NCBI GenBank assembly: GCA_027486415.1 | Contig: JAIXPC010000011.1 | Coordinates: 231,411-295,410 of the forward strand | Direction of reading: 5' to 3' | Length of the DNA stretch: 64,000 nucleotides | Source: Sphingomonadales bacterium | Lineage (GTDB): Bacteria > Pseudomonadota > Alphaproteobacteria > Sphingomonadales > Sphingomonadaceae | Part shown: positions 1 through 64,000 of the stretch, one piece after another | How positions within the stretch are numbered: position 1 is the first letter of the stretch | How the letters are laid out: the number at the start of each line of letters is the position of its first letter | Translations under genes and position numbers: made by a program | Notes under the pieces: model-generated | Databases searched by the model: none | The model's input: the letters and a program-made list of their open reading frames with translations, nothing else | Told to the model about the DNA's origin: nothing

Positions 1-516
1 GTGGCCTGCAATTCGGAACGCGATGCCGTCGAAGACAAGCCGACGCCGCAGATCAGCGTTGCCGACACCGCCAGCCTGCCGGCGGCCAGCAGCGATGATG
101 CCGGTGTCGACATCCGGGCCGACATGGAATCGGGCGAGGTGGCCCTGAAACTGCCCGGCGGTCTGGAAGGCAAGGTGAAGATCCCCAAGGGTCTTGAATC
201 CGAATCGCAGTTCGATCTCGACGGGGTTGGCCGCTATCCCGGATCAAAGCTGGTCAGCGTGAACGTCACCGGAACTGCCGGCGATGGCGGCGGTTCCGGC
301 CGGGTCGTGCTCGGCTTTTCGGCGCCGGGCACGGCGGGGCAGGTGGCCGATTGGTATCAGAAGGCGTTGATCGACCGGAATCGCGCCGCCGTTCGCACCG
401 GCAACAGCATCAGCAGCACGACCAAGGATGGCGACCGCATGGTGATCGCCGTGGAAGACGGCGCTGGCGGCGTGGCCCGCGGTCGCATCACCATCACCGA
501 CACGACGCGCGGCTGA
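1..516 (+). CDS. Lipoprotein, 5' end outside the window
   Basis: The reading frame is open from the first base and runs about 170 codons to a TGA. The first residues read V-A-C-N, which looks like the end of a lipobox with Cys3 as the lipidated residue. The true start and most of the signal peptide are therefore probably upstream, and the GTG at base 1 is probably an internal valine. The rest is polar and Gly/Asp-rich with no membrane segment, as expected for a periplasmic domain. I do not recognise the family. The next gene is convergent, only 5 bases away. Confidence 0.6.
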   Translation: MACNSERDAVEDKPTPQISVADTASLPAASSDDAGVDIRADMESGEVALKLPGGLEGKVKIPKGLESESQFDLDGVGRYPGSKLVSVNVTGTAGDGGGSGRVVLGFSAPGTAGQVADWYQKALIDRNRAAVRTGNSISSTTKDGDRMVIAVEDGAGGVARGRITITDTTRG

Positions 517-521
517 TCCCG

Positions 522-1400
522 TTACAGGCTGCGCGCCCGGAAGGTGTCGCAGCGGGCAATCTCGCCGCCTTGCAGCCCGGCCTGCAGCCAGCGCATGCGT
601 TGCTGCGACGTGCCGTGGGTAAAGCGTTCCGGGTTCACGCCGCCACCGGCCTGCCGTTGCAGCGTGTCATCGCCAATGGCTTGCGCGGCGCGCAGGCCTT
701 CCTCGATGTCGCCGGGCTCCAGCAGGTCGCGATTGTGGTGCGCCCACACGCCGGCCAGGCAATCGGCCTGCAGTTCCTGCCGCACCGAAAGCGCATTGCC
801 CTCTGCCTCGCCGGCGGCGCGGCGGGCCTGCTGCACCTGTTCCGAAATGCCCAGCACCGTCTGGATGTGGTGGCCCACCTCGTGCGCGATCACATAGGCG
901 GCGGCAAAGTCGCCGGGCGCGCCAAAGCGACGCGACAGATCGTCGAAGAAGCTGGCATCCAGATAGACCTGGCGATCCGCCGGGCAGTAAAACGGCCCCA
1001 TGCCGCTGTTGGCCGGGCCGCAACCGCTGTTCACGCCGCCGGCAAACAGCACCAGCTTCGGCTGTGGATAGGGCCGGCCGATCTGCTGCGGGAACAACTC
1101 GCCCCAGGTGCGCTCGGTGCTTTTCAGCACGCGGGCAATGAAGCGGTCATGCTGGCCGTCAAGCGCGGCCGGGGCTTCGGCCTGCGGCTGGCCCACACCC
1201 GGCCCTCCAACGCTGCCGCCGCCGGTGCCGCCCAAGAGGGTCAGCGGGTTGATGCCGAAGACAAGGCCCACGACGACCAGCACCGCGATGGTGCCAAGGC
1301 CCATGCCGCCGCCACCGATGGGCAGGCCGAAACCGCCCCCGCCGCCTTCGCCGCGGCGATCGATGATGTTGCTGCTTTCGTCTTCATCATCCAGGTTCAT
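522..1400 (-). CDS. Neutral zinc metallopeptidase, YpfJ type
   Basis: 292 residues. The N-terminus is acidic then glycine-rich, followed by one hydrophobic segment at about residues 35-55 that should anchor the protein in the inner membrane. A zinc-protease motif HEVGH lies at residues 173-177 after the sequence YVIA. Flanking blocks with Cys127 and Cys139 and an EAEGNAL stretch fit the YpfJ/KPN_00809 family of putative neutral zinc metallopeptidases (Pfam PF04228). The length matches the family. Substrates of the family are not established. The ATG start is followed directly by an intact charged N-terminus. Confidence 0.85.
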   Translation of the reverse strand: MNLDDEDESSNIIDRRGEGGGGGFGLPIGGGGMGLGTIAVLVVVGLVFGINPLTLLGGTGGGSVGGPGVGQPQAEAPAALDGQHDRFIARVLKSTERTWGELFPQQIGRPYPQPKLVLFAGGVNSGCGPANSGMGPFYCPADRQVYLDASFFDDLSRRFGAPGDFAAAYVIAHEVGHHIQTVLGISEQVQQARRAAGEAEGNALSVRQELQADCLAGVWAHHNRDLLEPGDIEEGLRAAQAIGDDTLQRQAGGGVNPERFTHGTSQQRMRWLQAGLQGGEIARCDTFRARSL

Positions 1401-1409
1401 GGGCGCAGG

Positions 1410-2303
1410 TTACCGCTGTGGGCGGGCCGGCGCCAGCGCCTCGTTCAACAACAGGGCGATGCGTGCGCCCGCCTTGCCGACCAGATCGCGCACGGGCGGC
1501 GTCGCCTTGGCGATATAGGCCGCCGTCACCACGCCGCGCGGCAGGGCCCGCCGCTGCTCACCGGGGATCGGGCAGCTGTCGGGATAATCCTGCAGGTCGG
1601 GATAGGTGATGCTGCGCGAAATCTCCCACGCCTCGCGCGCCCACAGCGCCACGCGGGTCGCCGTGTCGCCCGGCTGGCGGGCCGCACGGCCCACGGTGCG
1701 CGGCGTGATCGCCGGCGGCTCGGTCAGGGCGCGTTCGGCCAGCTCGCTGTCCCAGATCCCGTGCAGGTTCATCCGCTCCGGCGCCTTCAGGCCATAGGCG
1801 GCGCGCACCTGGTTGCCGCCCAGATCGGCCTTGTCGCCCAGGTGCAGCGGCTGGTGCATGTCGCCAACGAAATGCACCAGGAAGGCAAGGGCCTGCAGGC
1901 GTTCGGCCGGGGGACGGCTGCGATCGGCCAATATGGCCTGCTGGCGCGGGATCTGCGCCGTCACGCAATCGCCGTTCGGGCATTTGGCGGTGATGTCGAA
2001 GGGCGCACACACGCTGATGTTCTGGTAATGCCAGGGGGCCGAAAAGGCGAAGCGGTCGCGATACCGGGCGCGCACGCAATCGGGCCACACGCTGGCATCC
2101 TCGATGGTTCGCAGCCGGCATTCGGGGGTGTTCAGCCCGGCTTCGGCGCGCAGCAGGCGGCTGATCTCGGCGCGCGCAGCCGGTGTCGCCTGCGCCAGCG
2201 CGATGCTGCCGGTGAGGCGGTGGGCATAATCGCCCCAGGCCAGCGCCGGCTGGGCGGCGACCAGGGCAAGGGCGGCAAGCGGGCGAATCAGGCGGTGGAT
2301 CAT
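1410..2303 (-). CDS. S1/P1 nuclease family protein, secreted
   Basis: The protein starts with a signal peptide ending in Ala-Leu-Ala, and the mature form then begins WGDYAHR. In S1/P1 nucleases the mature N-terminal Trp is a zinc ligand, so this cleavage point supports the call. Further family motifs are HFVGDMHQPLH and GGNQ, and NLHGIWDSEL; their His and Asp residues bind the three-zinc centre. The expected role is extracellular or periplasmic cleavage of single-stranded nucleic acid and 3'-nucleotides. I chose the ATG at 2303 because it gives a compact signal peptide. ATGs at 2315 and further upstream are also in frame and no start has a clear Shine-Dalgarno sequence. Confidence 0.85.
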   Translation of the reverse strand: MIHRLIRPLAALALVAAQPALAWGDYAHRLTGSIALAQATPAARAEISRLLRAEAGLNTPECRLRTIEDASVWPDCVRARYRDRFAFSAPWHYQNISVCAPFDITAKCPNGDCVTAQIPRQQAILADRSRPPAERLQALAFLVHFVGDMHQPLHLGDKADLGGNQVRAAYGLKAPERMNLHGIWDSELAERALTEPPAITPRTVGRAARQPGDTATRVALWAREAWEISRSITYPDLQDYPDSCPIPGEQRRALPRGVVTAAYIAKATPPVRDLVGKAGARIALLLNEALAPARPQR

Positions 2304-2418
2304 GGCGCTGCTCATGCGCGAGGCCAGCGGCGCTGGCCAGTGCGGCAGGGTGGCGTTATGGACTTGCAAAGCCGGCCGTCACTGCCAATCTGACAGCCAA
2401 CAGGAACACGGACCAGCG

Positions 2419-3336
2419 ATGCGAGATCCCTACAGCGTATTGGGTGTGCCGCGATCGGCCACGGAAGCCGACATCAAGAAGGCGTTCCGCAAGATCGCCA
2501 AGGACAATCACCCCGATCGCAACGCCGATGATCCCAAGGCCCTGGAACGCTTCAAGGAAGCCAACCTGGCCTATGAACTTCTGTCGGACGCGGGCAAGCG
2601 CGCCCAGTTCGATCGCGGCGAGATTGGCCCCGATGGCCAGCCGATCAACCCGTTTGCCGGTGGCGGCGGCTTCAATCCGCGCGATTTCGGCGGCGCTGGC
2701 CGTTCCGGCGGTGGTGCCGATTTTGCCGGCGCAGCGGATGACCTGTTTGCCGAACTGTTCGGTGGCCGCAGCCCGTTTGGCGGCAGCGCCGGCGGGCGCG
2801 GCTTTCGCACCCAGGTGCGCGGGCCGGACGTGGCCTATCGGCTGACAGTGCCGTTCGTCGATGCGGTGCAGCTGACGCCGCAGCGGGTGACGCTCCGCAA
2901 TGGCCAGACCATCGAGATCAAGCTGCCGGCCGGGCTGGAATCGGGCAAGCAGATGCGGCTGGCCGGCAAGGGCGAGCCCGGCCCCGGCGGCCCCGGCGAT
3001 GCCATCGTCACCATCGACATCGCCTCTCACCGCGCGCTGAGCCGCGATGGCGATGATGTGCGGCTGGTGGTGCCGATCAAGCTGGACGAAGCCGTGCTGG
3101 GTGCCAAGGTCAGGATGCCGACTGCCGAAGGCCCGGTGTCGCTGACCATCCCGCCCGGCACGCCATCGGGCAAGATGTTCCGACTGAAGGGCCGCGGTTT
3201 CCGCCGCATCGACGGCACGCGCGGCGATCAGCTGGTGACGGTGCAGATCGACATCCCCGCCGATCACGACGGGTTGAAGGCCTTTGCCGAAAGCTTTGTC
3301 GATCCCCGCGAGATCCGCGCGGCATTGCTGGATTGA
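2419..3336 (+). CDS. DnaJ-like co-chaperone, CbpA type
   Basis: 305 residues. An N-terminal J domain (residues 3-70) has the HPD tripeptide at 31-33, which stimulates DnaK ATPase. A Gly/Phe-rich linker follows (about 85-140) and then two DnaJ C-terminal substrate-binding domains, with motifs such as LPAGLESGKQMRLAGKGE and IPPGTPSGKMFRLKGRG. The zinc-finger Cys repeats of true DnaJ are absent, so this is a type II J protein like CbpA. The ATG at 2419 places the J domain at the N-terminus; an upstream in-frame extension looks non-coding. The next gene starts inside its stop codon. Confidence 0.9.
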   Translation: MRDPYSVLGVPRSATEADIKKAFRKIAKDNHPDRNADDPKALERFKEANLAYELLSDAGKRAQFDRGEIGPDGQPINPFAGGGGFNPRDFGGAGRSGGGADFAGAADDLFAELFGGRSPFGGSAGGRGFRTQVRGPDVAYRLTVPFVDAVQLTPQRVTLRNGQTIEIKLPAGLESGKQMRLAGKGEPGPGGPGDAIVTIDIASHRALSRDGDDVRLVVPIKLDEAVLGAKVRMPTAEGPVSLTIPPGTPSGKMFRLKGRGFRRIDGTRGDQLVTVQIDIPADHDGLKAFAESFVDPREIRAALLD

Positions 3337-4208
3337 TCGGGCGCGTGGCGCTGCCAGCCCGCCTGCGCCGTTTGCCGCTCCGCCGCATCGCCGCCGACAC
3401 GGCGATGGGGACGTTCGAACATGGCTTCACCCATGCCGGCAACCTTGCCTATCTCAGCCTGGTGACGCTGTTTCCCTTCGTCATCCTGTTTGCCGCCATC
3501 GCCGCGCAACTGGGCCGCACCGGCGACGGACTGGCGGCATTGGGCACTTTTCTGGCCGCGCTGCCGCCGGGAGTGAGCGCCATCGTCGGCCCGGCGATCA
3601 CCGATGTGCTCACCGCAAACGCCACCGGGGGCGTGATCACCTTTGGCCTGATCGTCGGGCTGTGGACCACGTCGGGCGTGCTGGTGACGCTGCGGACCAT
3701 CGTCGAACAGGCCTATGACACGCCATCCGGTCTGCCGTTCTGGCGCTGGCGGCTGGTGGGCATCGCGCAGGTGCTGGGGCTGGTGATCATGCTGCTGCTG
3801 ATCTTTGCGGCGCAGGTCGCGGTGGCCGGCGCCGAAACCTTTGTCTATCGCCTGATGCCGCGCGCCGCCGACATCTTCCCGGCGCTGGGCCTGCAGCGCG
3901 TGGTGCCGGCGGTGATGCTGTTCCTGGCCTTGTGGGCGCTGTTCACCGTGCTGTGCCCGCGCCGGTTCCGGGATTTCCCGTTGTGGCCGGGGGCGCTGGT
4001 GACATCGGCGGCGTGGACGGTGACAACGCTGGCGCTGCCCGCCTCGCTGGCGCTGTTCGGCGATTATGCGCTCACTTATGGCAGCCTGGCCGGGGTGATC
4101 ATCGCGCTCTTGTATTTCTATGTCATCGGGCTTGGCGTCGTGCTGGGCGCGCAGCTGAATGCGGCTGTCGGGCGCGCACGGCTGGAAATTGCCGCAATTG
4201 CCAAGTAA
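3333..4208 (+). CDS. YihY/BrkB-family inner-membrane protein
   Basis: 291 residues with about six predicted membrane segments. The N-terminal block around NLAYLSLVTLFPFVILFAA and the later LTYGSLAGVIIALLYFY are hallmarks of the YihY/virulence factor BrkB family (Pfam PF03631). This family was once misnamed ribonuclease BN; its real function is unclear, with transport or envelope roles proposed. The start is probably the TTG that overlaps the TGA of the DnaJ-like gene, giving translational coupling. No ATG lies at a position that would retain the conserved N-terminus. Confidence 0.85.
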   Translation: MIGRVALPARLRRLPLRRIAADTAMGTFEHGFTHAGNLAYLSLVTLFPFVILFAAIAAQLGRTGDGLAALGTFLAALPPGVSAIVGPAITDVLTANATGGVITFGLIVGLWTTSGVLVTLRTIVEQAYDTPSGLPFWRWRLVGIAQVLGLVIMLLLIFAAQVAVAGAETFVYRLMPRAADIFPALGLQRVVPAVMLFLALWALFTVLCPRRFRDFPLWPGALVTSAAWTVTTLALPASLALFGDYALTYGSLAGVIIALLYFYVIGLGVVLGAQLNAAVGRARLEIAAIAK

Positions 4209-4243
4209 GGCCCGCGCCTGAGAATTTGCGGAGACCAAGAACA

Positions 4244-5047
4244 ATGGCAATCATGGCTGGCAAGCGCGGGCTGATCATGGGCCTGGCCAACGACAAGAGC
4301 CTGGCCTGGGGCATCGCCAAGTCGCTGGCGGAGCAGGGGGCGGAGCTCGCCTTCTCCTATCAGGGCCCGATGATGGAAAAGCGCGTGCGCCCGCTGGCCG
4401 AACAGCTGGGTGTGGCCCGCCTGTTCGAATGCGACGTGTCGTCCACCGAAAGCATGGACGCCTGCTTTGCCGCGCTGGCCGAAGAATGGCCGACCATCGA
4501 TTTCCTGGTTCACGCCATCGGCTTTTCCGACAAGAACGAGCTGCGCGGCCTCTATGTCGATACCAGCCTCGACAATTTCCTGCTCACCATGAATGTCTCG
4601 GTCTACAGCTTCACCGCCGTCGCCCAGCGCGCGGCGGCGATGATGCCGAACGGTGGCTCGCTGCTCACCCTGTCTTACTACGGCGCTGAAAAGGTCATCC
4701 CGCACTACAACGTGATGGGCGTGGCCAAGGCGGCGCTGGAATGCAGTGTCAAATATCTCGCCATGGATCTTGGCCCCCGGAACGTGCGGGTGAACTGCAT
4801 CTCCGCCGGCCCGATCAAGACGCTTGCCGCCAGCGGCATCGGCGACTTCCGCTACATCATGAAGTGGAACGAGTATAACAGCCCGCTCCGGCGCAACGTC
4901 ACCATCGAGGATGTCGGCGGCGCCGGCCTCTACCTGCTGTCAGACCTCGCCAGCGGCGTCACCGGCGAGATCCACCATGTCGACGCCGGCTACAATGTCA
5001 TCGGCATGAAGGCCGAGGACGCGCCGGATATCGGGCTGGAAAAATGA
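4244..5047 (+). CDS. fabI: Enoyl-[acyl-carrier-protein] reductase (NADH)
   Basis: 267 residues. FabI reduces trans-2-enoyl-ACP to acyl-ACP in the last step of each fatty-acid elongation cycle. The divergent SDR nucleotide-binding start ([20 protein letters not shown]), the LVHAIGF strand, and the catalytic Tyr155-x6-Lys162 in YNVMGVAK are all present. The tail includes [15 protein letters not shown]. Length and motifs match the triclosan-sensitive FabI family. The ATG is preceded by GGAGA at 4230-4234. The stop overlaps the start of aroC by four bases (ATGA). Confidence 0.96.
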
Positions 5048-6114
5048 GCCTCAACAGCTTCGGCCACCTGCTGCGTTTCACCACCTGGGGCGAAAGCCAT
5101 GGGCCGGCGATTGGTGCGGTGGTCGATGGCTGCCCTCCGGGGCTGGACCTGTCGGAGGGCGACATCCAGCCCTTCCTCGACAAGCGCCGCCCCGGCCAGT
5201 CGAAGTTCACCACCCAGCGGCAGGAGCCTGACCAGGTCCGCATCCTGTCCGGCGTTTACGAAGGCCGCACCACCGGCACGCCGATCAGCCTGATGATCGA
5301 GAATGTCGACCAGCGGTCGAAGGATTATGGCGAGGTCGCTGCCAAGTACCGGCCCGGCCATGCCGATTATGCCTATGACGCCAAATATGGCTTTCGCGAT
5401 CCGCGCGGTGGCGGGCGGTCGTCGGCGCGGGAAACCGCCAGCCGGGTGGCGGCAGGGGCGGTGGCGCGGAAGATCATCCCCACTGTCGCCATCACCGCCT
5501 ATCTGGTCGAGATCGGCGGCATCGCCATCGATCGCAGCCGGTTCGATCTCGCCGAGATCGACCGCAACCCGTTCTGGTGCCCGGATGCGGTTACCGCCGC
5601 ACGGTGGGAAGAGCATCTCGACGCCGCCCGCAAATCGGGTTCGTCGCTGGGGGCCATCGTCGAATGCGTCGCCACCGGTGTGCCGGCCGGCTGGGGCAGC
5701 CCGCTCTATCACAAGCTCGACGCCCAGCTCGCCAATGCCGCCATGAGCATCAACGCGGTGAAGGCCGTGGAAATCGGCGACGGTTTTGCCGCGGCCCGCC
5801 TGCGCGGCGAGGAGAATGCCGATGCCATGCGCCCCGGTGCCGATGGCCCGGAATTCCTGTCCAACCACGCCGGGGGCATCGCGGGCGGCATCTCCACCGG
5901 CCAGCCCATCGTGGTGCGAATGGCACTGAAGCCGACAAGCTCCATTCTCACGCCCGTCGAAACCATCACGAAGGACGGCCAGGCCGCCGAGATCGTCACC
6001 AAGGGCCGTCACGATCCGTGCGTCGGTATCCGTGCCGCACCGGTGCTGGAAGCCATGGTGGCGCTGGTCCTGGCCGACGCGATGCTTCTCCATCGCGGAC
6101 AGACCGGCCGCTAG
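5044..6114 (+). CDS. aroC: Chorismate synthase
   Basis: 356 residues, the normal length. The enzyme converts 5-enolpyruvylshikimate-3-phosphate to chorismate with reduced FMN, the last common step to aromatic amino acids and folate. Family signatures seen are the N-terminal [12 protein letters not shown], the [14 protein letters not shown] block, the [19 protein letters not shown] block and the C-terminal [18 protein letters not shown]. It is translationally coupled to fabI by an ATGA overlap. The 3' end overlaps the convergent GFA-family gene by four bases. Confidence 0.97.
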
Positions 6115-6488
6115 CCGAGGTCGGCGCGGGCCTTTTCCCAGTTGCGCCCGTCATAGGCGCGGATCACCGGCGTCACGTCGTCCACGCCGTCGAGTGCCCG
6201 CCAGTTGACCGAATAGCCATCGGGGTGTGATCGCGGCACGTAAAAGCTCTTGATGCCGCAATGCCGGCAGAACAGGTGGCGCGCGGTGCCGCTGCCCCAG
6301 CGATATTCGGTCAGCGCGTCGTGCCCGCGTTCCAGCGTCAAATCGCCGGCGCTGCTGATCAGGTGCAGAAAGCCGGTCTTGGCGCAGATCGAACAGTTGC
6401 AATCGAGCAATTCGGGCGGATCAGCGAAGCGCACCCGGAAGTGCACCGCGCCGCAATGGCAACCACCCGTCGTTTCGCGCATCGTCAT
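6111..6488 (-). CDS. GFA-family zinc protein (CENP-V/GFA)
   Basis: 125 residues. The zinc-binding cysteines are arranged as in glutathione-dependent formaldehyde-activating enzyme-like proteins (Pfam PF04828): CHCG near the N-terminus, CNCSIC in the middle and HLFCRHCG later. Family members are often annotated as carbon-sulfur lyases, but most have no proven substrate, so no specific reaction can be assigned. The gene stands alone, facing aroC, and its promoter must lie in the 240-base gap upstream. Confidence 0.85.
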
Positions 6489-6728
6489 GGTGCCATGTGA
6501 ACCCGGCGCGGGCTGTGATCAAGCCTTAACGCCAGTCACTTAAGGGATATTACGGAGGTGACGATCCGCCACAGCCTCTGGCATCCCTGATGGCGGGCGT
6601 GTGGGAGCTATCGGTAGCGGGCAGCATCCGGGTTCCATCGCATCTTGTCCGGGGTCGTGTATTGCCGCTGGGGGGCGGTTTGATCCGACCCCGGATGCCC
6701 TTGCCGGCACCGGCCTGTCAGTCTGGCC
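6489..6728. other. Intergenic gap with a large hairpin
   Basis: The gap lies between two reverse-strand genes. I find no convincing gene in it; an open frame beginning at 6590 runs into the lipoprotein gene on the opposite strand and has no family features. The region should hold the promoter of the GFA-family gene and the terminator of the thyA-to-lipoprotein run. It contains the strong inverted repeat listed separately at 6648-6695. Confidence 0.5.
6648..6695. repeat. Long inverted repeat with nested hairpin
   Basis: The arms TCCGGGGTCG (6648-6657) and CGACCCCGGA (6686-6695) are perfect reverse complements of 10 bases. Between them CCGC and GCGG can form an inner stem around a G-rich loop. 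There is no T-run on either strand, so it is not a classic intrinsic terminator, though it lies just downstream of the reverse-strand lipoprotein gene and could still end or protect that transcript. A REP-type element is the alternative. Confidence 0.6.
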
Positions 6729-7157
6729 TCAGCCCGGAACCTTCAGATCAGCCACCTTGGAATCGCGCACGCCCACCGGTGCGGCCAGGATTTCCTGCAG
6801 GAACACGCCCTTGTTGACGGCGCTGGTCTTGGGATCGCCGGCCTGGCTGCGGATCGCCGGATCGGGGCTGCCGGCACCGGCACGGTCCAGCAACTGCTGT
6901 TCGGCGGCGCTGCGCGGCGGCGGCTTCACGCCGGGGCCGAACAGGGCTTCCATCGCGGCGGCCTGGGCATCCACGCTCATGGCGCGCGGCGCACCCGGCT
7001 TGGGCGGGGCGAGGGCGAAATCGGGCGGCACCACCAGCGGCGCACCGCGCGCGATCGCCAGTTCATCGGGGCCGCGATCGGTAAGCCGGCCACCGTTGCC
7101 GCCGCACGCCGTCAGCGTCAGGCCTAGTGCGGTCAGGATCAGCAGGTTGCGCGTCAT
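6729..7157 (-). CDS. DUF3035-type lipoprotein
   Basis: 142 residues. An N-terminal signal ends in the lipobox LTAC, so the protein should be lipidated and envelope-bound. The sequence then reads PDELAIARGAPLVVPPDFAL, typical of the DUF3035 family that often follows lspA in alphaproteobacteria. Function is unknown. I place the start at 7157 because AAGGA lies five bases upstream; ATGs at 7163 and 7175 would sit on or before this ribosome site. It is the last gene of the run with ileS and lspA, fitting since LspA would process it. Confidence 0.8.
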   Translation of the reverse strand: MTRNLLILTALGLTLTACGGNGGRLTDRGPDELAIARGAPLVVPPDFALAPPKPGAPRAMSVDAQAAAMEALFGPGVKPPPRSAAEQQLLDRAGAGSPDPAIRSQAGDPKTSAVNKGVFLQEILAAPVGVRDSKVADLKVPG

Positions 7158-7171
7158 CGGCATTCCTTGGT

Positions 7172-7651
7172 TCACGGCGTGTGCTGCGGGCCGGGCTTGG
7201 CCAGGATGGCGCGCCCCAGCAGCAGGATGACGCCCAGTGTAATCGCGGCATCCGCGAGATTGAAGACCCAGAAACTATATTGCTGCCAAAAGAAATGCAG
7301 GAAATCGACGACATAGCCAAAGCGCACGCGATCGAGGATGTTGCCGATCGCCCCGCCCAGCACCAGCCCCAGTGCCGCCACGTCCACCGGGTGCTTTTCG
7401 CGCCGCAGCCACAGCGCCACGGCCAGCGCGATGCCGGCGGTGACGGCGGTCAGCAACCAGCGGGAAAGGTCATTGTCGGCCGCCAGCAGCCCCATCGACA
7501 CGCCGACATTGCCGACGAAGGTCAGGCGAAAGAACGGCCACACATCGATGCCGCCGATGGTTGGCAGGTGCAGCACCTCCAGCACCCAGTATTTGCTGAT
7601 CTGGTCAAGCACCAGCACCAGCGCGGCAAGGGCATAGCCGCGGTTAGCCAT
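7172..7651 (-). CDS. lspA: Lipoprotein signal peptidase (signal peptidase II)
   Basis: 159 residues with four membrane segments. LspA cleaves the signal peptide of diacylglyceryl-modified prolipoproteins in the inner membrane. The catalytic aspartates lie in the two conserved motifs GGAIGNILDRV and FNLADAAI; an N-terminal Asp in VLVLDQISKYW is also conserved. The start overlaps the end of ileS by eight bases, and the order ileS-lspA is conserved across many proteobacteria. The downstream lipoprotein is a likely client. Confidence 0.95.
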   Translation of the reverse strand: MANRGYALAALVLVLDQISKYWVLEVLHLPTIGGIDVWPFFRLTFVGNVGVSMGLLAADNDLSRWLLTAVTAGIALAVALWLRREKHPVDVAALGLVLGGAIGNILDRVRFGYVVDFLHFFWQQYSFWVFNLADAAITLGVILLLGRAILAKPGPQHTP

Positions 7652-10424
7652 TGACCACCGCGTCACAGCGCCCGCACAGTTCGCTTTCGGCCTGCACGTC
7701 GGGCAGGTGCCGCCAGCACCGCGCACACTTGGCGAGATCGGCCTTTTCCACCACCAGCGTTTCCGCCGCGCCGTGCGACAGCGCCACTTCGGCCACCAGC
7801 AGCAGTTCGGCCAGATCGACGCCGGCCAGCGCGGCGATGCGATCGGCATGGGCGGTGGTGATGGCCACGCGGGCTTCGAGGAAGCTGCCGACCGTCTTGG
7901 CGCGGCGCAATTCTTCCAGTTTCAGATAGGCTTCTTCTCGCAACTTGCGGGCCAGTCCGAACTGCCTGGCCAGCGCATCGTCCTGCCAGCCAGCATCGAT
8001 TTCCGGCCAATCGAGCAGGTGCACGCTGCCGGCATCCGGGAAGCGGGTGCCCCAGACTTCCTCGGCAGTGAACACCAGCACCGGCGCCAACCAGCGGGTG
8101 AGGGCATGGAAGGTGATATCCAGAACCGTGCGCCAGGCCCGCCGCGTCGTGGCGGTGGCGGTGTCGCAATAGAGGCTGTCCTTGCGCACATCCATCGCGA
8201 AGGCCGACAGATCGTCCTGCACAAAGGCGGCGATCAGGCTGGTGTAGCGGTTGAAATCATAGGCGGTGGCCGCGTCCTTCAGTTCCGCCGACAGCATGGC
8301 AAGGCGGTGGAGAACCCAGCGCTCCAGCGCCGGCATCTCCGAAACGGGCAGGCGTTCCGCTTCAGTCCAGCCGTCAAGAGCGCCGAGCAAGTAACGGAAG
8401 GTGTTCCGCAATTTGCGATATTGATCGGCCACGCCCTTCAGGATTTCATCGCCGATGCGGTGATCTTCGGTGAAGTCGACACTGAGCGCCCACAGGCGCA
8501 GGATGTCGGCGCCATAGGTCTTCATGATGTCGAGCGGGTTGATGACATTGCCTTCCGACTTCGACATCTTGCGGCCCGTGGCATCCATGGTGAAGCCGTG
8601 GGTGAGGATGGCATCGTAGGGGGCGCGCCCGCGCGTGCCGCAGCTTTGCAGCAGGCTGGACTGGAACCAGCCGCGATGCTGGTCGCTGCCTTCCAGATAC
8701 AGGTTCGCCGGCCATTGCAGTTCCGGCCAGCGGCCCGATTCCAGCACGAAGGCATGGGTGCAGCCGCTGTCGAACCACACGTCAAGAATGTCGGTCACCT
8801 GCTCATACTGGTCCGTCTTGTCGCCCAGCAGTTCGGCGGCGAATTCCGGCGTCCAGGCATCGACACCCTGTTCGCGAAACCGCGCGATGATCTTTTCGTT
8901 GATCGATTTATCAACAAGATAGTCGCCGGTCTTGCGATCAACGAACAAGGTGATCGGCACGCCCCAGGCCCGCTGGCGCGAGAGCACCCAGTCGGGCCGG
9001 CCTTCGACCATCGCGCCGATGCGGTTGCGGCCCTTGTCCGGCGTGAACCGGGTGGCGGCGATGGCGGCGACGGCCTTCTGGCGCAGCGTGTGCTCGCCCC
9101 CAAGACCCATTAGTTTGTCCATCGGCACGAACCACTGCGGCGTGCAGCGGAAGATGACTTTCTTCTTGGAGCGCCATGAGTGCGGATAGCTGTGCTGGAA
9201 CGGGCCGGCACTGAGCAGCGCGCCGGCCGCCTTCAGATCGGCGCAGATCGGGCCATCGGGGGCATTGAGGTTCGGGTTGATGACGTTCTTGGCCTCACCG
9301 CCCAGCCAGGCCCAATCGGCGCGGTAACGGCCATCGGCCTCCACCGCGAACACCGGATTGATGCCATGCGCCTTGCACAGCGCGAAATCATCCTCGCCAT
9401 GATCGGGCGCCATGTGGACGAGGCCGGTGCCGGCATCGGTGGTGACGAAATCGCCGGGCAGGAGAGGGCGGGCCTTGGCGAAGAAGTCGCCGAGATGGTG
9501 CATCGGGTGACGGACGACAGCGCCGGCGAGGGCGGTGGGCGCAACTTCGCGATCGACGGTCAAGGTCGAACCGAGGCGCGCGGCAACGGCTTCGACAAGC
9601 GCAGCCGCCACGAGGATCGACATGCCTTCGCCGGTGCGGGCAAGGACGTAGGTGACCTCCGGCCCATAGGCGATGCCCTGGTTCACCGGGATGGTCCACG
9701 GCGTCGTCGTCCAGATCACGGCGTGGGCGCCGACCAATTCCGGCGCGTTTGGCGCTTCGGTGATCTCGAACGCCACGTCGATCTGGGTCGAAGTGATGTC
9801 GTGATATTCGACCTCGGCATCCGCCAGCGCGGTCTTTTCCACGGGGCTCCACATCACCGGCTTGGCACCGCGATACAATTGCCCGCTTTCCGCGAACTTC
9901 AGCAGTTCAGACACGATGATGGCTTCCGCCTGGAAGTCCATGGTGAGATAGGGTTTTTCCCAGTTGGCGCTGATGCCCAGCCGCTTCAGTTGTTCGCGCT
10001 GCACGTCCACCCAGTGCTGGGCATAGGCGCGGCATTCGGCACGGAATTCGGCCGCCGGCACCTCGTCCTTGTTCTGCTTCTTGGCGCGATAGGCTTCCTC
10101 CACCTTCCATTCGATCGGCAGGCCGTGGCAATCCCAGCCGGGCACATAGGGCGCATCCTTGCCCAGCAGCGTCTGGGTGCGAACCACGGCGTCCTTCAGG
10201 ATGTGGTTCAATGCATGGCCGATGTGCATGTCGCCGTTGGCATAGGGCGGGCCATCGTGAAAGATGAACTTTTCCCGGCCTTTGCGGGCGGCGCGCAGCT
10301 GGGAATAAAGATCGGCAGCCTGCCATTTCGCCAGGATCTGCGGCTCCCGCTCCGGCAGGCCGGCTTTCATCGGAAAGTCGGTCTTGGGCAGGAAGACGGT
10401 GGGGCGATAATCGGGCGCGCTCAT
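7644..10424 (-). CDS. ileS: Isoleucyl-tRNA synthetase
   Basis: 926 residues. The enzyme charges tRNA-Ile and edits valine. The class I motifs are HIGH at residues 67-70 and KMSKS in GRKMSKSEGN. The CP1 editing domain lies between them (TTTPWTIP motif), and the C-terminus carries a zinc-binding domain with paired CxxC motifs (CARC and CGRC). The ATG at 10424 gives an N-terminus matching the family. A GTG at 10463 overlaps the ribF stop (GTGA), has AAGGG just upstream, and would add 13 residues; it cannot be excluded. Confidence 0.96.
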   Translation of the reverse strand: MSAPDYRPTVFLPKTDFPMKAGLPEREPQILAKWQAADLYSQLRAARKGREKFIFHDGPPYANGDMHIGHALNHILKDAVVRTQTLLGKDAPYVPGWDCHGLPIEWKVEEAYRAKKQNKDEVPAAEFRAECRAYAQHWVDVQREQLKRLGISANWEKPYLTMDFQAEAIIVSELLKFAESGQLYRGAKPVMWSPVEKTALADAEVEYHDITSTQIDVAFEITEAPNAPELVGAHAVIWTTTPWTIPVNQGIAYGPEVTYVLARTGEGMSILVAAALVEAVAARLGSTLTVDREVAPTALAGAVVRHPMHHLGDFFAKARPLLPGDFVTTDAGTGLVHMAPDHGEDDFALCKAHGINPVFAVEADGRYRADWAWLGGEAKNVINPNLNAPDGPICADLKAAGALLSAGPFQHSYPHSWRSKKKVIFRCTPQWFVPMDKLMGLGGEHTLRQKAVAAIAATRFTPDKGRNRIGAMVEGRPDWVLSRQRAWGVPITLFVDRKTGDYLVDKSINEKIIARFREQGVDAWTPEFAAELLGDKTDQYEQVTDILDVWFDSGCTHAFVLESGRWPELQWPANLYLEGSDQHRGWFQSSLLQSCGTRGRAPYDAILTHGFTMDATGRKMSKSEGNVINPLDIMKTYGADILRLWALSVDFTEDHRIGDEILKGVADQYRKLRNTFRYLLGALDGWTEAERLPVSEMPALERWVLHRLAMLSAELKDAATAYDFNRYTSLIAAFVQDDLSAFAMDVRKDSLYCDTATATTRRAWRTVLDITFHALTRWLAPVLVFTAEEVWGTRFPDAGSVHLLDWPEIDAGWQDDALARQFGLARKLREEAYLKLEELRRAKTVGSFLEARVAITTAHADRIAALAGVDLAELLLVAEVALSHGAAETLVVEKADLAKCARCWRHLPDVQAESELCGRCDAVVNG

Positions 10425-10459
10425 GGTGGGGCAGGCTTTAGGGGAAGCGTGCGGCGCTG

Positions 10460-11389
10460 TCACCCACCCTTGAGTATGCGCCGCGCCGCGTCGGCATCGG
10501 CGGCGATCTGCGCCTTCAATGCCTCCAGCCCATCCAGCTTCATCTCGGGGCGCAGGTAAGCCACCAGCGCGACATCGATGGTCTGGCCATAAAGATCGCC
10601 CGACCAGTCCATCAACCAGGTTTCCAGCAGTTCGATCGGCGGTTCGATCATCGGACGGATGCCAAGATTGGCGACGCCATCAACGCGCTCCCCCGACGGC
10701 AGGGTCACCTGCACGGCGTAGACGCCATAGGCGGGGCGCACATAGTCACCCAGCACCATGTTGGCGGTGGGAAAGCCCAGCGTGCGGCCCAGCTTGGCGC
10801 CGTGCTCCACAACCCCACGGATCGCAAACGGGCGCGTGAGGAGGTCTGCCGCCATGCCCGGCCGCCCTTCGCGCAGCAGGGTGCGGATGCGGGTGGAACT
10901 GATCGTGCCGCCACCATCCTGCACGGCATCGACAACCCGCGCCGCAAAGCCGTTGGCCAGCCCCAGCCGCGACAGATCGGTCACGCTGCCCGACCGGCCG
11001 CGCCCGAAGGTGAAATCGCCGCCGGTCACCACGCCGGCCACGCCAAGGCGCGTCACCAGCCAGTCGTGGACGAATTCCTCTGCCGACAGCGCGGCAAGGG
11101 CGCGGGTGAAGGGTATCACCACCGCGCCATCCATGCCGAAATCGTGCAGCCATTCGGCGCGCTGGTCGATGGTGGAGAGCGAGAACGGCGGCACATCGGG
11201 CTGGAACAGGCGGGCCGGGTGCGGATCGAAGCTGGCGACGAGGGCAGGGCGGCCCAGCTTGCGCGCCCAGTCGCGCGCCGCGCCGACAACCGCCTGGTGG
11301 CCGGCGTGAAAGCCATCGAAATTGCCCAGCGCCACGATGCCGCCGCGCAAACGGTCGGGCAGGGCGGCACCCCCGGTGATCAGCTCCAT
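10460..11389 (-). CDS. ribF: Bifunctional riboflavin kinase/FAD synthetase
   Basis: 309 residues. The N-terminal nucleotidyltransferase domain has GNFDGFHAGHQ with the HxGH motif at residues 28-31 and ISSTRIR. The C-terminal flavokinase domain begins around GRTLGFPTANM. The protein phosphorylates riboflavin to FMN and adenylates FMN to FAD. It sits directly upstream of ileS, the common proteobacterial order ribF-ileS-lspA, and follows the dipeptidase gene after 9 bases. Confidence 0.95.
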   Translation of the reverse strand: MELITGGAALPDRLRGGIVALGNFDGFHAGHQAVVGAARDWARKLGRPALVASFDPHPARLFQPDVPPFSLSTIDQRAEWLHDFGMDGAVVIPFTRALAALSAEEFVHDWLVTRLGVAGVVTGGDFTFGRGRSGSVTDLSRLGLANGFAARVVDAVQDGGGTISSTRIRTLLREGRPGMAADLLTRPFAIRGVVEHGAKLGRTLGFPTANMVLGDYVRPAYGVYAVQVTLPSGERVDGVANLGIRPMIEPPIELLETWLMDWSGDLYGQTIDVALVAYLRPEMKLDGLEALKAQIAADADAARRILKGG

Positions 11390-11398
11390 GCTGGGCGC

Positions 11399-12562
11399 TT
11401 AGCGGGGGGCAAGGCCGGCGGCAAGCAGCCGCGCCGCATTGCCGCCCATTACCTTGGCGATATCGGCGTCCGAAAGCCCGGCAGCCAGCAACGCCTGCGT
11501 GACGGCATCCAGATGCGCGGTGTCAAAGCCCACGGTGGTGCCGCCATCATAATCGCTGCCCAGCCCGACATGATCGATGCCGGCAATACGGATGGCGTGG
11601 AGGATGGCCCTGGCGGTCGCCTCCGGCGTCGGTTGGCACACCGCGGCATCCCAGTAACCGATGCCGATCACGCCGCCATTGGCGCTGAGCGCGCGCAGCT
11701 GGTCATCCGTCAGGTTGCGCGGCGTATCACACGCGCCCTTCACGCCGCCGTGGGAGACGACGACCGGGCGGGTGGCAATCTTCAGCACATCGGCAAAGGC
11801 GGCGGCGCTGCTGTGGGCGACGTCGATGATCATGCCGCGCCGTTCGGCCTCGCGCACCACCGCGGCACCCAGCGGGGTCAGGCCGCCCTGCTTCTCACCC
11901 GCCATCGAACCGGCGAGATCGGTATCAAAGAAATGCGCCAGCCCCAGCATCCGGAATCCGGCGGCGTGGAGGCGGGCGACGTTGGCAACATTGCCTTCCA
12001 GATTCTGGCCGCCTTCGGTGGACAGCAGCGCGCCGGTGACGCGCCGGCCGGCGGCGCGATCGGCGAGAAGGCCAGCGAGATCCTGCGGCGTCTTGATGAT
12101 CCGCAGCCGCCCACCCGCGCGCTGTTCGGCATCATGCAGTTTTTCCGCGTGCCACAAGGAACGTTCCAGCAGGCTGCGCCATGTCCGCACCGGCTGGGCC
12201 TGTGCGATCACCAGCGGGGTGATATTGTCGGTATCGCCGCTGTTCCGCTCGTAATTCTGGCCGCGCGGCGTCTTGGTGACGCTGGAAAACACCTGCAGCG
12301 CGACATTGCCGGTTTCCAGCCGCTTCAGATCGACATGGCCCTGCGCCGTTTCCGACAGCAGGTCGCGTTTCCACAGCAGCGTGTCGGAATGAAGATCGAT
12401 GATGCTGAGCCGCTTGTGCAGGGCGCGGGCCGCGTCGCTCACCGGCCAGGTTGCCCCGGTGTTCCGGTTCATGCCGCGCTCGACGATGCCCGGCACAAAG
12501 CCGAAGAACCCATAGGCCGCGAGGCCGATCAGCGCCGCCGTGCCCCCAATCCACTTCCGCAT
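11399..12562 (-). CDS. Membrane dipeptidase, peptidase family M19
   Basis: 387 residues. A short basic N-terminus and hydrophobic segment (residues 4-22) should export or anchor it. The M19 zinc site is recognisable: DLHSDT with His58 and Asp60, a Glu in LLSTEGGQNLEGN, then His in DVAHSS and VVSHGG, and GSDYDGG near the end. M19 enzymes (renal dipeptidase-like) hydrolyse dipeptides and can act on D-residues. The ATG at 12562 is preceded by a G-run; upstream in-frame codons overlap folA and look non-coding. Confidence 0.9.
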   Translation of the reverse strand: MRKWIGGTAALIGLAAYGFFGFVPGIVERGMNRNTGATWPVSDAARALHKRLSIIDLHSDTLLWKRDLLSETAQGHVDLKRLETGNVALQVFSSVTKTPRGQNYERNSGDTDNITPLVIAQAQPVRTWRSLLERSLWHAEKLHDAEQRAGGRLRIIKTPQDLAGLLADRAAGRRVTGALLSTEGGQNLEGNVANVARLHAAGFRMLGLAHFFDTDLAGSMAGEKQGGLTPLGAAVVREAERRGMIIDVAHSSAAAFADVLKIATRPVVVSHGGVKGACDTPRNLTDDQLRALSANGGVIGIGYWDAAVCQPTPEATARAILHAIRIAGIDHVGLGSDYDGGTTVGFDTAHLDAVTQALLAAGLSDADIAKVMGGNAARLLAAGLAPR

Positions 12563-12581
12563 GACGTGCCCCCCGTACTGT

Positions 12582-13082
12582 TCAGCGCCGTTCCAGCGTG
12601 ATGAAATCGTAACCCGGCGTGTCGCCGTGTGCGGCATGGGTTTCGCGCGCCACCTCGGCCCAGCGCGCCGGATCGAACGGCGGAAGGATGGTGTCGCCTT
12701 CCGGCGCTGCGTCAACCTCGGTCAGTTCCACCCGTGTCGCGATGGGCAGGGCCAGCGCATAGATTTCCGCCCCGCCGATGATCATGATGTGGCCGCGCAC
12801 GCGGGGATCAAGGCCGGCGGCCGCGATGGCCTCGGCCATGTTGGGCACCACGGTCACGCCCTCAGCAGTCCAGCCGGCCTGGCGGGTGAGCACGATATTC
12901 TGGCGGCCGGGCAGTGGCCTGCCGATCGATTCAAACGTCTTGCGGCCCATCACGACGGGCTTGCCGATGGTGATGGCCTTGAAACGTTTCAGGTCGGCCG
13001 GCAGATGCCAGGGCAGGGCGCCCTTGTTGCCGATGACGCCGTTGCGCGCGCGGGCGACAACAAGGGTGACGTCCAGCGTCAT
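12582..13082 (-). CDS. folA: Dihydrofolate reductase
   Basis: 166 residues. It reduces dihydrofolate to tetrahydrofolate with NADPH. Motifs seen are ARARNGVIGNKGALPWHLPAD at the N-terminus, with the conserved Trp and active-site acidic residue, VVMGRKTFESIG, and IIGGAEIYALAL. It regenerates the folate oxidised by the enzyme encoded immediately upstream: the start overlaps the thyA stop by four bases, so the pair is translationally coupled. Confidence 0.96.
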   Translation of the reverse strand: MTLDVTLVVARARNGVIGNKGALPWHLPADLKRFKAITIGKPVVMGRKTFESIGRPLPGRQNIVLTRQAGWTAEGVTVVPNMAEAIAAAGLDPRVRGHIMIIGGAEIYALALPIATRVELTEVDAAPEGDTILPPFDPARWAEVARETHAAHGDTPGYDFITLERR

Positions 13083-14002
13083 ACCGCCACCGGCGCGGCG
13101 ATGTGCGGGTGGGGATCATAGCCCGAAATGACAAAATCCTCGAGCCGATAGCTGAACAGATCCTCCGGCTGGCGGGCGAAATCGAGGCGCGGGAAGGCGC
13201 GCGGCGTGCGCGACAGCTGCTCCGTCACCAGATGCTCGTGATTGAGATAGAGGTGGCAATCCGCTCCCATCCAGGTCAGCTCGCCGGGTTGCAGCCCGCA
13301 CTGCTGCGCCAGCATGCGGATCAACAGGGCTGCTTCGAAGATGTTGAACGGAAAGCCCAAACCCAGGTCGCAGCTGCGCTGGTAGAGGATGCCCGACAGC
13401 CGCCCATCGGCGACAAAATACTGATAGGTCATGTGGCAGGGCGGCAGCGCCATCCGGTGAAGTTCGGGCACGTTCCAGCCGGTGAAGATGTGGCGGCGGC
13501 TGGCCGGGTTGTGCTTCAGGCCGTGCACCAGTTCCGCCATCTGGTCATAAGGCGTGTCGGCGCGATAGCTGCCATCCTCGTTGGCGGCATAGCGCGGCCA
13601 GCGTCGCCACTGCACGCCGTATACCGGGCCCAGATCGCCCCATTTCGCAGCAAAATCATCGTCGGCGATGATGCGGGCTTCGAAATCGTCACGGCTGATC
13701 GCTTCGCCGGTGGCGCGGCGATAGGCGTCCAGCGGCCAGTCGGTCCAGATATGCACGCCCTGTTCGACCAGGGGACGGATGTTCGATTCGCCGTTCAGGA
13801 ACCAGATCAGCTCCTTCACCGCCGATTTCCAGAACACGCGCTTGGTGGTGAGCAGCGGGATGCTGCCATCCGACAGGTCGAATTTCAGCATCTCGCCAAA
13901 CAGCGCGCGCGTGCCGGTGCCGGTGCGGTCGCCCCGTTCGATGCCGGTGCGCCACACCCGCTCCATCAGGTTCAAGACCTGCGCTTCGCCTGCGTTTGTC
14001 AT
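13079..14002 (-). CDS. thyA: Thymidylate synthase
   Basis: 307 residues. The enzyme methylates dUMP to dTMP using methylene-tetrahydrofolate and releases dihydrofolate, which folA then reduces. Catalytic Cys189 lies in MALPPCHMTYQ, and the block RSCDLGLGFPFNI is intact. The length is greater than the 264 residues of the E. coli protein, due to a segment at about residues 90-120 seen in longer ThyA forms. I chose the ATG at 14002, giving an N-terminus like the family; upstream frame is antisense to the next gene's leader. Confidence 0.96.
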   Translation of the reverse strand: MTNAGEAQVLNLMERVWRTGIERGDRTGTGTRALFGEMLKFDLSDGSIPLLTTKRVFWKSAVKELIWFLNGESNIRPLVEQGVHIWTDWPLDAYRRATGEAISRDDFEARIIADDDFAAKWGDLGPVYGVQWRRWPRYAANEDGSYRADTPYDQMAELVHGLKHNPASRRHIFTGWNVPELHRMALPPCHMTYQYFVADGRLSGILYQRSCDLGLGFPFNIFEAALLIRMLAQQCGLQPGELTWMGADCHLYLNHEHLVTEQLSRTPRAFPRLDFARQPEDLFSYRLEDFVISGYDPHPHIAAPVAV

Positions 14003-14062
14003 GCCGTCCTTGTCGTGAGGCTGGATGCCGCCGTCAACAGCCGACCGCCCTATTTGATTTGC

Positions 14063-14076
14063 AACCGAAAACGGTT
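14063..14076. promoter_or_regulatory. Inverted repeat between thyA and the glycosyltransferase gene
   Basis: AACCG-AAAA-CGGTT is a perfect inverted repeat with five-base arms in the 142-base divergent gap. It lies about 60 bases upstream of the thyA start and about 70 upstream of the glycosyltransferase start. It could be an operator for either direction. The assignment is only positional. Confidence 0.35.
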
Positions 14077-14144
14077 TTATCATGGAATTGTTGCGGCGTC
14101 GCACCCGCTGCAACAGCCGGGTGCTCGGCCGGGGGAGGGGGCGG

Positions 14145-15524
14145 ATGTCGACGCCTGTCGTGGCCGATCTACTGGTGCTGTGGCACGTGGGCCTGGCCGA
14201 ATCGCTGCTGCTGGTGGCGGCACTGGTGGCGCTGAATGGCATTGACGATCTTGCCATCGATATCGCCTGGCTGCTGATGCCTCGCCAGCGGCGGCGCTGG
14301 CAGGCCTTGCCCGCCAATCCGCCCGCGAGGCGCTTTGCCATCATCATCCCGGCCTGGGACGAGGCAGCGGTGATCGGCACCATGTTGCGCCGCACGCTCA
14401 GCGTCATCGACTGGCCGGATTATGCCGTTTTCGTCGGCACCTATCCCAATGATCCGGCCACGCAGGCCGAAGTTGCGGCCATTGCCGATCCGCGCCTTCA
14501 CCTGGTGGTGGGCAGCGCGCCGGGGCCAACAACCAAGGCCGATTGCCTGAACAGCCTGTGGCGCGCGGTGCTGGCCGACGAGGCGGCGACCGGCCGCCCC
14601 TATGACGCCATCATCCTGCACGATGCCGAAGACGTGGTGCACCGCGCCGCGTTGGCGGTGTTCGCCGCCCAATTGTCCGCCTGCGCGCTGGTGCAACTGC
14701 CGGTGCTGCCGCTGCCCGATGCACAAAGTCCGCTGATTTCCGGCCATTATATCGACGAATTCGCGCAGGCCCACGGCAAGGACCTGATGGTGCGGCAGTG
14801 GCTGGGGGCGGGCGTGCCATCGGCCGGTGTGGGCGTGGCCATCGATCGCGCCATGCTGGGCCGCATTGCCCAGCTGCGCGGTGGTGCACCATTCGACGCC
14901 GCCAGCCTGACCGAGGATTACGAGCTTGGCCTCCACGTCCATGCCCTTGGCGGGCGCGGTGCGCTGGTGTGGGTCGATGGCGGTGCCGCGGGTGACGGCG
15001 GCCCGGTGGCCACGCGGGAACATTTCCCTGCCGATTTCGAAAGCGCGGTGCGGCAGAAGGCGCGCTGGCTGACCGGGATCTCGCTGGCCGGCTGGGACCG
15101 GCTGGGCTGGGCCGGCGGGCTGGCCGACTGGTGGATGCTGCTGCGTGATCGCAAGGCACCGCTGATGGCGGTGCTCACCCTTGCGGCCTATGGGCTGGCG
15201 CTGCTGCTGGGGATCGATGGCCTGCTGCGGCTGATGCTGCCGGCGGCCGCCGCGCTGCCGCCGGTGGCGGGCGGGACGCTGATTGCGCTGCTGTGGCTCA
15301 ACTGGCTGCTGCTGTGCTGGCGGCTGCTGGTGCGCGCCGCCTTCACGCTGGTGATCCACGGCCCGACCGAGGCGCTGCTGGCCACCCCGCGCGCGCTGGT
15401 GGGCAATGTCATCAACGCGATGGCGGCGCTGCGGGCGCTGTCACGCTATGCCGCCGCGCTGCGGAGCGGTCGGGCGCTGGCGTGGGACAAGACGGTGCAC
15501 CGCTTTCCGGGTGCCGCGCCGTGA
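14145..15524 (+). CDS. NfrB-like membrane glycosyltransferase, GT2
   Basis: 459 residues. A membrane segment at about 10-45 precedes a GT2 domain with RFAIIIPAWDE, then HDAED (160-163), TEDYELG (257-261) and QKARW (304-308), the D, D, ED, QxxRW set of processive sugar polymerases. Several C-terminal membrane segments follow (330-440). It resembles the glycosyltransferase part of NfrB (phage N4 adsorption protein B), but E. coli NfrB is much longer and carries an extra C-terminal cytoplasmic domain that is absent here. The ATG at 14145 follows a strong purine-rich ribosome site. Its stop overlaps the next gene's GTG. Confidence 0.8.
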   Translation: MSTPVVADLLVLWHVGLAESLLLVAALVALNGIDDLAIDIAWLLMPRQRRRWQALPANPPARRFAIIIPAWDEAAVIGTMLRRTLSVIDWPDYAVFVGTYPNDPATQAEVAAIADPRLHLVVGSAPGPTTKADCLNSLWRAVLADEAATGRPYDAIILHDAEDVVHRAALAVFAAQLSACALVQLPVLPLPDAQSPLISGHYIDEFAQAHGKDLMVRQWLGAGVPSAGVGVAIDRAMLGRIAQLRGGAPFDAASLTEDYELGLHVHALGGRGALVWVDGGAAGDGGPVATREHFPADFESAVRQKARWLTGISLAGWDRLGWAGGLADWWMLLRDRKAPLMAVLTLAAYGLALLLGIDGLLRLMLPAAAALPPVAGGTLIALLWLNWLLLCWRLLVRAAFTLVIHGPTEALLATPRALVGNVINAMAALRALSRYAAALRSGRALAWDKTVHRFPGAAP

Positions 15525-16705
15525 TCCGCGCCGGGCGGCCGTTTCGGGCGCTGGCCGGGGCTGGCTTGGTGCTGGCCGCGTGGATCGCGGTGCGCGTGCC
15601 GGCGATGCAGCGCGATGTCGAGGCGCTGGCGCGACTGCTGGCGCCGGTCATGGAGCCGGCACCGGCCCCAATGGCGGCAGCAGCACCGCCAGCGGCGCGG
15701 CCGTTCGCCGTGGCGGCTGCAATGCCTGTTGCTGCCCGTCAGGCCGCGCCGCGGGCAATCGCGGCCCAGCCGCCGCACCGCGCCGCCAGCATTGCCGATG
15801 ACGGGACTTTGCCGCTGGTGGTGCCGCCACCCGATGGGGGCAAGGCGGTGATGCCTGACCTTTCGGCGGCGCCGGGGCCAATGGTTTCGGGGCCGGTCGC
15901 ATCGGGGCCAGCGGCATCGGGGCCAGATCGGGCCTTTGCGCTGGCCGATCTGGCCTATGCGCGGTTGCGTGACGGCGACAGGCGGCAGGCCGCCGCGCTG
16001 TTCGATGCGGCACTGGACCTCGATCCCGGCCACCGCCAGTGGCGGGCCGACCGCAGCGCGCTGGGCCGGCGCATCCAGCTTGGCGGTTTTGCCCTGCTGC
16101 GCGATGGATCGCCGCCCGGCTTCAACGGGCCCGGCAGCGGCCTGCCCGGCGTTGCCGCCAGCCCGGTGCTGGGCGGTGGCCAGCTGGGCGCGTCGCTGGC
16201 GATCCTCGCCGATCCTTATGCCCGGCGTCCGCTGGCGCTGGTGGTGCGGGCCAATGTCGCTGCCGATCCGCGCGGGGTGCGCCGCGACACCGCGCAGGCG
16301 GCGGTGGGCCTGCGCCAGGCGCTGTTGCCGGGGGTGAGCCTGTCGGCGGAACGGCTGGTCGCGCTGGGGCCGGCTGCCGGCAATGACTGGACGCTGCGCC
16401 TTGCTGCCGGCGGCGAGCGCGGCCGGTTTCAGGCCTATGCCGAGGCTGGTGCGCTGGCCAGCGGCACGCTTTATGGCGGCGCGCAGGCCGGTGCGCGGCT
16501 GCTCCGCATGGGGCCGGCAACGCTGGGGGCAGGGGCGTGGGCCAGTATCCAGACCGGAACGCCCGATGTGTGGCGCGTCGATCTGGGCCCGGTGGTGAGC
16601 GTTGCGGTGAAGGGCGTGCGCCTGCAGGCGGATTGGCGCGAACGCGTCGGCGGCAATGCCGCGCCGGGCAGCGGCCCCGTGCTCACCGTCTCTGCCGGCT
16701 TTTAG
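15521..16705 (+). CDS. NfrA-like envelope protein (TPR plus beta domain)
   Basis: 394 residues from a GTG that overlaps the preceding stop (GTGA). A hydrophobic N-terminus is followed by a long Ala/Pro-rich linker (about 45-130) containing a tandem SGPxA repeat. A TPR-like helix pair follows (about 135-180, with ARLRDGDRRQAAALFDAALDLDPGH). The rest is rich in alternating hydrophobic strands and Gly and ends in Phe, as for an outer-membrane barrel. This fits the C-terminal part of NfrA/BcsC-like proteins. With the coupled glycosyltransferase it probably forms a minimal polysaccharide synthesis and export pair; that role is inferred. Confidence 0.65.
   Translation: MIRAGRPFRALAGAGLVLAAWIAVRVPAMQRDVEALARLLAPVMEPAPAPMAAAAPPAARPFAVAAAMPVAARQAAPRAIAAQPPHRAASIADDGTLPLVVPPPDGGKAVMPDLSAAPGPMVSGPVASGPAASGPDRAFALADLAYARLRDGDRRQAAALFDAALDLDPGHRQWRADRSALGRRIQLGGFALLRDGSPPGFNGPGSGLPGVAASPVLGGGQLGASLAILADPYARRPLALVVRANVAADPRGVRRDTAQAAVGLRQALLPGVSLSAERLVALGPAAGNDWTLRLAAGGERGRFQAYAEAGALASGTLYGGAQAGARLLRMGPATLGAGAWASIQTGTPDVWRVDLGPVVSVAVKGVRLQADWRERVGGNAAPGSGPVLTVSAGF
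15887..15931 (+). repeat. 15-base tandem repeat, three copies, coding
   Basis: The unit beginning TCGGGGCC is repeated at 15887, 15902 and 15917, the third copy diverging at its end. It encodes the repeated peptide SGPxA in the linker of the NfrA-like protein. Copy number is likely to vary between strains. Confidence 0.7.
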
Positions 16706-17781
16706 GGTGCAGCGGCGAAGCGGTTGAACACGGCCTGCAACCGGGCCGGATCGCGCGACCCTTGCAGTGCCAGCATCAACAGGATGCGCGCCTTGGCCGG
16801 CGTCAGTTCCCGCCCGGCGATGGTGCCGACGGCAGGATCGCTGCCGTTGCCTTCGCCCTGCTCGGAGGGCCAGATGTCACCCGTGCCCTGGCGCGGGGTG
16901 CGGACGACGGCAACGCCGCGCGCCCGCAGTTCCTTCACGGCGTCGCGGGCGCTGCGCGACATGCCGCCAGCGCCAACGCCAGCGATGACCACGCCTTGCG
17001 CTCCCTCGGCCGTGCGACGCACATCATCGCCGGTCAGCCCGGCATAGGCATAGACGATGGCCACCTTGGGCAGCGGCGCATCGCCCAGCGTCATCGCCTC
17101 GGTGGCGGGCGCTGCGGCGGCGAAATAGCGGGGGGTCAGTTGCAGCACATGGCCGATGGGGCCGTGTCCGGGCGCGGCAAAGGCGTTGACGTGGCGCACG
17201 TCCACCTTGGTGACGCTCTTGGGATCAAAGATCGTGTCGTCGATCACCAGCATGACACCGCGCCCGACACTGCCCGGTGCGACGGCCACGCGAATGGCAT
17301 CGAGCAGGTTTTCCGGGCCATCGGCGGACACCGCCGTTGATGGCCGCATCGATCCGACCACCACGACCGGCTTGGTCGCCGGCAGCAGCAGGCTGAGGAA
17401 GAAGGCGGTTTCCTCGATGGTGTCGGTGCCGTGGGTAATCACCACGCCGCTGACCGACGGATCGGCCAGCGCTGCCGTCACCCGCCCGTGCAGCCGGCGC
17501 CAGATCGCCTCTTCAATGTCGCCGCTCGGCACGTTGGCGACCTGTTCGCCCGACACGCTGGCGATCCTTGCCGCAGCCGGCACGGCCGCAATCAGATCGG
17601 CCACCGTCACTTCGCCGGAACGATAGCCCACGCCCGTGCCGTTGCCGACGCCGGCGATGGTGCCGCCGGTGGCCAGCACGCGCACCTGGGGCAGTGGCGG
17701 CGGCAGGGGCTGCGGCAGTGGCTGGGCGCTGGCCGCGCCGGCCAGCAGCAGCGCCAGCAGGAAAGGCCTAACCATTGTCAT
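16702..17781 (-). CDS. L-asparaginase, type II (periplasmic)
   Basis: 359 residues. A signal peptide ending around Ala-Ser-Ala is followed by a Pro/Leu-Gln-rich linker, so the enzyme should be periplasmic. The two active-site threonine motifs are present: ATGGTIAG (Thr38 region) and THGTDTIEET (Thr119-Asp120). It hydrolyses asparagine, and possibly glutamine, to the acid and ammonia. The 3' end overlaps the convergent NfrA-like gene by four bases. Its 5' end overlaps the MerR-type regulator by 14 bases, so the two are co-transcribed and may be functionally linked. Confidence 0.92.
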   Translation of the reverse strand: MTMVRPFLLALLLAGAASAQPLPQPLPPPLPQVRVLATGGTIAGVGNGTGVGYRSGEVTVADLIAAVPAAARIASVSGEQVANVPSGDIEEAIWRRLHGRVTAALADPSVSGVVITHGTDTIEETAFFLSLLLPATKPVVVVGSMRPSTAVSADGPENLLDAIRVAVAPGSVGRGVMLVIDDTIFDPKSVTKVDVRHVNAFAAPGHGPIGHVLQLTPRYFAAAAPATEAMTLGDAPLPKVAIVYAYAGLTGDDVRRTAEGAQGVVIAGVGAGGMSRSARDAVKELRARGVAVVRTPRQGTGDIWPSEQGEGNGSDPAVGTIAGRELTPAKARILLMLALQGSRDPARLQAVFNRFAAAP

Positions 17782-18454
17782 TGGCGATCCGTCTCCGTTC
17801 GGCGAGTTTCTTCAACAGGGCGCGCGTGCGAAGCTGGCCCAGCAGTTCGTTGATCAGCGAAATGCCCTGTTCGGCCATCTCCAGCGCCTTGGCCTCGCCC
17901 ACGTGGCCGGCGGTGTGTTCGAGGAAGTGGCGGATTTCCTGTGCCGTCAGCCAGTCGATCAGCACGTTGTACAGCCGCATCTGGCCGCCATCGAAGCCCA
18001 GTTCCGGGGTGAAGCCGATATCATCGAGCCGCTGCACCGTCCTCAGGATGGCGGCATCACGGGCCGAGATCGTGCCATCGTCGGCCAGCGGGATCATCAG
18101 GTCGTCAAGATGCTCCCGGCTGTGTTCAGCGAGGCCCAGATCGGCCAGCGCCACCCGCGCCGGGCCGGCTTCCTCCAGCCGCTGGGCCAGCAGGGCATCC
18201 AGCATCGGGAAGGCATCGGGCAGCAGCCAGCGATCGCCATCATCGGCTTCCAGCAGGGTGCGGATCACTGCCAGCGGCAGGAAGCGTTCTTCCTGCAGAC
18301 GCTTGATCGCCTTCAGCCGCGCCACGTGCACATCGGAATATCGGGCGCTGTTGGGACTGGTCTTGTCCGGTTCGGGCAACAGGCCTTCGCGGATGTAGAA
18401 ACGGATGGTTTCCCGCCCGACACCACTCGCCTTTTCCAGATCACGCATCCGCAT
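17768..18454 (-). CDS. MerR-family transcriptional regulator
   Basis: 228 residues. The N-terminal winged helix-turn-helix reads MRDLEKASGVGRETIRFYIREGLLP, typical of MerR-family proteins. A recognition-like segment with RYSDVHVARLKAIKRLQEE follows. The long C-terminal part is helical and lacks a metal-binding Cys pattern, so the ligand is unknown. Overlap with the asparaginase gene suggests it is the first gene of that unit and may autoregulate it. Confidence 0.85.
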   Translation of the reverse strand: MRMRDLEKASGVGRETIRFYIREGLLPEPDKTSPNSARYSDVHVARLKAIKRLQEERFLPLAVIRTLLEADDGDRWLLPDAFPMLDALLAQRLEEAGPARVALADLGLAEHSREHLDDLMIPLADDGTISARDAAILRTVQRLDDIGFTPELGFDGGQMRLYNVLIDWLTAQEIRHFLEHTAGHVGEAKALEMAEQGISLINELLGQLRTRALLKKLAERRRIANDNG

Positions 18455-18504
18455 ATCGCGTGCCTTAGCGCAAGTCGCCCGGCCATGCTAATCCAGATGC
18501 CGCC

Positions 18505-20088
18505 ATGGAATCCTTCGCCCGCCTGCTGGATGCGCTGCTCTACACGCGCTCGCGCAATGCCAAGTTGCGGCTGATCGCCGATTATCTGCTGGCGACACCC
18601 GATCCGGATCGCGGCTGGGCGCTGGCGGCCTTGACCGGCACGCTCGATCTGAAGGCGGTGCAGCCCAGCCTGCTGCGGGCGCTGGTGGCGGAACGCGTGG
18701 ATCCGACGCTGTTCGCGCTGAGTTACGATTTTGTTGGCGACATGGCGGAAACCGTCTCGTTGCTGTGGCCGGAGCCGCCGGGCGAGAAGCCGCCACCGCC
18801 CACGCTGGACGAGGTGGTGGGGCAGCTTTCCGGCCTGTCACGCAAGGATGCACCCGCCGTGGTGGCGGCGCTGCTGGATCGGCTGGACGTGCAGGGCCGT
18901 TACGCCCTCATCAAGCTGGCGACGGGCGCGATGCGGATCGGCGTGTCGGCACGGCTGGCCAAGACCGGGCTCGCGCAGGGCTTTGGCCTTGACGTGGAGG
19001 CGGTGGAAGAGGTGTGGCACGGCCTGTCGCCGCCGTTCGATCCGCTGTTTGCCTGGGCCAGCGGCGCGGCCCCGGCGCCGACGGCAGGCGATGTGCCGGT
19101 GTTTCGCCCGTTCATGCTGGCCAGCCCGCTCGACGATGGCGAGACGCTCGATCTGTCAGATCACGTGGCGGAATGGAAATGGGACGGCATCCGCGTGCAG
19201 ATCGTCCATGCCGGCGGGGTGACGCGGCTGTTCAGCCGCACTGGCGACGATATCTCCGGCAGCTTCCCCGATGTGGCGCAGGCGCTGGCTCGGCCGCTGG
19301 CCATCGACGGCGAATTGCTGGTGCGCGGGGCAGGCCAGGCCGACGCGGTGGCGGCGGCGGGCAGTTTCAACGCGTTGCAGCAGCGGCTGGGGCGCAAGTC
19401 GCCGGCGGCGAAGCTGATGACCGAGCGGCCGGCGTTCGTGCGCGCCTATGACCTGTTGTCGGTGGATGGCGAGGATGTGCGCGCCTTGCCCTGGCACGCG
19501 CGCCGGGAACGGCTGGAGGCGCTGATCCCGCAACTTGATCCCGACCGGTTCGAGCTGTCACCGGTCATTGCGGCGGCGAGCTGGGACCAGTTGTCGGCCC
19601 TGCGCGATGGCGCGCGCGATGCCGCCATCGAAGGCCTGATGCTGAAACGCCGCGACGCGCCCTATGTGGCGGGCCGCAAGGTGGGCCTGTGGTTCAAGTG
19701 GAAGCGCGAGCCCCACACCGCCGATTGCGTGCTGATGTATGCCCAGCGCGGCCACGGCAAACGATCAAGCCTCTACAGCGATTTCACCTTCGGCTGTTGG
19801 GCTGCGGACGGCCAGTTGCTGCCGGTCGGCAAGGCCTATTTCGGCTTCACCGACGCCGAACTCGCCATGCTCGACAAGTGGGTGCGGGGGCACACGACGG
19901 CCCGCTTTGGCCCGGTGCGGGAGGTGGAGAAATCGCTGGTGCTGGAGATCGCTTTCGATTCGATCCATGCCTCGACGCGCCACAAGTCGGGCCTCGCCAT
20001 GCGCTTTCCGCGCATATCGCGCATCCGCACCGACAAGCCCGCGGCCGAAGCCGACACGGTGGCGGCGCTGTTGAAGCTGGCGACCTGA
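18505..20088 (+). CDS. ATP-dependent DNA ligase, cisplatin-response type
   Basis: 527 residues. The N-terminal helical domain (FARLLDALLYTRSRNAKLRL and TPDPDRGWALAALTG) is diagnostic of the bacterial family TIGR04120. The nucleotidyltransferase motif EWKWDG places the adenylated lysine at Lys225. LMLKRRDAPYVAGRKVGLWFKWKR covers later ligase motifs, followed by an OB-fold. In many bacteria this ligase sits with an exonuclease, a PdeM phosphoesterase and a DEXH helicase; those partners are not in this window. The next gene, 17 bases downstream, is exonuclease III, so a repair role is likely. Confidence 0.92.
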   Translation: MESFARLLDALLYTRSRNAKLRLIADYLLATPDPDRGWALAALTGTLDLKAVQPSLLRALVAERVDPTLFALSYDFVGDMAETVSLLWPEPPGEKPPPPTLDEVVGQLSGLSRKDAPAVVAALLDRLDVQGRYALIKLATGAMRIGVSARLAKTGLAQGFGLDVEAVEEVWHGLSPPFDPLFAWASGAAPAPTAGDVPVFRPFMLASPLDDGETLDLSDHVAEWKWDGIRVQIVHAGGVTRLFSRTGDDISGSFPDVAQALARPLAIDGELLVRGAGQADAVAAAGSFNALQQRLGRKSPAAKLMTERPAFVRAYDLLSVDGEDVRALPWHARRERLEALIPQLDPDRFELSPVIAAASWDQLSALRDGARDAAIEGLMLKRRDAPYVAGRKVGLWFKWKREPHTADCVLMYAQRGHGKRSSLYSDFTFGCWAADGQLLPVGKAYFGFTDAELAMLDKWVRGHTTARFGPVREVEKSLVLEIAFDSIHASTRHKSGLAMRFPRISRIRTDKPAAEADTVAALLKLAT

Positions 20089-20105
20089 GCGCGTAAGCCA
20101 GAGCC

Positions 20106-20873
20106 ATGCTGATCGCCACCTTCAACATCAATGGCACCAATGCCCGCCTGCCGCGGCTGCTGGAATGGCTCGACGCGGTGAAGCCCGATGTCGCCTGCCT
20201 GCAGGAAATCAAGACGGTCACGGAGAATTTCCCGGTCGAGACGCTGCGGGAGGCCGGCTATCACTGCCTCGTCCACGGCCAGAAGGGCTTCAACGGGGTC
20301 GCCATCCTCAGCCGCGAGCCGGCCGTGGAAACGCAGCGCGGCCTGCCCGGCGACGACAGCGACGAACAGTCCCGATACCTGGAAGCCGACGTGATGGGCG
20401 TGCGGGTGGCCAGCATCTATCTGCCCAACGGCAACCCGCAGCCGGGGCCGAAATTCGAATACAAGCTGTCCTGGATGCAGCGCCTGCACGCCCACGCCGC
20501 CAACCTGCTGGAGAGCGGCCTGCCGGTGGTGCTGGCCGGCGATTACAACGTCATCCCCAATGATGACGACATCTGGGATGCCAAGGCGATGCGCGACGAT
20601 GCCCTGCGCCAGCCCGAATCGATTGCCGCCTATCGGCAATTGCTGTGGCAGGGCTGGACCGATGCCGTGCGCCAACTTCATCCCGTGGGCGGCATCTGGA
20701 GCTTCTGGGATTACCAGGCGGGCGCGTGGCAGCGCGATCACGGCTTTCGCATCGATCACCTGCTGCTGTCCCCCATTGCCGCCGATCGGCTGGAGGATGC
20801 CGGCGTGATGAAGGACGTGCGGGGCCAGGAAAAGGCCAGCGATCACGCGCCGGCCTATTGCGTGCTGCGTTAA
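20106..20873 (+). CDS. xth: Exodeoxyribonuclease III
   Basis: 255 residues. This AP endonuclease and 3'-5' exonuclease acts in base-excision repair. Family motifs are the N-terminal ATFNINGTNAR, the metal-binding CLQEIK, the catalytic Asp/Asn pair in LAGDYNVIPNDDD, RIDHLLLS and the C-terminal SDHAP. It lies just after the DNA ligase and is probably co-transcribed, giving an AP-site cleavage plus ligation pair. The 3' end overlaps the convergent penicillin-binding protein gene by four bases. Confidence 0.95.
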   Translation: MLIATFNINGTNARLPRLLEWLDAVKPDVACLQEIKTVTENFPVETLREAGYHCLVHGQKGFNGVAILSREPAVETQRGLPGDDSDEQSRYLEADVMGVRVASIYLPNGNPQPGPKFEYKLSWMQRLHAHAANLLESGLPVVLAGDYNVIPNDDDIWDAKAMRDDALRQPESIAAYRQLLWQGWTDAVRQLHPVGGIWSFWDYQAGAWQRDHGFRIDHLLLSPIAADRLEDAGVMKDVRGQEKASDHAPAYCVLR

Positions 20874-22846
20874 CGCGGCACCTGCGGCTGTTCGGCCGGT
20901 TCCTTCAACGTCTTGTCGAGCCAGTTGTCATCAAGGCGCGGCGCCGGATCGGCTTCGGGCGCGTCGATGATTGGCGGCTGCTGTTCCTCGTCAGTCAGGC
21001 CATAGGATTGCGCGTCGGGTTCGGGCCCAAGGCCCTCCTCGGTCAGTTCGGTCACCAGCGGTTCGGGCGGGGTGCCGCCAACGGCGCGCGCCATGAACTG
21101 GGCAAAGGCCCGCGCCGGCGCCCGGCCGCCAGCCAGCCCGCGCACGGCCTTTGCATCATCGCGGCCCATCCACACGCCGGTGGTGATCCCGCTGGAAAAG
21201 CCGATGAACCAGCCATCCTTGTTGCTGGTGGTCGTGCCGGTCTTGCCCGCCAGCGGCCGGCCGATCTGGGCGGCCCGGGCGGTGCCCTGTTCGACGGCAG
21301 CCTGCATCAGCTGGGTCATCTGCGCGGCGATCACCGGGGCGACGACCTGGCGGGTGTCCGCTTCGGCATGGTTGTAGAGCACGCGCCCGGTGCCGGTGGT
21401 GATGCGGGTGATGGCAAAGGGCGCGTGTTCCTGGCCTTCACTGGCGACGGTGGCAAAGGCGTTGGTCATCTCGAACAGCGTCACTTCCGATGATCCCAGC
21501 GCCATCGCCGGCTGGCGGCTGATCTGGGTGGTGATGCCGAACCGGCGGGCCATCTCCGCCACCGTGTCGAAACCGACCTGCTGGGCCAGTTGCACCGCGA
21601 CCGTGTTGATCGAGCGGGCAAAGGCCTCGCGCACGCTGATCGGGCCGATGAACTGGCCATTGTCGTTCTTGGGCGTCCAGTTGCCGATGGTCACCGGCTT
21701 GTCTTCATAGATGTCGTCGGGCGTCACGCCGGCTTCCAGGGCAGAGGCATAGACGAAGAACTTGAACGCCGATCCCGGCTGGCGCCGCGCCGTCATCGCG
21801 CGGTTGTAGTTGGACCGCACATAATCGGTGCCGCCCACCATCGCCTTCACCGCGCCATCGCGCGCCAGCGCCACCAGCGCGCCCTGCGCGCCCCTGGGCG
21901 CTTCGGCGCGGATCGCGGCTTCGGCGGTGCGCTGCATGGGGGCCGAAAGGGTGGTTTCAACGAGCAGCGGCTCCGTCGCCTCATCGGTCAGGTTTTCCAG
22001 CTCGGCCAGCACCCAGTCGGTGAAATAGCGCACGCCGGCCATGCGATCCTGCGGCGCAAAGCGCACCAGCCGCGGATCGGCGGCGCTGGCTTCATCGGGC
22101 GTGATGCTGCCGGCATCGACCATCACCGCGATGACGGTGGCGGCGCGCCGTCGTGCCGCTTCGGCGTCGGCCGACGGGGCAAAGCGCGACGGTGCCTTCA
22201 CCAGCCCGGCGATGATCGCGGCTTCTTCCAGCGACAGGCGCCGCGCGCTGTGGCCATAGAATTTGCGGCTTGCGGCATCGATGCCATAGGCGCCGCCACC
22301 GAAATAGACGCGGTTGAGATAGAGTTCGAGAATGTCTTCCTTGGCGAACTTGCGCTCGATCGCCATCGCCAGCACCACTTCGCGCAGCTTGCGGGTGTAA
22401 TCCTTGGATGCGGTGAGGAACAGGTTGCGCGCCAGCTGCTGGCTGATGGTGGAGGCGCCCTGGGCCTTGTTGCCGCGCAGCGTGTTGACCACAAGCGATC
22501 GCACGATGCCGATGGGATCGATGCCGGGGTGATACCAGAACCGCCGATCCTCCACCGCGATCATGGCGTTCTTCATCGTCGCCGGAATCTCGGCATAGCT
22601 CAGCCATTCGCCATAGCTGGGGCCGAAACTGGCCAGCACCGTGCCATCGTCGCCGCGGATCTCCACCGGCTGGCCATTGGGGCTGCGCTGCATCTGGGCG
22701 AAATCAGGCAGGTCGCGATAGGCGAGCGCGACGGCCACCGACAGCGCGATGACGCCGGCAAGGCCCGCCACCAGCCCCCATTTCAGCAGGCTGACGAACC
22801 AGTTGCGGCGCGCGGGCCGGGGCGGGGATTTGCGGGGGGCGGGCAC
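20870..22846 (-). CDS. Class A penicillin-binding protein (PBP1a type)
   Basis: 658 residues from a GTG. A cytoplasmic Pro/Arg-rich tail and one membrane segment (about 20-43) precede a GT51 transglycosylase domain with catalytic Glu99 in AVEDRRFWYHPG and the block GASTISQQLARNL. The transpeptidase domain has the nucleophile in PGSAFK (Ser359, Lys362), SIN in AFARSINTVAVQ, and KTGTT. It polymerises and crosslinks peptidoglycan. It is shorter than E. coli PBP1a, lacking the insert between domains. A Pro/Glu/Asp-rich tail of about 60 residues ends the protein. Confidence 0.93.
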   Translation of the reverse strand: MPAPRKSPPRPARRNWFVSLLKWGLVAGLAGVIALSVAVALAYRDLPDFAQMQRSPNGQPVEIRGDDGTVLASFGPSYGEWLSYAEIPATMKNAMIAVEDRRFWYHPGIDPIGIVRSLVVNTLRGNKAQGASTISQQLARNLFLTASKDYTRKLREVVLAMAIERKFAKEDILELYLNRVYFGGGAYGIDAASRKFYGHSARRLSLEEAAIIAGLVKAPSRFAPSADAEAARRRAATVIAVMVDAGSITPDEASAADPRLVRFAPQDRMAGVRYFTDWVLAELENLTDEATEPLLVETTLSAPMQRTAEAAIRAEAPRGAQGALVALARDGAVKAMVGGTDYVRSNYNRAMTARRQPGSAFKFFVYASALEAGVTPDDIYEDKPVTIGNWTPKNDNGQFIGPISVREAFARSINTVAVQLAQQVGFDTVAEMARRFGITTQISRQPAMALGSSEVTLFEMTNAFATVASEGQEHAPFAITRITTGTGRVLYNHAEADTRQVVAPVIAAQMTQLMQAAVEQGTARAAQIGRPLAGKTGTTTSNKDGWFIGFSSGITTGVWMGRDDAKAVRGLAGGRAPARAFAQFMARAVGGTPPEPLVTELTEEGLGPEPDAQSYGLTDEEQQPPIIDAPEADPAPRLDDNWLDKTLKEPAEQPQVPR

Positions 22847-22875
22847 GTTGGTGTGTTATCCGTCAAATACGGCAG

Positions 22876-23631
22876 CTATGGGGCGGCGCAGGCGGGGCAG
22901 GCCGGATCCTTGGGCAGCACGATGCTGCGCCAGCGTCCGGCCGTGGCATCATGCAGGGTCAGCCGCCCGGCGGTGGACGGTGCAAATCCCGAAAGCTCGC
23001 GGATCGCCTCCATCGCCATCAGGCTGCCGATCACGCCGGTCAGCGCGCCCAGCACGCCGGTGGCGGCGCAGTTGCGTTCGGGATGATCTTCGGGATTGCC
23101 GACGAGGCAGCGATAGCAGGGCAGGGCGGGATCATGGCCCTTGAAGACGGCGACCTGGCCATCGAACGGCCCGACCGCGCCCGATACCAGCGGCACCCGC
23201 AGCGCCAGCGCCGCATCGGCCACCACCAGCCGCGTCGCGAAACTGTCGCAGCCGTCGATGATCAGATCATGCCCGGCCAGCAGTGCATCGGCATTGTCTG
23301 CCACCAGCCGCAGCGGCACCGCCACGGTTTCGACATGGGGATTGAGGGCGTGCAGGCGGCTCGACGCGCGCTCGGCCTTCATCTGGCCGGTGTCTGCGGT
23401 GGCAAACAGCACCTGGCGCTGGAGGTTGGACAGCGCGACATCGTCATCATCGATGATCGTCAGCCGGCCCACCCCGGCGGCAGCGAGATAAAGCAGGCAC
23501 GGGCTGCCCAGCCCGCCGGCCCCGACAACGGCCACGCGCGCCCGCGCCAGCGCCGTCTGGCCGCGCCCACCGAACGGGGGCAGCACCAGGTGGCGGGCGT
23601 AACGCTCAAGCTCGTCGTCGGAAAAATTCAC
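22876..23631 (-). CDS. moeB: MoeB/ThiF-type adenylyltransferase (HesA family)
   Basis: 251 residues. The enzyme activates the C-terminus of a ubiquitin-like sulfur carrier (MoaD or ThiS) as an acyl-adenylate. Seen are [16 protein letters not shown], the nucleotide-binding [28 protein letters not shown] and the zinc cysteine pairs CYRC and CPAC. Without a rhodanese domain it is MoeB- rather than MOCS3-like. The start is a GTG overlapping the dut stop by four bases, so it is the third gene of coaBC-dut-moeB. Its product would serve the molybdopterin enzymes in this window. Confidence 0.85.
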
Positions 23632-24077
23632 GTGTGGACACCGGTGGAGCCGAAACCGCCCGCACCCCGCATTGTTTCATCCAGGCTGTCGACCACGGCC
23701 AGGCTGGCGCGGGTGACGGCGGCCGGCACCAGCTGGCAGATCCGCATGCCGCGTTCGATGGCAAAGGGTTCATTGCCCAGGTTGATCAGCAGGGCCTTCA
23801 CCTCGCCGCGATAATCGCTGTCGATGGTGCCGGGGCTGTTGGGAACGGCGATGCCATGCTTGAGGGCAAGGCCCGAACGGGGGCGGACCTGCACCTCGTG
23901 ACCATCGGGGATCGCCATGCAGAACCCCAGCGGAACCGGGAACCGCTCGCCGGGGGCCAGCATCACGGTTTCGGTGACAGCGGCGACCGCATCCATGCCG
24001 GCGGCACCGGGCGTGGCATAGGCGGGCAGCGGCAGGCCTTCGCCATGGGGCAGGATGGTCAGCGGGATGGCGATCAT
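23628..24077 (-). CDS. dut: dUTP diphosphatase
   Basis: 149 residues, the trimeric dUTPase length. It hydrolyses dUTP to dUMP, the substrate for thymidylate synthase, and keeps uracil out of DNA. The five motifs are present: [39 protein letters not shown] and the C-terminal GAGGFGSTG. The ATG overlaps the coaBC stop (ATGA), a conserved order in proteobacteria. Confidence 0.96.
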
Positions 24078-25273
24078 GTCGGTCCTGAAAACTGCGCCGC
24101 GATGCGGGCGGCAAGGGTGGTGGCAATGTCTGCCTTGGGCTGCGCGCCCCAATCCTCGACGCCGCTGGCAGTGACGAGGTGGACATGGTTGGCATCGCTG
24201 CCGAACACGCCATCGGAGACATTGTTGGCGACGATCCAGTCCGCGCCCTTTTTCACGCGCTTGGCGGCGGCGTGGGCCAGCATGTCGTTGGTTTCGGCTG
24301 CAAAGCCCACGACCAGTGTTGGCCGGCGGGCGTGGTGGCCGATGCCGGCGAGGATGTCCGGGTTCTCGGTCAGGGCGAGCGGCGGCGGGGCGCTGCCGTC
24401 CTTCTTCAGTTTCTGCGCTGCGGCCTCGGCGCGCCAGTCGGCCACGGCGGCGACCATCACGGCGATATCGGCGGGCAGCGCCGCTTCGCACGCGGCCTGC
24501 ATCTGAAGGGCCGTCATCACGTCGATGCGGATCACGCCGGCCGGCGTCGGCAGATGCACGGGGCCGGCCACCAATGTGACCCGCGCGCCGGCAGCAGCAA
24601 GCGCGCCGGCGATGGCAAAGCTCTGCTTTCCGGAGGAGTGATTGCCGATGAAGCGCACCGGGTCGATCGGTTCGAACGTCGGCCCCGCCGTCACCAGCGC
24701 ATGGCGGCCGGTGAGCGGCTTGTCACCGAACTGCGCGGCAATCGCCGCCATGATCGCCGGCACATCGGGCAGCCGGCCGGGGCCGAACTCGCCGCAGGCC
24801 ATCTCGCCCTCGTCCGGCGTCATCACCGTCACGCCATCGCCGCGCAGCGTGGCCAAGTTGCGCTGCGTGGCCGGGTGCAGCCACATCCGCACGTTCATCG
24901 CCGGCACCATCAGCACCGGCGTGTCGGTGGCCAGCAGCAGGGTGGTGGCCAGATCATTGGCCTGGCCGGCAGCGGCGCGGGCCATCAGGTCGGCAGTGGC
25001 GGGGCAGACGACGATCAGATCGGCCGCGCGGCTGAGCTGGATATGGCCCATCGCCGCCTCATCCTCCAGATCCCACAGGCTGGTGCGGACCTTGTCGCCG
25101 GCCAGCGCCGACAGCGACAGGGGGGTGACGAAGCGCGCGCCGTTCTCGGTCAGCACCGGCAGCACGCGCGCGCCGGCCCGGCGCAGTTCGCGCACCAGTT
25201 CCAGCGCCTTGAACGCGGCAATGCCGCCGCCGACGATCAGAAGGATGGTCTTGCCGTTCACGCCGCCGGGCAT
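24074..25273 (-). CDS. coaBC: Phosphopantothenoylcysteine decarboxylase/synthetase
   Basis: 399 residues. The bifunctional flavoprotein makes 4'-phosphopantetheine from phosphopantothenate and cysteine on the way to coenzyme A. The N-terminal CoaC domain has the [13 protein letters not shown] start, PAMNVRMW and the Cys of [12 protein letters not shown]. The C-terminal CoaB domain has [24 protein letters not shown]. The ATG at 25273 matches the family start; the longer frame upstream is not conserved. It heads the operon with dut and moeB. Confidence 0.95.
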
Positions 25274-25289
25274 AGCGCAGCCGGAACGA

Positions 25290-25805
25290 TCAGGCGAGTA
25301 GCTTGCAGTAACAGGTCGTCGGCGCCATGGCCCCATCAGGCATCAGTGCATAGGCCGGGATCTCGCCCACCCGCGTCCACCCGCAGCGTTCATACAGGCG
25401 GGCTGCCGCCGATCCGCTGATCGTGTCGAGCACCAGCGTCGTGCGGCCCTGCTTCAGCGCCAGCGCCTCCACGGCCGACAGCAGCGCCGCACCCACGCCC
25501 TGCCGCTGCGCGCGGGTGGCGACCATCATCTTGGCAATGTCGGCGCGGTGCAGCTGGTTGGGCATCGTCGCCGGCACCAGGCTCACCGTGCCGGTGACGC
25601 CCGCGGCATCGGTCGCAACAAGAATGGCCACGTCACCGCGGGCTGCGGCTTCGGCGCGCGCCTGCCACCATGCCAGCGACTGCGCCTGGTCGAACCCGGC
25701 CATGAACCCGATCGATGCGCCGCCCGCCACCGCCTCCACCATGATGGCGGCAAGATCGGGCAACAGGCCGGCATCCCGGGCCGGATCAAGAAGACGGATG
25801 CTCAT
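25290..25805 (-). CDS. GNAT-family N-acetyltransferase
   Basis: 171 residues. The acetyl-CoA binding motif is seen as KMMVATRAQRQGVGAALLSAVEALA, followed by LDTISGSAAARLYERCGW, the usual GNAT layout. The substrate cannot be told from sequence. I chose the ATG at 25805 because the fold begins right after it; the frame upstream overlaps the divergent transporter gene. It precedes coaBC by 16 bases on the same strand and may be co-transcribed. Confidence 0.85.
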   Translation of the reverse strand: MSIRLLDPARDAGLLPDLAAIMVEAVAGGASIGFMAGFDQAQSLAWWQARAEAAARGDVAILVATDAAGVTGTVSLVPATMPNQLHRADIAKMMVATRAQRQGVGAALLSAVEALALKQGRTTLVLDTISGSAAARLYERCGWTRVGEIPAYALMPDGAMAPTTCYCKLLA

Positions 25806-25896
25806 GCGCCACTGGTGGCGCGCCCGGCCCCGGCGCGCCATGCGCCAGTTGACGGGCATTTGCCTGCCCGCCACTGTGCCGGCCGGGGAGAATTTG

Positions 25897-27108
25897 ATGC
25901 TGTCAGGTCCGTTGCGCTGGGCGATCATCCTGATCGGGGCGGCGATTGCGCTGAACTATATCGATCGCGGTGCGGTGTCGGTGGCAGCGCCGCTGATCAA
26001 GGACGAATTCGGCCTGACCAACGAGCGTTATGGCGTCATCGTCTCCAGCTTCTACTGGACCTATGTGCCGGCGCTGGCGCTGGCCGGCTGGCTGGCCGAC
26101 CGGATGAGCGTGCGGCTGCTGATGGCGCTGGGGGTGGCCACCTGGGCGCTGGCCACCATCGGCATGGGCTTTGTCGCCTCAGGCGCTGTCACCGCCCTGC
26201 TGCTGCTGCGGCTGCTGATGGGGCTGGGCGAGGGCGTGGCCTTTCCGTGTGGATCGAAATTGATCGCGCGCGTTCCCGAAGGCGCGCGCGGGCTGGCCAA
26301 CATCTCGCTGTCGGGCGGGCTGGCGCTTGGCCCGCTGATCGGCACGCTGGCGGGCGGTGCCATCATGGAATTGTGGGGCTGGCGCGAGATGTTCATCATC
26401 TTCGGCGCAGTCACGTTGCTGTGGCTGGTGCCGTGGTGGCTGGCACGCAAGGGCATCGAGGAAGGGGAGGGGCGCGGCGAGCCCGTTGGCTCGGCCGCAC
26501 CGCTGGCGCAGGTGCTGCGGCAGAAGAATTTCTGGGCGGTCACGCTGCTGCACCTCGCCGGCACCTTCCCGCTCTATTTCATCGTCGGCTGGCTGCCGCT
26601 GTGGCTGGTCAAGGCGCGCGGCTTTTCCATCGTCGACATGAGCCTGCTGACCTCGGTGTTTTACATCGCGCAGATCCTCGGCGGCACGGTGAGCGCCTGG
26701 GCCATCGACCGCGCCATCCGCAGCGGCGGCGACGGCTCGGCATGGCGGCGCTGGATGCTGTTCGCCGCCGTCGCCACCTGTGTCGTCGGGCTGATGCTGC
26801 TGCCCGACATCCAGGGTTGGCCGCTGCTGGTCACGGTGATCGCATTGACCGGCTTCGGCTATGGCCCGATGCCCAATCTGCTGTTCGTGATGGGCCAGAC
26901 CATGGCCGGCCCGGCGTCGGCCGGGCGCTGGGTGGGCGTGCAGACCAGCCTGGGCAATCTGTCGGGCATCATCGGCCCGGTGATGACCGGGATCATCGTC
27001 GATGCCGCCGGTTATCGCCCGGCCTTCATCGTCACCGCCGCCATCGTGGCTGTGGGCACCCTGGTCTTCGGGCTGGTCGTGCGCCGGGTCGAACCGGTGC
27101 GCTGGTAA
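25897..27108 (+). CDS. MFS transporter, anion:cation symporter type
   Basis: 403 residues with about 12 membrane segments. The N-terminal helix reads ALNYIDRGAVSVAAPLIKDEFGL, typical of the ACS subfamily of the major facilitator superfamily, which takes up organic anions such as sugar acids and aromatic acids. The loop 2-3 motif is GWLADRMSVRLLM and another signature is LLRLLMGLGEGVAFP. The ATG at 25897 follows GGGGAG at 25885-25890. No catabolic genes are adjacent, so the substrate is unknown. Confidence 0.88.
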   Translation: MLSGPLRWAIILIGAAIALNYIDRGAVSVAAPLIKDEFGLTNERYGVIVSSFYWTYVPALALAGWLADRMSVRLLMALGVATWALATIGMGFVASGAVTALLLLRLLMGLGEGVAFPCGSKLIARVPEGARGLANISLSGGLALGPLIGTLAGGAIMELWGWREMFIIFGAVTLLWLVPWWLARKGIEEGEGRGEPVGSAAPLAQVLRQKNFWAVTLLHLAGTFPLYFIVGWLPLWLVKARGFSIVDMSLLTSVFYIAQILGGTVSAWAIDRAIRSGGDGSAWRRWMLFAAVATCVVGLMLLPDIQGWPLLVTVIALTGFGYGPMPNLLFVMGQTMAGPASAGRWVGVQTSLGNLSGIIGPVMTGIIVDAAGYRPAFIVTAAIVAVGTLVFGLVVRRVEPVRW

Positions 27109-27111
27109 GGC

Positions 27112-27918
27112 TTACTCGCCCGCCGGCTTGTCCTTGCCCGAGTTCTGGACTCTGGCCTTGCGGTGCTCTTCCAGGTCGAGCACGGCCGACTCGTCCTCGG
27201 TCAGCAGGCCCAGGCGGCGCGCGACTTCCTGATAGGCTTCGACCTCGCCGCCCAGATCGCGGCGGAACCGGTCCTTGTCCATCTTGTCGCCGGTCTTCAT
27301 GTCCCACAGGCGGCAGCCGTCCGGGCTGATCTCGTCGGCCAGGATCACGCGGCTGAAATCGCCGTCGAACAGCCGGCCGAATTCCAGCTTGAAGTCCACC
27401 AGCCGGATGCCGACGCCGGCAAACATGCCGGCCATGAAGTCATTCACCCGGATCGCCATGTCGGCGATGTCGTGCATCTCGTCCTGGCTGGCCCAGCCGA
27501 AGGCGGCGATATGCTCGTCGGTCACCAGCGGATCGCCCAGCGAATCGTCCTTGTAGTAATATTCAAGGATGGTGCGCGGCAGCATCGTGCCTTCCTCGAT
27601 GCCGAACCGCTTGGCGATGCTGCCGGCAGCAACGTTGCGGACGACCACCTCGATCGGGATGATCTCCACCTGGCGCACCAGCTGCTCGCGCATGTTCAGG
27701 CGGCGGATGAAGTGCGTCGGGATGCCGATGGTCGAAAGCAGCGTGAACACATGTTCGGAAATGCGGTTGTTCAGCACGCCCTTGCCGCTGATCGTGCCCT
27801 TTTTCTGGGCGTTGAAGGCGGTGGCATCATCCTTGAAATACTGGATGATGGTGCCGGGTTCCGGGCCTTCATACAGGATCTTGGCCTTGCCTTCGTAGAT
27901 CTGGCGGCGGCGGGTCAT
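27112..27918 (-). CDS. purC: Phosphoribosylaminoimidazole-succinocarboxamide synthase
   Basis: 268 residues. SAICAR synthetase of purine biosynthesis joins CAIR and aspartate. The N-terminal [40 protein letters not shown] and [12 protein letters not shown] blocks are all characteristic. The ATG at 27918 is preceded by GGAGA. The gene is convergent with the transporter gene and is transcribed away from the DUF1476 gene, leaving a 197-base divergent promoter region. Confidence 0.96.
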
Positions 27919-28024
27919 GGCGGTCTCCGTCGGCGGCTGCCCGCCCCGGCAAGGGGCACGTGGCCGCAAAAGCAAAAATCGCGCCGCGGCGGGCTGAAAT
28001 CGCCGCCCGGCGCGGGCTTGCGTC

Positions 28025-28053
28025 GCCATAACCGCAATGTCCCCTCGTTACAA
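28025..28053 (-). promoter_or_regulatory. Possible purC promoter
   Basis: On the reverse strand a -35-like TTGTAA (28053-28048) and a -10-like TATGGC (28030-28025) are 17 bases apart in the purC/DUF1476 divergent gap. The match is modest. It would give purC a leader of about 100 bases rich in GC hairpins. Confidence 0.3.
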
Positions 28054-28115
28054 TGATTGAACCGCCGGCCCGGCTTGCCTATCTGGAAGCCAGCATCCGC
28101 TGCGGAGACTGACGC

Positions 28116-28433
28116 ATGACCAGCTTTGACGATCGCCAGAAGGCCTTTGAAACCAAGTTTGCCCACGACGAGGAACTGCGCTTCCGCATCCTCGCCCGCC
28201 GCGGCAAGCTGATCGGCCTGTGGGCGGCGGAAAAGCTGGGCAAGGATGGCGCCGATGCCGACGCCTATGCCAAGTCGGTGCTGCTGTCCGATCTGGAAAT
28301 TCCCGGCGATGACGACATCATTGCCAAGCTGCATGGCGATCTCGCCCCGCTCGGCGTCGGCGTGGCCGATATCAAGGCGATGCTGGCCGAAAAGCTGGCG
28401 CAGGCCGAAACCCAGGTGACGGGAGAAGCCTGA
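28116..28433 (+). CDS. ATPase inhibitor subunit zeta (DUF1476)
   Basis: 105 residues with FDDRQKAFETKFAHDEELRF at the N-terminus and helical sequence throughout. This is the DUF1476 family (Pfam PF07345), whose Paracoccus denitrificans member is the zeta inhibitor of F1Fo-ATP synthase; its N-terminal segment blocks ATP hydrolysis by F1. A ribosome site GCGGAGA precedes the ATG. The stop codon shares one base with the start of bolA (TGATG), so the genes are coupled with an Fe-S trafficking pair. Confidence 0.9.
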   Translation: MTSFDDRQKAFETKFAHDEELRFRILARRGKLIGLWAAEKLGKDGADADAYAKSVLLSDLEIPGDDDIIAKLHGDLAPLGVGVADIKAMLAEKLAQAETQVTGEA

Positions 28434-28663
28434 TGCCGATGGCGGCTGCCGATATCGAATCGGCCATTCTGGCGGCATTGCCCGGCGCCACCGTCGAGAT
28501 CACCGATCTTGCCGGCGACGGCGATCATTATGCCGCCGTCGTCACTGCCCCCCAGTTCGCCGGGATGAGCAGGGTTGCACAGCAACGGCTGGTGTATAAT
28601 GCTCTTGGCGGGCGCATGGGGGGCGTCCTGCACGCTCTCAAACTGACCACGAAAGCAGCCTGA
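28433..28663 (+). CDS. bolA: BolA-family protein
   Basis: 76 residues. The fold signature includes DHYAAVVTAPQFAGMSRVAQQRLVY and the C-terminal HALKL. His32 and His67 are candidates for ligating a shared [2Fe-2S] cluster with a monothiol glutaredoxin, which is what the next gene encodes. BolA-like proteins of this length (BolA2/YrbA size) work in iron regulation and Fe-S delivery. The start overlaps the DUF1476 stop. Confidence 0.9.
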   Translation: MPMAAADIESAILAALPGATVEITDLAGDGDHYAAVVTAPQFAGMSRVAQQRLVYNALGGRMGGVLHALKLTTKAA

Positions 28664-28693
28664 CCGGCTGCCCCGTTGCAAGGAACCCCCCCG

Positions 28694-29026
28694 ATGACCA
28701 ACCCCGTTCACGCCCGCATCGAAGCGCTGGTGAATGCCAATGATGTCGTGCTGTTCATGAAGGGCACGCCCTTCTTCCCGCAGTGCGGCTTTTCCTCGAC
28801 CGCCGTTGCCATCCTTGAACGCCTGAACGTCGCCTTCGAAGGCGTCGACGTGCTGGCCGATCAGGAAATCCGCCAGGGCATCAAGGAATATAGCGACTGG
28901 CCGACCATCCCCCAACTCTATGTGAAGGGCGAATTCGTCGGCGGCAGCGACATCATGATGGAAATGTTCCAGGCCGGCGAACTGCAGGCGCTGGTCGCCG
29001 AAGCCGGCGTCAAGCCCGCCGCCTGA
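28694..29026 (+). CDS. grxD: Monothiol glutaredoxin, Grx4 type
   Basis: 110 residues. The CGFS active site is at residues 31-34 in [13 protein letters not shown], and [19 protein letters not shown] is the typical glutathione-binding block. Grx4-type proteins bind a glutathione-bridged [2Fe-2S] cluster and pass it on with BolA. I chose the ATG at 28694 because AAGGAA lies at 28680-28685; an earlier in-frame ATG at 28676 precedes this ribosome site. The adjacent bolA supports the role. Confidence 0.95.
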
Positions 29027-29044
29027 TCCGGGCGGGCCGCGATC

Positions 29045-29767
29045 ATGACTCGCCTGACCGCGGCTTCGATCTGGGATGCCATGTCCTCGGCCATGATGGC
29101 CGATCTGGCGCGACTGTTCTTCCTGGTCGCGCCGTTCACACTGCTGCCGGCGGTGGCGATCGACTTGCTCGGCCCGCCGCCGCCCACCAGCATCGCCACG
29201 ATCAGCGGCGAACAGATGCTGTTTCGCCTGGCGCTGCCCAGCCTGATCGGTGCCATCGGCCAACTGGCGGCGGCAGCGCTTGTCCTGCGCGCCGATGCCA
29301 CCCCGCGCGATGCGCTGGCGGCGGCGCTGGCGGCCTGGCCGCTGTATGTGCTGGCGCAGTTGGTGGGCTCGCTTCCCGTCAGCCTGGGCCTGATGCTGCT
29401 GGTCGTGCCCGGCATCTGGCTGTTTGGCCGGCTGCTGTTCCTCACCGGTGCGATCGCCGTGACGCAGCGGGGCTCGCCGCTCGACCTGTTGCGCCGCAGC
29501 TGGGCGCTGTCGGCCGATCACGGCCTGCAGATCGGCCTGTTCCTCGTCCTCGGCCTGTTCGGGCTGATCGGTGTCGAGATCCTGGCCGAAGGGGCGGGGG
29601 CGGCGCTTGACGTCATTGCCCGCGCCATCGGCCTTGCTGGCGTTGGCCATTTCCTGCGCGCGCTGCTTCCGGGCATCGCCAACTGTTTTGTCACCATCGG
29701 CATCGGCGCCGCCGCGGCAGTGACCTATCTGCACCTGATGCGAACCCGCGGCTCGACCAATTTGTAG
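29045..29767 (+). CDS. Polytopic membrane protein, unknown function
   Basis: 240 residues with five or six hydrophobic segments. The block VVPGIWLFGRLLFLTGAIAV followed by PLDLLRRSWALSADH resembles the membrane domain found with glycerophosphodiester phosphodiesterases and in YciC-like proteins, where a Pro-Gly-x-x-x helix is followed by an amphipathic 'ALxRSW' helix. No catalytic domain is attached. It follows grxD by 18 bases and is probably co-transcribed. Function is unknown. Confidence 0.7.
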   Translation: MTRLTAASIWDAMSSAMMADLARLFFLVAPFTLLPAVAIDLLGPPPPTSIATISGEQMLFRLALPSLIGAIGQLAAAALVLRADATPRDALAAALAAWPLYVLAQLVGSLPVSLGLMLLVVPGIWLFGRLLFLTGAIAVTQRGSPLDLLRRSWALSADHGLQIGLFLVLGLFGLIGVEILAEGAGAALDVIARAIGLAGVGHFLRALLPGIANCFVTIGIGAAAAVTYLHLMRTRGSTNL

Positions 29768-29775
29768 TAGTGCAT

Positions 29776-29791
29776 TAGCAAGATGTTGCTA
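29776..29791. promoter_or_regulatory. Inverted repeat upstream of the PEP-CTERM protease gene
   Basis: TAGCAA-GATG-TTGCTA is a perfect inverted repeat with six-base arms in an unusually AT-rich stretch, 54 bases before the protease start. A -10-like TATAAG follows at 29802-29807. It may be an operator. No sigma-54 type sequence is seen here, in contrast to the other PEPxxWA-CTERM gene. Confidence 0.4.
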
Positions 29792-29844
29792 TTAGGTTAA
29801 TTATAAGTAAAACTCTTCCTTCAGAACAGGGGAAGGGGGTAATC

Positions 29845-30963
29845 ATGGTTGCATATCGCTCCGTCATGCACGGCATTTCGGTTCTGCTTGTTGCAGGTGC
29901 CACGGGGGCACAAGCCCAGGCCAAGTTCAATGCCTCGAACTGGAACGTGGCGCGTGAAATCGTCGGCCAGACGTCGACCGCGACCGTCGTTGCCGGTGGG
30001 AACCCGCTCTATATTCCGCCGCGTCCGCAGTATAACAGCACCGTCGGTATCCGGATGGATTACGGCGGCGGACAGGTCTTTGTCTGTTCGGGCACGCTGG
30101 TGAACGCCACATCGGTCGTCACTGCGGCGCACTGCGTGTCGGATGGCACCAGGGCCCGGCCGCTTTCGACCACGGTGTTCTTCACCAATCGCGCCGATGA
30201 TCCGAACGTTTATGCCGGCGGCCCCGGTATCGATCAGCGTTCGGTGGCGAGCATCGCGGTCAATCCGCTCTACAGCGGCGAAGTCGTCGATCAGAACGAC
30301 ATTGCCGTTCTCCGGCTCAGCCAGGCCGCGCCCAGCTACGCCAGGCCCTCGGCGCTTTCCAATCTCGGCGACCTCACCGGATTTGAACATATCGTCGCCG
30401 GCTATGGCGTGCGTTCCGACACGGGGGGCAGCATCGGCAGCAATCTTGGTACCGGTCGCTTGCGCTATGCCGGCAACCGCTTTGATTTCCGCTTTGGTGA
30501 CGCCGATTTCGAAGGTTATTTCGATGGCGCCTTTGGCCCGCAGGCCATCGATCATGTGTGGATGTCGGATTTCGACAATGGCACCGCTTTCCGGGACGGC
30601 TCGTGCAATATCGGCATTTTCGAAGCGCCGTTTGCGCCCGCCATCTTCGGCAAGCCGGTGTTCAGCAGCAGCAAATATTGCGACACCGGCATCGGGGCCT
30701 TTGAAGGCATTGGCGGTGGCGGCGATTCCGGCGGTTCCTACTTCATCGATGGCAAGCTGGCGGCCGTGCACAGTTTTGCCCTGTGGTATCGCGCCGACGA
30801 ATCCGCCAACCGTTTCGGCCAGCTGAAGGGCGCCGTGCCGATCTATCTGCACAAGAGCTTCATCGCCGGCGCCATTCCGGAACCATCGAGCTGGGCGATG
30901 CTGATCGCCGGCTTTGGCCTGACCGGAGCAGCCATGCGTCGGCGCCGCGCCATCGTGGCCTGA
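29845..30963 (+). CDS. Secreted trypsin-like protease, PEPxxWA-CTERM tail
   Basis: 372 residues. A signal peptide ends near Ala-Gln-Ala (about residue 24). The S1 triad is visible as VVTAAHC (His96), QNDIAVLRL (Asp152) and GGGGDSGGSYF (Ser295). The C-terminus has PEPSSWA (345-351), a membrane helix and an Arg cluster, the PEPxxWA-CTERM sorting signal of Sphingomonadales, so the protease should be handled by an exosortase and retained at or released from the surface. The stretch between Asp and Ser is long (about 140 residues) and aromatic-rich with Cys254 and Cys279. A GGGGAAGGGGG ribosome site precedes the ATG. Confidence 0.9.
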   Translation: MVAYRSVMHGISVLLVAGATGAQAQAKFNASNWNVAREIVGQTSTATVVAGGNPLYIPPRPQYNSTVGIRMDYGGGQVFVCSGTLVNATSVVTAAHCVSDGTRARPLSTTVFFTNRADDPNVYAGGPGIDQRSVASIAVNPLYSGEVVDQNDIAVLRLSQAAPSYARPSALSNLGDLTGFEHIVAGYGVRSDTGGSIGSNLGTGRLRYAGNRFDFRFGDADFEGYFDGAFGPQAIDHVWMSDFDNGTAFRDGSCNIGIFEAPFAPAIFGKPVFSSSKYCDTGIGAFEGIGGGGDSGGSYFIDGKLAAVHSFALWYRADESANRFGQLKGAVPIYLHKSFIAGAIPEPSSWAMLIAGFGLTGAAMRRRRAIVA

Positions 30964-30986
30964 CACCAGCGCCATCCGTACCACGG

Positions 30987-31012
30987 CGGCCGCTTCCAAT
31001 CGGGGGCGGCCG
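30987..31012 (+). terminator. Weak hairpin after the protease gene
   Basis: CGGCCGC (30987-30993) pairs with GCGGCCG (31006-31012) and is followed by a T-rich but interrupted tract. It lies between the protease and the convergent GNAT gene and could serve both. Confidence 0.4.
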
Positions 31013-31020
31013 TCTGTCTG

Positions 31021-31614
31021 TTACAGCAGCGGCACCGTCGGCGCCGCGCTGGCCGGGTGGATGCCGCTGCTGCGCGGATCGTCGAACATCTCCACCAGCC
31101 GCTGATAGGGGCGGAAACCGTGGCGTTGATAGAATGACAGCGCACCGGGGTGATCAAGATCGCAGCTGTGCAGCCACAGGCGCCTGATGCCGGCGCGCCA
31201 GCCCAGCCGCAGGGCATGGCCCATCAGCCACGCGCCCTGGCCGCGCCCGGTCATTTCCGGCACCAGCCCGAAATAGGCGATCTCGCATTCGCCGGTTTCA
31301 GAGAAATCGAGTTCGATCAGCCCCTGCGGCGTGCCATCGCGGCGGGTGGCGACATGGATTTCCAGGCCCGGCGCACCCAGCGTTGCCGCCAGCGCATCAT
31401 CGTCCAGCACCAGCCTTCCCCGCCACAGCCAGGGTTCGCCAATGGCGCGAAACAGGGCGCGATAGCGGGCAAGGTCCACCGGTGCCGCCCAGCGTTCCAG
31501 TTTCAGCGCCGATCGCGCCGGCAGCGCCGGGGCCGGCGGAGCCGTCATTTCAAGGCAGGTGACAATGGTGGCAATCTGCCCGGCCGGCACCGCGATCACC
31601 TGCGATGCCACCAT
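31021..31614 (-). CDS. GNAT-family N-acetyltransferase
   Basis: 197 residues. The acetyl-CoA binding segment is EIAYFGLVPEMTGRGQGAWLM, and a C-terminal DHPGALSFYQRHGF block is typical of GNAT enzymes. The N-terminal half (LERWAAPVDLARYRALFRAIGEPWLW) is seen in several bacterial GNAT proteins of unknown substrate. The ATG at 31614 has GGGGA just upstream; a TTG at 31629 is an alternative. It follows hemF on the same strand after about 20 bases. Confidence 0.85.
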   Translation of the reverse strand: MVASQVIAVPAGQIATIVTCLEMTAPPAPALPARSALKLERWAAPVDLARYRALFRAIGEPWLWRGRLVLDDDALAATLGAPGLEIHVATRRDGTPQGLIELDFSETGECEIAYFGLVPEMTGRGQGAWLMGHALRLGWRAGIRRLWLHSCDLDHPGALSFYQRHGFRPYQRLVEMFDDPRSSGIHPASAAPTVPLL

Positions 31615-31633
31615 CGTTCCCCGATTCAACGCC

Positions 31634-32488
31634 TCACTCCCAGATCGCGTGCGGCGGCAGGCTCATCAGGATGGCATCGGTGTTGCCCCCGGTCTTCAGG
31701 CCGAAGGTGGTGCCACGGTCATAGACGAGGTTGAACTCGGCATAGAGGCCGCGATACTTCAGCTGCTCGATGCGCTGCGCCTCGGTGAACGGCTGGTGCA
31801 TCTTGGCGCGCACCAGCTTGGGATAGGTTTCCAGGAAGCAGCGGCCCACGTCCTGCGTGTAGGCAAAATCGGCCGCCCAGTCGCCGCTGTCGAGGTGATC
31901 GTAGAAGATGCCGCCGACACCGCGGTGGCGGTTGCGGTGGGGCACCCAGAAATACTCCTCCGCCCACTTGGAATGGGCCGGATAATAATCCGGGTTGTGG
32001 CGGTCGCAGGTGTCCTTCACCGCCGCGTGGAAGCGGGCGGTTTCATCGGCATCGGGCAGGGCCGGATTGAGATCGACGCCGCCGCCAAACCAGCGCTTGG
32101 TCGTCACCAACATCCGCGTGTTCATGTGGACAGCCGGCACCAGCGGGTTGGCCGGGTGGATCACGAGGCTGATGCCGGTGGCAAAGAAGCGGGGATCTTC
32201 GGCAGCGCCGTTGATCTGCTTGGCAAAATCCGGGTTGAACTGGCCATAGACGGTGGAGATGTTGACCCCGGCCTTTTCAAAGACCTTGCCCTTCATCACC
32301 CCCATTTCGCCGCTGCCGCCGTCGCCGCCGCCATGATCGGTGCGGTTCCACAGCCGCTTTTCGAAACGTCCGGCCGGGCCGGGCAGGGGGGATTCATCCT
32401 CCAGCTGCTCCAGCATCGCCCAGATGCTGTCACGCAGGGAACGGAACCAGGCTTGAGCTGCCTGCTGCTGGTCATCGAGTTCGATCAT
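31634..32488 (-). CDS. hemF: Oxygen-dependent coproporphyrinogen III oxidase
   Basis: 284 residues. HemF decarboxylates coproporphyrinogen III to protoporphyrinogen IX with oxygen in haem synthesis. Signatures are GVNISTVYG, HPANPLVPAVHMNTRM, RWFGGGVDLNP, HSKWAEEYFWVPHR, RGVGGIFYD and EFNLVYDRGT. I chose the ATG at 32488, which gives the expected length; upstream in-frame codons run through the divergent promoter. It is divergent from petABC, whose cytochromes need haem. Confidence 0.96.
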   Translation of the reverse strand: MIELDDQQQAAQAWFRSLRDSIWAMLEQLEDESPLPGPAGRFEKRLWNRTDHGGGDGGSGEMGVMKGKVFEKAGVNISTVYGQFNPDFAKQINGAAEDPRFFATGISLVIHPANPLVPAVHMNTRMLVTTKRWFGGGVDLNPALPDADETARFHAAVKDTCDRHNPDYYPAHSKWAEEYFWVPHRNRHRGVGGIFYDHLDSGDWAADFAYTQDVGRCFLETYPKLVRAKMHQPFTEAQRIEQLKYRGLYAEFNLVYDRGTTFGLKTGGNTDAILMSLPPHAIWE

Positions 32489-32718
32489 GGCGCAGGCTTT
32501 AAAACGGGAATTGTTCCCGCGAAACCCCGTAAAACACCACAATTGGCCGGCCCCGCCGCTGCCCGAACGTTAACTGGATGTCATGTCCGCTTCAAAATGT
32601 CCGAGGTCTGGTGGCTTTTTGTCCGTTGCGTTGCGGCATCGCCTTGTCTAAGCCGGCGCACCATGCGGGCAGGCTGTGTGCTTGCCGGCCAGGCATCCAA
32701 TTTGTCGGAAGGGGCAAG
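32489..32718. promoter_or_regulatory. Divergent hemF/petA promoter region
   Basis: This 230-base gap separates hemF and the bc1 operon and must carry both promoters. Its clearest element is the perfect palindrome near hemF listed separately. I see no convincing FNR box (TTGAT-N4-ATCAA). A GGAAGGGG ribosome site for petA ends the gap. Confidence 0.5.
32505..32519. promoter_or_regulatory. Palindrome in front of hemF
   Basis: CGGGAA-TTG-TTCCCG is a perfect inverted repeat with six-base arms, ending 17 bases before the hemF start. Its position in the leader or core promoter suggests a repressor operator. I cannot name the regulator. Confidence 0.45.
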
Positions 32719-33285
32719 ATGGCGAGCGAAGTGCGGCAGGCAACTGCCGAAGACCTGAGTGCCGGTGGCGAGCGCCGCCGCGATTTCCTCTATGTCGCCA
32801 CGGCGGCGTTTGCCGGTGCTGGCGTCGTGCCGGTGGCATGGTCGCTGGTCAACCAGATGAACCCGTCGGCCGACGTGCTGGCGCTGGCGTCGATCGATCT
32901 CGATCTGGGCGCGGTGCAGCCGGGCCAGGCGATCAAGGCGAGCTGGCGCGGCAAGCCGGTCTTCGCGCGTCACCTGACGCCCGAGGAAATCGCCGATGCC
33001 AAGAAGGTCGACGTGGCCTCCCTGCGCGATCCGCAGAAGCTGGAAGACCGCACCAAGCCGGGCAACGAGCAGTGGCTGATCACGCTCGGCGTCTGCACCC
33101 ACCTCGGCTGCGTCCCGCTCGGCGCTGCCGAAGGCGAAGTGCGCGGCGATTACGGCGGCTATTTCTGCCCCTGCCACGGGTCGCACTATGATACCGCGGC
33201 GCGCATCCGGAAGGGCCCGGCGCCCAAGAACCTGGAAGTGCCCCCGTATCAATTCAAGTCGCCGACCGCGGTGACCATCGGCTGA
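32719..33285 (+). CDS. petA: Cytochrome bc1 Rieske iron-sulfur subunit
   Basis: 188 residues. The Rieske [2Fe-2S] ligands are in CTHLGC (Cys126, His128) and CPCHGSH (Cys150, His153), with the disulfide Cys131-Cys152. A twin-arginine-like [18 protein letters not shown] precedes the single membrane anchor, so Tat export is expected. The subunit passes electrons from quinol to cytochrome c1. It is the first gene of petABC, and its ATG has GGAAGGGG upstream. Confidence 0.96.
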
Positions 33286-33296
33286 GGACGAGGATC

Positions 33297-34589
33297 ATGA
33301 GCTTTCCCTGGGCCAAGCAATATCAGCCGACCTCGGCCGTCGGCAAATGGGTTGACGAGCGACTGCCGCTCCCCCGCTTCATCCATGGCGCCCTTGGGCC
33401 GGGCTACCCGACCCCCAAGAACCTGAACGCCTTCTACAACTTCGGCGTGCTCGCCGGCGTCGCGCTGGTGATCCAGATCATCACCGGCGTCGTGCTGGCC
33501 ATGCACTTTGCCGCCGACACCCGCGTTGCCTTTGATTCGGTCGAGCACATCATGCGCGACGTCAATGGCGGCTGGATGATCCGCTACATGCACGCCGTCG
33601 GCGCCAGCTTCTTCTTCGGCGTCGTCTACATCCACATCTTCCGTGGTCTCTACTACGGATCCTACAAGCCGCCGCGCGAAGTGCTGTGGATGCTCGGCCT
33701 CGTCATCTTCCTGCTGATGATGGCGACCGCGTTCATGGGCTATGTGCTCGTGTGGGGCCAGATGAGCTTCTGGGGCGCGCAGGTCATCACCGGCCTGTTC
33801 TCGGCACTGCCGCTGGTCGGCACCGCGATCCAGACCTGGCTGCTGGGCGGCTTCTCGCCGGACAACGCCACGCTGAACCGCTTCTTCTCGCTGCACTATC
33901 TGCTGCCGTTCGTGATCTTCGGCGTCATCATCCTGCACGTGTGGGCGCTGCACATCCCGGGTTCGAACAACCCGACCGGTGTGGACGTGAAGTCGGAAGC
34001 CGATACCGTGCCGTTCCACCCCTATTACACGGCGAAGGATTTCGTTGGCCTGGGCGTCTATCTGATCGTCTTCTCGGCCTTCGTGTTCTTCATGCCGAAC
34101 AGCCTGGGCGAGCCGGACAACTATATCCCGGCCAACCCGCTTTCGACCCCGGCGCACATCGTGCCTGAATGGTATTTCTGGCCGTTCTACGCGATCCTGC
34201 GTGCCTTCACGGCCGATTTCCTCGGCGTGCCGGCCAAGCTGTGGGGCGTGCTGGCGATGTTCGCATCGATCCTGCTGCTGTTCCTGCTGCCGTGGCTCGA
34301 CACCTCGCCGGTGCGGTCCAACAACTATCGCCCGCTGTCGCGCATCCTGTTCTGGGTGTTCGTCGTGGTCGCCCTGCTGCTGGGCGTGTGCGGTGGCAAG
34401 CCGGCCGAAGAACCGTGGGTGCGGCTGTCGCAGATCCTGACCGCCTATTATTTCGCCCACTTCCTCATCATCCTGCCGATCGTCTCCAAGCTGGAGAAGA
34501 CCAAGCCGCTGCCGGGTTCGATCTCGGAAGCCGTGCTGGCCAAATACGGCAAGGGTGGCGGCGCGCCTGTCGCGCAGCCGGCCGAATAA
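33297..34589 (+). CDS. petB: Cytochrome bc1 cytochrome b subunit
   Basis: 430 residues, full-length fused cytochrome b with about eight membrane helices. Haem-ligand histidines lie in the second and fourth helices ([20 protein letters not shown] and [20 protein letters not shown]). The quinol-oxidation site motif [10 protein letters not shown] is present. The subunit forms the Qo and Qi sites of the proton-translocating complex III. It lies 11 bases after petA. Confidence 0.97.
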
Positions 34590-34601
34590 GGAGCTGAACC
34601 A

Positions 34602-35420
34602 ATGATCCGTCTCGGCGCTCTTGCCGTCGGCCTGCTGTTTGTCGTGAACGTGCTGTGGGGGGCGATTGCCCCCCGCGAAGCGGTCGCGCCCGACATGGCC
34701 AAGGAACTGCACAAGCATCCCAAGCACATGGAATGGGCCCACAACGGCCCGGGCAACCTCGGCGTGTTCGGCACGTTCGATCGCGCCCAGCTGCAGCGTG
34801 GCTTCCAAGTTTACAAGGAAGTCTGCGCTGCCTGCCACTCGATCAACCGCGTCGCCTTCCGCGACCTGGCTGACCTTGGCTACAGCGAAGCCCAGATCAA
34901 GACGATTGCCGGCGAATATGAAGTTGCCGCGATCGACGCCAATGGCGAACCGACCACCCGCAAGGCGACTGGTGCGGACAAGTTCCCGCTGGTCTATGCC
35001 AACGAAGCCGCCGCCCGCGCAGCCCAGAACGGTGCCAACCCGCCGGATCTGTCGCTGATGACCAAGGCGCGCCCGGATGGCACCAACTATGTCTATTCGC
35101 TGCTGACCGGCTATTCGGACAACGTGCCGAAGGGCTGGAACAAGCCGGACACGCTGTATTACAATCCGTATTTCCACAGCATCAACATCGCGATGCCGCC
35201 GCCGCTGTCGGCTGACGGCCAGGTGTCGTACAGCGACGGCACGCCGGCGACTGTCGACCAGTACGCCAAGGACGTCTCTGCCTTCCTGACCTGGACGGCG
35301 GAACCCAAGCTGGAAAACCGCAAGGAAACCGGCGTGGCGGTGATCCTGTTCCTGATCATCATGACGGGCCTGGGTTATCTGTCGTACCGCAAGGTCTGGG
35401 CCGACGTGAAGAAGGCCTGA
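34602..35420 (+). CDS. petC: Cytochrome bc1 cytochrome c1 subunit
   Basis: 272 residues. An N-terminal signal is followed by the haem-attachment motif CAACH (Cys75, Cys78, His79). The axial Met lies in the NIAMPPPLS stretch, and a C-terminal membrane anchor is at about 245-265. It delivers electrons to soluble or membrane cytochrome c. It lies 12 bases after petB and is closed by a strong terminator. Confidence 0.96.
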   Translation: MIRLGALAVGLLFVVNVLWGAIAPREAVAPDMAKELHKHPKHMEWAHNGPGNLGVFGTFDRAQLQRGFQVYKEVCAACHSINRVAFRDLADLGYSEAQIKTIAGEYEVAAIDANGEPTTRKATGADKFPLVYANEAAARAAQNGANPPDLSLMTKARPDGTNYVYSLLTGYSDNVPKGWNKPDTLYYNPYFHSINIAMPPPLSADGQVSYSDGTPATVDQYAKDVSAFLTWTAEPKLENRKETGVAVILFLIIMTGLGYLSYRKVWADVKKA

Positions 35421-35444
35421 CCGCCACTGCGGTAATCAACAAGG

Positions 35445-35478
35445 GGGCGGCCATCCGGCAAGGATGGCCGCCCTTTTT
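35445..35478 (+). terminator. Rho-independent terminator of petABC
   Basis: GGGCGGCCATCC (35445-35456) and GGATGGCCGCCC (35462-35473) form a perfect 12-base-pair stem with a five-base loop, followed by TTTTT. It lies 24 bases after the petC stop. Confidence 0.93.
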
Positions 35479-35511
35479 GTTGTCCTTCAACCGGGCAGGA
35501 CAACGGGCACG

Positions 35512-35550
35512 AAAAAGGGCGGCACCGGAGATCCGATGCCGCCCTTTTTT
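35512..35550. terminator. Bidirectional terminator
   Basis: A GGGCGGCAYCGGA-type stem (35517-35529 with 35532-35544, one mismatch) is flanked by AAAAA on the left and TTTTTT on the right. It can end the petABC transcript and, on the reverse strand, the DUF6481-like gene. Confidence 0.88.
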
Positions 35551-35571
35551 CGAGCGCCGCTGGTGGCGGGC

Positions 35572-35898
35572 TTATTTCACGCGCTGCTTGCGCGCGGCGT
35601 AGCGCGCGTCGCGGGCGGCCTTCTGGGCGGCTTCGCGGGCAATGGCTTCCAGCCGGGCCTGCTCGGCCTGCTTTTCGCGCTGGGCGTCCTTGGCGGCCTT
35701 TTCCTCCGCCATCTTGCGGGCGCGCTCGGCGCGGGCCTGCTTGGCTTCGGCTTCCTTCTGCGCGCGCTTTTCGGCGCGGGCGCGGGCGGCGGCAATGGCC
35801 TCCTCACTGGGAGCGGCAGCCTTGAACTTTTCGAGCTTGGCCTTGCGGGCCTCGGCCGCGGCCTTGGCGCGGTCGTGGTGATCGGGGAGTTTGAACAT
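35572..35898 (-). CDS. Highly charged coiled-coil protein (DUF6481-like)
   Basis: 108 residues, almost entirely Ala, Lys, Arg, Glu and Gln, predicted as one long helix or coiled coil. The N-terminus MFKLPDHHDR followed by AKAAAEARKAKLEKF is like the DUF6481 family, small basic proteins common in sphingomonads. There is no signal or membrane segment, so it is cytoplasmic; nucleic-acid binding is possible but unproven. It sits between the bidirectional terminator and the oxidoreductase gene, which lies 11 bases upstream on the same strand. Confidence 0.75.
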   Translation of the reverse strand: MFKLPDHHDRAKAAAEARKAKLEKFKAAAPSEEAIAAARARAEKRAQKEAEAKQARAERARKMAEEKAAKDAQREKQAEQARLEAIAREAAQKAARDARYAARKQRVK

Positions 35899-35909
35899 AG
35901 GCGGCTGCT

Positions 35910-38006
35910 TTAGCCTGCCACCGCCGTTGCTGCAACCGCGAAGGACGGCGCGATCGTGATCGGCGTGCCAACCAGCGCCGCCGTGCCCGACAGCACGTCG
36001 ATGCGGCCACGCAACGTCAGGTCATTGTGGCTGGCGCCGGGCCGGGCGCCGGCCACCGCCATCCTGACGCCGGGCCGGCTGTGGCCGAAGCCGTGAGGCA
36101 CGGACACCACGCCCGGCATGATCTCGTCGGTAACGCGGGCCGGCACGCTGATGCGCCCGGCGGCACTCGTGATGGTGATATCGTCGCCATCACCGATGCC
36201 ACGCGCTGCGGCGTCATCGGGGTGGATCAGCGCGATGCACTTGTCCGGCCCCTTGGCGAGGCGCGGCGCATTGCCCAGCCAGCTGTTGTTGCTGCGGATG
36301 TGGCGGCGGCCGATCAGCACCAGATCAGGCGGCGGCGCTGCCAGCCCGTCGGCAAAACGGCCCGTCAGATCGGCCATCAGAGGTTCCGGCGCGCAGCGGA
36401 TCCGCTTGGCCGGCGTGAACAGCCGATCGGGCAGCCGCTCCACGTGCGGGCCAAGGTCGAGCCCGTGGCTGTGCGCCGCCACCTCGGCGAGGCTGCGACC
36501 GCCTTTCTGCAGCATCCGGTCAAGCTGGGCGCGCGGATCGATGGCGGGCGGCAGGCTGATGCCTTGCGCCGCCGCGATGGCGCGGGCGAGTTCGGCGACA
36601 ATCTCCCAATCGCGCTTCTGCCCCGGCAGCGGCTCCCACAGCGCCGGCGAGAATTTGGCGAAGTTGCGAAAGGCGATGGGGGCCAGCAGCAGCGGGTAGT
36701 GATCCTTGGCCAGCGGGCCACAGGGCGGCAGCACATAATCCGCCTTCGCTGACGTGGCGGTGAGCATCGGATCGATCGACACCATCAGTTCCAGCCCGTC
36801 GATGGCCGCTGCCAGCGCGCCGCCATCGGGAACCGACAGCACCGGGTTGCCGGCGATCACCACCAGCGCCTTCACCTGGCCATCTCCGGGCGTGGTGATT
36901 TCCTCCGCCAGGCTCACCGCCGGAAACTCGCCCATCACTTCCGGATGGCCGCTGACCCGGCTGACAAAGCGCCCATGGCTGCCCGGCCCCGATCCGCCGG
37001 CGATATCGATGGCCGGCGACGAGAACATCACGCCGCCAACGCGGTCGAGGTTGCCGGTGGCGATGTTGACGAGGTTGATCAGCCAGTGCGCCAGCGTGCC
37101 GAATTCGGCGGTGGAAACGCCGATGCGGCCATAGACGGCGGTGGGTTCGCCATTGCCGATCTCGGCCGCCAGCGCGCGGATGGCGGCGACATCCCAGCCG
37201 CAGGCACGGGCCAGATCGTCCATGCGGAACCGCCGCAGCGCTGCCCACACCGTATCCCAGCCTTCGAGCATCGGCAGCAGCCGGCCCGGCTGCACCAGGC
37301 CGGCGTCGTCAAGCGCCAGCAGCAGGGCGATCAGCAGGGCAGGGTCGCTGCCCGGCCGGATGAAATGATGCGCGTCGGCAATGCCGGCCGTCTCGCTGCG
37401 CCGCGGGTCGATCACGGTCAGCTTGCCGCCGCGCGCCTGCATCTCGGCAAGGCGGCGTTTCACGTCCGGCACTGTCCACACGCTGCCATTGCTGGCCAGC
37501 GGGTTGCCGCCCAGGATCACCAGGTGCCGCGTGCGCTCGATATCGGGGATCGGAAACAGCGCGTTGTGGCCATAGAGCCAGTATTGCGCCAGCTGGTGGG
37601 GCATCTGGTCGACCGTGGAGGCCGAATAGACGCCGCGCACGCCCAGCGCCTTTTTCAATGCGCCGGTCTGCATCCCCAGCGCGAAATCATGGGCGGTCGG
37701 ATTGCCGACATACAGCGCCGCCGCGCCGCCCGCTGCCTTGATGCCGGCGAAACGCGCACCGATCTCGGCCAGCGCCGTTTCCCAGTCGATCCCCACCCAG
37801 CTGTCGCCCACACGCTTCATCGGCCCGGTCAGCCGGTCAGGATCGGCTTCCAGATCGGCAATCGCATTGCCCTTGGGGCAGATATGGCCGCGGCTGATCG
37901 GATCGTCGGCGTCGCCCCGGATGCTCACCACGCGCCGGCCATCGGTTTCGATCAGCAGGCCGCAATTGGCTTCGCAGATGTGGCAGGTGCGAGTGTGGAT
38001 GGCCAT
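35910..38006 (-). CDS. Fe-S molybdopterin oxidoreductase, DMSO reductase family
   Basis: 698 residues. An N-terminal [4Fe-4S] motif is CHIC-x3-C with a later Cys (Cys8, Cys11, Cys15, Cys43), followed by molybdopterin domains and a C-terminal dinucleotide-binding domain (IHPDDAAARGIGDGDDI, VSVPHGFGH). There is no Tat or Sec signal, so it should be cytoplasmic. In the region that usually supplies the metal ligand the sequence is SASTVDQMPHQ, with no Cys, Sec or obvious Ser as in well-known members. No electron-transfer subunit is adjacent. The substrate is unknown. Confidence 0.85.
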   Translation of the reverse strand: MAIHTRTCHICEANCGLLIETDGRRVVSIRGDADDPISRGHICPKGNAIADLEADPDRLTGPMKRVGDSWVGIDWETALAEIGARFAGIKAAGGAAALYVGNPTAHDFALGMQTGALKKALGVRGVYSASTVDQMPHQLAQYWLYGHNALFPIPDIERTRHLVILGGNPLASNGSVWTVPDVKRRLAEMQARGGKLTVIDPRRSETAGIADAHHFIRPGSDPALLIALLLALDDAGLVQPGRLLPMLEGWDTVWAALRRFRMDDLARACGWDVAAIRALAAEIGNGEPTAVYGRIGVSTAEFGTLAHWLINLVNIATGNLDRVGGVMFSSPAIDIAGGSGPGSHGRFVSRVSGHPEVMGEFPAVSLAEEITTPGDGQVKALVVIAGNPVLSVPDGGALAAAIDGLELMVSIDPMLTATSAKADYVLPPCGPLAKDHYPLLLAPIAFRNFAKFSPALWEPLPGQKRDWEIVAELARAIAAAQGISLPPAIDPRAQLDRMLQKGGRSLAEVAAHSHGLDLGPHVERLPDRLFTPAKRIRCAPEPLMADLTGRFADGLAAPPPDLVLIGRRHIRSNNSWLGNAPRLAKGPDKCIALIHPDDAAARGIGDGDDITITSAAGRISVPARVTDEIMPGVVSVPHGFGHSRPGVRMAVAGARPGASHNDLTLRGRIDVLSGTAALVGTPITIAPSFAVAATAVAG

Positions 38007-38083
38007 GGCGCCAAAGCGTAATCGCTGCCCCCACAATGGCAACAGGCTTTGCGGCGGCGTCACACTGGGCTAGCACTGGCGAT

Positions 38084-38725
38084 ATGGAAGACTGGTTGTC
38101 TGCGCGGTCCCGGATCGCCGCCGCCATTGTTGCACTGCTGGCGGGAACGGCGCTGTTTGGGCAGTTCGCCCTGAATGTCACGGAACGTGGCACGGGCGTG
38201 GTCGATGAATTGACCCGCCTCTATGGCTATTTCACCATCTGGAGCAACACCGCCGTCGCCCTCATTGCCGGTTATGCCGGATTGCTGGGCCGGGCGCGCG
38301 GGCCGGCGCATCCGGCCCTGCTGGCGGCGTCGATGGTGTGGATCGTCGTCGTCGGGCTGGTCTACAATGTGCTGCTGGCCGGCCTCAACCATCCGCCAAC
38401 GCCGCTGCGCGCCCTGATCGACAATGTCTTTCACATCGTGACGCCGCTGCTGTGGCCGGCGTGGTGGCTGACGTTGCGTCCACCGGGCACGCTGGCCTGG
38501 CGTGATCTGGGGGCCGTGCTGCCGCTGCCGCTGGCCTATTGTGGCACCTCGCTGTGGCTTGGCCAGCAGACCGGCCGCTATGCCTATTTCTTCATCGACG
38601 TCGGCACGCTGGGATGGGATCGCGTCGCGATCAACATCGCCGGGCTGGCGGCGCTGTTCACCATGCTGATGCTCGCCGCGATCGCCTGGGATCGTCGGCC
38701 GCACCGGCAGCTCAGCCAGGGGTAG
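38084..38725 (+). CDS. Pr6Pr-type integral membrane protein
   Basis: 213 residues with about six membrane helices. The sequence FTIWSNTAVALIAG, then VYNVLLAGLNHP and FHIVTPLLWPAWWL, is typical of the Pr6Pr family, related to FAR-17a/AIG1-like proteins. AIG1-type relatives hydrolyse bioactive lipids in eukaryotes; the bacterial members are uncharacterised. The ATG at 38084 was chosen as the residue closest to the first helix. It is followed after 3 bases by the acyl-CoA synthetase gene. Confidence 0.8.
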   Translation: MEDWLSARSRIAAAIVALLAGTALFGQFALNVTERGTGVVDELTRLYGYFTIWSNTAVALIAGYAGLLGRARGPAHPALLAASMVWIVVVGLVYNVLLAGLNHPPTPLRALIDNVFHIVTPLLWPAWWLTLRPPGTLAWRDLGAVLPLPLAYCGTSLWLGQQTGRYAYFFIDVGTLGWDRVAINIAGLAALFTMLMLAAIAWDRRPHRQLSQG

Positions 38726-38728
38726 ATC

Positions 38729-40252
38729 ATGCATCCGTTCCATCACGCCGCGGCCCAGCCCGATACGCCCGCCATCATCATGGCCGGCAGCGGCGAGACA
38801 CTGAGCTATGCCCAGCTCGAGGAACGCTCCAACCGTATCGCCCACCTGCTGCGCGGCCTTGGCCTCACGCGCGGTGACACCATCGCCATCCTGATGCTGA
38901 ACGAGATCGATTTCCTGCCCATCTGCTGGGCGGCGCAGCGATCGGGCCTCGTGTTTGTCGCCATGTCGACCAAGCTCACCGCCGACGAGGCCGGCTATAT
39001 CGCCCAGGATTCCGCCGCCAAAGCGATCTTCTGCTCCCCGGCGCTGGCCGAGGTTGCCGTGGCCGCCACGCCGGGCCTTTCGGCGACGGCCCGGCTGTGC
39101 AGCGGGGCAGGGGCGCCGGGCTGCACCACATTGTCCACCGCCATCGCCGCCCAGCCCGCCACCCGCATCGCCGATGAAAGCACGGGGCGCGACATGCTCT
39201 ATTCCAGCGGCACCACGGGCCGGCCCAAGGGCGTGAAGGGCCCGCTGCCCGAAGGCCCCATCGATCAGGCCGATGCGCTGACCGGGCTGGTCGCCATGCT
39301 CTACAAGTTCGGGCCGGGCATGACCTATCTGTCGCCGGCACCGCTCTATCATGCCGCGCCGCTGCGATATTGCATGGCCGTCCACAAGTTCGGCGGCACC
39401 GTGGTGGTGATGGAGAAGTTCGACCCCGAAACCTATCTGGCGCTGGTGGAAAAGCACCGCATCACCCACAGCCAGCTGGTGCCCACCATGTTCGTGCGGA
39501 TGCTGAAGTTGCCCGACGACGTGCGCGTGGCCCACGACCTGTCCAGCCTGCAGGTGGCCATCCACGCCGCCGCGCCGTGCCCGGTGGATGTGAAGCACGC
39601 CATGATCAGCTGGTGGGGCCCGGTGATCCATGAATATTACAGCGCCACCGAAGGCGCCGGCTTCACCTCCATCACGCCGCAGGAATGGCTGGCGCGGCCG
39701 GGTAGCGTCGGCAAGGCGATCCTGGGCGAAATCCGCGTGCTTGACGATGATGGCGCGCTGCTGGGGCCCAACCAGACCGGCCGCATCTTCTTCCACGGCG
39801 GCGGCAATTTCAGTTACCACAATGATCCGGAAAAGACCGCCAGCGTGATGGGCGAGCATGGCGCCACCTTTGGCGACATCGGCCATGTCGATGAGGACGG
39901 CTATCTGTTCCTCACGGATCGCCAGGCGTTCATGATCATTTCAGGCGGCGTGAACATCTATCCGCAAGAGGCTGAAAACACGCTGATTTCGCATCCCGAA
40001 GTGGCCGATGTCGCGGTGTTCGGGATTCCCGATGACGTGATGGGCGAGGCCGTTCATGCCGTCGTGCAGCCGCGCGACATGGGCCGCGCCGGGCCGGATC
40101 TGGAAGCCGAACTGATCGCCTGGGTTCGCGACCGCCTGAGCCACGTGAAATGCCCCAAGCGCATCGATTTCCGCGCCGAACTGCCGCGCCACGACACCGG
40201 CAAGCTCTACAAGCGGCTGCTGAAGGACGAGTATTGGGCGAAAGCCGGCTGA
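38729..40252 (+). CDS. Acyl-CoA synthetase (AMP-forming)
   Basis: 507 residues, an ANL-superfamily adenylating enzyme. The phosphate-binding loop is YSSGTTGRPKGVKG, followed by YYSATEGAG, GDIGHVDEDGYLFLTDR and the catalytic C-terminal Lys in DTGKLYKR. It should activate a carboxylic acid as an acyl-AMP and transfer it to CoA. The sequence resembles fatty or bile-acid type synthetases, but the chain length cannot be fixed. It is probably co-transcribed with the preceding membrane protein. Confidence 0.88.
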   Translation: MHPFHHAAAQPDTPAIIMAGSGETLSYAQLEERSNRIAHLLRGLGLTRGDTIAILMLNEIDFLPICWAAQRSGLVFVAMSTKLTADEAGYIAQDSAAKAIFCSPALAEVAVAATPGLSATARLCSGAGAPGCTTLSTAIAAQPATRIADESTGRDMLYSSGTTGRPKGVKGPLPEGPIDQADALTGLVAMLYKFGPGMTYLSPAPLYHAAPLRYCMAVHKFGGTVVVMEKFDPETYLALVEKHRITHSQLVPTMFVRMLKLPDDVRVAHDLSSLQVAIHAAAPCPVDVKHAMISWWGPVIHEYYSATEGAGFTSITPQEWLARPGSVGKAILGEIRVLDDDGALLGPNQTGRIFFHGGGNFSYHNDPEKTASVMGEHGATFGDIGHVDEDGYLFLTDRQAFMIISGGVNIYPQEAENTLISHPEVADVAVFGIPDDVMGEAVHAVVQPRDMGRAGPDLEAELIAWVRDRLSHVKCPKRIDFRAELPRHDTGKLYKRLLKDEYWAKAG

Positions 40253-40444
40253 GAACTTGGCTGCAGACGCCGCGTGCGCTGTTCGACGGATAGCACTGCG
40301 GCTTTGATGTGCGCGATCGCGAAACTCTGACCGGCTGTTCGAAAATGTGCCGTTTCTTCTTGTGTCGTTTGCAGTCAATGACCTTCGGCAGTCTTGGAAT
40401 CACGTTTGCAAACTGCCCATGAGCGCGCAAAAAGTGTCGGGTTT

Positions 40445-40461
40445 CCTTACAGTTCGTAAGG
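40445..40461. promoter_or_regulatory. Inverted repeat 1, candidate activator site
   Basis: CCTTAC-AGTTC-GTAAGG is a perfect inverted repeat with six-base arms. It lies roughly 90-107 bases upstream of the start point predicted for the sigma-54 promoter at 40526-40541, the usual distance for an enhancer-binding protein. Confidence 0.5.
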
Positions 40462-40472
40462 CATCCATTGGC

Positions 40473-40490
40473 GACGTTCATCGGAACGTC
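40473..40490. promoter_or_regulatory. Inverted repeat 2, candidate activator site
   Basis: GACGTTC-ATCG-GAACGTC is a perfect inverted repeat with seven-base arms, roughly 62-79 bases upstream of the predicted start point. It differs in sequence from inverted repeat 1, so the two may bind different proteins, or only one may be functional. Confidence 0.5.
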
Positions 40491-40525
40491 TTGGGAATTC
40501 GTTAATAATCCGTCTCCGGGGTGTC

Positions 40526-40541
40526 TGGCACGATCCCTGCA
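40526..40541 (+). promoter_or_regulatory. Sigma-54 (RpoN) type promoter
   Basis: TGGCACGATCCCTGCA matches the -24/-12 consensus TGGCACG-N4-TTGCW except for one base (C for the first T of the -12 element). The invariant GG and GC are exactly 12 bases apart. The predicted transcript would start near 40552, about 27 bases before the PEPxxWA-CTERM gene. RpoN-dependent transcription of PEP-CTERM genes is known in other bacteria, which fits. Confidence 0.7.
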
Positions 40542-40578
40542 CGGCGTCGGCTGCCAACACTGAGGGAGAATGAACGTC

Positions 40579-41112
40579 ATGCGCAGTTTGCTTCTCGTCG
40601 CTGCTGCCGCCGCTGCCATCGCAGTCCCGGCCACGGCGACCAATCTCGTCACCAATGGCAATTTCGCTTCCGGCTTCAGCGGCTGGTCGCAGTTCGGCAA
40701 CACCGGCTTCACTGGCGTGAATTCTGCTGGCTTTGCCTTCTTTGGCCCGATTGGCAGCACGGGCGGCATCACCCAGAACCTCGCCACCACCGCCGGCCAG
40801 GCCTATCTGATCAGCTTCTCGCTCCGCAATCGCGGCGGCCCGACCAACTCGTTCCAGGCTGACTTCGGCAGCCAGCAGCTGAACTCGTTCTCCAACGCCG
40901 CCGCCTTTGGTTTCACCACCTTCAGCTTTACCAAGACGGCCACCGGCAGCAGCACGCCGCTGACTTTCACGATCCGCCACGACCCGTCGTTTTACGACCT
41001 GACCAGCGTCAGCGTGACCGGTGTGCCTGAACCGGCCAACTGGGCCATGCTGATCGCCGGCTTCGGCCTGGTTGGTGCGTTGATGCGCCGTCGCCGCGCT
41101 GTTGCCGCCTGA
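40579..41112 (+). CDS. Secreted protein with PEPxxWA-CTERM sorting tail
   Basis: 177 residues. A signal peptide ends near Ala-Thr-Ala (about residue 20). The mature part starts NLVTNGNFASGFSGWSQFG, like the N-terminal strand of carbohydrate-binding-like jelly-roll domains in many PEP-CTERM proteins. The tail has PEPANWA (150-156), a hydrophobic helix and an Arg cluster. The protein is probably surface-associated and may bind matrix polysaccharide. I prefer the ATG at 40579 because GAGGGAG (40562-40568) is correctly spaced for it; an ATG at 40570 is too close. Confidence 0.88.
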   Translation: MRSLLLVAAAAAAIAVPATATNLVTNGNFASGFSGWSQFGNTGFTGVNSAGFAFFGPIGSTGGITQNLATTAGQAYLISFSLRNRGGPTNSFQADFGSQQLNSFSNAAAFGFTTFSFTKTATGSSTPLTFTIRHDPSFYDLTSVSVTGVPEPANWAMLIAGFGLVGALMRRRRAVAA

Positions 41113-41136
41113 TCGGCAACCACGGTTTCGCATGAG

Positions 41137-41165
41137 GGGCCGTCCCGCAAGGGGCGGCCCTTTTT
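41137..41165 (+). terminator. Rho-independent terminator of the PEP-CTERM gene
   Basis: GGGCCGTCCC (41137-41146) pairs with GGGGCGGCCC (41151-41160) around a GCAA tetraloop with one mismatch, followed by TTTTT. It lies 24 bases after the stop and isolates this gene as a single transcript. Confidence 0.9.
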
Positions 41166-41196
41166 CGTTGTAGCCGTGCCTGCTATCAACGCCGCC

Positions 41197-42051
41197 ATGT
41201 TGCGCCGCCTGTTTCTTGCCTTTGTCCTGCTGCTGTCGGCGCCCGCTCTCGCGGTGCCGGCGATGTGGCAGGTGGGGCAGGGCGCCAGCCGCATCACCAT
41301 CTTTGGCACCATTCACGCCCTGCCCAAGGATCAGGCGTGGATGACGCCGGCCGCACAGCGGGCCTTTGATGGTGCCGGCACGCTGGTGGTGGAAATGGTG
41401 CCGCCCGATGATGCGGCGGCGATGCGGGCGGTCTTCGTCGAACTCGGGATGCTGCCGGCGCCGGTGCCGCTTGTCAGCCGGTTGCCGGCCGATCTCCAGC
41501 CACGCGCTGCCGACGTGCTGAAACAGGCCGGCCTGCCGCCGGGGGCGCTGGACGGCATGGAAACCTGGCTGGCGGCCCTCACGCTGGTGCAGATCGAGGT
41601 GGCGCGCGCCGGCCTCGACCCGTCAGCCGGCGTGGATGTGACGCTGATCGGCCGCGCCCGTTCGGCGGGCAAGGCGCTTGTCGGCCTTGAAACGCCGCGC
41701 GGCCAGCTTGCCCTGTTCGACAGCCTGCCCGAAGCCGATCAGCGGCTGTTGCTGGCGTCCGCCATCGCCGATGCCGGCAAGACGGCCGAGCAGATGCAGG
41801 GCCTTGTGGCGGCGTGGAGCGCCGGCGACGTGGAGCGCATCCTGACCGATTTCGATGATGCCAGCCTGTCGCCCGCACTGAAGGAACGGCTGTTCCGCGC
41901 CCGCAATGCCGCCTGGGCCGATTGGGCGGAACAGGCGCTGAAGCGGCCGGGCCAGCATTTCATGGCAGTCGGCGCCGCCCACATGGCCGGGCCAGACAGC
42001 CTGATCGCCATGCTGAAGGCGCGCGGCATCAGCGTGGAGCGCGTGCAATGA
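41197..42051 (+). CDS. TraB/GumN-family protein, exported
   Basis: 284 residues. A signal peptide (LFLAFVLLLSAPALA) precedes the family motif ITIFGTIHALP. Conserved blocks are VVEMVPPDD, a Glu in GLETPRGQLALFDSLP, and the C-terminal AVGAAHMAGPDSLIAML. These place it in the TraB/PrgY/GumN (Tiki-like) superfamily, putative metalloproteases with paired Gly-x-x-His motifs, but bacterial members lack proven substrates. The ATG at 41197 is preferred over a GTG at 41176 because it starts a compact signal peptide. The next gene overlaps by four bases. Confidence 0.85.
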   Translation: MLRRLFLAFVLLLSAPALAVPAMWQVGQGASRITIFGTIHALPKDQAWMTPAAQRAFDGAGTLVVEMVPPDDAAAMRAVFVELGMLPAPVPLVSRLPADLQPRAADVLKQAGLPPGALDGMETWLAALTLVQIEVARAGLDPSAGVDVTLIGRARSAGKALVGLETPRGQLALFDSLPEADQRLLLASAIADAGKTAEQMQGLVAAWSAGDVERILTDFDDASLSPALKERLFRARNAAWADWAEQALKRPGQHFMAVGAAHMAGPDSLIAMLKARGISVERVQ

Positions 42052-42431
42052 GGGCGTGGCTCGTTCCCGTCGTGATGGCCGCCAGCCTGACCGCCTGTTC
42101 CGCCCCGGACGAGGCCGCCAGCCGCGCCGTGATCGGCCAGTTTCACGCCGCCATCGATGCCGGCGACTGGGCCGGAGTTGATGCGCTGCTGACCCGGTCG
42201 ACGCGTGATCTGCGCCCCGGCGGCGCCACCGCCCGCGCCTTTCGCGCCCTGACTGCCCGGCATGGCCGCTATCTCGGCGGCGAGGTCGCCAGCATCACCG
42301 CCGAAGCTGGCCGCACCCGCATCCTGTGGAACGCCCGCTACGATAAGGGGCCAGTCTCCGAACTGTTCGTGCTGGTGGAAGAAGACGGTGCCCTGAAGGT
42401 GGACAGTTACAGCGATCAGGCGCAGCCCTGA
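42048..42431 (+). CDS. Small lipoprotein of unknown function
   Basis: 127 residues, starting in an ATGA overlap with the TraB/GumN gene. The signal ends in the lipobox SLTAC, so Cys17 should be lipidated. The mature domain begins with helix-like ASRAVIGQFHAAIDAGDW and then alternates strands (RILWNARYDKGPVSELFVLVEEDGALKV), similar to small NTF2/DUF4019-like lipoproteins. No catalytic residues are evident. Coupling to the upstream gene suggests the pair acts together in the envelope. Confidence 0.75.
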   Translation: MRAWLVPVVMAASLTACSAPDEAASRAVIGQFHAAIDAGDWAGVDALLTRSTRDLRPGGATARAFRALTARHGRYLGGEVASITAEAGRTRILWNARYDKGPVSELFVLVEEDGALKVDSYSDQAQP

Positions 42432-42740
42432 CCCTGTCCTACACCGCTGCCGGTTGCTATGCTGTGGAAGTTCGGCCCTGCCGGGCGGGGCCAGCACGGC
42501 TACATTCTCATGTTCTTGAGCAATGCCGTGAATTCAGGGATTTAAGTGGATGGCACTGTCAAGCGTGTCAAAATTCGGCGCCGGCATCATGCCGTCCGGG
42601 CCTGACGCCGCCAGCGGCTGCGGGCGGCGCTTGCCTTTTGCCGCTGCTTCCCCTATGCGCGCCGCTTCGCTGGTTTTCCGCCATTTTCGCATCCCTGGAG
42701 GCGGTGGGAACCATCGAGACATAGCTATCAGGAGCGAGCA
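42432..42740. other. Intergenic region before rplY
   Basis: I see no gene in these 309 bases. A short open frame at 42550-42744 has no ribosome site or family features. The region should contain the rplY promoter; a good ribosome site (CAGGAG) lies just before rplY. A TGGCAC-like motif at 42551 has the wrong spacing for sigma-54. Confidence 0.5.
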
Positions 42741-43346
42741 ATGAGCGAAACTTTCAAGCTCGCGGCCGAAGTCCGCGCCAAGGCAGGCAAGGGAGCCTCC
42801 CGCGCGATCCGCCGCGAAGGCCGTGTTCCGGCCGTGATCTATGGTGCTGGCGAAGCTGCGACCACCATCCACGTCGAGGAAAAGATCCTCGTCCGTCAGC
42901 TGCATACCGGCCACTTCATGAATGCCATCGTCGAGCTGGAACTGGATGGCACCACCATCCGCACCCTGCCGCGTGACGTGGCGTTCCACCCGGTCACCGA
43001 CCGCCCGATCCACGTCGACTTCCTGCGCCTCACTGGCAACGAGATCGTCACCGTCACCGTGCCGGTGCATTTCATCGATCAGGAACAGTCGGCCATCAAG
43101 CAGGGCGCGATGCTGAACATCGTCGCCCACGAACTGAAGCTGGACTGCGCGCCCGACGCCATTCCGGATGACGTGACGATCAGCCTCGCCGGCCTGCAGG
43201 TCGGCTCGTCGATCCACATCGGCGACGTGAAGCTGCCCGCCGGCGTGAAGCCGCACGGCCGCGAAACCGATCTGACCATCGCCACCATCGTTGCCCCCAA
43301 GGGCATGAAGAGCGAAGAAGGCGACAACGAGACGCCGGCCGCGTAA
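42741..43346 (+). CDS. rplY: 50S ribosomal protein L25, long CTC form
   Basis: 201 residues. The N-terminal L25 domain (KLAAEVRAKAGKGASRAIRREGRVPAVIYG) binds 5S rRNA, and the C-terminal TL5/CTC domain (residues about 95-190) is present, so this is the long form, not the short E. coli one. It ends in an acidic tail. The order rplY-pth-ychF is conserved in many bacteria. Confidence 0.96.
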   Translation: MSETFKLAAEVRAKAGKGASRAIRREGRVPAVIYGAGEAATTIHVEEKILVRQLHTGHFMNAIVELELDGTTIRTLPRDVAFHPVTDRPIHVDFLRLTGNEIVTVTVPVHFIDQEQSAIKQGAMLNIVAHELKLDCAPDAIPDDVTISLAGLQVGSSIHIGDVKLPAGVKPHGRETDLTIATIVAPKGMKSEEGDNETPAA

Positions 43347-43373
43347 CAGCGCCCGCCCGTTGGCGAGAATTGC

Positions 43374-43399
43374 GGGACAGGGGAGCCATCCCCTGTCCC
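43374..43399 (+). terminator. Hairpin between rplY and pth
   Basis: GGGACAGGGG (43374-43383) and CCCCTGTCCC (43390-43399) form a perfect ten-base-pair stem with a six-base loop. The following tract GTTTCCTTTGG is only moderately T-rich, so it may attenuate rather than stop transcription into pth. Confidence 0.6.
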
Positions 43400-43444
43400 G
43401 TTTCCTTTGGAGCCCCGTTTCGCGTCTGGAGACACTGATCCGCG

Positions 43445-44017
43445 ATGCAGATTCTGGTCGGTCTCGGCAATCCCGGCGCGCAATATGCGCTCCACCGCCA
43501 CAATGTCGGCTTCATGGCCATCGATGCCATCGCCGAACGCTGGACGATCGGCCCGTTCAAGCCGCGTTTCCAGGGGCTTGCCGCCGAAGGCCGCATCGGC
43601 ACGGCCAAGGTGCTGCTGCTGAAGCCCGCCACCTTCATGAACGAGAGTGGCCGCAGCGTGGCCGAGGCCGTGCGCTTCTACAAGCTCGATCCGGCAGCAT
43701 CCCTCAGCGTCTTTTACGACGAGCTCGACCTCGCGCCGTTCAAGCTGAAGATCAAGCACGGCGGCGGCGCGGCCGGCCACAACGGCATCCGTTCCATCGA
43801 CGCCCACCTGGGGCCGGAGTGGCGGCGGGTGCGGATCGGCATCGGCCATCCCGGCCACAAGGACCGGGTGACCGGCCATGTGCTCGGCAACTTTGCCAGG
43901 GCCGAGATGGATCCGCTGGCCGATCTGCTGGGGGTGATGGCGGCCGAACTGCCGACCTTGCTGGCCGGCGACGAGGCCCGTTACCTGTCCGACATCGCGC
44001 TCCGGTTGCAGCCCTGA
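43445..44017 (+). CDS. pth: Peptidyl-tRNA hydrolase
   Basis: 190 residues. It releases tRNA from prematurely dropped peptidyl-tRNA. The active-site region LGNPGAQYALHRHNVGF contains the conserved Asn and catalytic His (His19). KPATFMNESGRSV, FYDELDLAPFKLKIKHGGGAAGHNGIRSI and RIGIGHPGHKDRVTGHVL follow in the family order. It lies between rplY and ychF. Confidence 0.96.
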   Translation: MQILVGLGNPGAQYALHRHNVGFMAIDAIAERWTIGPFKPRFQGLAAEGRIGTAKVLLLKPATFMNESGRSVAEAVRFYKLDPAASLSVFYDELDLAPFKLKIKHGGGAAGHNGIRSIDAHLGPEWRRVRIGIGHPGHKDRVTGHVLGNFARAEMDPLADLLGVMAAELPTLLAGDEARYLSDIALRLQP

Positions 44018-44065
44018 CGCTCGCGCCCTAGAGAGCGCCCAAACTTCTTACCGGGAAACCCACAA

Positions 44066-45166
44066 ATGCCCATCCGTGTCGGTATCGTCGGCCTGCCCAA
44101 CGTTGGCAAATCCACGCTGTTCAACGCGCTCACCCAGACCGCGGCGGCGCAGGCGGCCAATTATCCGTTCTGCACGATCGAGCCGAACGTCGGCAATGTC
44201 GCCGTGCCCGACCCGCGTATCGACAGGCTGGCCGCCATCGCCAAGAGCCAGAAGATCATCGAGACGCAGCTGGGCTTCACCGATATCGCCGGACTGGTGA
44301 AGGGCGCGTCGAAGGGGGAGGGGCTGGGCAACCAGTTCCTCGCCAACATCCGTGAAACCGATGCCATCGCCCACGTGCTGCGCTGCTTCATCGATGATGA
44401 CGTCACCCACGTCGCCGGCCGCGTGAACCCGGTGGAAGACGCCGAAACGGTCGAGACCGAGCTGATGCTGGCCGACCTGGAAAGCCTGGAAAAGCGCGTG
44501 CCGCAGCTGGCCAAGAAGGCGCAGCAAGGCGACAAGGAGGCCAAGGTGCAGGTGGCCGTGCTCACCCAGGCGCTGGAGTTGCTGAAGGCCGGCAAGCCCG
44601 CCCGCCTGACCGAGCCGAAGGACGAGGAAGAGGCCCGCGCGCTGAAGAACGCCCAGCTGCTGACCACCAAGCCCGTCCTTTACGTCTGCAACGTCGAGGA
44701 AGCCAGCGCCGCCACCGGCAACGCGCTGTCGGAGGCGGTGGCCAAGATGGCCGCCGGGATTGGCGCCAAGGCCGTGGTCGTTTCCGCCGCCATCGAGGCC
44801 GAGATCGCCACGATGGAGCCGGCCGACCGGCAGGAATATCTGGAAAGCCTGGGCCTGCACGAAACGGGGTTGGCCCGTGTCGTGCGCGCGGCTTACGAGC
44901 TGCTCGGCCTGATCACCTTCTTCACCGTCGGGCCCAAGGAAGCCCGCGCCTGGACCGTGAAGAAGGGTGCCAAGGCGCCGCAGGCCGCTGGCGAGATCCA
45001 CGGTGACTTTGAAAAGAAGTTCATCCGTGCCGAAACCATCGCCTATGACGACTATGTCACGCTGGGCGGGGAAAGCGCCGCCAAGGACGCCGGCCGGCTG
45101 CGGGCGGAGGGCAAGGATTATGTCGTCCAGGATGGCGACGTGATGCATATCCTCCACGGCGCCTGA
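44066..45166 (+). CDS. ychF: Redox-regulated ATPase/GTPase YchF
   Basis: 366 residues, the OBG-family ATPase that binds ribosomes and is linked to oxidative-stress control. The P-loop is GLPNVGKST (residues 9-17), switch II is DIAGLVKGASKGEGLGNQFL, and NVEEAS replaces the usual NKxD, as expected for its ATP preference. A coiled-coil insert (about 125-175) and C-terminal TGS domain (TFFTVGPKEARAW onward) complete the protein. Confidence 0.96.
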   Translation: MPIRVGIVGLPNVGKSTLFNALTQTAAAQAANYPFCTIEPNVGNVAVPDPRIDRLAAIAKSQKIIETQLGFTDIAGLVKGASKGEGLGNQFLANIRETDAIAHVLRCFIDDDVTHVAGRVNPVEDAETVETELMLADLESLEKRVPQLAKKAQQGDKEAKVQVAVLTQALELLKAGKPARLTEPKDEEEARALKNAQLLTTKPVLYVCNVEEASAATGNALSEAVAKMAAGIGAKAVVVSAAIEAEIATMEPADRQEYLESLGLHETGLARVVRAAYELLGLITFFTVGPKEARAWTVKKGAKAPQAAGEIHGDFEKKFIRAETIAYDDYVTLGGESAAKDAGRLRAEGKDYVVQDGDVMHILHGA

Positions 45167-45214
45167 GCTGTGGGTAGGGTGGCGTCCGCCGAAACTCGCG
45201 GCTACACCATCCCC

Positions 45215-46399
45215 ATGCTGACCCGCCGCACCCTGATCGCCTCTGCCCTGGCCGCGCCGGCCGCCGCGCAGGTGGAACGCAGTGTGGACTTGGGCTTTGC
45301 CGACAACGGTATGCGCCCCACCACGCGGGCTTTCCCGCAAAAGGGGGAGATGATCCTGCAGCGCTCGACGCCGCCGCTGCTGGAAACGCCGCTGTCGGTG
45401 TTTGACGCTGCTGATTTCACGCCGAACGACCGTTTCTTCGTCCGCTGGCACTATCCCTTCCCGCTGGCGGTCGATCCGGCCCGGCACCGCCTGCGGGTTG
45501 GCGGCCATGTGGCCAAACCGCTGAGTCTGAGCCTTGCCGATCTGGCCCGGCTGCCGCGCGTGGCCATTGCCGCCGTCAACCAGTGTGCCGGCAACGGCCG
45601 CGGCCTGTTCAACCCCCGCATTCCCGGCGCGCAGTGGGCCAATGGCGCCATGGGCAATGCGCTGTGGGAAGGCGTGCGGCTGAAGGACGTGCTGGCGCTG
45701 GCCGGCGTGAAGGGCGGCGCGGTGGCGGTGCGCTTTGGCGGGCTCGACACGCCGGGGGTGGAGGCATCGCCGGATTTCGAAAAGTCGCTGCCGATCGATC
45801 ACGCCCTCACCGATGACGTGCTGGTGGCGTGGGGCATGAACGGCCAGCCGCTGCCGCTGCTCAACGGCTTTCCGCTGCGGCTGGTGGTGCCGGGCTGGTA
45901 CAGCACCTACTGGATCAAGATGCTCGACAGCATCACCGTGCTCGACAAGGCGGACGAGGGGTTCTGGATGGCCAAGGCCTATCTGCAACCGGCCAATCCA
46001 CTGGCCGATACGCAGCCCGGCGCGCCGGCCGGTTCGCGCGTGCCGGTGACGACGATGCGGCCCCGCGCCATCGTCACCAACATCGCCGATGGAGCGAAGC
46101 AGCCGCCCCGCGCTGTCACCCCGGTGCAAGGCGTGGCCTTTGGCGGCGATCATGGGGTGAAGATGGTGGAGCTTTCCGCCGACGGTGGCCGCAGCTGGGT
46201 GCCCGCGCAGCTGGGGCCGGATCATGGCCGCTACAGCTTCCGCCGGTTCCGGGGCGGGCTGGCGCTGCCGGCGGGCAAGCACATCATCATGGCGCGCACC
46301 ACCAATACCGCCGGGGTGGCGCAGCCGCTCACCCAGAACTGGAACCCGTCCGGCTATAACCGCGCTGGGGTCGATCCTGTCCGCGTGGAGATCGCCTGA
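45215..46399 (+). CDS. sorA: Sulfite dehydrogenase, molybdopterin subunit SorA type
   Basis: 394 residues. An N-terminal MLTRRTLIASALAAPAAA export signal with two arginines suggests Tat export. The sulfite-oxidase fold has the molybdenum-ligand Cys124 in VNQCAGNGRG, then LVVPGWYSTYWIKML and a C-terminal dimerisation domain with GVAFGGDHGVKMVELSADGGRSW. The cytochrome c gene directly downstream, overlapping by one base, matches sorAB of periplasmic sulfite:cytochrome c oxidoreductase. The substrate is inferred from family and context. The ATG at 45215 starts the signal; earlier codons look like leader. Confidence 0.88.
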   Translation: MLTRRTLIASALAAPAAAQVERSVDLGFADNGMRPTTRAFPQKGEMILQRSTPPLLETPLSVFDAADFTPNDRFFVRWHYPFPLAVDPARHRLRVGGHVAKPLSLSLADLARLPRVAIAAVNQCAGNGRGLFNPRIPGAQWANGAMGNALWEGVRLKDVLALAGVKGGAVAVRFGGLDTPGVEASPDFEKSLPIDHALTDDVLVAWGMNGQPLPLLNGFPLRLVVPGWYSTYWIKMLDSITVLDKADEGFWMAKAYLQPANPLADTQPGAPAGSRVPVTTMRPRAIVTNIADGAKQPPRAVTPVQGVAFGGDHGVKMVELSADGGRSWVPAQLGPDHGRYSFRRFRGGLALPAGKHIIMARTTNTAGVAQPLTQNWNPSGYNRAGVDPVRVEIA

Positions 46400-46695
46400 T
46401 GCGTATCATTCTGGCTCTGGCCGCGCTTGCGCTGGTCGCCGCCGCACCGCCAACGAAGCGCCTTTCCGTCACGCTGCCTGAGGGTGAAGGCTTCCTTCCC
46501 GAACGCTATGGCGTGTCGTCCGAGGCCGTGAACGGCAACTGCCTGTCGTGCCATTCGGCCGCGATGATCACCGCCCAGCCGCGCCTGACGCGGGTGCAGT
46601 GGGGCGAAACCATCGCCAAGATGCGCAACGTCTATGGCGCGCCGATCGACCCGGCGGACGACAAGGCGATCCTCGATTGGCTGCTGGCTGATTGA
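46399..46695 (+). CDS. sorB: c-type cytochrome subunit, SorB type
   Basis: 98 residues. A signal peptide (residues 1-16) precedes a single haem motif CLSCH (Cys48, Cys51, His52), with Met candidates downstream. The start shares one base with the sorA stop (TGATG). It should accept electrons from SorA in the periplasm and pass them to the respiratory chain, for example via the bc1-linked cytochrome pool. Confidence 0.88.
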   Translation: MRIILALAALALVAAAPPTKRLSVTLPEGEGFLPERYGVSSEAVNGNCLSCHSAAMITAQPRLTRVQWGETIAKMRNVYGAPIDPADDKAILDWLLAD

Positions 46696-46728
46696 CCTTT
46701 CATCCTCCCGCCCGCTAGAGCGCGTCGC

Positions 46729-47586
46729 GTGAGCAAGCCCCTTTCTTTCCAGTCGATGATCCTTGCGCTCCAGAATTACTGGGGCAGCCACGGCTGCGTG
46801 ATCCTGCAGCCGCATGATCTGGAGGTCGGCGCCGGCACCTTCCACCCGGCCACGACGCTGCGCAGCCTCGGCCCGCAGCACTGGAACGCCTGCTATGTGC
46901 AGCCCAGCCGCCGGCCGTCGGATGGCCGTTATGGGGAGAACCCCAACCGGCTGCAGCATTATTACCAGTTCCAGGTGATCCTGAAGCCCAGCCCGCCCGA
47001 TCTGATCGGGCTGTATCTCGGCAGCCTCGACGCCATCGGCATCGACCGGGCGAAGCATGACGTGCGCTTCGTGGAGGATGACTGGGAAAGCCCGACACTG
47101 GGCGCCTGGGGCCTGGGCTGGGAAGTGTGGTGCGACGGCATGGAAGTGAGCCAGTTCACCTATTTCCAGCAGGTGGCGGGCCACGACTGCGCGCCGGTGG
47201 CGGGCGAGCTGACCTACGGGCTTGAGCGGCTGGCCATGTATATCCAGGGCGTCGAGAGCATCTATGATCTCGCCTACAACGATGCCGGCGTGACCTATGG
47301 CGACGTGTTCCTGAAGAACGAGCAGCAGTTCAGCGCCTATAATTTCGAAGCCGCCAATACCGAGAAATTGTTCCAGCATTTCCGCGACGTGTCGGACGAA
47401 TGCCGGGCTCTGGTCGCCCGCAACCTGCCGCTGCCGGCCTATGACCAGGCCATCAAGGCCAGCCATCTGTTCAACCTGTTGAATGCCCGCGGCGTCATCT
47501 CGGTGGCGGAGCGCCAGGCCTATATCGGCCGGGTGCGTGATCTGGTGAAGGCAGTGGCCGATTGCTGGGTGGAGCAGGTGAAGTGA
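46729..47586 (+). CDS. glyQ: Glycyl-tRNA synthetase alpha subunit
   Basis: 285 residues from a GTG start. The family start [23 protein letters not shown] and the blocks [33 protein letters not shown] and [22 protein letters not shown] are intact. The alpha subunit contains the class II catalytic domain for glycine activation. Its stop shares one base with the glyS start. Confidence 0.97.
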
Positions 47587-49631
47587 TGTTCCTCCTCGAA
47601 CTCCAGTCGGAAGAAATCCCGGCCCGCATGCAGGCGGCGGCTGCCGAGCAGCTGCGGACCCGCTTTGTTGATGCGTTGAAGGCCGCCGGGCTGGCCCATG
47701 GCACGGTGACAGCCGATGCCACGCCGCGCCGGCTGTGGCTGATTGCTGACGATGTGGCCGCCGCCAGCGAAGGCAGCGCCGAGGAGGTGAAGGGCCCCGC
47801 CGCCACTGCACCAGCGCAGGCCATCGAAGGCTTCCTGAAAAAGACCGGCCTGACCCGTGATCAGCTGGAAGAGCGCGAGACGCCCAAGGGTGTCGTGCTG
47901 TTCGCCATGCTGCGCCGGGAAGGGCGTTCGGCTGGTGATATTCTGGCCGAGGTGATCCCGCAGATCATCCGCGATTTCGCCTGGCCCAAGTCGATGCGCT
48001 GGGGCGGGGCCAGCCAGTCGACCGCCGCCCCGCGCTGGGTGCGACCGCTCACTGGCATCGTTGCCCTGCTGGATGAGCAGATTGTCGCCTGTGAAGCGCA
48101 TGGCCTGACCTCGGGCCGGGAAACGCGCGGCCACCGCGTCCATGCGCCGGGCGTGCTGACCATCACCAGCGCCGCGTCCTATCTTGACCAGCTGCGTGCT
48201 GCGAAGGTGCTGGCGTCGTCGGCGGAGCGCCGCCAGATCATCGCCGCCCGCGCCGCAGATCTTGCCGCGCAGGCCGGTTTGTCGCTGATCCCGGACGAAG
48301 GGCTTGTCGCCGAGAACGCGGGCCTGACCGAATGGCCGGTGCCGCTGCTGGGCCGGTTTGACCCCGATTTCCTCTCGGTCCCGCGCGAGGTGATCGTGCT
48401 CACCATGCGCACCAACCAGAAATATTTCGCGCTGGCCGACAGCACGGGCGCGCTCGCCCCCGCCTTCATCTGCGTCGCCAACCTTGACGCGACCGACGGC
48501 GGCGCCGCCATCACCCACGGCAACCAGCGCGTGCTCTCCGCCCGCCTGTCCGACGCCCGCTTCTTCTGGGAGCAGGACCTGGCCACCGTCCGCAAGGGCG
48601 GGCTGGAAGCGTTCCTGCCCAAGCTCGAGACAATCGTGTTCCACGAGAAATTGGGCACGCTGGCCGACAAGGTGGAGCGCGTTGCGGCGCTGGCCCGCTG
48701 GCTGTGCGAAAGCGGTGCGGTTGCGGCTGATCCGGCGCAGGCCGAACAGGCGGCGCGACTGGCCAAGGCCGATCTCGTCTCCGCCACCGTGGGCGAATTC
48801 CCGGAAGTGCAGGGCCTGATCGGGCGTTATCTGGCTCTGGAGATTGGCATTGATCCCGCCATCGCCGATGCCATCCGCGACCATTACAAGCCGGCAGGGC
48901 AGGGCGATGACGTGCCGATCGCACCGGTGAGCGTGGCGGTGGCGCTGGCCGACAAGCTGGATACGCTGACGGGCTTCTTCCGTGAGAAGATGCCGCCAAC
49001 CGGCTCGAAGGATCCCTTCGCGCTGCGCCGCCAGGCCTTGGGTGTGCTGTCGATCCTGCAAGCCGCCAACATCCGTCTGCCGCTGCGAACATTGTTCGGC
49101 ACCGACGAGACGGCCGACCAGTTGATGGATTTCTTCGCCGACCGCCTGAAGGTGCAGCAGCGCGAGGCCGGCGTTCGTCACGACCTGATCGACGCCGTGT
49201 TTGCGCTGGGCGGCGAGGACGACCTCGTTCGCCTGCTTGCGCGCGTGACGGCGTTGCAAACGTTCGTGGAGACCGAAGACGGCACCAATTTGCTGGCCGG
49301 CTACAAGCGGGCCGCGAACATCCTCAAGGCGGCCGAAAAGGACGGCCCGCCCCCGGCCCCTCCCGCGAGCGGGAAAGGAGAAGGGGCGGAATCAGCGCTT
49401 GCGACGGCACTGGAGGCGGCGCTGCCGGCCGCGCAGGCGGCTGTGGCCGAAGAGCGTTTCACCGACGCGATGGCGGCGCTCGCCATCCTGCGCGGCCCGG
49501 TCGATGCGTTTTTCACCGATGTGATGGTCAACGATCCCGATCCGTCCATCCGGGCGCGGCGATTGGCCCTGCTGGCGCGGTTCCGCGATGCGGTGCACGG
49601 CGTGGCGGATTTCTCGAAGATCGAGGCTTGA
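47586..49631 (+). CDS. glyS: Glycyl-tRNA synthetase beta subunit
   Basis: 681 residues. The beta subunit binds tRNA-Gly. The start FLLELQSEEIPARMQ and the blocks TRGHRVHAPG, VVLTMRTNQKYFAL, RFFWEQDL and EKLGTLADKVERV fit the family. Near residues 585-605 the protein has a low-complexity stretch (GPPPAPPASGKGEGAES) not expected in the family, encoded by a palindromic element listed separately. The frame stays open, so function is probably preserved. Confidence 0.95.
   Translation: MFLLELQSEEIPARMQAAAAEQLRTRFVDALKAAGLAHGTVTADATPRRLWLIADDVAAASEGSAEEVKGPAATAPAQAIEGFLKKTGLTRDQLEERETPKGVVLFAMLRREGRSAGDILAEVIPQIIRDFAWPKSMRWGGASQSTAAPRWVRPLTGIVALLDEQIVACEAHGLTSGRETRGHRVHAPGVLTITSAASYLDQLRAAKVLASSAERRQIIAARAADLAAQAGLSLIPDEGLVAENAGLTEWPVPLLGRFDPDFLSVPREVIVLTMRTNQKYFALADSTGALAPAFICVANLDATDGGAAITHGNQRVLSARLSDARFFWEQDLATVRKGGLEAFLPKLETIVFHEKLGTLADKVERVAALARWLCESGAVAADPAQAEQAARLAKADLVSATVGEFPEVQGLIGRYLALEIGIDPAIADAIRDHYKPAGQGDDVPIAPVSVAVALADKLDTLTGFFREKMPPTGSKDPFALRRQALGVLSILQAANIRLPLRTLFGTDETADQLMDFFADRLKVQQREAGVRHDLIDAVFALGGEDDLVRLLARVTALQTFVETEDGTNLLAGYKRAANILKAAEKDGPPPAPPASGKGEGAESALATALEAALPAAQAAVAEERFTDAMAALAILRGPVDAFFTDVMVNDPDPSIRARRLALLARFRDAVHGVADFSKIEA
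49356..49386. repeat. Palindromic element inside glyS
   Basis: GCCCC-TCCCGC-GA-GCGGGA-(7 nt)-GGGGC forms a nested hairpin: TCCCGC (49361-49366) with GCGGGA (49369-49374), and outer arms GCCCC and GGGGC. It encodes the Pro/Gly-rich low-complexity insert of GlyS in frame. It resembles the palindromic repeats common between genes in such genomes. A related CTCCCTTGCGGGTC stretch follows glyS. Confidence 0.5.
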
Positions 49632-49690
49632 GGATATTCTCTCCCTTGCGGGTCGGGGGCTGAAACGGGGAACTTGGGAGTGTGGGCGCA

Positions 49691-52351
49691 ATGAAATCCG
49701 TTTTTCGTTTCGGTGGCGGCACGGCCGAAGGCGATGCCACGCAAAAGGAACTGCTGGGCGGCAAGGGCGCCAACCTCGCGGAGATGGCCGGCATCGGCCT
49801 TGCCGTGCCGCCGGGCCTGACGATCGCCACCCATGTCTGCGCTGCCTATTATGATGCCGGCGGCCGGTTGCCCGACGATGTGCAGGCCCAGGTGCTGGAC
49901 GCGCTGAAATTCGTCGAAGGCGTGACCGGCAAGACCTTTGGCGATCCGTCCAACCCGCTGCTTGTCTCCGTCCGTTCCGGCGCGCGGGTGTCGATGCCGG
50001 GCATGATGGATACGGTGCTCAACCTCGGTCTCAACGATGTGACGGTCGAGGGGCTGGCGGCGGCTTCGGGCAATGCCCGCTTTGCCTGGGACAGCTATCG
50101 CCGCTTCATCCAGATGTATGGCGATGTCGTGCTGGAACTGGATCATTACCTGTTCGAGGATGCGCTGGAAATCGCCAAGGAAGACAAGGGCGTTTCCCAG
50201 GATACCGGCCTTGATGCCGATGATCTGAAGGCGCTGGTTGGCCGCTACATGGCCATCGTCGAGCAGAATTTGGGCCGGCCGTTCCCGCAGGACCCCTATG
50301 AGCAATTGTGGGGCGCCATCGGCGCGGTGTTCGGTTCGTGGCGATCGGATCGCGCCCGCACCTATCGCCGCCTCAACGACATTCCGGAAAGTTGGGGCAC
50401 CGCTGTCAACGTGCAGGCGATGGTGTTTGGCAACCTGGGCGACACTTCGGCCACCGGCGTCGCCTTCACCCGCGACCCGTCGACGGGCGAGCGCGCCTGG
50501 TATGGCGAGTATCTGATCAACGCCCAGGGCGAGGACGTGGTGGCGGGCATCCGCACCCCGCAATATCTGACGCTGGCAGCGAGGCTGAAAGCCGGCGCCA
50601 AGGCCGCTTCGATGGAAGAGGCGATGCCGACGGTGTTTGCCGAGCTGGGCCGCACCTTTGACCTGCTGGAGCGCCACTATCGCGACATGCAGGACATCGA
50701 ATTCACTGTTGAGGACAACCGCCTCTATATCCTGCAGACGCGCAGCGGGAAGCGCACGGCCCGTGCTGCGCTGAAGATCGCGGTGGAGATGGTGAGCGAG
50801 GGCCTGATCAGCGAAGCCGAAGCGGTCAAGCGCGTCGATGCCGCTGCAATGGACCAGCTGCTGCACCCGACGCTTGATCCCAAGGCCCCGCGCGACATCA
50901 TCGCCCGCGGCCTGCCGGCCAGCCCCGGTGCCGCCAGCGGTGCCGTGGTGTTCGACAGCGATACCGCCGAACAGCGCGCTCGCGCCGGCGATGCCGTCAT
51001 CCTTGTCCGCACCGAAACATCGCCGGAAGACATTCACGGCATGCACGCCGCGCGCGGCATCCTGACGGCGCGCGGCGGCATGACCAGCCACGCCGCCGTG
51101 GTGGCGCGCGGCATGGGCCGCCCCTGCGTGTCGGGTGCCGGCGGCATCAGCATCGACATGGCGGCACGCACGCTCAACACCGGTGGCCGCGTCGTGGCCG
51201 AAGGCGATCGCATCACCATCGATGGCGCCACTGGCGACGTCATGCTGGGCGACGTGCCGACGGTGGAGCCCGACCTGTCGGGCGATTTCGGCGTGCTGAT
51301 GGAATGGGCTGACCGCCATCGCCGCCTGAAGGTGCGGACCAACGCCGAAACGCCGGCCGATTGCCGCGTCGCCCGCCAGTTCGGCGCCGAAGGCATCGGC
51401 CTGTGCCGGACGGAACATATGTTCTTTGAACCGTCGCGCATCACCGCCGTGCGTCGCATGATCCTGGCGGAGGACACCGCCGGTCGCGAAGCCGCGCTGG
51501 CCGAGCTGCTGCCCGAACAGCGCGCCGATTTTGCCGAGATCTTCCGCGTGATGGCCGGCCTGCCGGTCACCATCCGCCTGCTCGATCCGCCGCTCCATGA
51601 ATTCCTGCCGCACGACGATACCGGCTTTGCCGAAGTCGCGGCCGCGACCGGTCTGGCCGAAACGTTGGTGCGTCGCCGTATCGGCGAATTGCACGAATTC
51701 AACCCCATGCTGGGCCATCGGGGTTGCCGCCTCGGTATCACCTACCCCGAAATCTATGCCATGCAGGCCCGCGCCATCTTCGAAGCCGCCGTGATGGTGG
51801 CGAAGGAGACTGGCGAGGCGGTGGTGCCGGAAGTTATGGTGCCGCTGGTCGCCACGCCGAAGGAGCTTGAGCTGACCAAGGCCGCCATCGATCGCGAGGC
51901 AGCCGCCGTATTCGCGGCCAGCGGCATCACGCTGGATTATCTCGTCGGCACCATGATCGAACTGCCGCGCGCCGCCCTGCGCGCCGGCGAGATTGCTGCC
52001 CACGCGCAATTCTTCAGCTTTGGCACCAACGATCTGACGCAGACGACGCTTGGCATCAGCCGCGACGATGCCGCGCGGTTCCTTGGGCCTTATGTCGAAA
52101 AGGGCATTTATCCCAAAGACCCGTTCGTTTCGATCGACGAGGACGGCGTGGGCGAACTCGTGTCAATCGCCGCCGATCGTGGCCGGACCGTCAAGCCCGA
52201 TCTGAAGCTGGGCATCTGCGGCGAACATGGCGGCGATCCGGCCAGCATCCTGTTCTGCGAAGGACTGGGGCTGGATTACGTCTCCTGCTCCCCCTACCGT
52301 GTGCCGATTGCGCGGCTGGCGGCGGCTCAGGCGGCCTTGAAGAGGGCGTGA
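49691..52351 (+). CDS. ppdK: Pyruvate, phosphate dikinase
   Basis: 886 residues. It interconverts pyruvate, ATP and phosphate with PEP, AMP and diphosphate. The N-terminal ATP-grasp region starts KELLGGKGANLAEM, the phosphohistidine is in GGMTSHAAVVARGMG, and the C-terminal PEP-binding TIM barrel has GLCRTEHMF, ELPRAAL, FSFGTNDLTQ and CGEHGGDP. I chose the ATG at 49691 over a GTG at 49682. It follows glyS by 59 bases. Confidence 0.96.
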   Translation: MKSVFRFGGGTAEGDATQKELLGGKGANLAEMAGIGLAVPPGLTIATHVCAAYYDAGGRLPDDVQAQVLDALKFVEGVTGKTFGDPSNPLLVSVRSGARVSMPGMMDTVLNLGLNDVTVEGLAAASGNARFAWDSYRRFIQMYGDVVLELDHYLFEDALEIAKEDKGVSQDTGLDADDLKALVGRYMAIVEQNLGRPFPQDPYEQLWGAIGAVFGSWRSDRARTYRRLNDIPESWGTAVNVQAMVFGNLGDTSATGVAFTRDPSTGERAWYGEYLINAQGEDVVAGIRTPQYLTLAARLKAGAKAASMEEAMPTVFAELGRTFDLLERHYRDMQDIEFTVEDNRLYILQTRSGKRTARAALKIAVEMVSEGLISEAEAVKRVDAAAMDQLLHPTLDPKAPRDIIARGLPASPGAASGAVVFDSDTAEQRARAGDAVILVRTETSPEDIHGMHAARGILTARGGMTSHAAVVARGMGRPCVSGAGGISIDMAARTLNTGGRVVAEGDRITIDGATGDVMLGDVPTVEPDLSGDFGVLMEWADRHRRLKVRTNAETPADCRVARQFGAEGIGLCRTEHMFFEPSRITAVRRMILAEDTAGREAALAELLPEQRADFAEIFRVMAGLPVTIRLLDPPLHEFLPHDDTGFAEVAAATGLAETLVRRRIGELHEFNPMLGHRGCRLGITYPEIYAMQARAIFEAAVMVAKETGEAVVPEVMVPLVATPKELELTKAAIDREAAAVFAASGITLDYLVGTMIELPRAALRAGEIAAHAQFFSFGTNDLTQTTLGISRDDAARFLGPYVEKGIYPKDPFVSIDEDGVGELVSIAADRGRTVKPDLKLGICGEHGGDPASILFCEGLGLDYVSCSPYRVPIARLAAAQAALKRA

Positions 52352-52370
52352 GTGTGATGTGGCGGCGGGT

Positions 52371-52460
52371 TTACCGCCGCCACATCCAGCAGCCGGTTGC
52401 CAGCCCGACCGCAAAGCCAACCAGCACCCAGGCCCAGATTTCGCCGAACAGCCAGATCAT
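52371..52460 (-). CDS. 29-residue single-helix membrane peptide
   Basis: The frame starts with an ATG whose first bases overlap the stop of the upstream gene (ATGA, 52457-52460). It encodes MIWLFGEIWAWVL and then VGFAVGLATGCWMWRR before TAA. It is one Trp-rich membrane helix ending in two arginines, so it should insert with the C-terminus in the cytoplasm. The exact overlap, in the direction of translation, argues that it is real. Short membrane peptides after BON/OmpA-like envelope genes occur in alphaproteobacteria; the function is unknown. Confidence 0.6.
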   Translation of the reverse strand: MIWLFGEIWAWVLVGFAVGLATGCWMWRR

Positions 52461-52777
52461 CGTTCGTCCCACACGGCGTTGGCGATGCCCGGATGGCGTG
52501 TCACCTGCGTCATCACTGCAGTTCGGGTTGCCGCATCAGCAGTGCCGGAAAGCCGCGCCACCCGCGCCACCAGACCCGATGGCTGACGAAAGCCCACGCT
52601 GCCATCAATCACGCCATGATCGCGCATCGCCGCCGCCGCCGCGCCGCCCAGTTCGGCGATCATGGCCTGGCCGCTGTGGATCGCCGCACCGCGCGCCACC
52701 ACCACGGTGGCGGCGAGCCCGGTCAACAGTTTCAGGGCGGCGTGCATCGCGCAAAGCTGTAGGCCTGCCGCCATCAT
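52457..52777 (-). CDS. BON-like envelope protein
   Basis: About 106 residues. An N-terminal hydrophobic segment (ALKLLTGLAATVVVA) anchors or exports it. The rest, with VARVARLSGTADAATRTAV and HPGIANAVW, has the pattern of BON domains that occur alone or before OmpA domains in periplasmic proteins. The start is uncertain: ATGs at 52777, 52774 and 52747 are in frame and none has a strong ribosome site. Its stop overlaps the start of the small membrane peptide. It is divergent from the hydrolase gene at 52817. Confidence 0.6.
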   Translation of the reverse strand: MMAAGLQLCAMHAALKLLTGLAATVVVARGAAIHSGQAMIAELGGAAAAAMRDHGVIDGSVGFRQPSGLVARVARLSGTADAATRTAVMTQVTRHPGIANAVWDER

Positions 52778-52816
52778 GCTGGCAAGTCGGCCCAAATCGC
52801 TCTATTCCTGTCTGTG

Positions 52817-53764
52817 ATGCCCCACATCCCCGAACGTGATCCCTATTTCCGTCGCCGCAGCCTGCCCCATGGGGCGGAGCGCCTGTTCGTGCCGATGCCC
52901 GATGGCTGGCCGGTTCGCGTTGTGCACTGGACCCGGCAGGATCCGGCGCGTCCGCACGTGCTGGTGGCCACTGGCCGTGCCGACTTTGCCGAGAAATATG
53001 CCGAAACCCTGCACGATCTGGTGGATGGCGGGTGGGGCGTCACCACCTTCGACTGGCGCGGCCAGGGCCTGTCGCGCCGACTGGGCAAGACGCCGATGCA
53101 CGGGGCCAGCCCGGGCTTTGATGTCTGGCTGGATGATCTGGCCAATGTGGTGGAATGGGCCACCCAGCGTGCCGAAGGTCCGCTGGTTGCACTGGCGCAC
53201 TCGATGGGCGCTCATCTGGTGCTGCGTCACCTTGCCGGCGGGCGCGGCGGCATTACCCGCGCCGCCGTGCTCGCACCGATGACGGGCCTGGCCGCATCTC
53301 CGCTGGGACCGGGCGTGGCGCGCTGGTTGGCGGCACGCATGGTCAAGGCCGGGCGCGGTGGTGATTATGTGCTGGGCGGCGGGCCGTACGAACCCGGCGC
53401 GGCCGGCAGTGCCCGCCAGCGGTTGCTCACCAGCGATCCCGAACGCTACCTCGATGAAGGCTGGTGGATCGGGCAGTATCCGGCGCTGGCGCTGGGTGCC
53501 GTTACCTGGGGCTGGCTCAACGACGCCTTTGCCAGCATATCGGCGCTGAACGCGCCGGGTGTGGTGGAGGCGATCACTGTCCCGGTGCTGGCGCTGATCC
53601 CGGAAAAGGACGGGCTGGTGGACAGCAATGCCACCCGGCGGCTGATCGGCCGCATCGCCGGTGCCGATCTGGAAGTTTATCCCAATGCCGGCCACGAGTT
53701 GCTGCGCGAAGCGGACCCCATCCGTGCCGCTGCCGTGGCGCGCGTCCTGTCATTCCTGAGCTGA
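52817..53764 (+). CDS. Alpha/beta hydrolase, lysophospholipase-like (PldB)
   Basis: 315 residues. The alpha/beta hydrolase fold has TTFDWRGQGLS, the nucleophile elbow ALAHSMGAH, the acid in PEKDGLVD and the catalytic His in YPNAGHELLRE. It belongs to the serine aminopeptidase S33/Hydrolase_4 group, in which PldB and monoacylglycerol lipases fall, so lysophospholipid or monoglyceride hydrolysis is likely but not certain. No signal peptide is visible. The start of the following gene overlaps the stop region. Confidence 0.8.
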   Translation: MPHIPERDPYFRRRSLPHGAERLFVPMPDGWPVRVVHWTRQDPARPHVLVATGRADFAEKYAETLHDLVDGGWGVTTFDWRGQGLSRRLGKTPMHGASPGFDVWLDDLANVVEWATQRAEGPLVALAHSMGAHLVLRHLAGGRGGITRAAVLAPMTGLAASPLGPGVARWLAARMVKAGRGGDYVLGGGPYEPGAAGSARQRLLTSDPERYLDEGWWIGQYPALALGAVTWGWLNDAFASISALNAPGVVEAITVPVLALIPEKDGLVDSNATRRLIGRIAGADLEVYPNAGHELLREADPIRAAAVARVLSFLS

Positions 53765-54883
53765 ATGTCCATGAGCACTGATTTTGATATCGCCATCATT
53801 GGCGCCGGCATTGGCGGCGCCAGCACCGCCTGGGCGCTGCTGGAAGCGGCGCCCCACCTGCGTATCGCCCTGATCGAGATGGAGGACCGCCCCGGCTATC
53901 ACACCACCGGGCGTTCGGCGGCGGTGTGGATCGAAAGCTATGGCGGGCCGGGCATCGTGCCGCTGTCAAAGGCCAGCCGCGAATTTTTCGGCGCGCCCCC
54001 CGAAGGCTTTGGCCCATTGCTTGATCACCGCCCTGATTTGTTCATCGAAGGGCCGGAGGATGCCGGCGCGCTCGACCGGCTGGCAGCGGAACTGGATGTC
54101 GGCGGCGTCGACTATTACTGGCTTGATGCCGGGCAGATGGCGGATTTGCCGACCGGGCCGATGCTGCGACCGGATTGGCGCAAGCGTGGCCTTGTTGAAC
54201 CGGATTGCCACGATATCGAGGTGGCCGGCCTGCACCAGGGCTTCCTGCGCGGCAGCAACGGCGCGAAGCCGACCCTGATCTGCAATGCCGAGGTGACGGC
54301 GCTGGATCGCAGCAATGGCGTGTGGCGCATCGCGACGAAGGCGGGCGATGTCACCGCACCGATCATCGTCAATGCCGCCGGGGCGTGGGCCGATGGGCTG
54401 GCGACGATGGCTGGCGCGCAATCGCGCGGGCTGACTCCGCTGCGGCGCACGATGGCGGTGCTGGGCATCGATCCGCCACCGCCGGCCGACATGATGGTGG
54501 TGATGGATGCCGCTGGCCATTTCTATTTCAAGCCCGACGGCAGCCGGCTGTGGCTGTCGCCACACGATGAAATTCCCGACGTGCCGCACGATGTTCGGCC
54601 TGACGAGATGGACCTTGCGGTTGTGATCGACCGCTTCGAACAGGCGACGACAGTGCGCGTGAAGCGTCTGGAATCGAGTTGGGCCGGGCTGCGGACGTTC
54701 GCTCGCGACCGATTGCCCTTGTTCGGATTTGATGGTGCAGTCGATGGCCTGTTCTGGTGTGCGGGGCAGGGCGGCTTTGGCATCCAGACGGCGCCTGCCG
54801 CCGGCCGGCTGTGCGCGGCCATGCTGCTGGGCAACACGCCGGCACTGGACCCCGCGCCATATGCGGCGACGCGCGCGCTGTGA
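53765..54883 (+). CDS. FAD-dependent amino-acid oxidase-like protein
   Basis: 372 residues of the DAO family (Pfam PF01266). The N-terminal dinucleotide fold is DIAIIGAGIGGASTAWAL. ERPGYHTTGRSAA-like sequence (DRPGYHTTGRSAAVW), VNAAGAWAD and the C-terminal GQGGFGIQTAPAAGRL are typical of D-amino-acid or glycine oxidase-like proteins. The substrate is unknown. It follows the hydrolase gene without a gap and converges on tgt. Confidence 0.82.
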   Translation: MSMSTDFDIAIIGAGIGGASTAWALLEAAPHLRIALIEMEDRPGYHTTGRSAAVWIESYGGPGIVPLSKASREFFGAPPEGFGPLLDHRPDLFIEGPEDAGALDRLAAELDVGGVDYYWLDAGQMADLPTGPMLRPDWRKRGLVEPDCHDIEVAGLHQGFLRGSNGAKPTLICNAEVTALDRSNGVWRIATKAGDVTAPIIVNAAGAWADGLATMAGAQSRGLTPLRRTMAVLGIDPPPPADMMVVMDAAGHFYFKPDGSRLWLSPHDEIPDVPHDVRPDEMDLAVVIDRFEQATTVRVKRLESSWAGLRTFARDRLPLFGFDGAVDGLFWCAGQGGFGIQTAPAAGRLCAAMLLGNTPALDPAPYAATRAL

Positions 54884-56023
54884 TCAGCCGGTCTTGCGCT
54901 GATAGCGCGCGAGGAAGGCCGCGGCGAAATCAGCAAGGCGATGTTCGGCGATCGCGGCGCGCAGGGCTGCCATCAGCTGCTGGTAGAATTCGATGTTGTG
55001 CTGGGTGATCAGCATGGCCCCCAGCATCTCGCCGGCCTTGATCAGGTGGTGGAAATAGGCCCGGCTGACGGCTGCATCGCCGTGGCACACCGGGCAGCGG
55101 CAATCCGCATCCAGCGGACGCAGATCCTCGGCATGGACGGCATTCCTGAGGTTGAGCGGCCCATCGTGGGTGAAGGCCTGGCCGTTGCGACCCGACCGCG
55201 TGGGCAGCACGCAATCGAACATGTCTACCCCGCGCACCACCGCGCCCACGATATCGTCGGGCTTGCCGACGCCCATCAGGTAGCGCGGCGCATCCTCGGG
55301 CAGCTGGCCGGTGGCATAATCCAGCACGCCGAACATGGCGGGCTGGCCTTCGCCCACCGCCAGCCCGCCGATGGCATAACCGTCGAAACCGATGGCGCGC
55401 AGGGCGGTGGCGCTTTCGGCGCGCAACCGTTCATCAAGCCCGCCCTGCTGGATGCCGAACAGCGCCGCGCCGGCGGCATGATCGCTGCCGGCATCGAACG
55501 CCGCCCGGCTGCGCGCCGCCCAGCGCATCGAACGCTCCATCGCGGCCTGCACCGCTTCGCGCGGGGCGGGCAGGGCGACCAGTTCATCGAACGCCATCAC
55601 GATGTCGCTGCCCAGCAGGCGCTGGATTTCCATGGACCGTTCCGGGCTCATCAGGTGCCGGCTGCCGTCGAGGTGACTGGCAAAAGTGACGCCGTCTTCC
55701 GTCCGCTTCGTCAGCGCCGACAGGCTCATCACCTGATAACCGCCGCTGTCGGTCAGGATCGGGCGGTTCCAGCCCATGAAGCCGTGCAGGCCGCCCAGCC
55801 GGTGGATGCGCTCCGCCGTCGGGCGCAGCATCAGGTGATAGGTATTGCCCAGGATGATGTCGGCGCCCGCGGCCCGCACTTCGGCGGGGCGCATCGCCTT
55901 CACCGTTGCGGCGGTGCCCACTGGCATGAAGGCCGGCGTGCGGATCTGGCCGCGCCGCATGGTGATGGTGCCGGTGCGCGCCTTGCCGTCGCGGGCGTGA
56001 ATGTCGAAGGCGAAACGAGTCAT
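54884..56023 (-). CDS. tgt: tRNA-guanine transglycosylase
   Basis: 379 residues. It exchanges guanine 34 for preQ1 in tRNAs with GUN anticodons, leading to queuosine. Catalytic and binding motifs are [35 protein letters not shown] and MFDCVLPTR; zinc ligands are in CRCPVCHG with a later His. The ATG at 56023 gives the family-like start [15 protein letters not shown]. No other queuosine genes are adjacent. Confidence 0.96.
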
Positions 56024-56060
56024 TGGCCGCGCATAGCGTCTGTGGCAGATTTTGGCCAAC

Positions 56061-56381
56061 ATGCTTGGTGCCCTGCTTTTCCTCGCGGCCGCGACCGCTG
56101 ATCCCGCGGCGGCAAAAACCTGCCTGGTCGTCGGCCGACAGCTCGATTACGCGGTGGCGGATGAAAACACGCTGCTGATCCGCGCGGGCGGCAAACGCTG
56201 GCGTTCGGCACTGCCCGGCGGCTGCCCCGGGCTGGCGCCCAACATGATCCTGGTGCGCCGCGAGGCGAGCCCGCGCGTGTGCGCCAACGATCTGTTCGAA
56301 GTGAAGGACAATTTCACGCCGCAGGTGTTCAGCCTGTGCCGTTTCGGGCCGTTCGTGCCGCTGGGGGGAGAGACGAGATGA
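56061..56381 (+). CDS. Exported protein, DUF6491-like
   Basis: 106 residues. A short signal ([17 protein letters not shown]) precedes [25 protein letters not shown]. Four cysteines (in KTCL, GGCPG, RVCAN and SLCR) could form two disulfides. The pattern resembles the DUF6491 family of small periplasmic or lipoproteins, of unknown function. It is divergent from tgt with only 37 bases between the starts. Its stop overlaps the ATG of the frameshifted mini-gene that follows. Confidence 0.6.
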
Positions 56382-56481
56382 AAAAAGCCATGGTGATCGG
56401 TGCCGGCCTTGGGCTGGCCAAATCGCGCCGCGCTGGGAGCCGATCGAGGTGATGGTGCTGGCGTTGCAGAAGGCGTTCTGA
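56378..56481 (+). pseudogene. Frameshifted small exported protein (probable)
   Basis: An ATG overlaps the preceding stop (ATGA) and begins [16 protein letters not shown], like a signal peptide, but the frame stops at 56452. In the adjacent frame, the sequence from about 56432 continues RWEPIEVMVLALQKAF and stops at 56481, just before tlyA. Joined by one frameshift the two would make a coupled protein of about 35 residues. Either this is a broken mini-gene, a sequencing error, or the short first frame is only a leader. Confidence 0.4.
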
Positions 56482-56483
56482 CG

Positions 56484-57233
56484 TTGGAGCTGAACCCGAA
56501 AAAGACGCGCATCGATCAGTTGCTGGTGGAGCGTGGGCTGGCCGAATCCCGCACCCGCGCGCAGGCGCTGGTGATGGCCGGGCTGGTGTTTGCCGGCGAC
56601 CGCAAGATCGCCAAGCCCGGTGACACGGTGCCCGCCGATGCCGCCATCGACGTGAAGGGGCGCGATCATCCGTGGGTGTCGCGCGGCGGCATCAAGCTGG
56701 ATCACGGTCTCAGCCATTTCGGCTGGGACGTGGCGGGCGCTGTGGCCATCGATGTCGGATCGTCAACCGGCGGCTTCACCGACGTGATGCTGAGCCGCGC
56801 GGTGGTGCGGGTCTATGCCGTGGATTCGGGCACCAACCAGCTGGCGTGGAAACTGCGTCAGGATGACCGGGTGGTGGTGCTGGAACAATTGTCGGCACGG
56901 CTGCTGACGGCCGAGCATATTCCGGAGCCTGTCGATCTGATCGTATGTGACGCCAGCTTCATCAGCCTGGCCAAGGTGCTGCCCGTGCCGATGGGCTTTG
57001 CCAAACCGGGCGCCCGCCTGCTGGCGCTGATCAAGCCGCAGTTCGAGGCGGGCCGCGCCGAGATCGGCAAGGGCGGCGTGGTGCGCGACGAGGCCGTGCG
57101 GGAACGCGTCTGTGCCGAGGTGGCGGCGTGGCTGGAAGGGGAAGGCTGGGCGGTGCTGGGCCTGACCACCAGCCCGATCACCGGGCCGGAAGGGAATGTG
57201 GAATATCTGATCGGCGCGCAGCGGCGGGCGTGA
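56484..57233 (+). CDS. tlyA: TlyA-family rRNA 2'-O-methyltransferase
   Basis: 249 residues from a TTG start. An N-terminal S4 RNA-binding domain (TRIDQLLVERGLAESRTRAQALVMAGLV) is joined to an FtsJ-like methyltransferase domain with the SAM-binding AIDVGSSTGGFTDVML. In mycobacteria TlyA methylates cytidines in 16S and 23S rRNA; many members are annotated as haemolysins, which is probably wrong. The TTG is the only start that keeps the S4 domain intact without a long unconserved extension. Confidence 0.85.
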   Translation: MELNPKKTRIDQLLVERGLAESRTRAQALVMAGLVFAGDRKIAKPGDTVPADAAIDVKGRDHPWVSRGGIKLDHGLSHFGWDVAGAVAIDVGSSTGGFTDVMLSRAVVRVYAVDSGTNQLAWKLRQDDRVVVLEQLSARLLTAEHIPEPVDLIVCDASFISLAKVLPVPMGFAKPGARLLALIKPQFEAGRAEIGKGGVVRDEAVRERVCAEVAAWLEGEGWAVLGLTTSPITGPEGNVEYLIGAQRRA

Positions 57234-57243
57234 CGGCAAGGGC

Positions 57244-57528
57244 CTACCGCCGCTTGCCCCGTGTTGGCGCGTGGAAATCCGGCGGTTTCCCCGCCACCCA
57301 TGCCAGGAATTCCGCCACGCCGTCATCCGCCAGCAGGGGGGCGCGATCGGCCCCGATGCGGGCCAGTTGCGTGTTGGAAAAACGATTGTGAAGCATACGG
57401 TGGCAGATCGGGTGCAGCGCCTCAACGGCGCGGCCGCCCTTGGCCTTTGGCACCGGGTGGTGCCATTCCACCCGCGTGCCAAGCGGCCGCCGGCACAGCC
57501 AGCAGCGTGCTGCGTCATTGTCCGCCAC
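57244..57528 (-). CDS. HNH endonuclease
   Basis: 94 residues. The HNH pattern is seen as Cys9-x2-Cys12, EWHHPVPKAKGG (His23, His24) and HPICHRMLHNRFS (His39, Cys42, His43, His47), giving a zinc-supported beta-beta-alpha metal site. Small stand-alone HNH proteins are nicking or double-strand nucleases of varied roles. There is no phage context. It is convergent with tlyA. Confidence 0.85.
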   Translation of the reverse strand: MADNDAARCWLCRRPLGTRVEWHHPVPKAKGGRAVEALHPICHRMLHNRFSNTQLARIGADRAPLLADDGVAEFLAWVAGKPPDFHAPTRGKRR

Positions 57529-57569
57529 CCGGACATGGTAGCGTTTTGCCCGCCAACCCGCTACATCGG

Positions 57570-58124
57570 ATGGCGATGGCCGAAACCTTCATCGACGACG
57601 CGCCGCAACCCTGGTTTGCCACCGGCAGCTTTGCGCGGGCGGCCATTGTCGCGGTGCCGGCAATCCTGCTGCTGGGCGGCCTTGTCGCGCGGGTCGCCGG
57701 CTCCACCGAAGACAATGCCTGGTACCAGTCGCTCACCCTGCCGGCCTTCCAGCCGCCGGGGCCGCTGTTCGGTATCGCCTGGTCGATCCTCTACACGCTG
57801 ATCGCGCTGGCGCTGGCGGTGGTGTGGGGCACCAGGGGCGTGGGGGGCAAGCGGCTGGCCATTGCGCTGTTCGTGGTCGGCTTTGTCGTCAACCTCACCT
57901 GGTCGCCGGTGTTCTTCCGCCTTCACATGATCTCTGCGGCACTTGGCATCATCGGCGTGATGCTGGTGTTGGCGCTTGCCACGACATGGGCCTTCTGGCG
58001 CATCAACCGGCTGGCCGGCTGGCTGATGCTGCCTTATTGTGGCTGGCTGGTGTTTGCCGGCACGCTGAACGTCACGATCATGCTGCTCAACCCGACAGCC
58101 GATGCCATGCAGATGGGAATCTGA
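57570..58124 (+). CDS. tspO: TspO/MBR-family membrane protein
   Basis: 184 residues with five membrane helices. Motifs NAWYQSLTLPAFQPPGPLFGIAWSILYTLIA and NLTWSPVFFRLHM are diagnostic of the TspO translocator family, which binds tetrapyrroles and in Rhodobacter modulates photosynthesis genes. An N-terminal tail of about 20 residues precedes the first helix. ATGs at 57570 and 57576 are both possible starts. The next gene begins 3 bases after the stop. Confidence 0.9.
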   Translation: MAMAETFIDDAPQPWFATGSFARAAIVAVPAILLLGGLVARVAGSTEDNAWYQSLTLPAFQPPGPLFGIAWSILYTLIALALAVVWGTRGVGGKRLAIALFVVGFVVNLTWSPVFFRLHMISAALGIIGVMLVLALATTWAFWRINRLAGWLMLPYCGWLVFAGTLNVTIMLLNPTADAMQMGI

Positions 58125-58127
58125 CCA

Positions 58128-58388
58128 ATGCAGAACGACAACAAACTCTTTGAAGACCTGTCCAAGGTCGCCACCGCCGCCATGGGTACGCTGGCCGGTG
58201 CCAGCCGCGAATTCACCGGCGTGGCGCGCGAACGCATGAAGGATTTCGTTGGCGCCAGCGAGATCAGCCGTGACGAATTCGACGCCGTGAAGACGATGGC
58301 CGTCACTGCCCGCGCCGAGGTGGAAGCGCTGAAGGCTGAGCTTGCCGCGCTGAAGGCCAGCATCGCTGCCGGCAAGAGCGCCGCCTGA
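58128..58388 (+). CDS. ubiK: Ubiquinone biosynthesis accessory factor UbiK type
   Basis: 86 residues, helical. DNKLFEDLSKVATAAMGTLAG at the N-terminus and ISRDEFDAVKTMAVTARAEVEALKAELAALKA at the C-terminus match the BMFP/DUF526 family (Pfam PF04380), with an amphipathic membrane-binding helix and a trimeric coiled coil. UbiK helps the aerobic ubiquinone-synthesis complex with UbiJ in enterobacteria. It lies next to tspO and before the YbjN-domain gene. Confidence 0.85.
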   Translation: MQNDNKLFEDLSKVATAAMGTLAGASREFTGVARERMKDFVGASEISRDEFDAVKTMAVTARAEVEALKAELAALKASIAAGKSAA

Positions 58389-58473
58389 TATCCACAACTA
58401 TCGCTTCGGCCTGCCCTTGCCGAATCGGCAAGGGTTGGACAGCCTGTGGCCTCCTCGGTATGAAAGGCGGGCA

Positions 58474-58992
58474 ATGAGCTTTTCCGAAACCGACCTTGGT
58501 CCGGGCGAACCCGCCCCGATCGATCTTCTCGAACAATTGTTCGATGCCAACGGCTGGGCGTCGGAACGCGTGGGTGACGAGGAGATCATCACCACCGTCA
58601 AGGGGGGCTGGTGCACCTATCAGCTGCGCGCCCTGTGGCGGATTGATGATCGTGTGCTGCAGATCATCGCGCAGGCCGATCTGACGGTGCCCGATGATCG
58701 CCGTGCCGCCGTCTACGAAGCCATCGGGCTGATCAACGAACAATTGTGGATGGGCCATTTCGAACTGTGGTCGGCCGATGGCATGATCCTGTTCCGCCAT
58801 GCCACGCTGCTCGCCGACGATGACGCCGAGGACGGGGGCGATCTGTCGCCGGCACAGGCCGAAATCCTCACCGATGCCGCTGTGGAGGAATTCGAGCGCT
58901 ATTATCCGGTGTTCCAGCTGGTGCTGCTGGCCGGCCAGACCCCGGCCCAGGCTCTGGCCGCCGCTCTGATCGAAACCGCCGGGGAAGCGTGA
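58474..58992 (+). CDS. YbjN-domain protein
   Basis: 172 residues, acidic and without signal or membrane segment. The sequence IDLLEQLFDANGWASERVGDEEI and FELWSADGMILFRHATLL fits the YbjN family (Pfam PF10722), which adopts a type III secretion chaperone-like fold and is linked to stress responses and protein stability. The order UbiK-YbjN-proC is common in alphaproteobacteria. The ATG at 58474 is the first that fits the domain. Confidence 0.85.
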   Translation: MSFSETDLGPGEPAPIDLLEQLFDANGWASERVGDEEIITTVKGGWCTYQLRALWRIDDRVLQIIAQADLTVPDDRRAAVYEAIGLINEQLWMGHFELWSADGMILFRHATLLADDDAEDGGDLSPAQAEILTDAAVEEFERYYPVFQLVLLAGQTPAQALAAALIETAGEA

Positions 58993-59019
58993 CCTGCCAC
59001 CGGATTTGCGGGGACTGAC

Positions 59020-59796
59020 ATGACGGGCGATTCGCCGATCTGGTTGATCGGTTGCGGCAATATGGGTGGCGCACTGCTGCGGCGCTGGCTCGAGGAAGGG
59101 CTGGGGCCGGTGACGGTGATTGATCCCGCCGCCCGCGCCCTGCCGCCCGGCATCGAGGCGCTGCCGCGCCCGCCAGCAACGGGCAAGCCCGATATCGTGG
59201 TGCTGGCGGTCAAGCCGCAGGCCTGGCACCAGGCTGTGCTGCCGCTTGCCGGCCGGTTGGGGCCGCTGACACTGGTGATTTCGGTGATGGCCGGTGTGTC
59301 CACCGCCGATCTGGCCCGCCTGTTCCCCGGTGCCGGCATCGTGCGCGCCATGCCCAATACGCCCGCCGCCGTGGGGCAGGGGGCCACCGCGCTGTTCACC
59401 CCTGATGGCGATCTCGTGCAGGGCGCGGCGGAAGCCCTGTTCCAGCCGGTGGGCAAGACGATCTGGTTGTCGGATGAAGCCCAGTTCGATGCCGTGACCG
59501 CTGTCTCAGGCTCCGGCCCGGCCTATGTGTTCCACGTGATCGAGGCACTTGCGGCGGCGGGGGAGGCGGCCGGCCTTGACCCGGCGATGGCCATGCTGCT
59601 GGCGCGCCAGACCTTGATTGGTGCCGCAGCGCTCGCCGCGCAGGATGGCACCGCGCCGGCCGCCACGCTACGCGAACGCGTCACCTCGCCGGGCGGCACC
59701 ACGGCAGCCGGGCTTTCCGTGCTGATGCCGGCATTGACGCCGCTGCTGACCGAGGTTGTCGCCGCCGCTGCCGCGCGTTCCCGCGAACTGGGCTGA
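59020..59796 (+). CDS. proC: Pyrroline-5-carboxylate reductase
   Basis: 258 residues. The NAD(P) fold starts IWLIGCGNMGGALL, followed by VLAVKPQ, MAGVS, RAMPNTPA and the C-terminal AVSGSGPAYVFHVIEAL and RVTSPGGTTAAGL. It makes proline from pyrroline-5-carboxylate. It follows the YbjN gene by 27 bases and ends opposite the MarR gene. Confidence 0.95.
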   Translation: MTGDSPIWLIGCGNMGGALLRRWLEEGLGPVTVIDPAARALPPGIEALPRPPATGKPDIVVLAVKPQAWHQAVLPLAGRLGPLTLVISVMAGVSTADLARLFPGAGIVRAMPNTPAAVGQGATALFTPDGDLVQGAAEALFQPVGKTIWLSDEAQFDAVTAVSGSGPAYVFHVIEALAAAGEAAGLDPAMAMLLARQTLIGAAALAAQDGTAPAATLRERVTSPGGTTAAGLSVLMPALTPLLTEVVAAAAARSRELG

Positions 59797-59815
59797 CACG
59801 CACGCCTGCCAGAGG

Positions 59816-60334
59816 TCAGCCCTGCAGCGCTTCCACCTGTGGGCGGGCGTCCGGCGGGACGAGGCCCATCAGCACGGCCCAGAAACCGGTCACCGCATGC
59901 TGGCCGGCCTCGCCATAGGCCCGCGCCATTGAACGCTCCAGCTCTGCGAACAGCCGCGCCTCCAGCGCCGCGCCGGCCGGCGTCAGGGAAAGCAGACGCT
60001 GGCGGCGATCGCTGGTGCCCACCGCCTGTTCCACCAGTTCGCGGCCGGTCAGATCGGTCAGCACGCGGCCCAATGACTGCTTGGTGATGCCCAGAAGGCC
60101 GATCAGTTCGCCCACCGACAGGCCGGGCCGTCGCGCGATGAAATAGAGCGCACGGTGGTGGGCGCGGCCCAGGCCCTGCGTGTCTAGGATCGCGTCGGCG
60201 CCGCGGATCATTGCGGTATAGCCGAAATAGAGCAGCTCGATGCCGCGGCGGATCTCGTCTTCCCGCAGGAACAGCGGCGATGCCGGCGCCAGTTTGATCG
60301 GCGCGGCAATGGCAGCGGAATTAAGGACAGTCAT
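59816..60334 (-). CDS. MarR-family transcriptional regulator
   Basis: 172 residues. The winged helix is RAHHRALYFIARRPGLSVGELIGLLGITKQSLGRVLTDL, followed by the wing GTSDRRQRLLSLTPAG. It is divergent from ilvE with 133 bases between the starts, a neighbourhood seen in other alphaproteobacteria, so it may regulate ilvE or itself. The ligand is unknown. Confidence 0.9.
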   Translation of the reverse strand: MTVLNSAAIAAPIKLAPASPLFLREDEIRRGIELLYFGYTAMIRGADAILDTQGLGRAHHRALYFIARRPGLSVGELIGLLGITKQSLGRVLTDLTGRELVEQAVGTSDRRQRLLSLTPAGAALEARLFAELERSMARAYGEAGQHAVTGFWAVLMGLVPPDARPQVEALQG

Positions 60335-60467
60335 GTTGACTTATCTGCCACAAAGGCTATGCCAGCACAAGCCGGGCGCGCAATTCCAGGCAAGGCGATG
60401 ATCCGAAAAGCGATCATTTGTTGCCGGAAAAGTGGCAGCGCACGCACATAATCTTACGGGGACGGCA

Positions 60468-61382
60468 ATGACCGAGGCTACATTCGACGATCGCAATGGC
60501 TTCATCTGGATGGATGGCGAACTGAAGCCGTGGCGGGAGGCCAATGTCCACATCCTCACCCACGGTCTCCATTATGCCAGCTCGGTGTTCGAAGGCTCGC
60601 GGGCCTATGGCGGCGAGATCTATGCACTGTCGGCGCACTCGCAGCGGCTGATCGATTCGGCGAACCTCATGGGTTTTCCGCTGCCGTGGACGGTGGACGT
60701 GATCGACGAGGCCTGTCGCCAGACCCTGGCCGCCAACAATTTCACCAACGCTTATGTTCGTCCCGTCGCCTGGCGCGGCAGCGAGCAGATGGGCGTTTCG
60801 GCGCAGAAGACCAAGGCGCATCTTGCCGTGGCGGCCTGGGAATGGGGGGCCTATTTCGGCCCGGAAGCGCTGAAGAAGGGCCTGCGTCTGAACATCGCGC
60901 CGTGGCGCCGCCCGGCGCCCTACACCGCTCCGGTGCGGGCCAAGGCTGCGGGCCTCTACATGATCTGCACCCTGTCAAAGCACGCCGCCGAGAACGCCGG
61001 TTACAATGACGCGATGATGCTGGATTGGCGCGGGCAGGTGGCGGAAGCGACCGGTGCCAACATCTTCTTCTTCCACAATGGCGAACTGCACACGCCGACG
61101 CCCGATTGCTTCCTTGACGGCATCACCCGTCGCACCATCATCGCGCTCGCCCAGCGGCGCGGCATCAAGGTCGTCGAACGCGCCATCTGGCCGGAAGAAC
61201 TGGCAAATTTCCAGGAAGCCTTCCTGACCGGGTCGGCCGCCGAAGTGACGCCGCTGGCGGAAATCGGCCCGTGGAACTTCCAGGTTGGTGCGGCGACATT
61301 GCAGCTGGCGCAGGATTACCAGGATCTTGTCCACGGCCGCATCACCGGTGTCGTGCCGGTGCCGTCGACGCAAAAGGCCTGA
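60468..61382 (+). CDS. ilvE: Branched-chain amino-acid aminotransferase
   Basis: 304 residues, PLP fold type IV. LHYASSVFEGSRAYGG and the block AKAAGLYMICTLSKHAAENAGY are typical, with the PLP lysine at Lys159. The C-terminal part has EATGANIFF, DGITRRTIIALA and FLTGSAAEVTPL. It makes valine, leucine and isoleucine from their keto acids. I chose the ATG at 60468 rather than in-frame codons further upstream. Confidence 0.93.
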   Translation: MTEATFDDRNGFIWMDGELKPWREANVHILTHGLHYASSVFEGSRAYGGEIYALSAHSQRLIDSANLMGFPLPWTVDVIDEACRQTLAANNFTNAYVRPVAWRGSEQMGVSAQKTKAHLAVAAWEWGAYFGPEALKKGLRLNIAPWRRPAPYTAPVRAKAAGLYMICTLSKHAAENAGYNDAMMLDWRGQVAEATGANIFFFHNGELHTPTPDCFLDGITRRTIIALAQRRGIKVVERAIWPEELANFQEAFLTGSAAEVTPLAEIGPWNFQVGAATLQLAQDYQDLVHGRITGVVPVPSTQKA

Positions 61383-61395
61383 AGCGCGGCCCGGC

Positions 61396-62565
61396 CTAGA
61401 GCTCAGCCAGAAACGCGTCCATCCGGTCGAAATGCCCGGCCCAATCGGGCGCGCAGAACCCCGCCAGCCGCGCCATCTGCGCGGCACGGGCGGAGCTGGC
61501 GGGCGCGGCATAGGCCATGATGGTGTCGGCCCACGCCTGCACGTCATCGGGCGGCAACAGGTCGGGCACGCCTTGGCCGATCTCGCCGAACACCGTCAGG
61601 TTGCTGGCAATCACCGGCACCCCGGCGTCCAGCGCCTCGACCAGCGGCAGGCCATAGCCCTCCGCGTAACTGGGGAAGAGCAGGGCGGTCGCCCCGGCAA
61701 GCCGCCGCGCGATGGTTGCATCGTCCAGTGGCCCGGTTTCCTCCAACTTGCCGCCTAACCCACCGGCATCCAGACGGGCAAACACGTCGTCATTGGCCCA
61801 GCCGCGCCGGCCGATGATCACGAGTTTCGGCGCGGCCTGGCCATGTGTCGCCACCAGCCGATCCCACACGTCGAGCAGCAGGGCGTGGTTCTTGCGGCCC
61901 TCGATGGTGCCCAGGATCACAAACTCTGCCGGCGTCACCGGCACGCGTGCGCCCGTCGGCATCGCCAGATGCGGTGTCCCCGGCCAAATGGCGACAGACC
62001 GCGGCACGCCCATGCCGATGCTGGCGGCATAATCGGCCAGGATATCCAGCGTGTCGCGGCTGTTGCCGACCACGGCGTGTGCAATGGTGAGAAGCGTCTT
62101 CACCCGCACGGCATGACGATCGGCCTCGCCAGCACGGCAGTATTGCGGGTGCGTGATGGGGATGATGTCGTGCAGCATCAGCACCGGGCGGATATCAGCC
62201 GCGCGCACCCATTCGGCAAGATGCGGCAGGTTGAGGCCGGTGTGACCGGCATTCAGCCACAATCGCCCACGGCCGGGCTGCGCCCGCGCGAGGCACATGG
62301 CGTTCCGCACAACCCAGCCGGCAAGACGCCGCCGAAACGTGGCCCGGTCTCCCTCGTCAGCAAGGATCGCAAACAACGCCTGCGAGGCGCCCATCGGCAG
62401 GATGTGCCAGCCGCGCTTGTGAAAGATCGCGGCCTGCGCCTGCGGGCCATAATGATCGTGCCAGGCCAGGCAGATGCGATCGATCCCCGTTGGCCGCGTG
62501 CCAGCCCACCGCCGCCAGATCATGCGCGACACGTCGATCAGATAAGGGGCGTCATTGTCACGCAC
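61396..62565 (-). CDS. Glycosyltransferase, GT4/GT1 type
   Basis: About 389 residues. The N-terminal part reads YLIDVSRMIWRRW and RPTGIDRICLAW, seen in surface-polysaccharide glycosyltransferases. The C-terminal Rossmann domain has EFVILGTIEGRKNH and the nucleotide-sugar site PSYAEGYGLPLVEALDAGVPVIASN. The start is probably the GTG at 62565, since further extension would cross the divergent kpsE promoter. It flanks a capsule-export locus and is probably part of it. Confidence 0.8.
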   Translation of the reverse strand: MRDNDAPYLIDVSRMIWRRWAGTRPTGIDRICLAWHDHYGPQAQAAIFHKRGWHILPMGASQALFAILADEGDRATFRRRLAGWVVRNAMCLARAQPGRGRLWLNAGHTGLNLPHLAEWVRAADIRPVLMLHDIIPITHPQYCRAGEADRHAVRVKTLLTIAHAVVGNSRDTLDILADYAASIGMGVPRSVAIWPGTPHLAMPTGARVPVTPAEFVILGTIEGRKNHALLLDVWDRLVATHGQAAPKLVIIGRRGWANDDVFARLDAGGLGGKLEETGPLDDATIARRLAGATALLFPSYAEGYGLPLVEALDAGVPVIASNLTVFGEIGQGVPDLLPPDDVQAWADTIMAYAAPASSARAAQMARLAGFCAPDWAGHFDRMDAFLAEL

Positions 62566-62687
62566 AGCGAGCCCTGTGGCCCATCCCGGTGCTGGAGGCA
62601 ACAGGTGTCGACAAAGCGATAACGCACCGCGCCGGATCGGTCTTGACCAGCCGGTTTTTGCTGGCGCTGGGCCAAGGGCGCGGGCAT

Positions 62688-63821
62688 ATGGGCGCCATGA
62701 CCCTGATCCGAAACTGGACCGACAAGGCGTCCCGCAATCCATGGTTTCTTGCCGGCGTGGTTATGCCGGTGCTGGCCAGCGCCTTGTATTTCTTCCTCAT
62801 TGCTTCCGAGTTATTTGTTTCTGAATCGCGTTTCGTGATCAAGGCGCCCAACCAGCGCGGCGGCCAGATTTCCACCTTTGCCAACCTGATCCAGACGACG
62901 GGTCTGTCCGCCGGGCAGGAGCAGGCCGATCAGGTGATCGACTATGTGCGGTCGCGTTCGGCGCTGACGACGCTTGCCGGCGATGTGCCGGTGAAGCGCG
63001 TCTTTGGCGGTCCGGGGGTTGATGTCCTGTCGAAGTTCCCGCTGCCGTGGCAGCAGGACGCCTTTGAGGATCTGTACAAATATTATCAGGGAAAGGTGCA
63101 GATCGATCGCGACACCGATACCGGCCTGATCGTTCTGCGTACGCTGGCGTTCACCCCGCGCGATGCCCGTGTCCTCAATGAGCGCCTGCTCCAGCAGAGC
63201 GAGGCGCTGGTCAACGAACTCAACGAGCGCGCCCGCAGCCGCGCCATTGCCGAGGCCGAAAGCCGCGTCGTGGAGGCGGAGCAGCGCGTTGCCCGCGCCC
63301 GCCGCGCGCTGGCGGTGTATCGCAACAAGGCGCAGATCGTCGATCCGCTGAAGCAGGCGACAGGCGTTGTCGAAATTGCCAACCGCCTGATCACCGAGCG
63401 TGCCGCGCTGGAGGCGCAACTCACCACGCTGCAGCGCCTGACCCCCGATCACCCGGCGATCCCGGCCCTGCGCCAGCGCATCACGTCGATCACCCAGGCC
63501 ATCAACGAACAGACTGCGCGCGTGGTCGGCAGCCCTGATGCGATCAGTGGCAAGTTGCCGACGTACGAGGCGCGCGCCATCGAGCAGGAGTTCGCCGAAC
63601 AATTGCTGATGGTCACCCGCACGTCACTGGAACAGGCGCGCGCCGATGCCCTGAAGCAGCAATTCTATCTGGAGCGCGTTGTCGATCCGAACGAGCCCGA
63701 TCTGGCCGAATATCCGCACGCCTTCCGTAACGTGCTCACCATCCTCGGCTTTTCGCTTTGCCTCTATTTCATCATCTGGATGTTCGTCGTCGGTATCCTC
63801 GAGCACGCGCCGGAGGATTGA
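62688..63821 (+). CDS. kpsE: Capsule polysaccharide export inner-membrane protein KpsE type
   Basis: 377 residues. A cytoplasmic N-terminus and first membrane helix (about 20-38) are followed by a Wzz-like periplasmic domain with SELFVSESRFVIKAPNQRG, a long coiled coil (about 175-260), and a C-terminal helix near FRNVLTILGFSLCLYFIIWMF. This is the KpsE/BexC/CtrB family, the inner-membrane polysaccharide co-polymerase of ABC-type capsule export. The ATG at 62688 has AAGGG at 62674-62678; an ATG at 62697 is also possible. Confidence 0.88.
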   Translation: MGAMTLIRNWTDKASRNPWFLAGVVMPVLASALYFFLIASELFVSESRFVIKAPNQRGGQISTFANLIQTTGLSAGQEQADQVIDYVRSRSALTTLAGDVPVKRVFGGPGVDVLSKFPLPWQQDAFEDLYKYYQGKVQIDRDTDTGLIVLRTLAFTPRDARVLNERLLQQSEALVNELNERARSRAIAEAESRVVEAEQRVARARRALAVYRNKAQIVDPLKQATGVVEIANRLITERAALEAQLTTLQRLTPDHPAIPALRQRITSITQAINEQTARVVGSPDAISGKLPTYEARAIEQEFAEQLLMVTRTSLEQARADALKQQFYLERVVDPNEPDLAEYPHAFRNVLTILGFSLCLYFIIWMFVVGILEHAPED

Positions 63822-63824
63822 TCC

Positions 63825-64000
63825 GTGCCATCGCTGCGCAAGGGCTGGACCATTCAGACGCGCGTGATCGGCGCCCTGATGCTTCGTGAGCTGACGACGC
63901 GATTTGGCCGCGAGAACATCGGCTTCCTGTGGATCATGGTCGAACCGCTGCTGTTCGCCCTTCTGGTCGGCTTCCTGTGGCGCGCGCTGAAGGGGCCGGA
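63825..64000 (+). CDS. kpsM: ABC-type capsule export permease KpsM type, 3' end cut
   Basis: A GTG four bases after the kpsE stop opens a frame that stays open to the window end (58 codons). It reads VPSLRKGWTIQ, VIGALMLRELTTRFGRENIGFLW and MVEPLLFALLVGFLW, the start of ABC-2 type polysaccharide permeases (KpsM/BexB/CtrC). With KpsE it exports capsule; the ATPase KpsT should follow outside the window. Confidence 0.85.
   Translation, partial: MPSLRKGWTIQTRVIGALMLRELTTRFGRENIGFLWIMVEPLLFALLVGFLWRALKGP

Follow-up and report, generated by a model that had tools for sequence, protein, structure and literature searches.

A probable PrsK/PrsR-controlled sigma-54 promoter before PEPxxWA-CTERM genes of a sphingomonad

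The PEP-CTERM genes of proteobacteria have been connected to sigma-54 by a pair of upstream motifs. In the parts of the original description drawn on here, a 17-base motif 1 ending in TTTACA precedes a sigma-54 motif (motif 2), with a spacer of 62.8 +/- 10.6 bases (range 32-92), and PrsR was proposed as the reader of motif 1 (Haft 2006; PMC1569441). Section 7 of that paper summarises the spacer by its mean, standard deviation and range, and reports no length classes. According to the portions of a later study cited here, pepA of Aquincola tertiaricarbonis depends on RpoN1, and its -24/-12 start was located by primer extension (PMC9850573). The activation of nifLA by NtrC has been described as dependent on the face of the helix (Minchin 1989, as cited in a part of PMC7408454).

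In a survey of the sigma-54 regulon, there is no mention of PEP-CTERM, exosortase, PrsR, Sphingo, helical or periodic (PMC12316311). Full-text name searches, outside which most subscription journals lie, returned none for PEPxxWA-CTERM and a single, unrelated paper for XrtV/PEPxxWA, so none on the subject, and no paper on PrsK together with an exosortase in Sphingomonas was found in the searchable literature. Relative to the searchable papers, the XrtV/PEPxxWA setting of PrsK/PrsR is new. PrsR has probably been annotated in sphingomonads before, and the mere presence of prsK and prsR genes is therefore not new.

The stretch analysed here (64,000 nucleotides, called the window) is part of a 2.71-Mb assembly of 14 contigs that is 97.5% complete, and it holds 2 of the genome's 30 PEPxxWA-CTERM places. 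The gene under study (40570-41112, plus strand) encodes a protein of 180 amino acids (NF035944, 51.3 bits; cut-off 35) whose PEPxxWA-CTERM sorting domain occupies residues 152-175 (41023-41094, plus strand). Sub-threshold likenesses to DUF642 (18.7 bits; cut-off 27) and to a choice-of-anchor C protein (TIGR04362, 26.5 bits; cut-off 120) were also seen. An acyl-CoA-ligase-like open reading frame, named by eye, ends upstream at 40252 on the plus strand and is separated from the gene by 317 bases. A ribosome-binding site, GAGGGAG, was read by eye at 40562-40568 (plus strand), and a terminator-like hairpin follows the gene at 41134-41163 (plus strand; the scan of the stretch found 3 such hairpins against 1.6 expected).

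The locus compares closely with two of these systems. It resembles the PrsK/PrsR regulon, as far as the cited parts of PMC1569441 describe it, in motif 1, motif 2, the spacer, the long upstream region, the single gene and the position of prsK beside prsR. The tail and exosortase differ, being PEPxxWA-CTERM and XrtV here, whereas the PrsK family TIGR02916 takes its name from the XrtA system. With Aquincola pepA, as presented in the cited portions of PMC9850573, it shares a PEP-CTERM gene preceded by a -24/-12 element and a predicted enhancer and followed by a terminator; that case concerns a different genus and gene and was examined experimentally, whereas the present finding is drawn from sequence evidence.

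Promoter, box and palindromes of the locus

A sigma-54 -24/-12 element, TGGCACGATCCCTGC, lies at 40526-40540 on the plus strand. An earlier sequence-only reading had claimed such a promoter, and the claim was confirmed: the GG/GC distance is right and there is one mismatch to TGGCACN5TTGC, the -12 part being CTGC instead of TTGC. From the -24/-12 geometry, transcription is predicted to start at 40552 (plus strand), about 12 bases past the GC. Taken alone, the element is at chance level, with 8 one-mismatch matches in the window against 8.46 expected; genome-wide, TGGCACN5YTGC gave 47 matches against 19 in the reversed control. It gains its significance from the box that stands in front of it.

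This box, TGTCGGGTTTCCTTACA, is a 17-base candidate PrsR site at 40435-40451 on the plus strand, and it begins ten bases ahead of the range picked out by the sequence-only reading (40445). Its likeness to motif 1 of Haft 2006, judged on the 17-base length and the TTTACA end alone, includes one base off in the last six (CTTACA). The spacer between box and -24/-12 element is 74 bases, inside the published range of 32-92, and the length from box start to the end of the GC is 106 bp, which falls in the distal length class described below. Similar 17-mers precede other PEPxxWA genes. The box is likely a PrsR site by its sequence.

The enhancer role had earlier been given to two inverted repeats. 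Both are perfect, as claimed, and each is the sole match without mismatch in the window. Palindrome 1 (CCTTAC-N5-GTAAGG) lies at 40445-40461, its first seven bases being the 3' end of the PrsR box, and palindrome 2 (GACGTTC-N4-GAACGTC) lies at 40473-40490, in the spacer between box and promoter. Their reading as enhancers did not stand. Among 3000 simulated regions matched in dinucleotide composition to the 317-base region, 15.5% held at least two inverted repeats with arms of at least 6 bases and 17.5% held one with an arm of at least 7, so the palindromes are unremarkable. Palindrome 2 is present in 4 of 251 loci, all four being copies of the present locus, and is absent from the genome's own promoters L004, L005, L020, L021, L025, L029 and L030. 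The palindromes were accordingly rejected as PrsR sites, being at chance level in simulation and not common to other loci. The relevant element is the 17-base box, not the palindrome pair.

The perfect 7-base arms of palindrome 2, placed within the presumed loop, could still suggest that PrsR acts while a second regulator uses this palindrome as an operator that modulates the loop. Its chance-level occurrence and the lack of a match in the other own promoters or elsewhere among the 251 loci make this improbable.

Regulators and shared promoters of the genome

The sequence-only reading had proposed a search of the genome for rpoN, prsK/prsR and exosortase genes, and all of these were found. One match to the sigma-54 DNA-binding domain is present. 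PrsR (TIGR02915, 671.7 bits; cut-off 502.6) and PrsK (TIGR02916, 523.9 bits; cut-off 300; profile 2-679, inside an open frame of 1278 amino acids) are encoded side by side in locus L032, where the two genes overlap by four bases. A PEPxxWA gene about 3 kb from PrsR (C8:199518) is without a box. A single exosortase was found, and it is XrtV: a stretch of 237 amino acids scores 339.3 bits on NF035943 (cut-off 313), and this sole match reaches 139.6 bits on the XrtA family TIGR03109 (cut-off 208), so that no XrtA was found in the 97.5% complete genome.

The box and promoter are shared by further genes. The pattern TGTCGGN8ACA-N50-80-TGGN10GC occurs at seven places in 2.7 Mb (L020, L005, L029, L025, L006, which is the present locus, L004 and L021), all seven before PEPxxWA-CTERM genes, with no match in the reversed control; L020 and L029 are counted with a start codon further downstream than the first automatic choice. 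An eighth place, L030, has one box mismatch (CGTCGG). The pattern was drawn up after these genes had been inspected, so that seven of seven expresses specificity and not an unbiased rate; the family genomes serve as the independent test. A scan of all PEPxxWA-CTERM promoters thus placed the motif pair before 7 of 30 genes plus the eighth, which points to a regulon and overturns the view that a single small surface protein is involved. These scans found no such promoter before the other 22 of 30 genes, and the link between promoter and sorting tail is therefore partial. In the cited parts of PMC1569441 the corresponding figure is 99 of 167, against 7-8 of 30 tail genes here.

The common 17-mer upstream of PEPxxWA genes reads TGTCGGGATTTCTGACA in L005, TGTCGGGATTTTTGACA in L004, TGTCGGGAAATCTGACA in L021 and as given above in the present locus. 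When the best 17-mer in the 400 upstream bases of the 30 genes was scored against the L005 word, L005, L004, L021, L025, L020 and L006 reached 14-17 of 17, L030 reached 12 and L029 reached 11. L023, L017 and L016 also score 12 and miss the pattern. In L025, another box was noticed upstream of the PEPxxWA gene, some 181 bases beyond the first; a repeated motif 1 is mentioned for another species in the cited parts of Haft 2006 (PMC1569441).

These counts bear on the idea that the -24/-12 element is a chance sequence and that an ordinary sigma-70 promoter drives the gene. A one-mismatch site alone is indeed expected about 8 times in the window. A consensus scan of 40200-41250 showed no sigma-70-like site, and box plus site together gave nothing in the reversed control and seven of seven before PEPxxWA genes, which makes this explanation extremely unlikely.

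The region is very probably a PrsK/PrsR-controlled sigma-54 promoter, judging from these sequence features. RNA polymerase with RpoN would form a closed complex on 40526-40540. PrsK would phosphorylate PrsR, which would then occupy the 40435-40451 box, whose centre lies some 109 bp ahead of the predicted start. A short DNA loop would present the AAA+ domain of PrsR to sigma-54 on the proper helical face, and ATP hydrolysis would open the promoter. The gene at 40570 would form a transcription unit by itself, with its end at 41134-41163. Its product would be exported via a signal peptide, with XrtV handling the PEPxxWA-CTERM tail and the protein presumably reaching the surface.

Conservation of this promoter was also sought among homologues of the gene and was not demonstrable for true orthologues. 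The closest homologue in 23 other genus genomes is 53% identical and has a -24/-12-like site (by eye) and no in-phase box, and some more distant homologues carry in-phase boxes. The genus search turned up 30 loci, the window's own among them; of the remaining 29, 11 were scanned, and four of these have a box of at least 9/12 with a -24/-12 site: L201 at 107, L221 at 83, L222 at 84 and L223, which is this genome's own L020 gene, at 85. The script found no box with -24/-12 in the other seven (L198, L199, L200, L202, L203, L204 and L205); a weaker box (8/12) at 83 was seen by eye in L202. In L221 and L202 the box variants TGTAAAATATCTTTACA and TGTAAAATATCTTTAGA replace TGTCGG, the first of them a near-perfect dyad, and for this reason PrsR boxes may be imperfect palindromes.

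The homologue scan of other genomes yielded 16 loci, of which only L081 matches beyond the C-terminal tail. L081, from a Rhodocyclaceae MAG, encodes a PEP-CTERM homologue with 55% identity over residues 25-169, and a transfer between distant groups is possible. Its contig starts 13 bases before a -24/-12-like site, TGGTACGGGGCTTGC (by eye), so that any box would have been lost.

Distribution and spacing in the family

The independent test was made in 199 family genomes, this one included. The loose own-genome pattern matched 188 of 199, with frequent control matches and many coding-looking rows, and because it was unspecific in the family a stricter pattern was adopted (TGTCGGN5YTKACA-N50-80-TGGN9TGC). 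The strict pattern is present in 138 of 199 genomes, with 2 reversed-control matches among the rows listed. In 166 of 199, PrsR exceeds its cut-off. Box and promoter occur in 132 of the 166 genomes with PrsR and in 6 of the 33 without (Fisher p 3e-11, uncorrected for relatedness); genomes were assigned to the two groups via E-values, and the 33 without agree with the tally. Five of the six exceptions (G070, G093, G143, G152 and G193) are drafts of about 90-550 contigs. The sixth, G017, has four box and promoter places and no PrsR over cut-off in 5 contigs at 96% completeness, and is either a real exception or a case of a missing PrsR.

This association is relevant to the alternative that another sigma-54 activator uses the -24/-12 element and that the palindromes are its sites. 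Eight matches to the sigma-54 activator domain are encoded in the genome, of which five are strong. NtrX is over cut-off among these, as is PrsR; a stretch of 164 amino acids matches PspF best, below cut-off; and two lie in a stretch with flagellar-looking proteins (by eye). Any of the PspF-like protein, NtrX and the flagellar-side pair might be considered, and the same -24/-12 word as in the present locus recurs on the opposite strand, some 130 bp ahead of the PspF-like match. The palindromes, however, are at chance level and unshared, whereas the box is common to seven PEPxxWA genes and tracks PrsR over the 199 genomes. Action of another activator is thus quite unlikely, and control by PrsR remains the preferred reading.

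The length from box start to the end of the GC, which a gap of 50-80 permits to run from 82 to 112, is not spread evenly. The 150 rows listed fall at 83-87 (30 rows), 94-98 (114 rows) and 105-109 bp (6 rows), with none at 82, 88-93, 99-104 or 110-112; these lengths were transcribed by hand, and more places were counted than the 150 listed. This genome's own lengths are 83, 84, 85, 105, 106, 106 and 107, with 97 in L030. The length classes stand one helical turn apart. Among periods of 8-14 bp, the best was 11.1 bp with a vector strength of 0.87 (2000 uniform draws gave at most 0.52), from 55 values of this genome and the five genomes with at least five listed places; when all 157 values were taken, it came to 11.6. 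Orthologues among these promoters recur many times within the 150 rows, but genomes with many sites show the same classes internally.

A check with non-redundant places (loci from L097 on, excluding L177-L196; classes 82-87, 94-98 and 105-109) left 9 of 75 out of class. Eight of the nine come from the phylum-wide search and are without TGGCAY at -24; the remaining one, L211 from the genus, has a good -24 element and a length of 103. The in-phase rows L228 and L231 also look like chance matches. When TGGC[AC][CT] was required at -24, 70 of 71 places over all loci were in class (one at 82).

Of the 398 genomes in the phylum-wide sample, 32 had a match, a figure that includes members of the family and probable chance hits. 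AT-rich rows outside the family, picked by eye, have lengths of 97, 94, 84 and 94 (G599), 95 and 105 (G237), 106 and 94 (G479), 94 (G503), 96 (G548), 96 (G590) and 82 (G485).

With the box centred about 89, 100 or 110 bp before the start, the loop would be short and torsional phase should matter. NtrC at nifLA is a sigma-54 activator that needs the right face of the helix, at one promoter according to the cited part of PMC7408454; here natural lengths group into classes across many promoters and genomes. No description of helical length classes was found in the searchable literature.

Two further observations were made on the relatives. In L239 and L240, a motif 1 box stands shortly before the start of a sugar-transferase-like gene (by eye; MIRLFKHYVPNAV), and the allowed range holds no good -24/-12 site. 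The word TAACCA occurs in the spacers of 27 of 87 box and promoter places from other genomes (chance rows included; e.g. L109, L122 and L124), lying 54-56 bases ahead of the GC end in 22 of these and at 44-47 in the other five; it is absent from this genome's eight promoters. It resembles a CtrA half-site (TTAACCAT), and papers on CtrA are among those listed for that word.

A putative hairpin RNA in relatives and the proposed role of PrsR

In many family genomes, box and promoter stand before something other than a PEP-CTERM gene. Of 12 loci inspected, 11 have a convergent glutaredoxin-like gene downstream and 9 a NUDIX-like gene upstream (named by eye). Past the predicted start, most show a hairpin of the form GAGGCGGGGCC...CTGGTCTCCC...GGCCCCGCCTCCCC, which follows shortly after the -12 GC in L100, L102, L107, L122, L124, L128, L129, L135 and others. 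L188 and L195 each hold a tandem pair of hairpin copies, and a terminator-like hairpin (by eye) follows the RNA stretch in some relatives.

The stem was tested on 23 of 30 places, after L112, L133, L137, L140 and L141 (before an open reading frame) and L109 and L131 (without the hairpin) had been dropped. RNAalifold retained only 5 pairs, and an 11-pair stem was supplied by hand, so that the pair counts lean on manual reading. In this stem 86.6% of cells pair against 82.6% in shuffles (0 of 500 as high; n=23), and pairing falls to 56-63% when one strand is slid by one base. Both-sided changes were seen at 5 pairs against 2.0 in shuffles (8 of 500); further pair types were not beyond shuffles (14 against 12.1; 58 of 500).

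An RNA model, R1, was built from the 23 places with the bases beginning ten after the -12 GC. It matches 88 of 199 family genomes at E <= 0.01, of which 82 have PrsR over cut-off; the six without are G032 and G046 (weak matches) and the drafts G070, G093, G152 and G193. R1 has no match in this genome or in three genus mates of the 199-genome sample. A retest of the promoter used 20 stretches with 22 R1 matches, mostly at places outside the listed box rows; L195b belongs to the training set, and one match in L188 is a row listed for the loose pattern. Leaving out L195b, a -24/-12 site scoring 8 or 9 of 9 accompanies a box of 10/12 or better in 18 of 21, at 96-97 bp except for one at 86; L187, L191 and L196 fail. 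A search with the RNA only therefore recovers the promoter, in phase.

The conserved hairpin looks like an undescribed small RNA. As with the Rfam small RNA families, the PrsR-linked stretch of the relatives has the look of an intergenic hairpin RNA, but no Rfam family came up to its gathering score for the hairpin in 11 loci; the sub-threshold matches were P11 (26.7 of 70 bits) and anti-hemB (22.2 of 49.5). In the small-RNA literature, by titles and the starts of abstracts, nothing among the matches listed resembles it. Its C-rich 3' flank is akin to the anti-Shine-Dalgarno motifs of alphaproteobacterial small RNAs.

The proposal that PrsR-type control extends to the PEPxxWA branch thus held for rpoN, prsR, prsK and the shared motif pair, and failed for the palindromes as enhancers and for the single gene. 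On this reading PrsK/PrsR stands above the XrtV/PEPxxWA exosortase branch, and 7-8 genes of a small genome make up a concrete list of candidate targets. It appears somewhat favoured that PrsR is a fixed-face activator, whose box has to lie on one side of the helix, centred some 77, 88 or 98 bp ahead of the -12 end, and that the family uses the promoter module for two outputs, PEPxxWA/XrtV surface proteins and, in many relatives, the hairpin small RNA. The vague notion of an enhancer at a distance in PEP-CTERM promoters then becomes a testable rule: an insertion of 5 bp should lower activity and one of 10-11 bp should restore it. If true, the RNA would be a second, regulatory output of PrsR in the family, and the production of surface proteins or exopolysaccharide would be coupled to post-transcriptional control via a hairpin RNA by a glutaredoxin-like gene.
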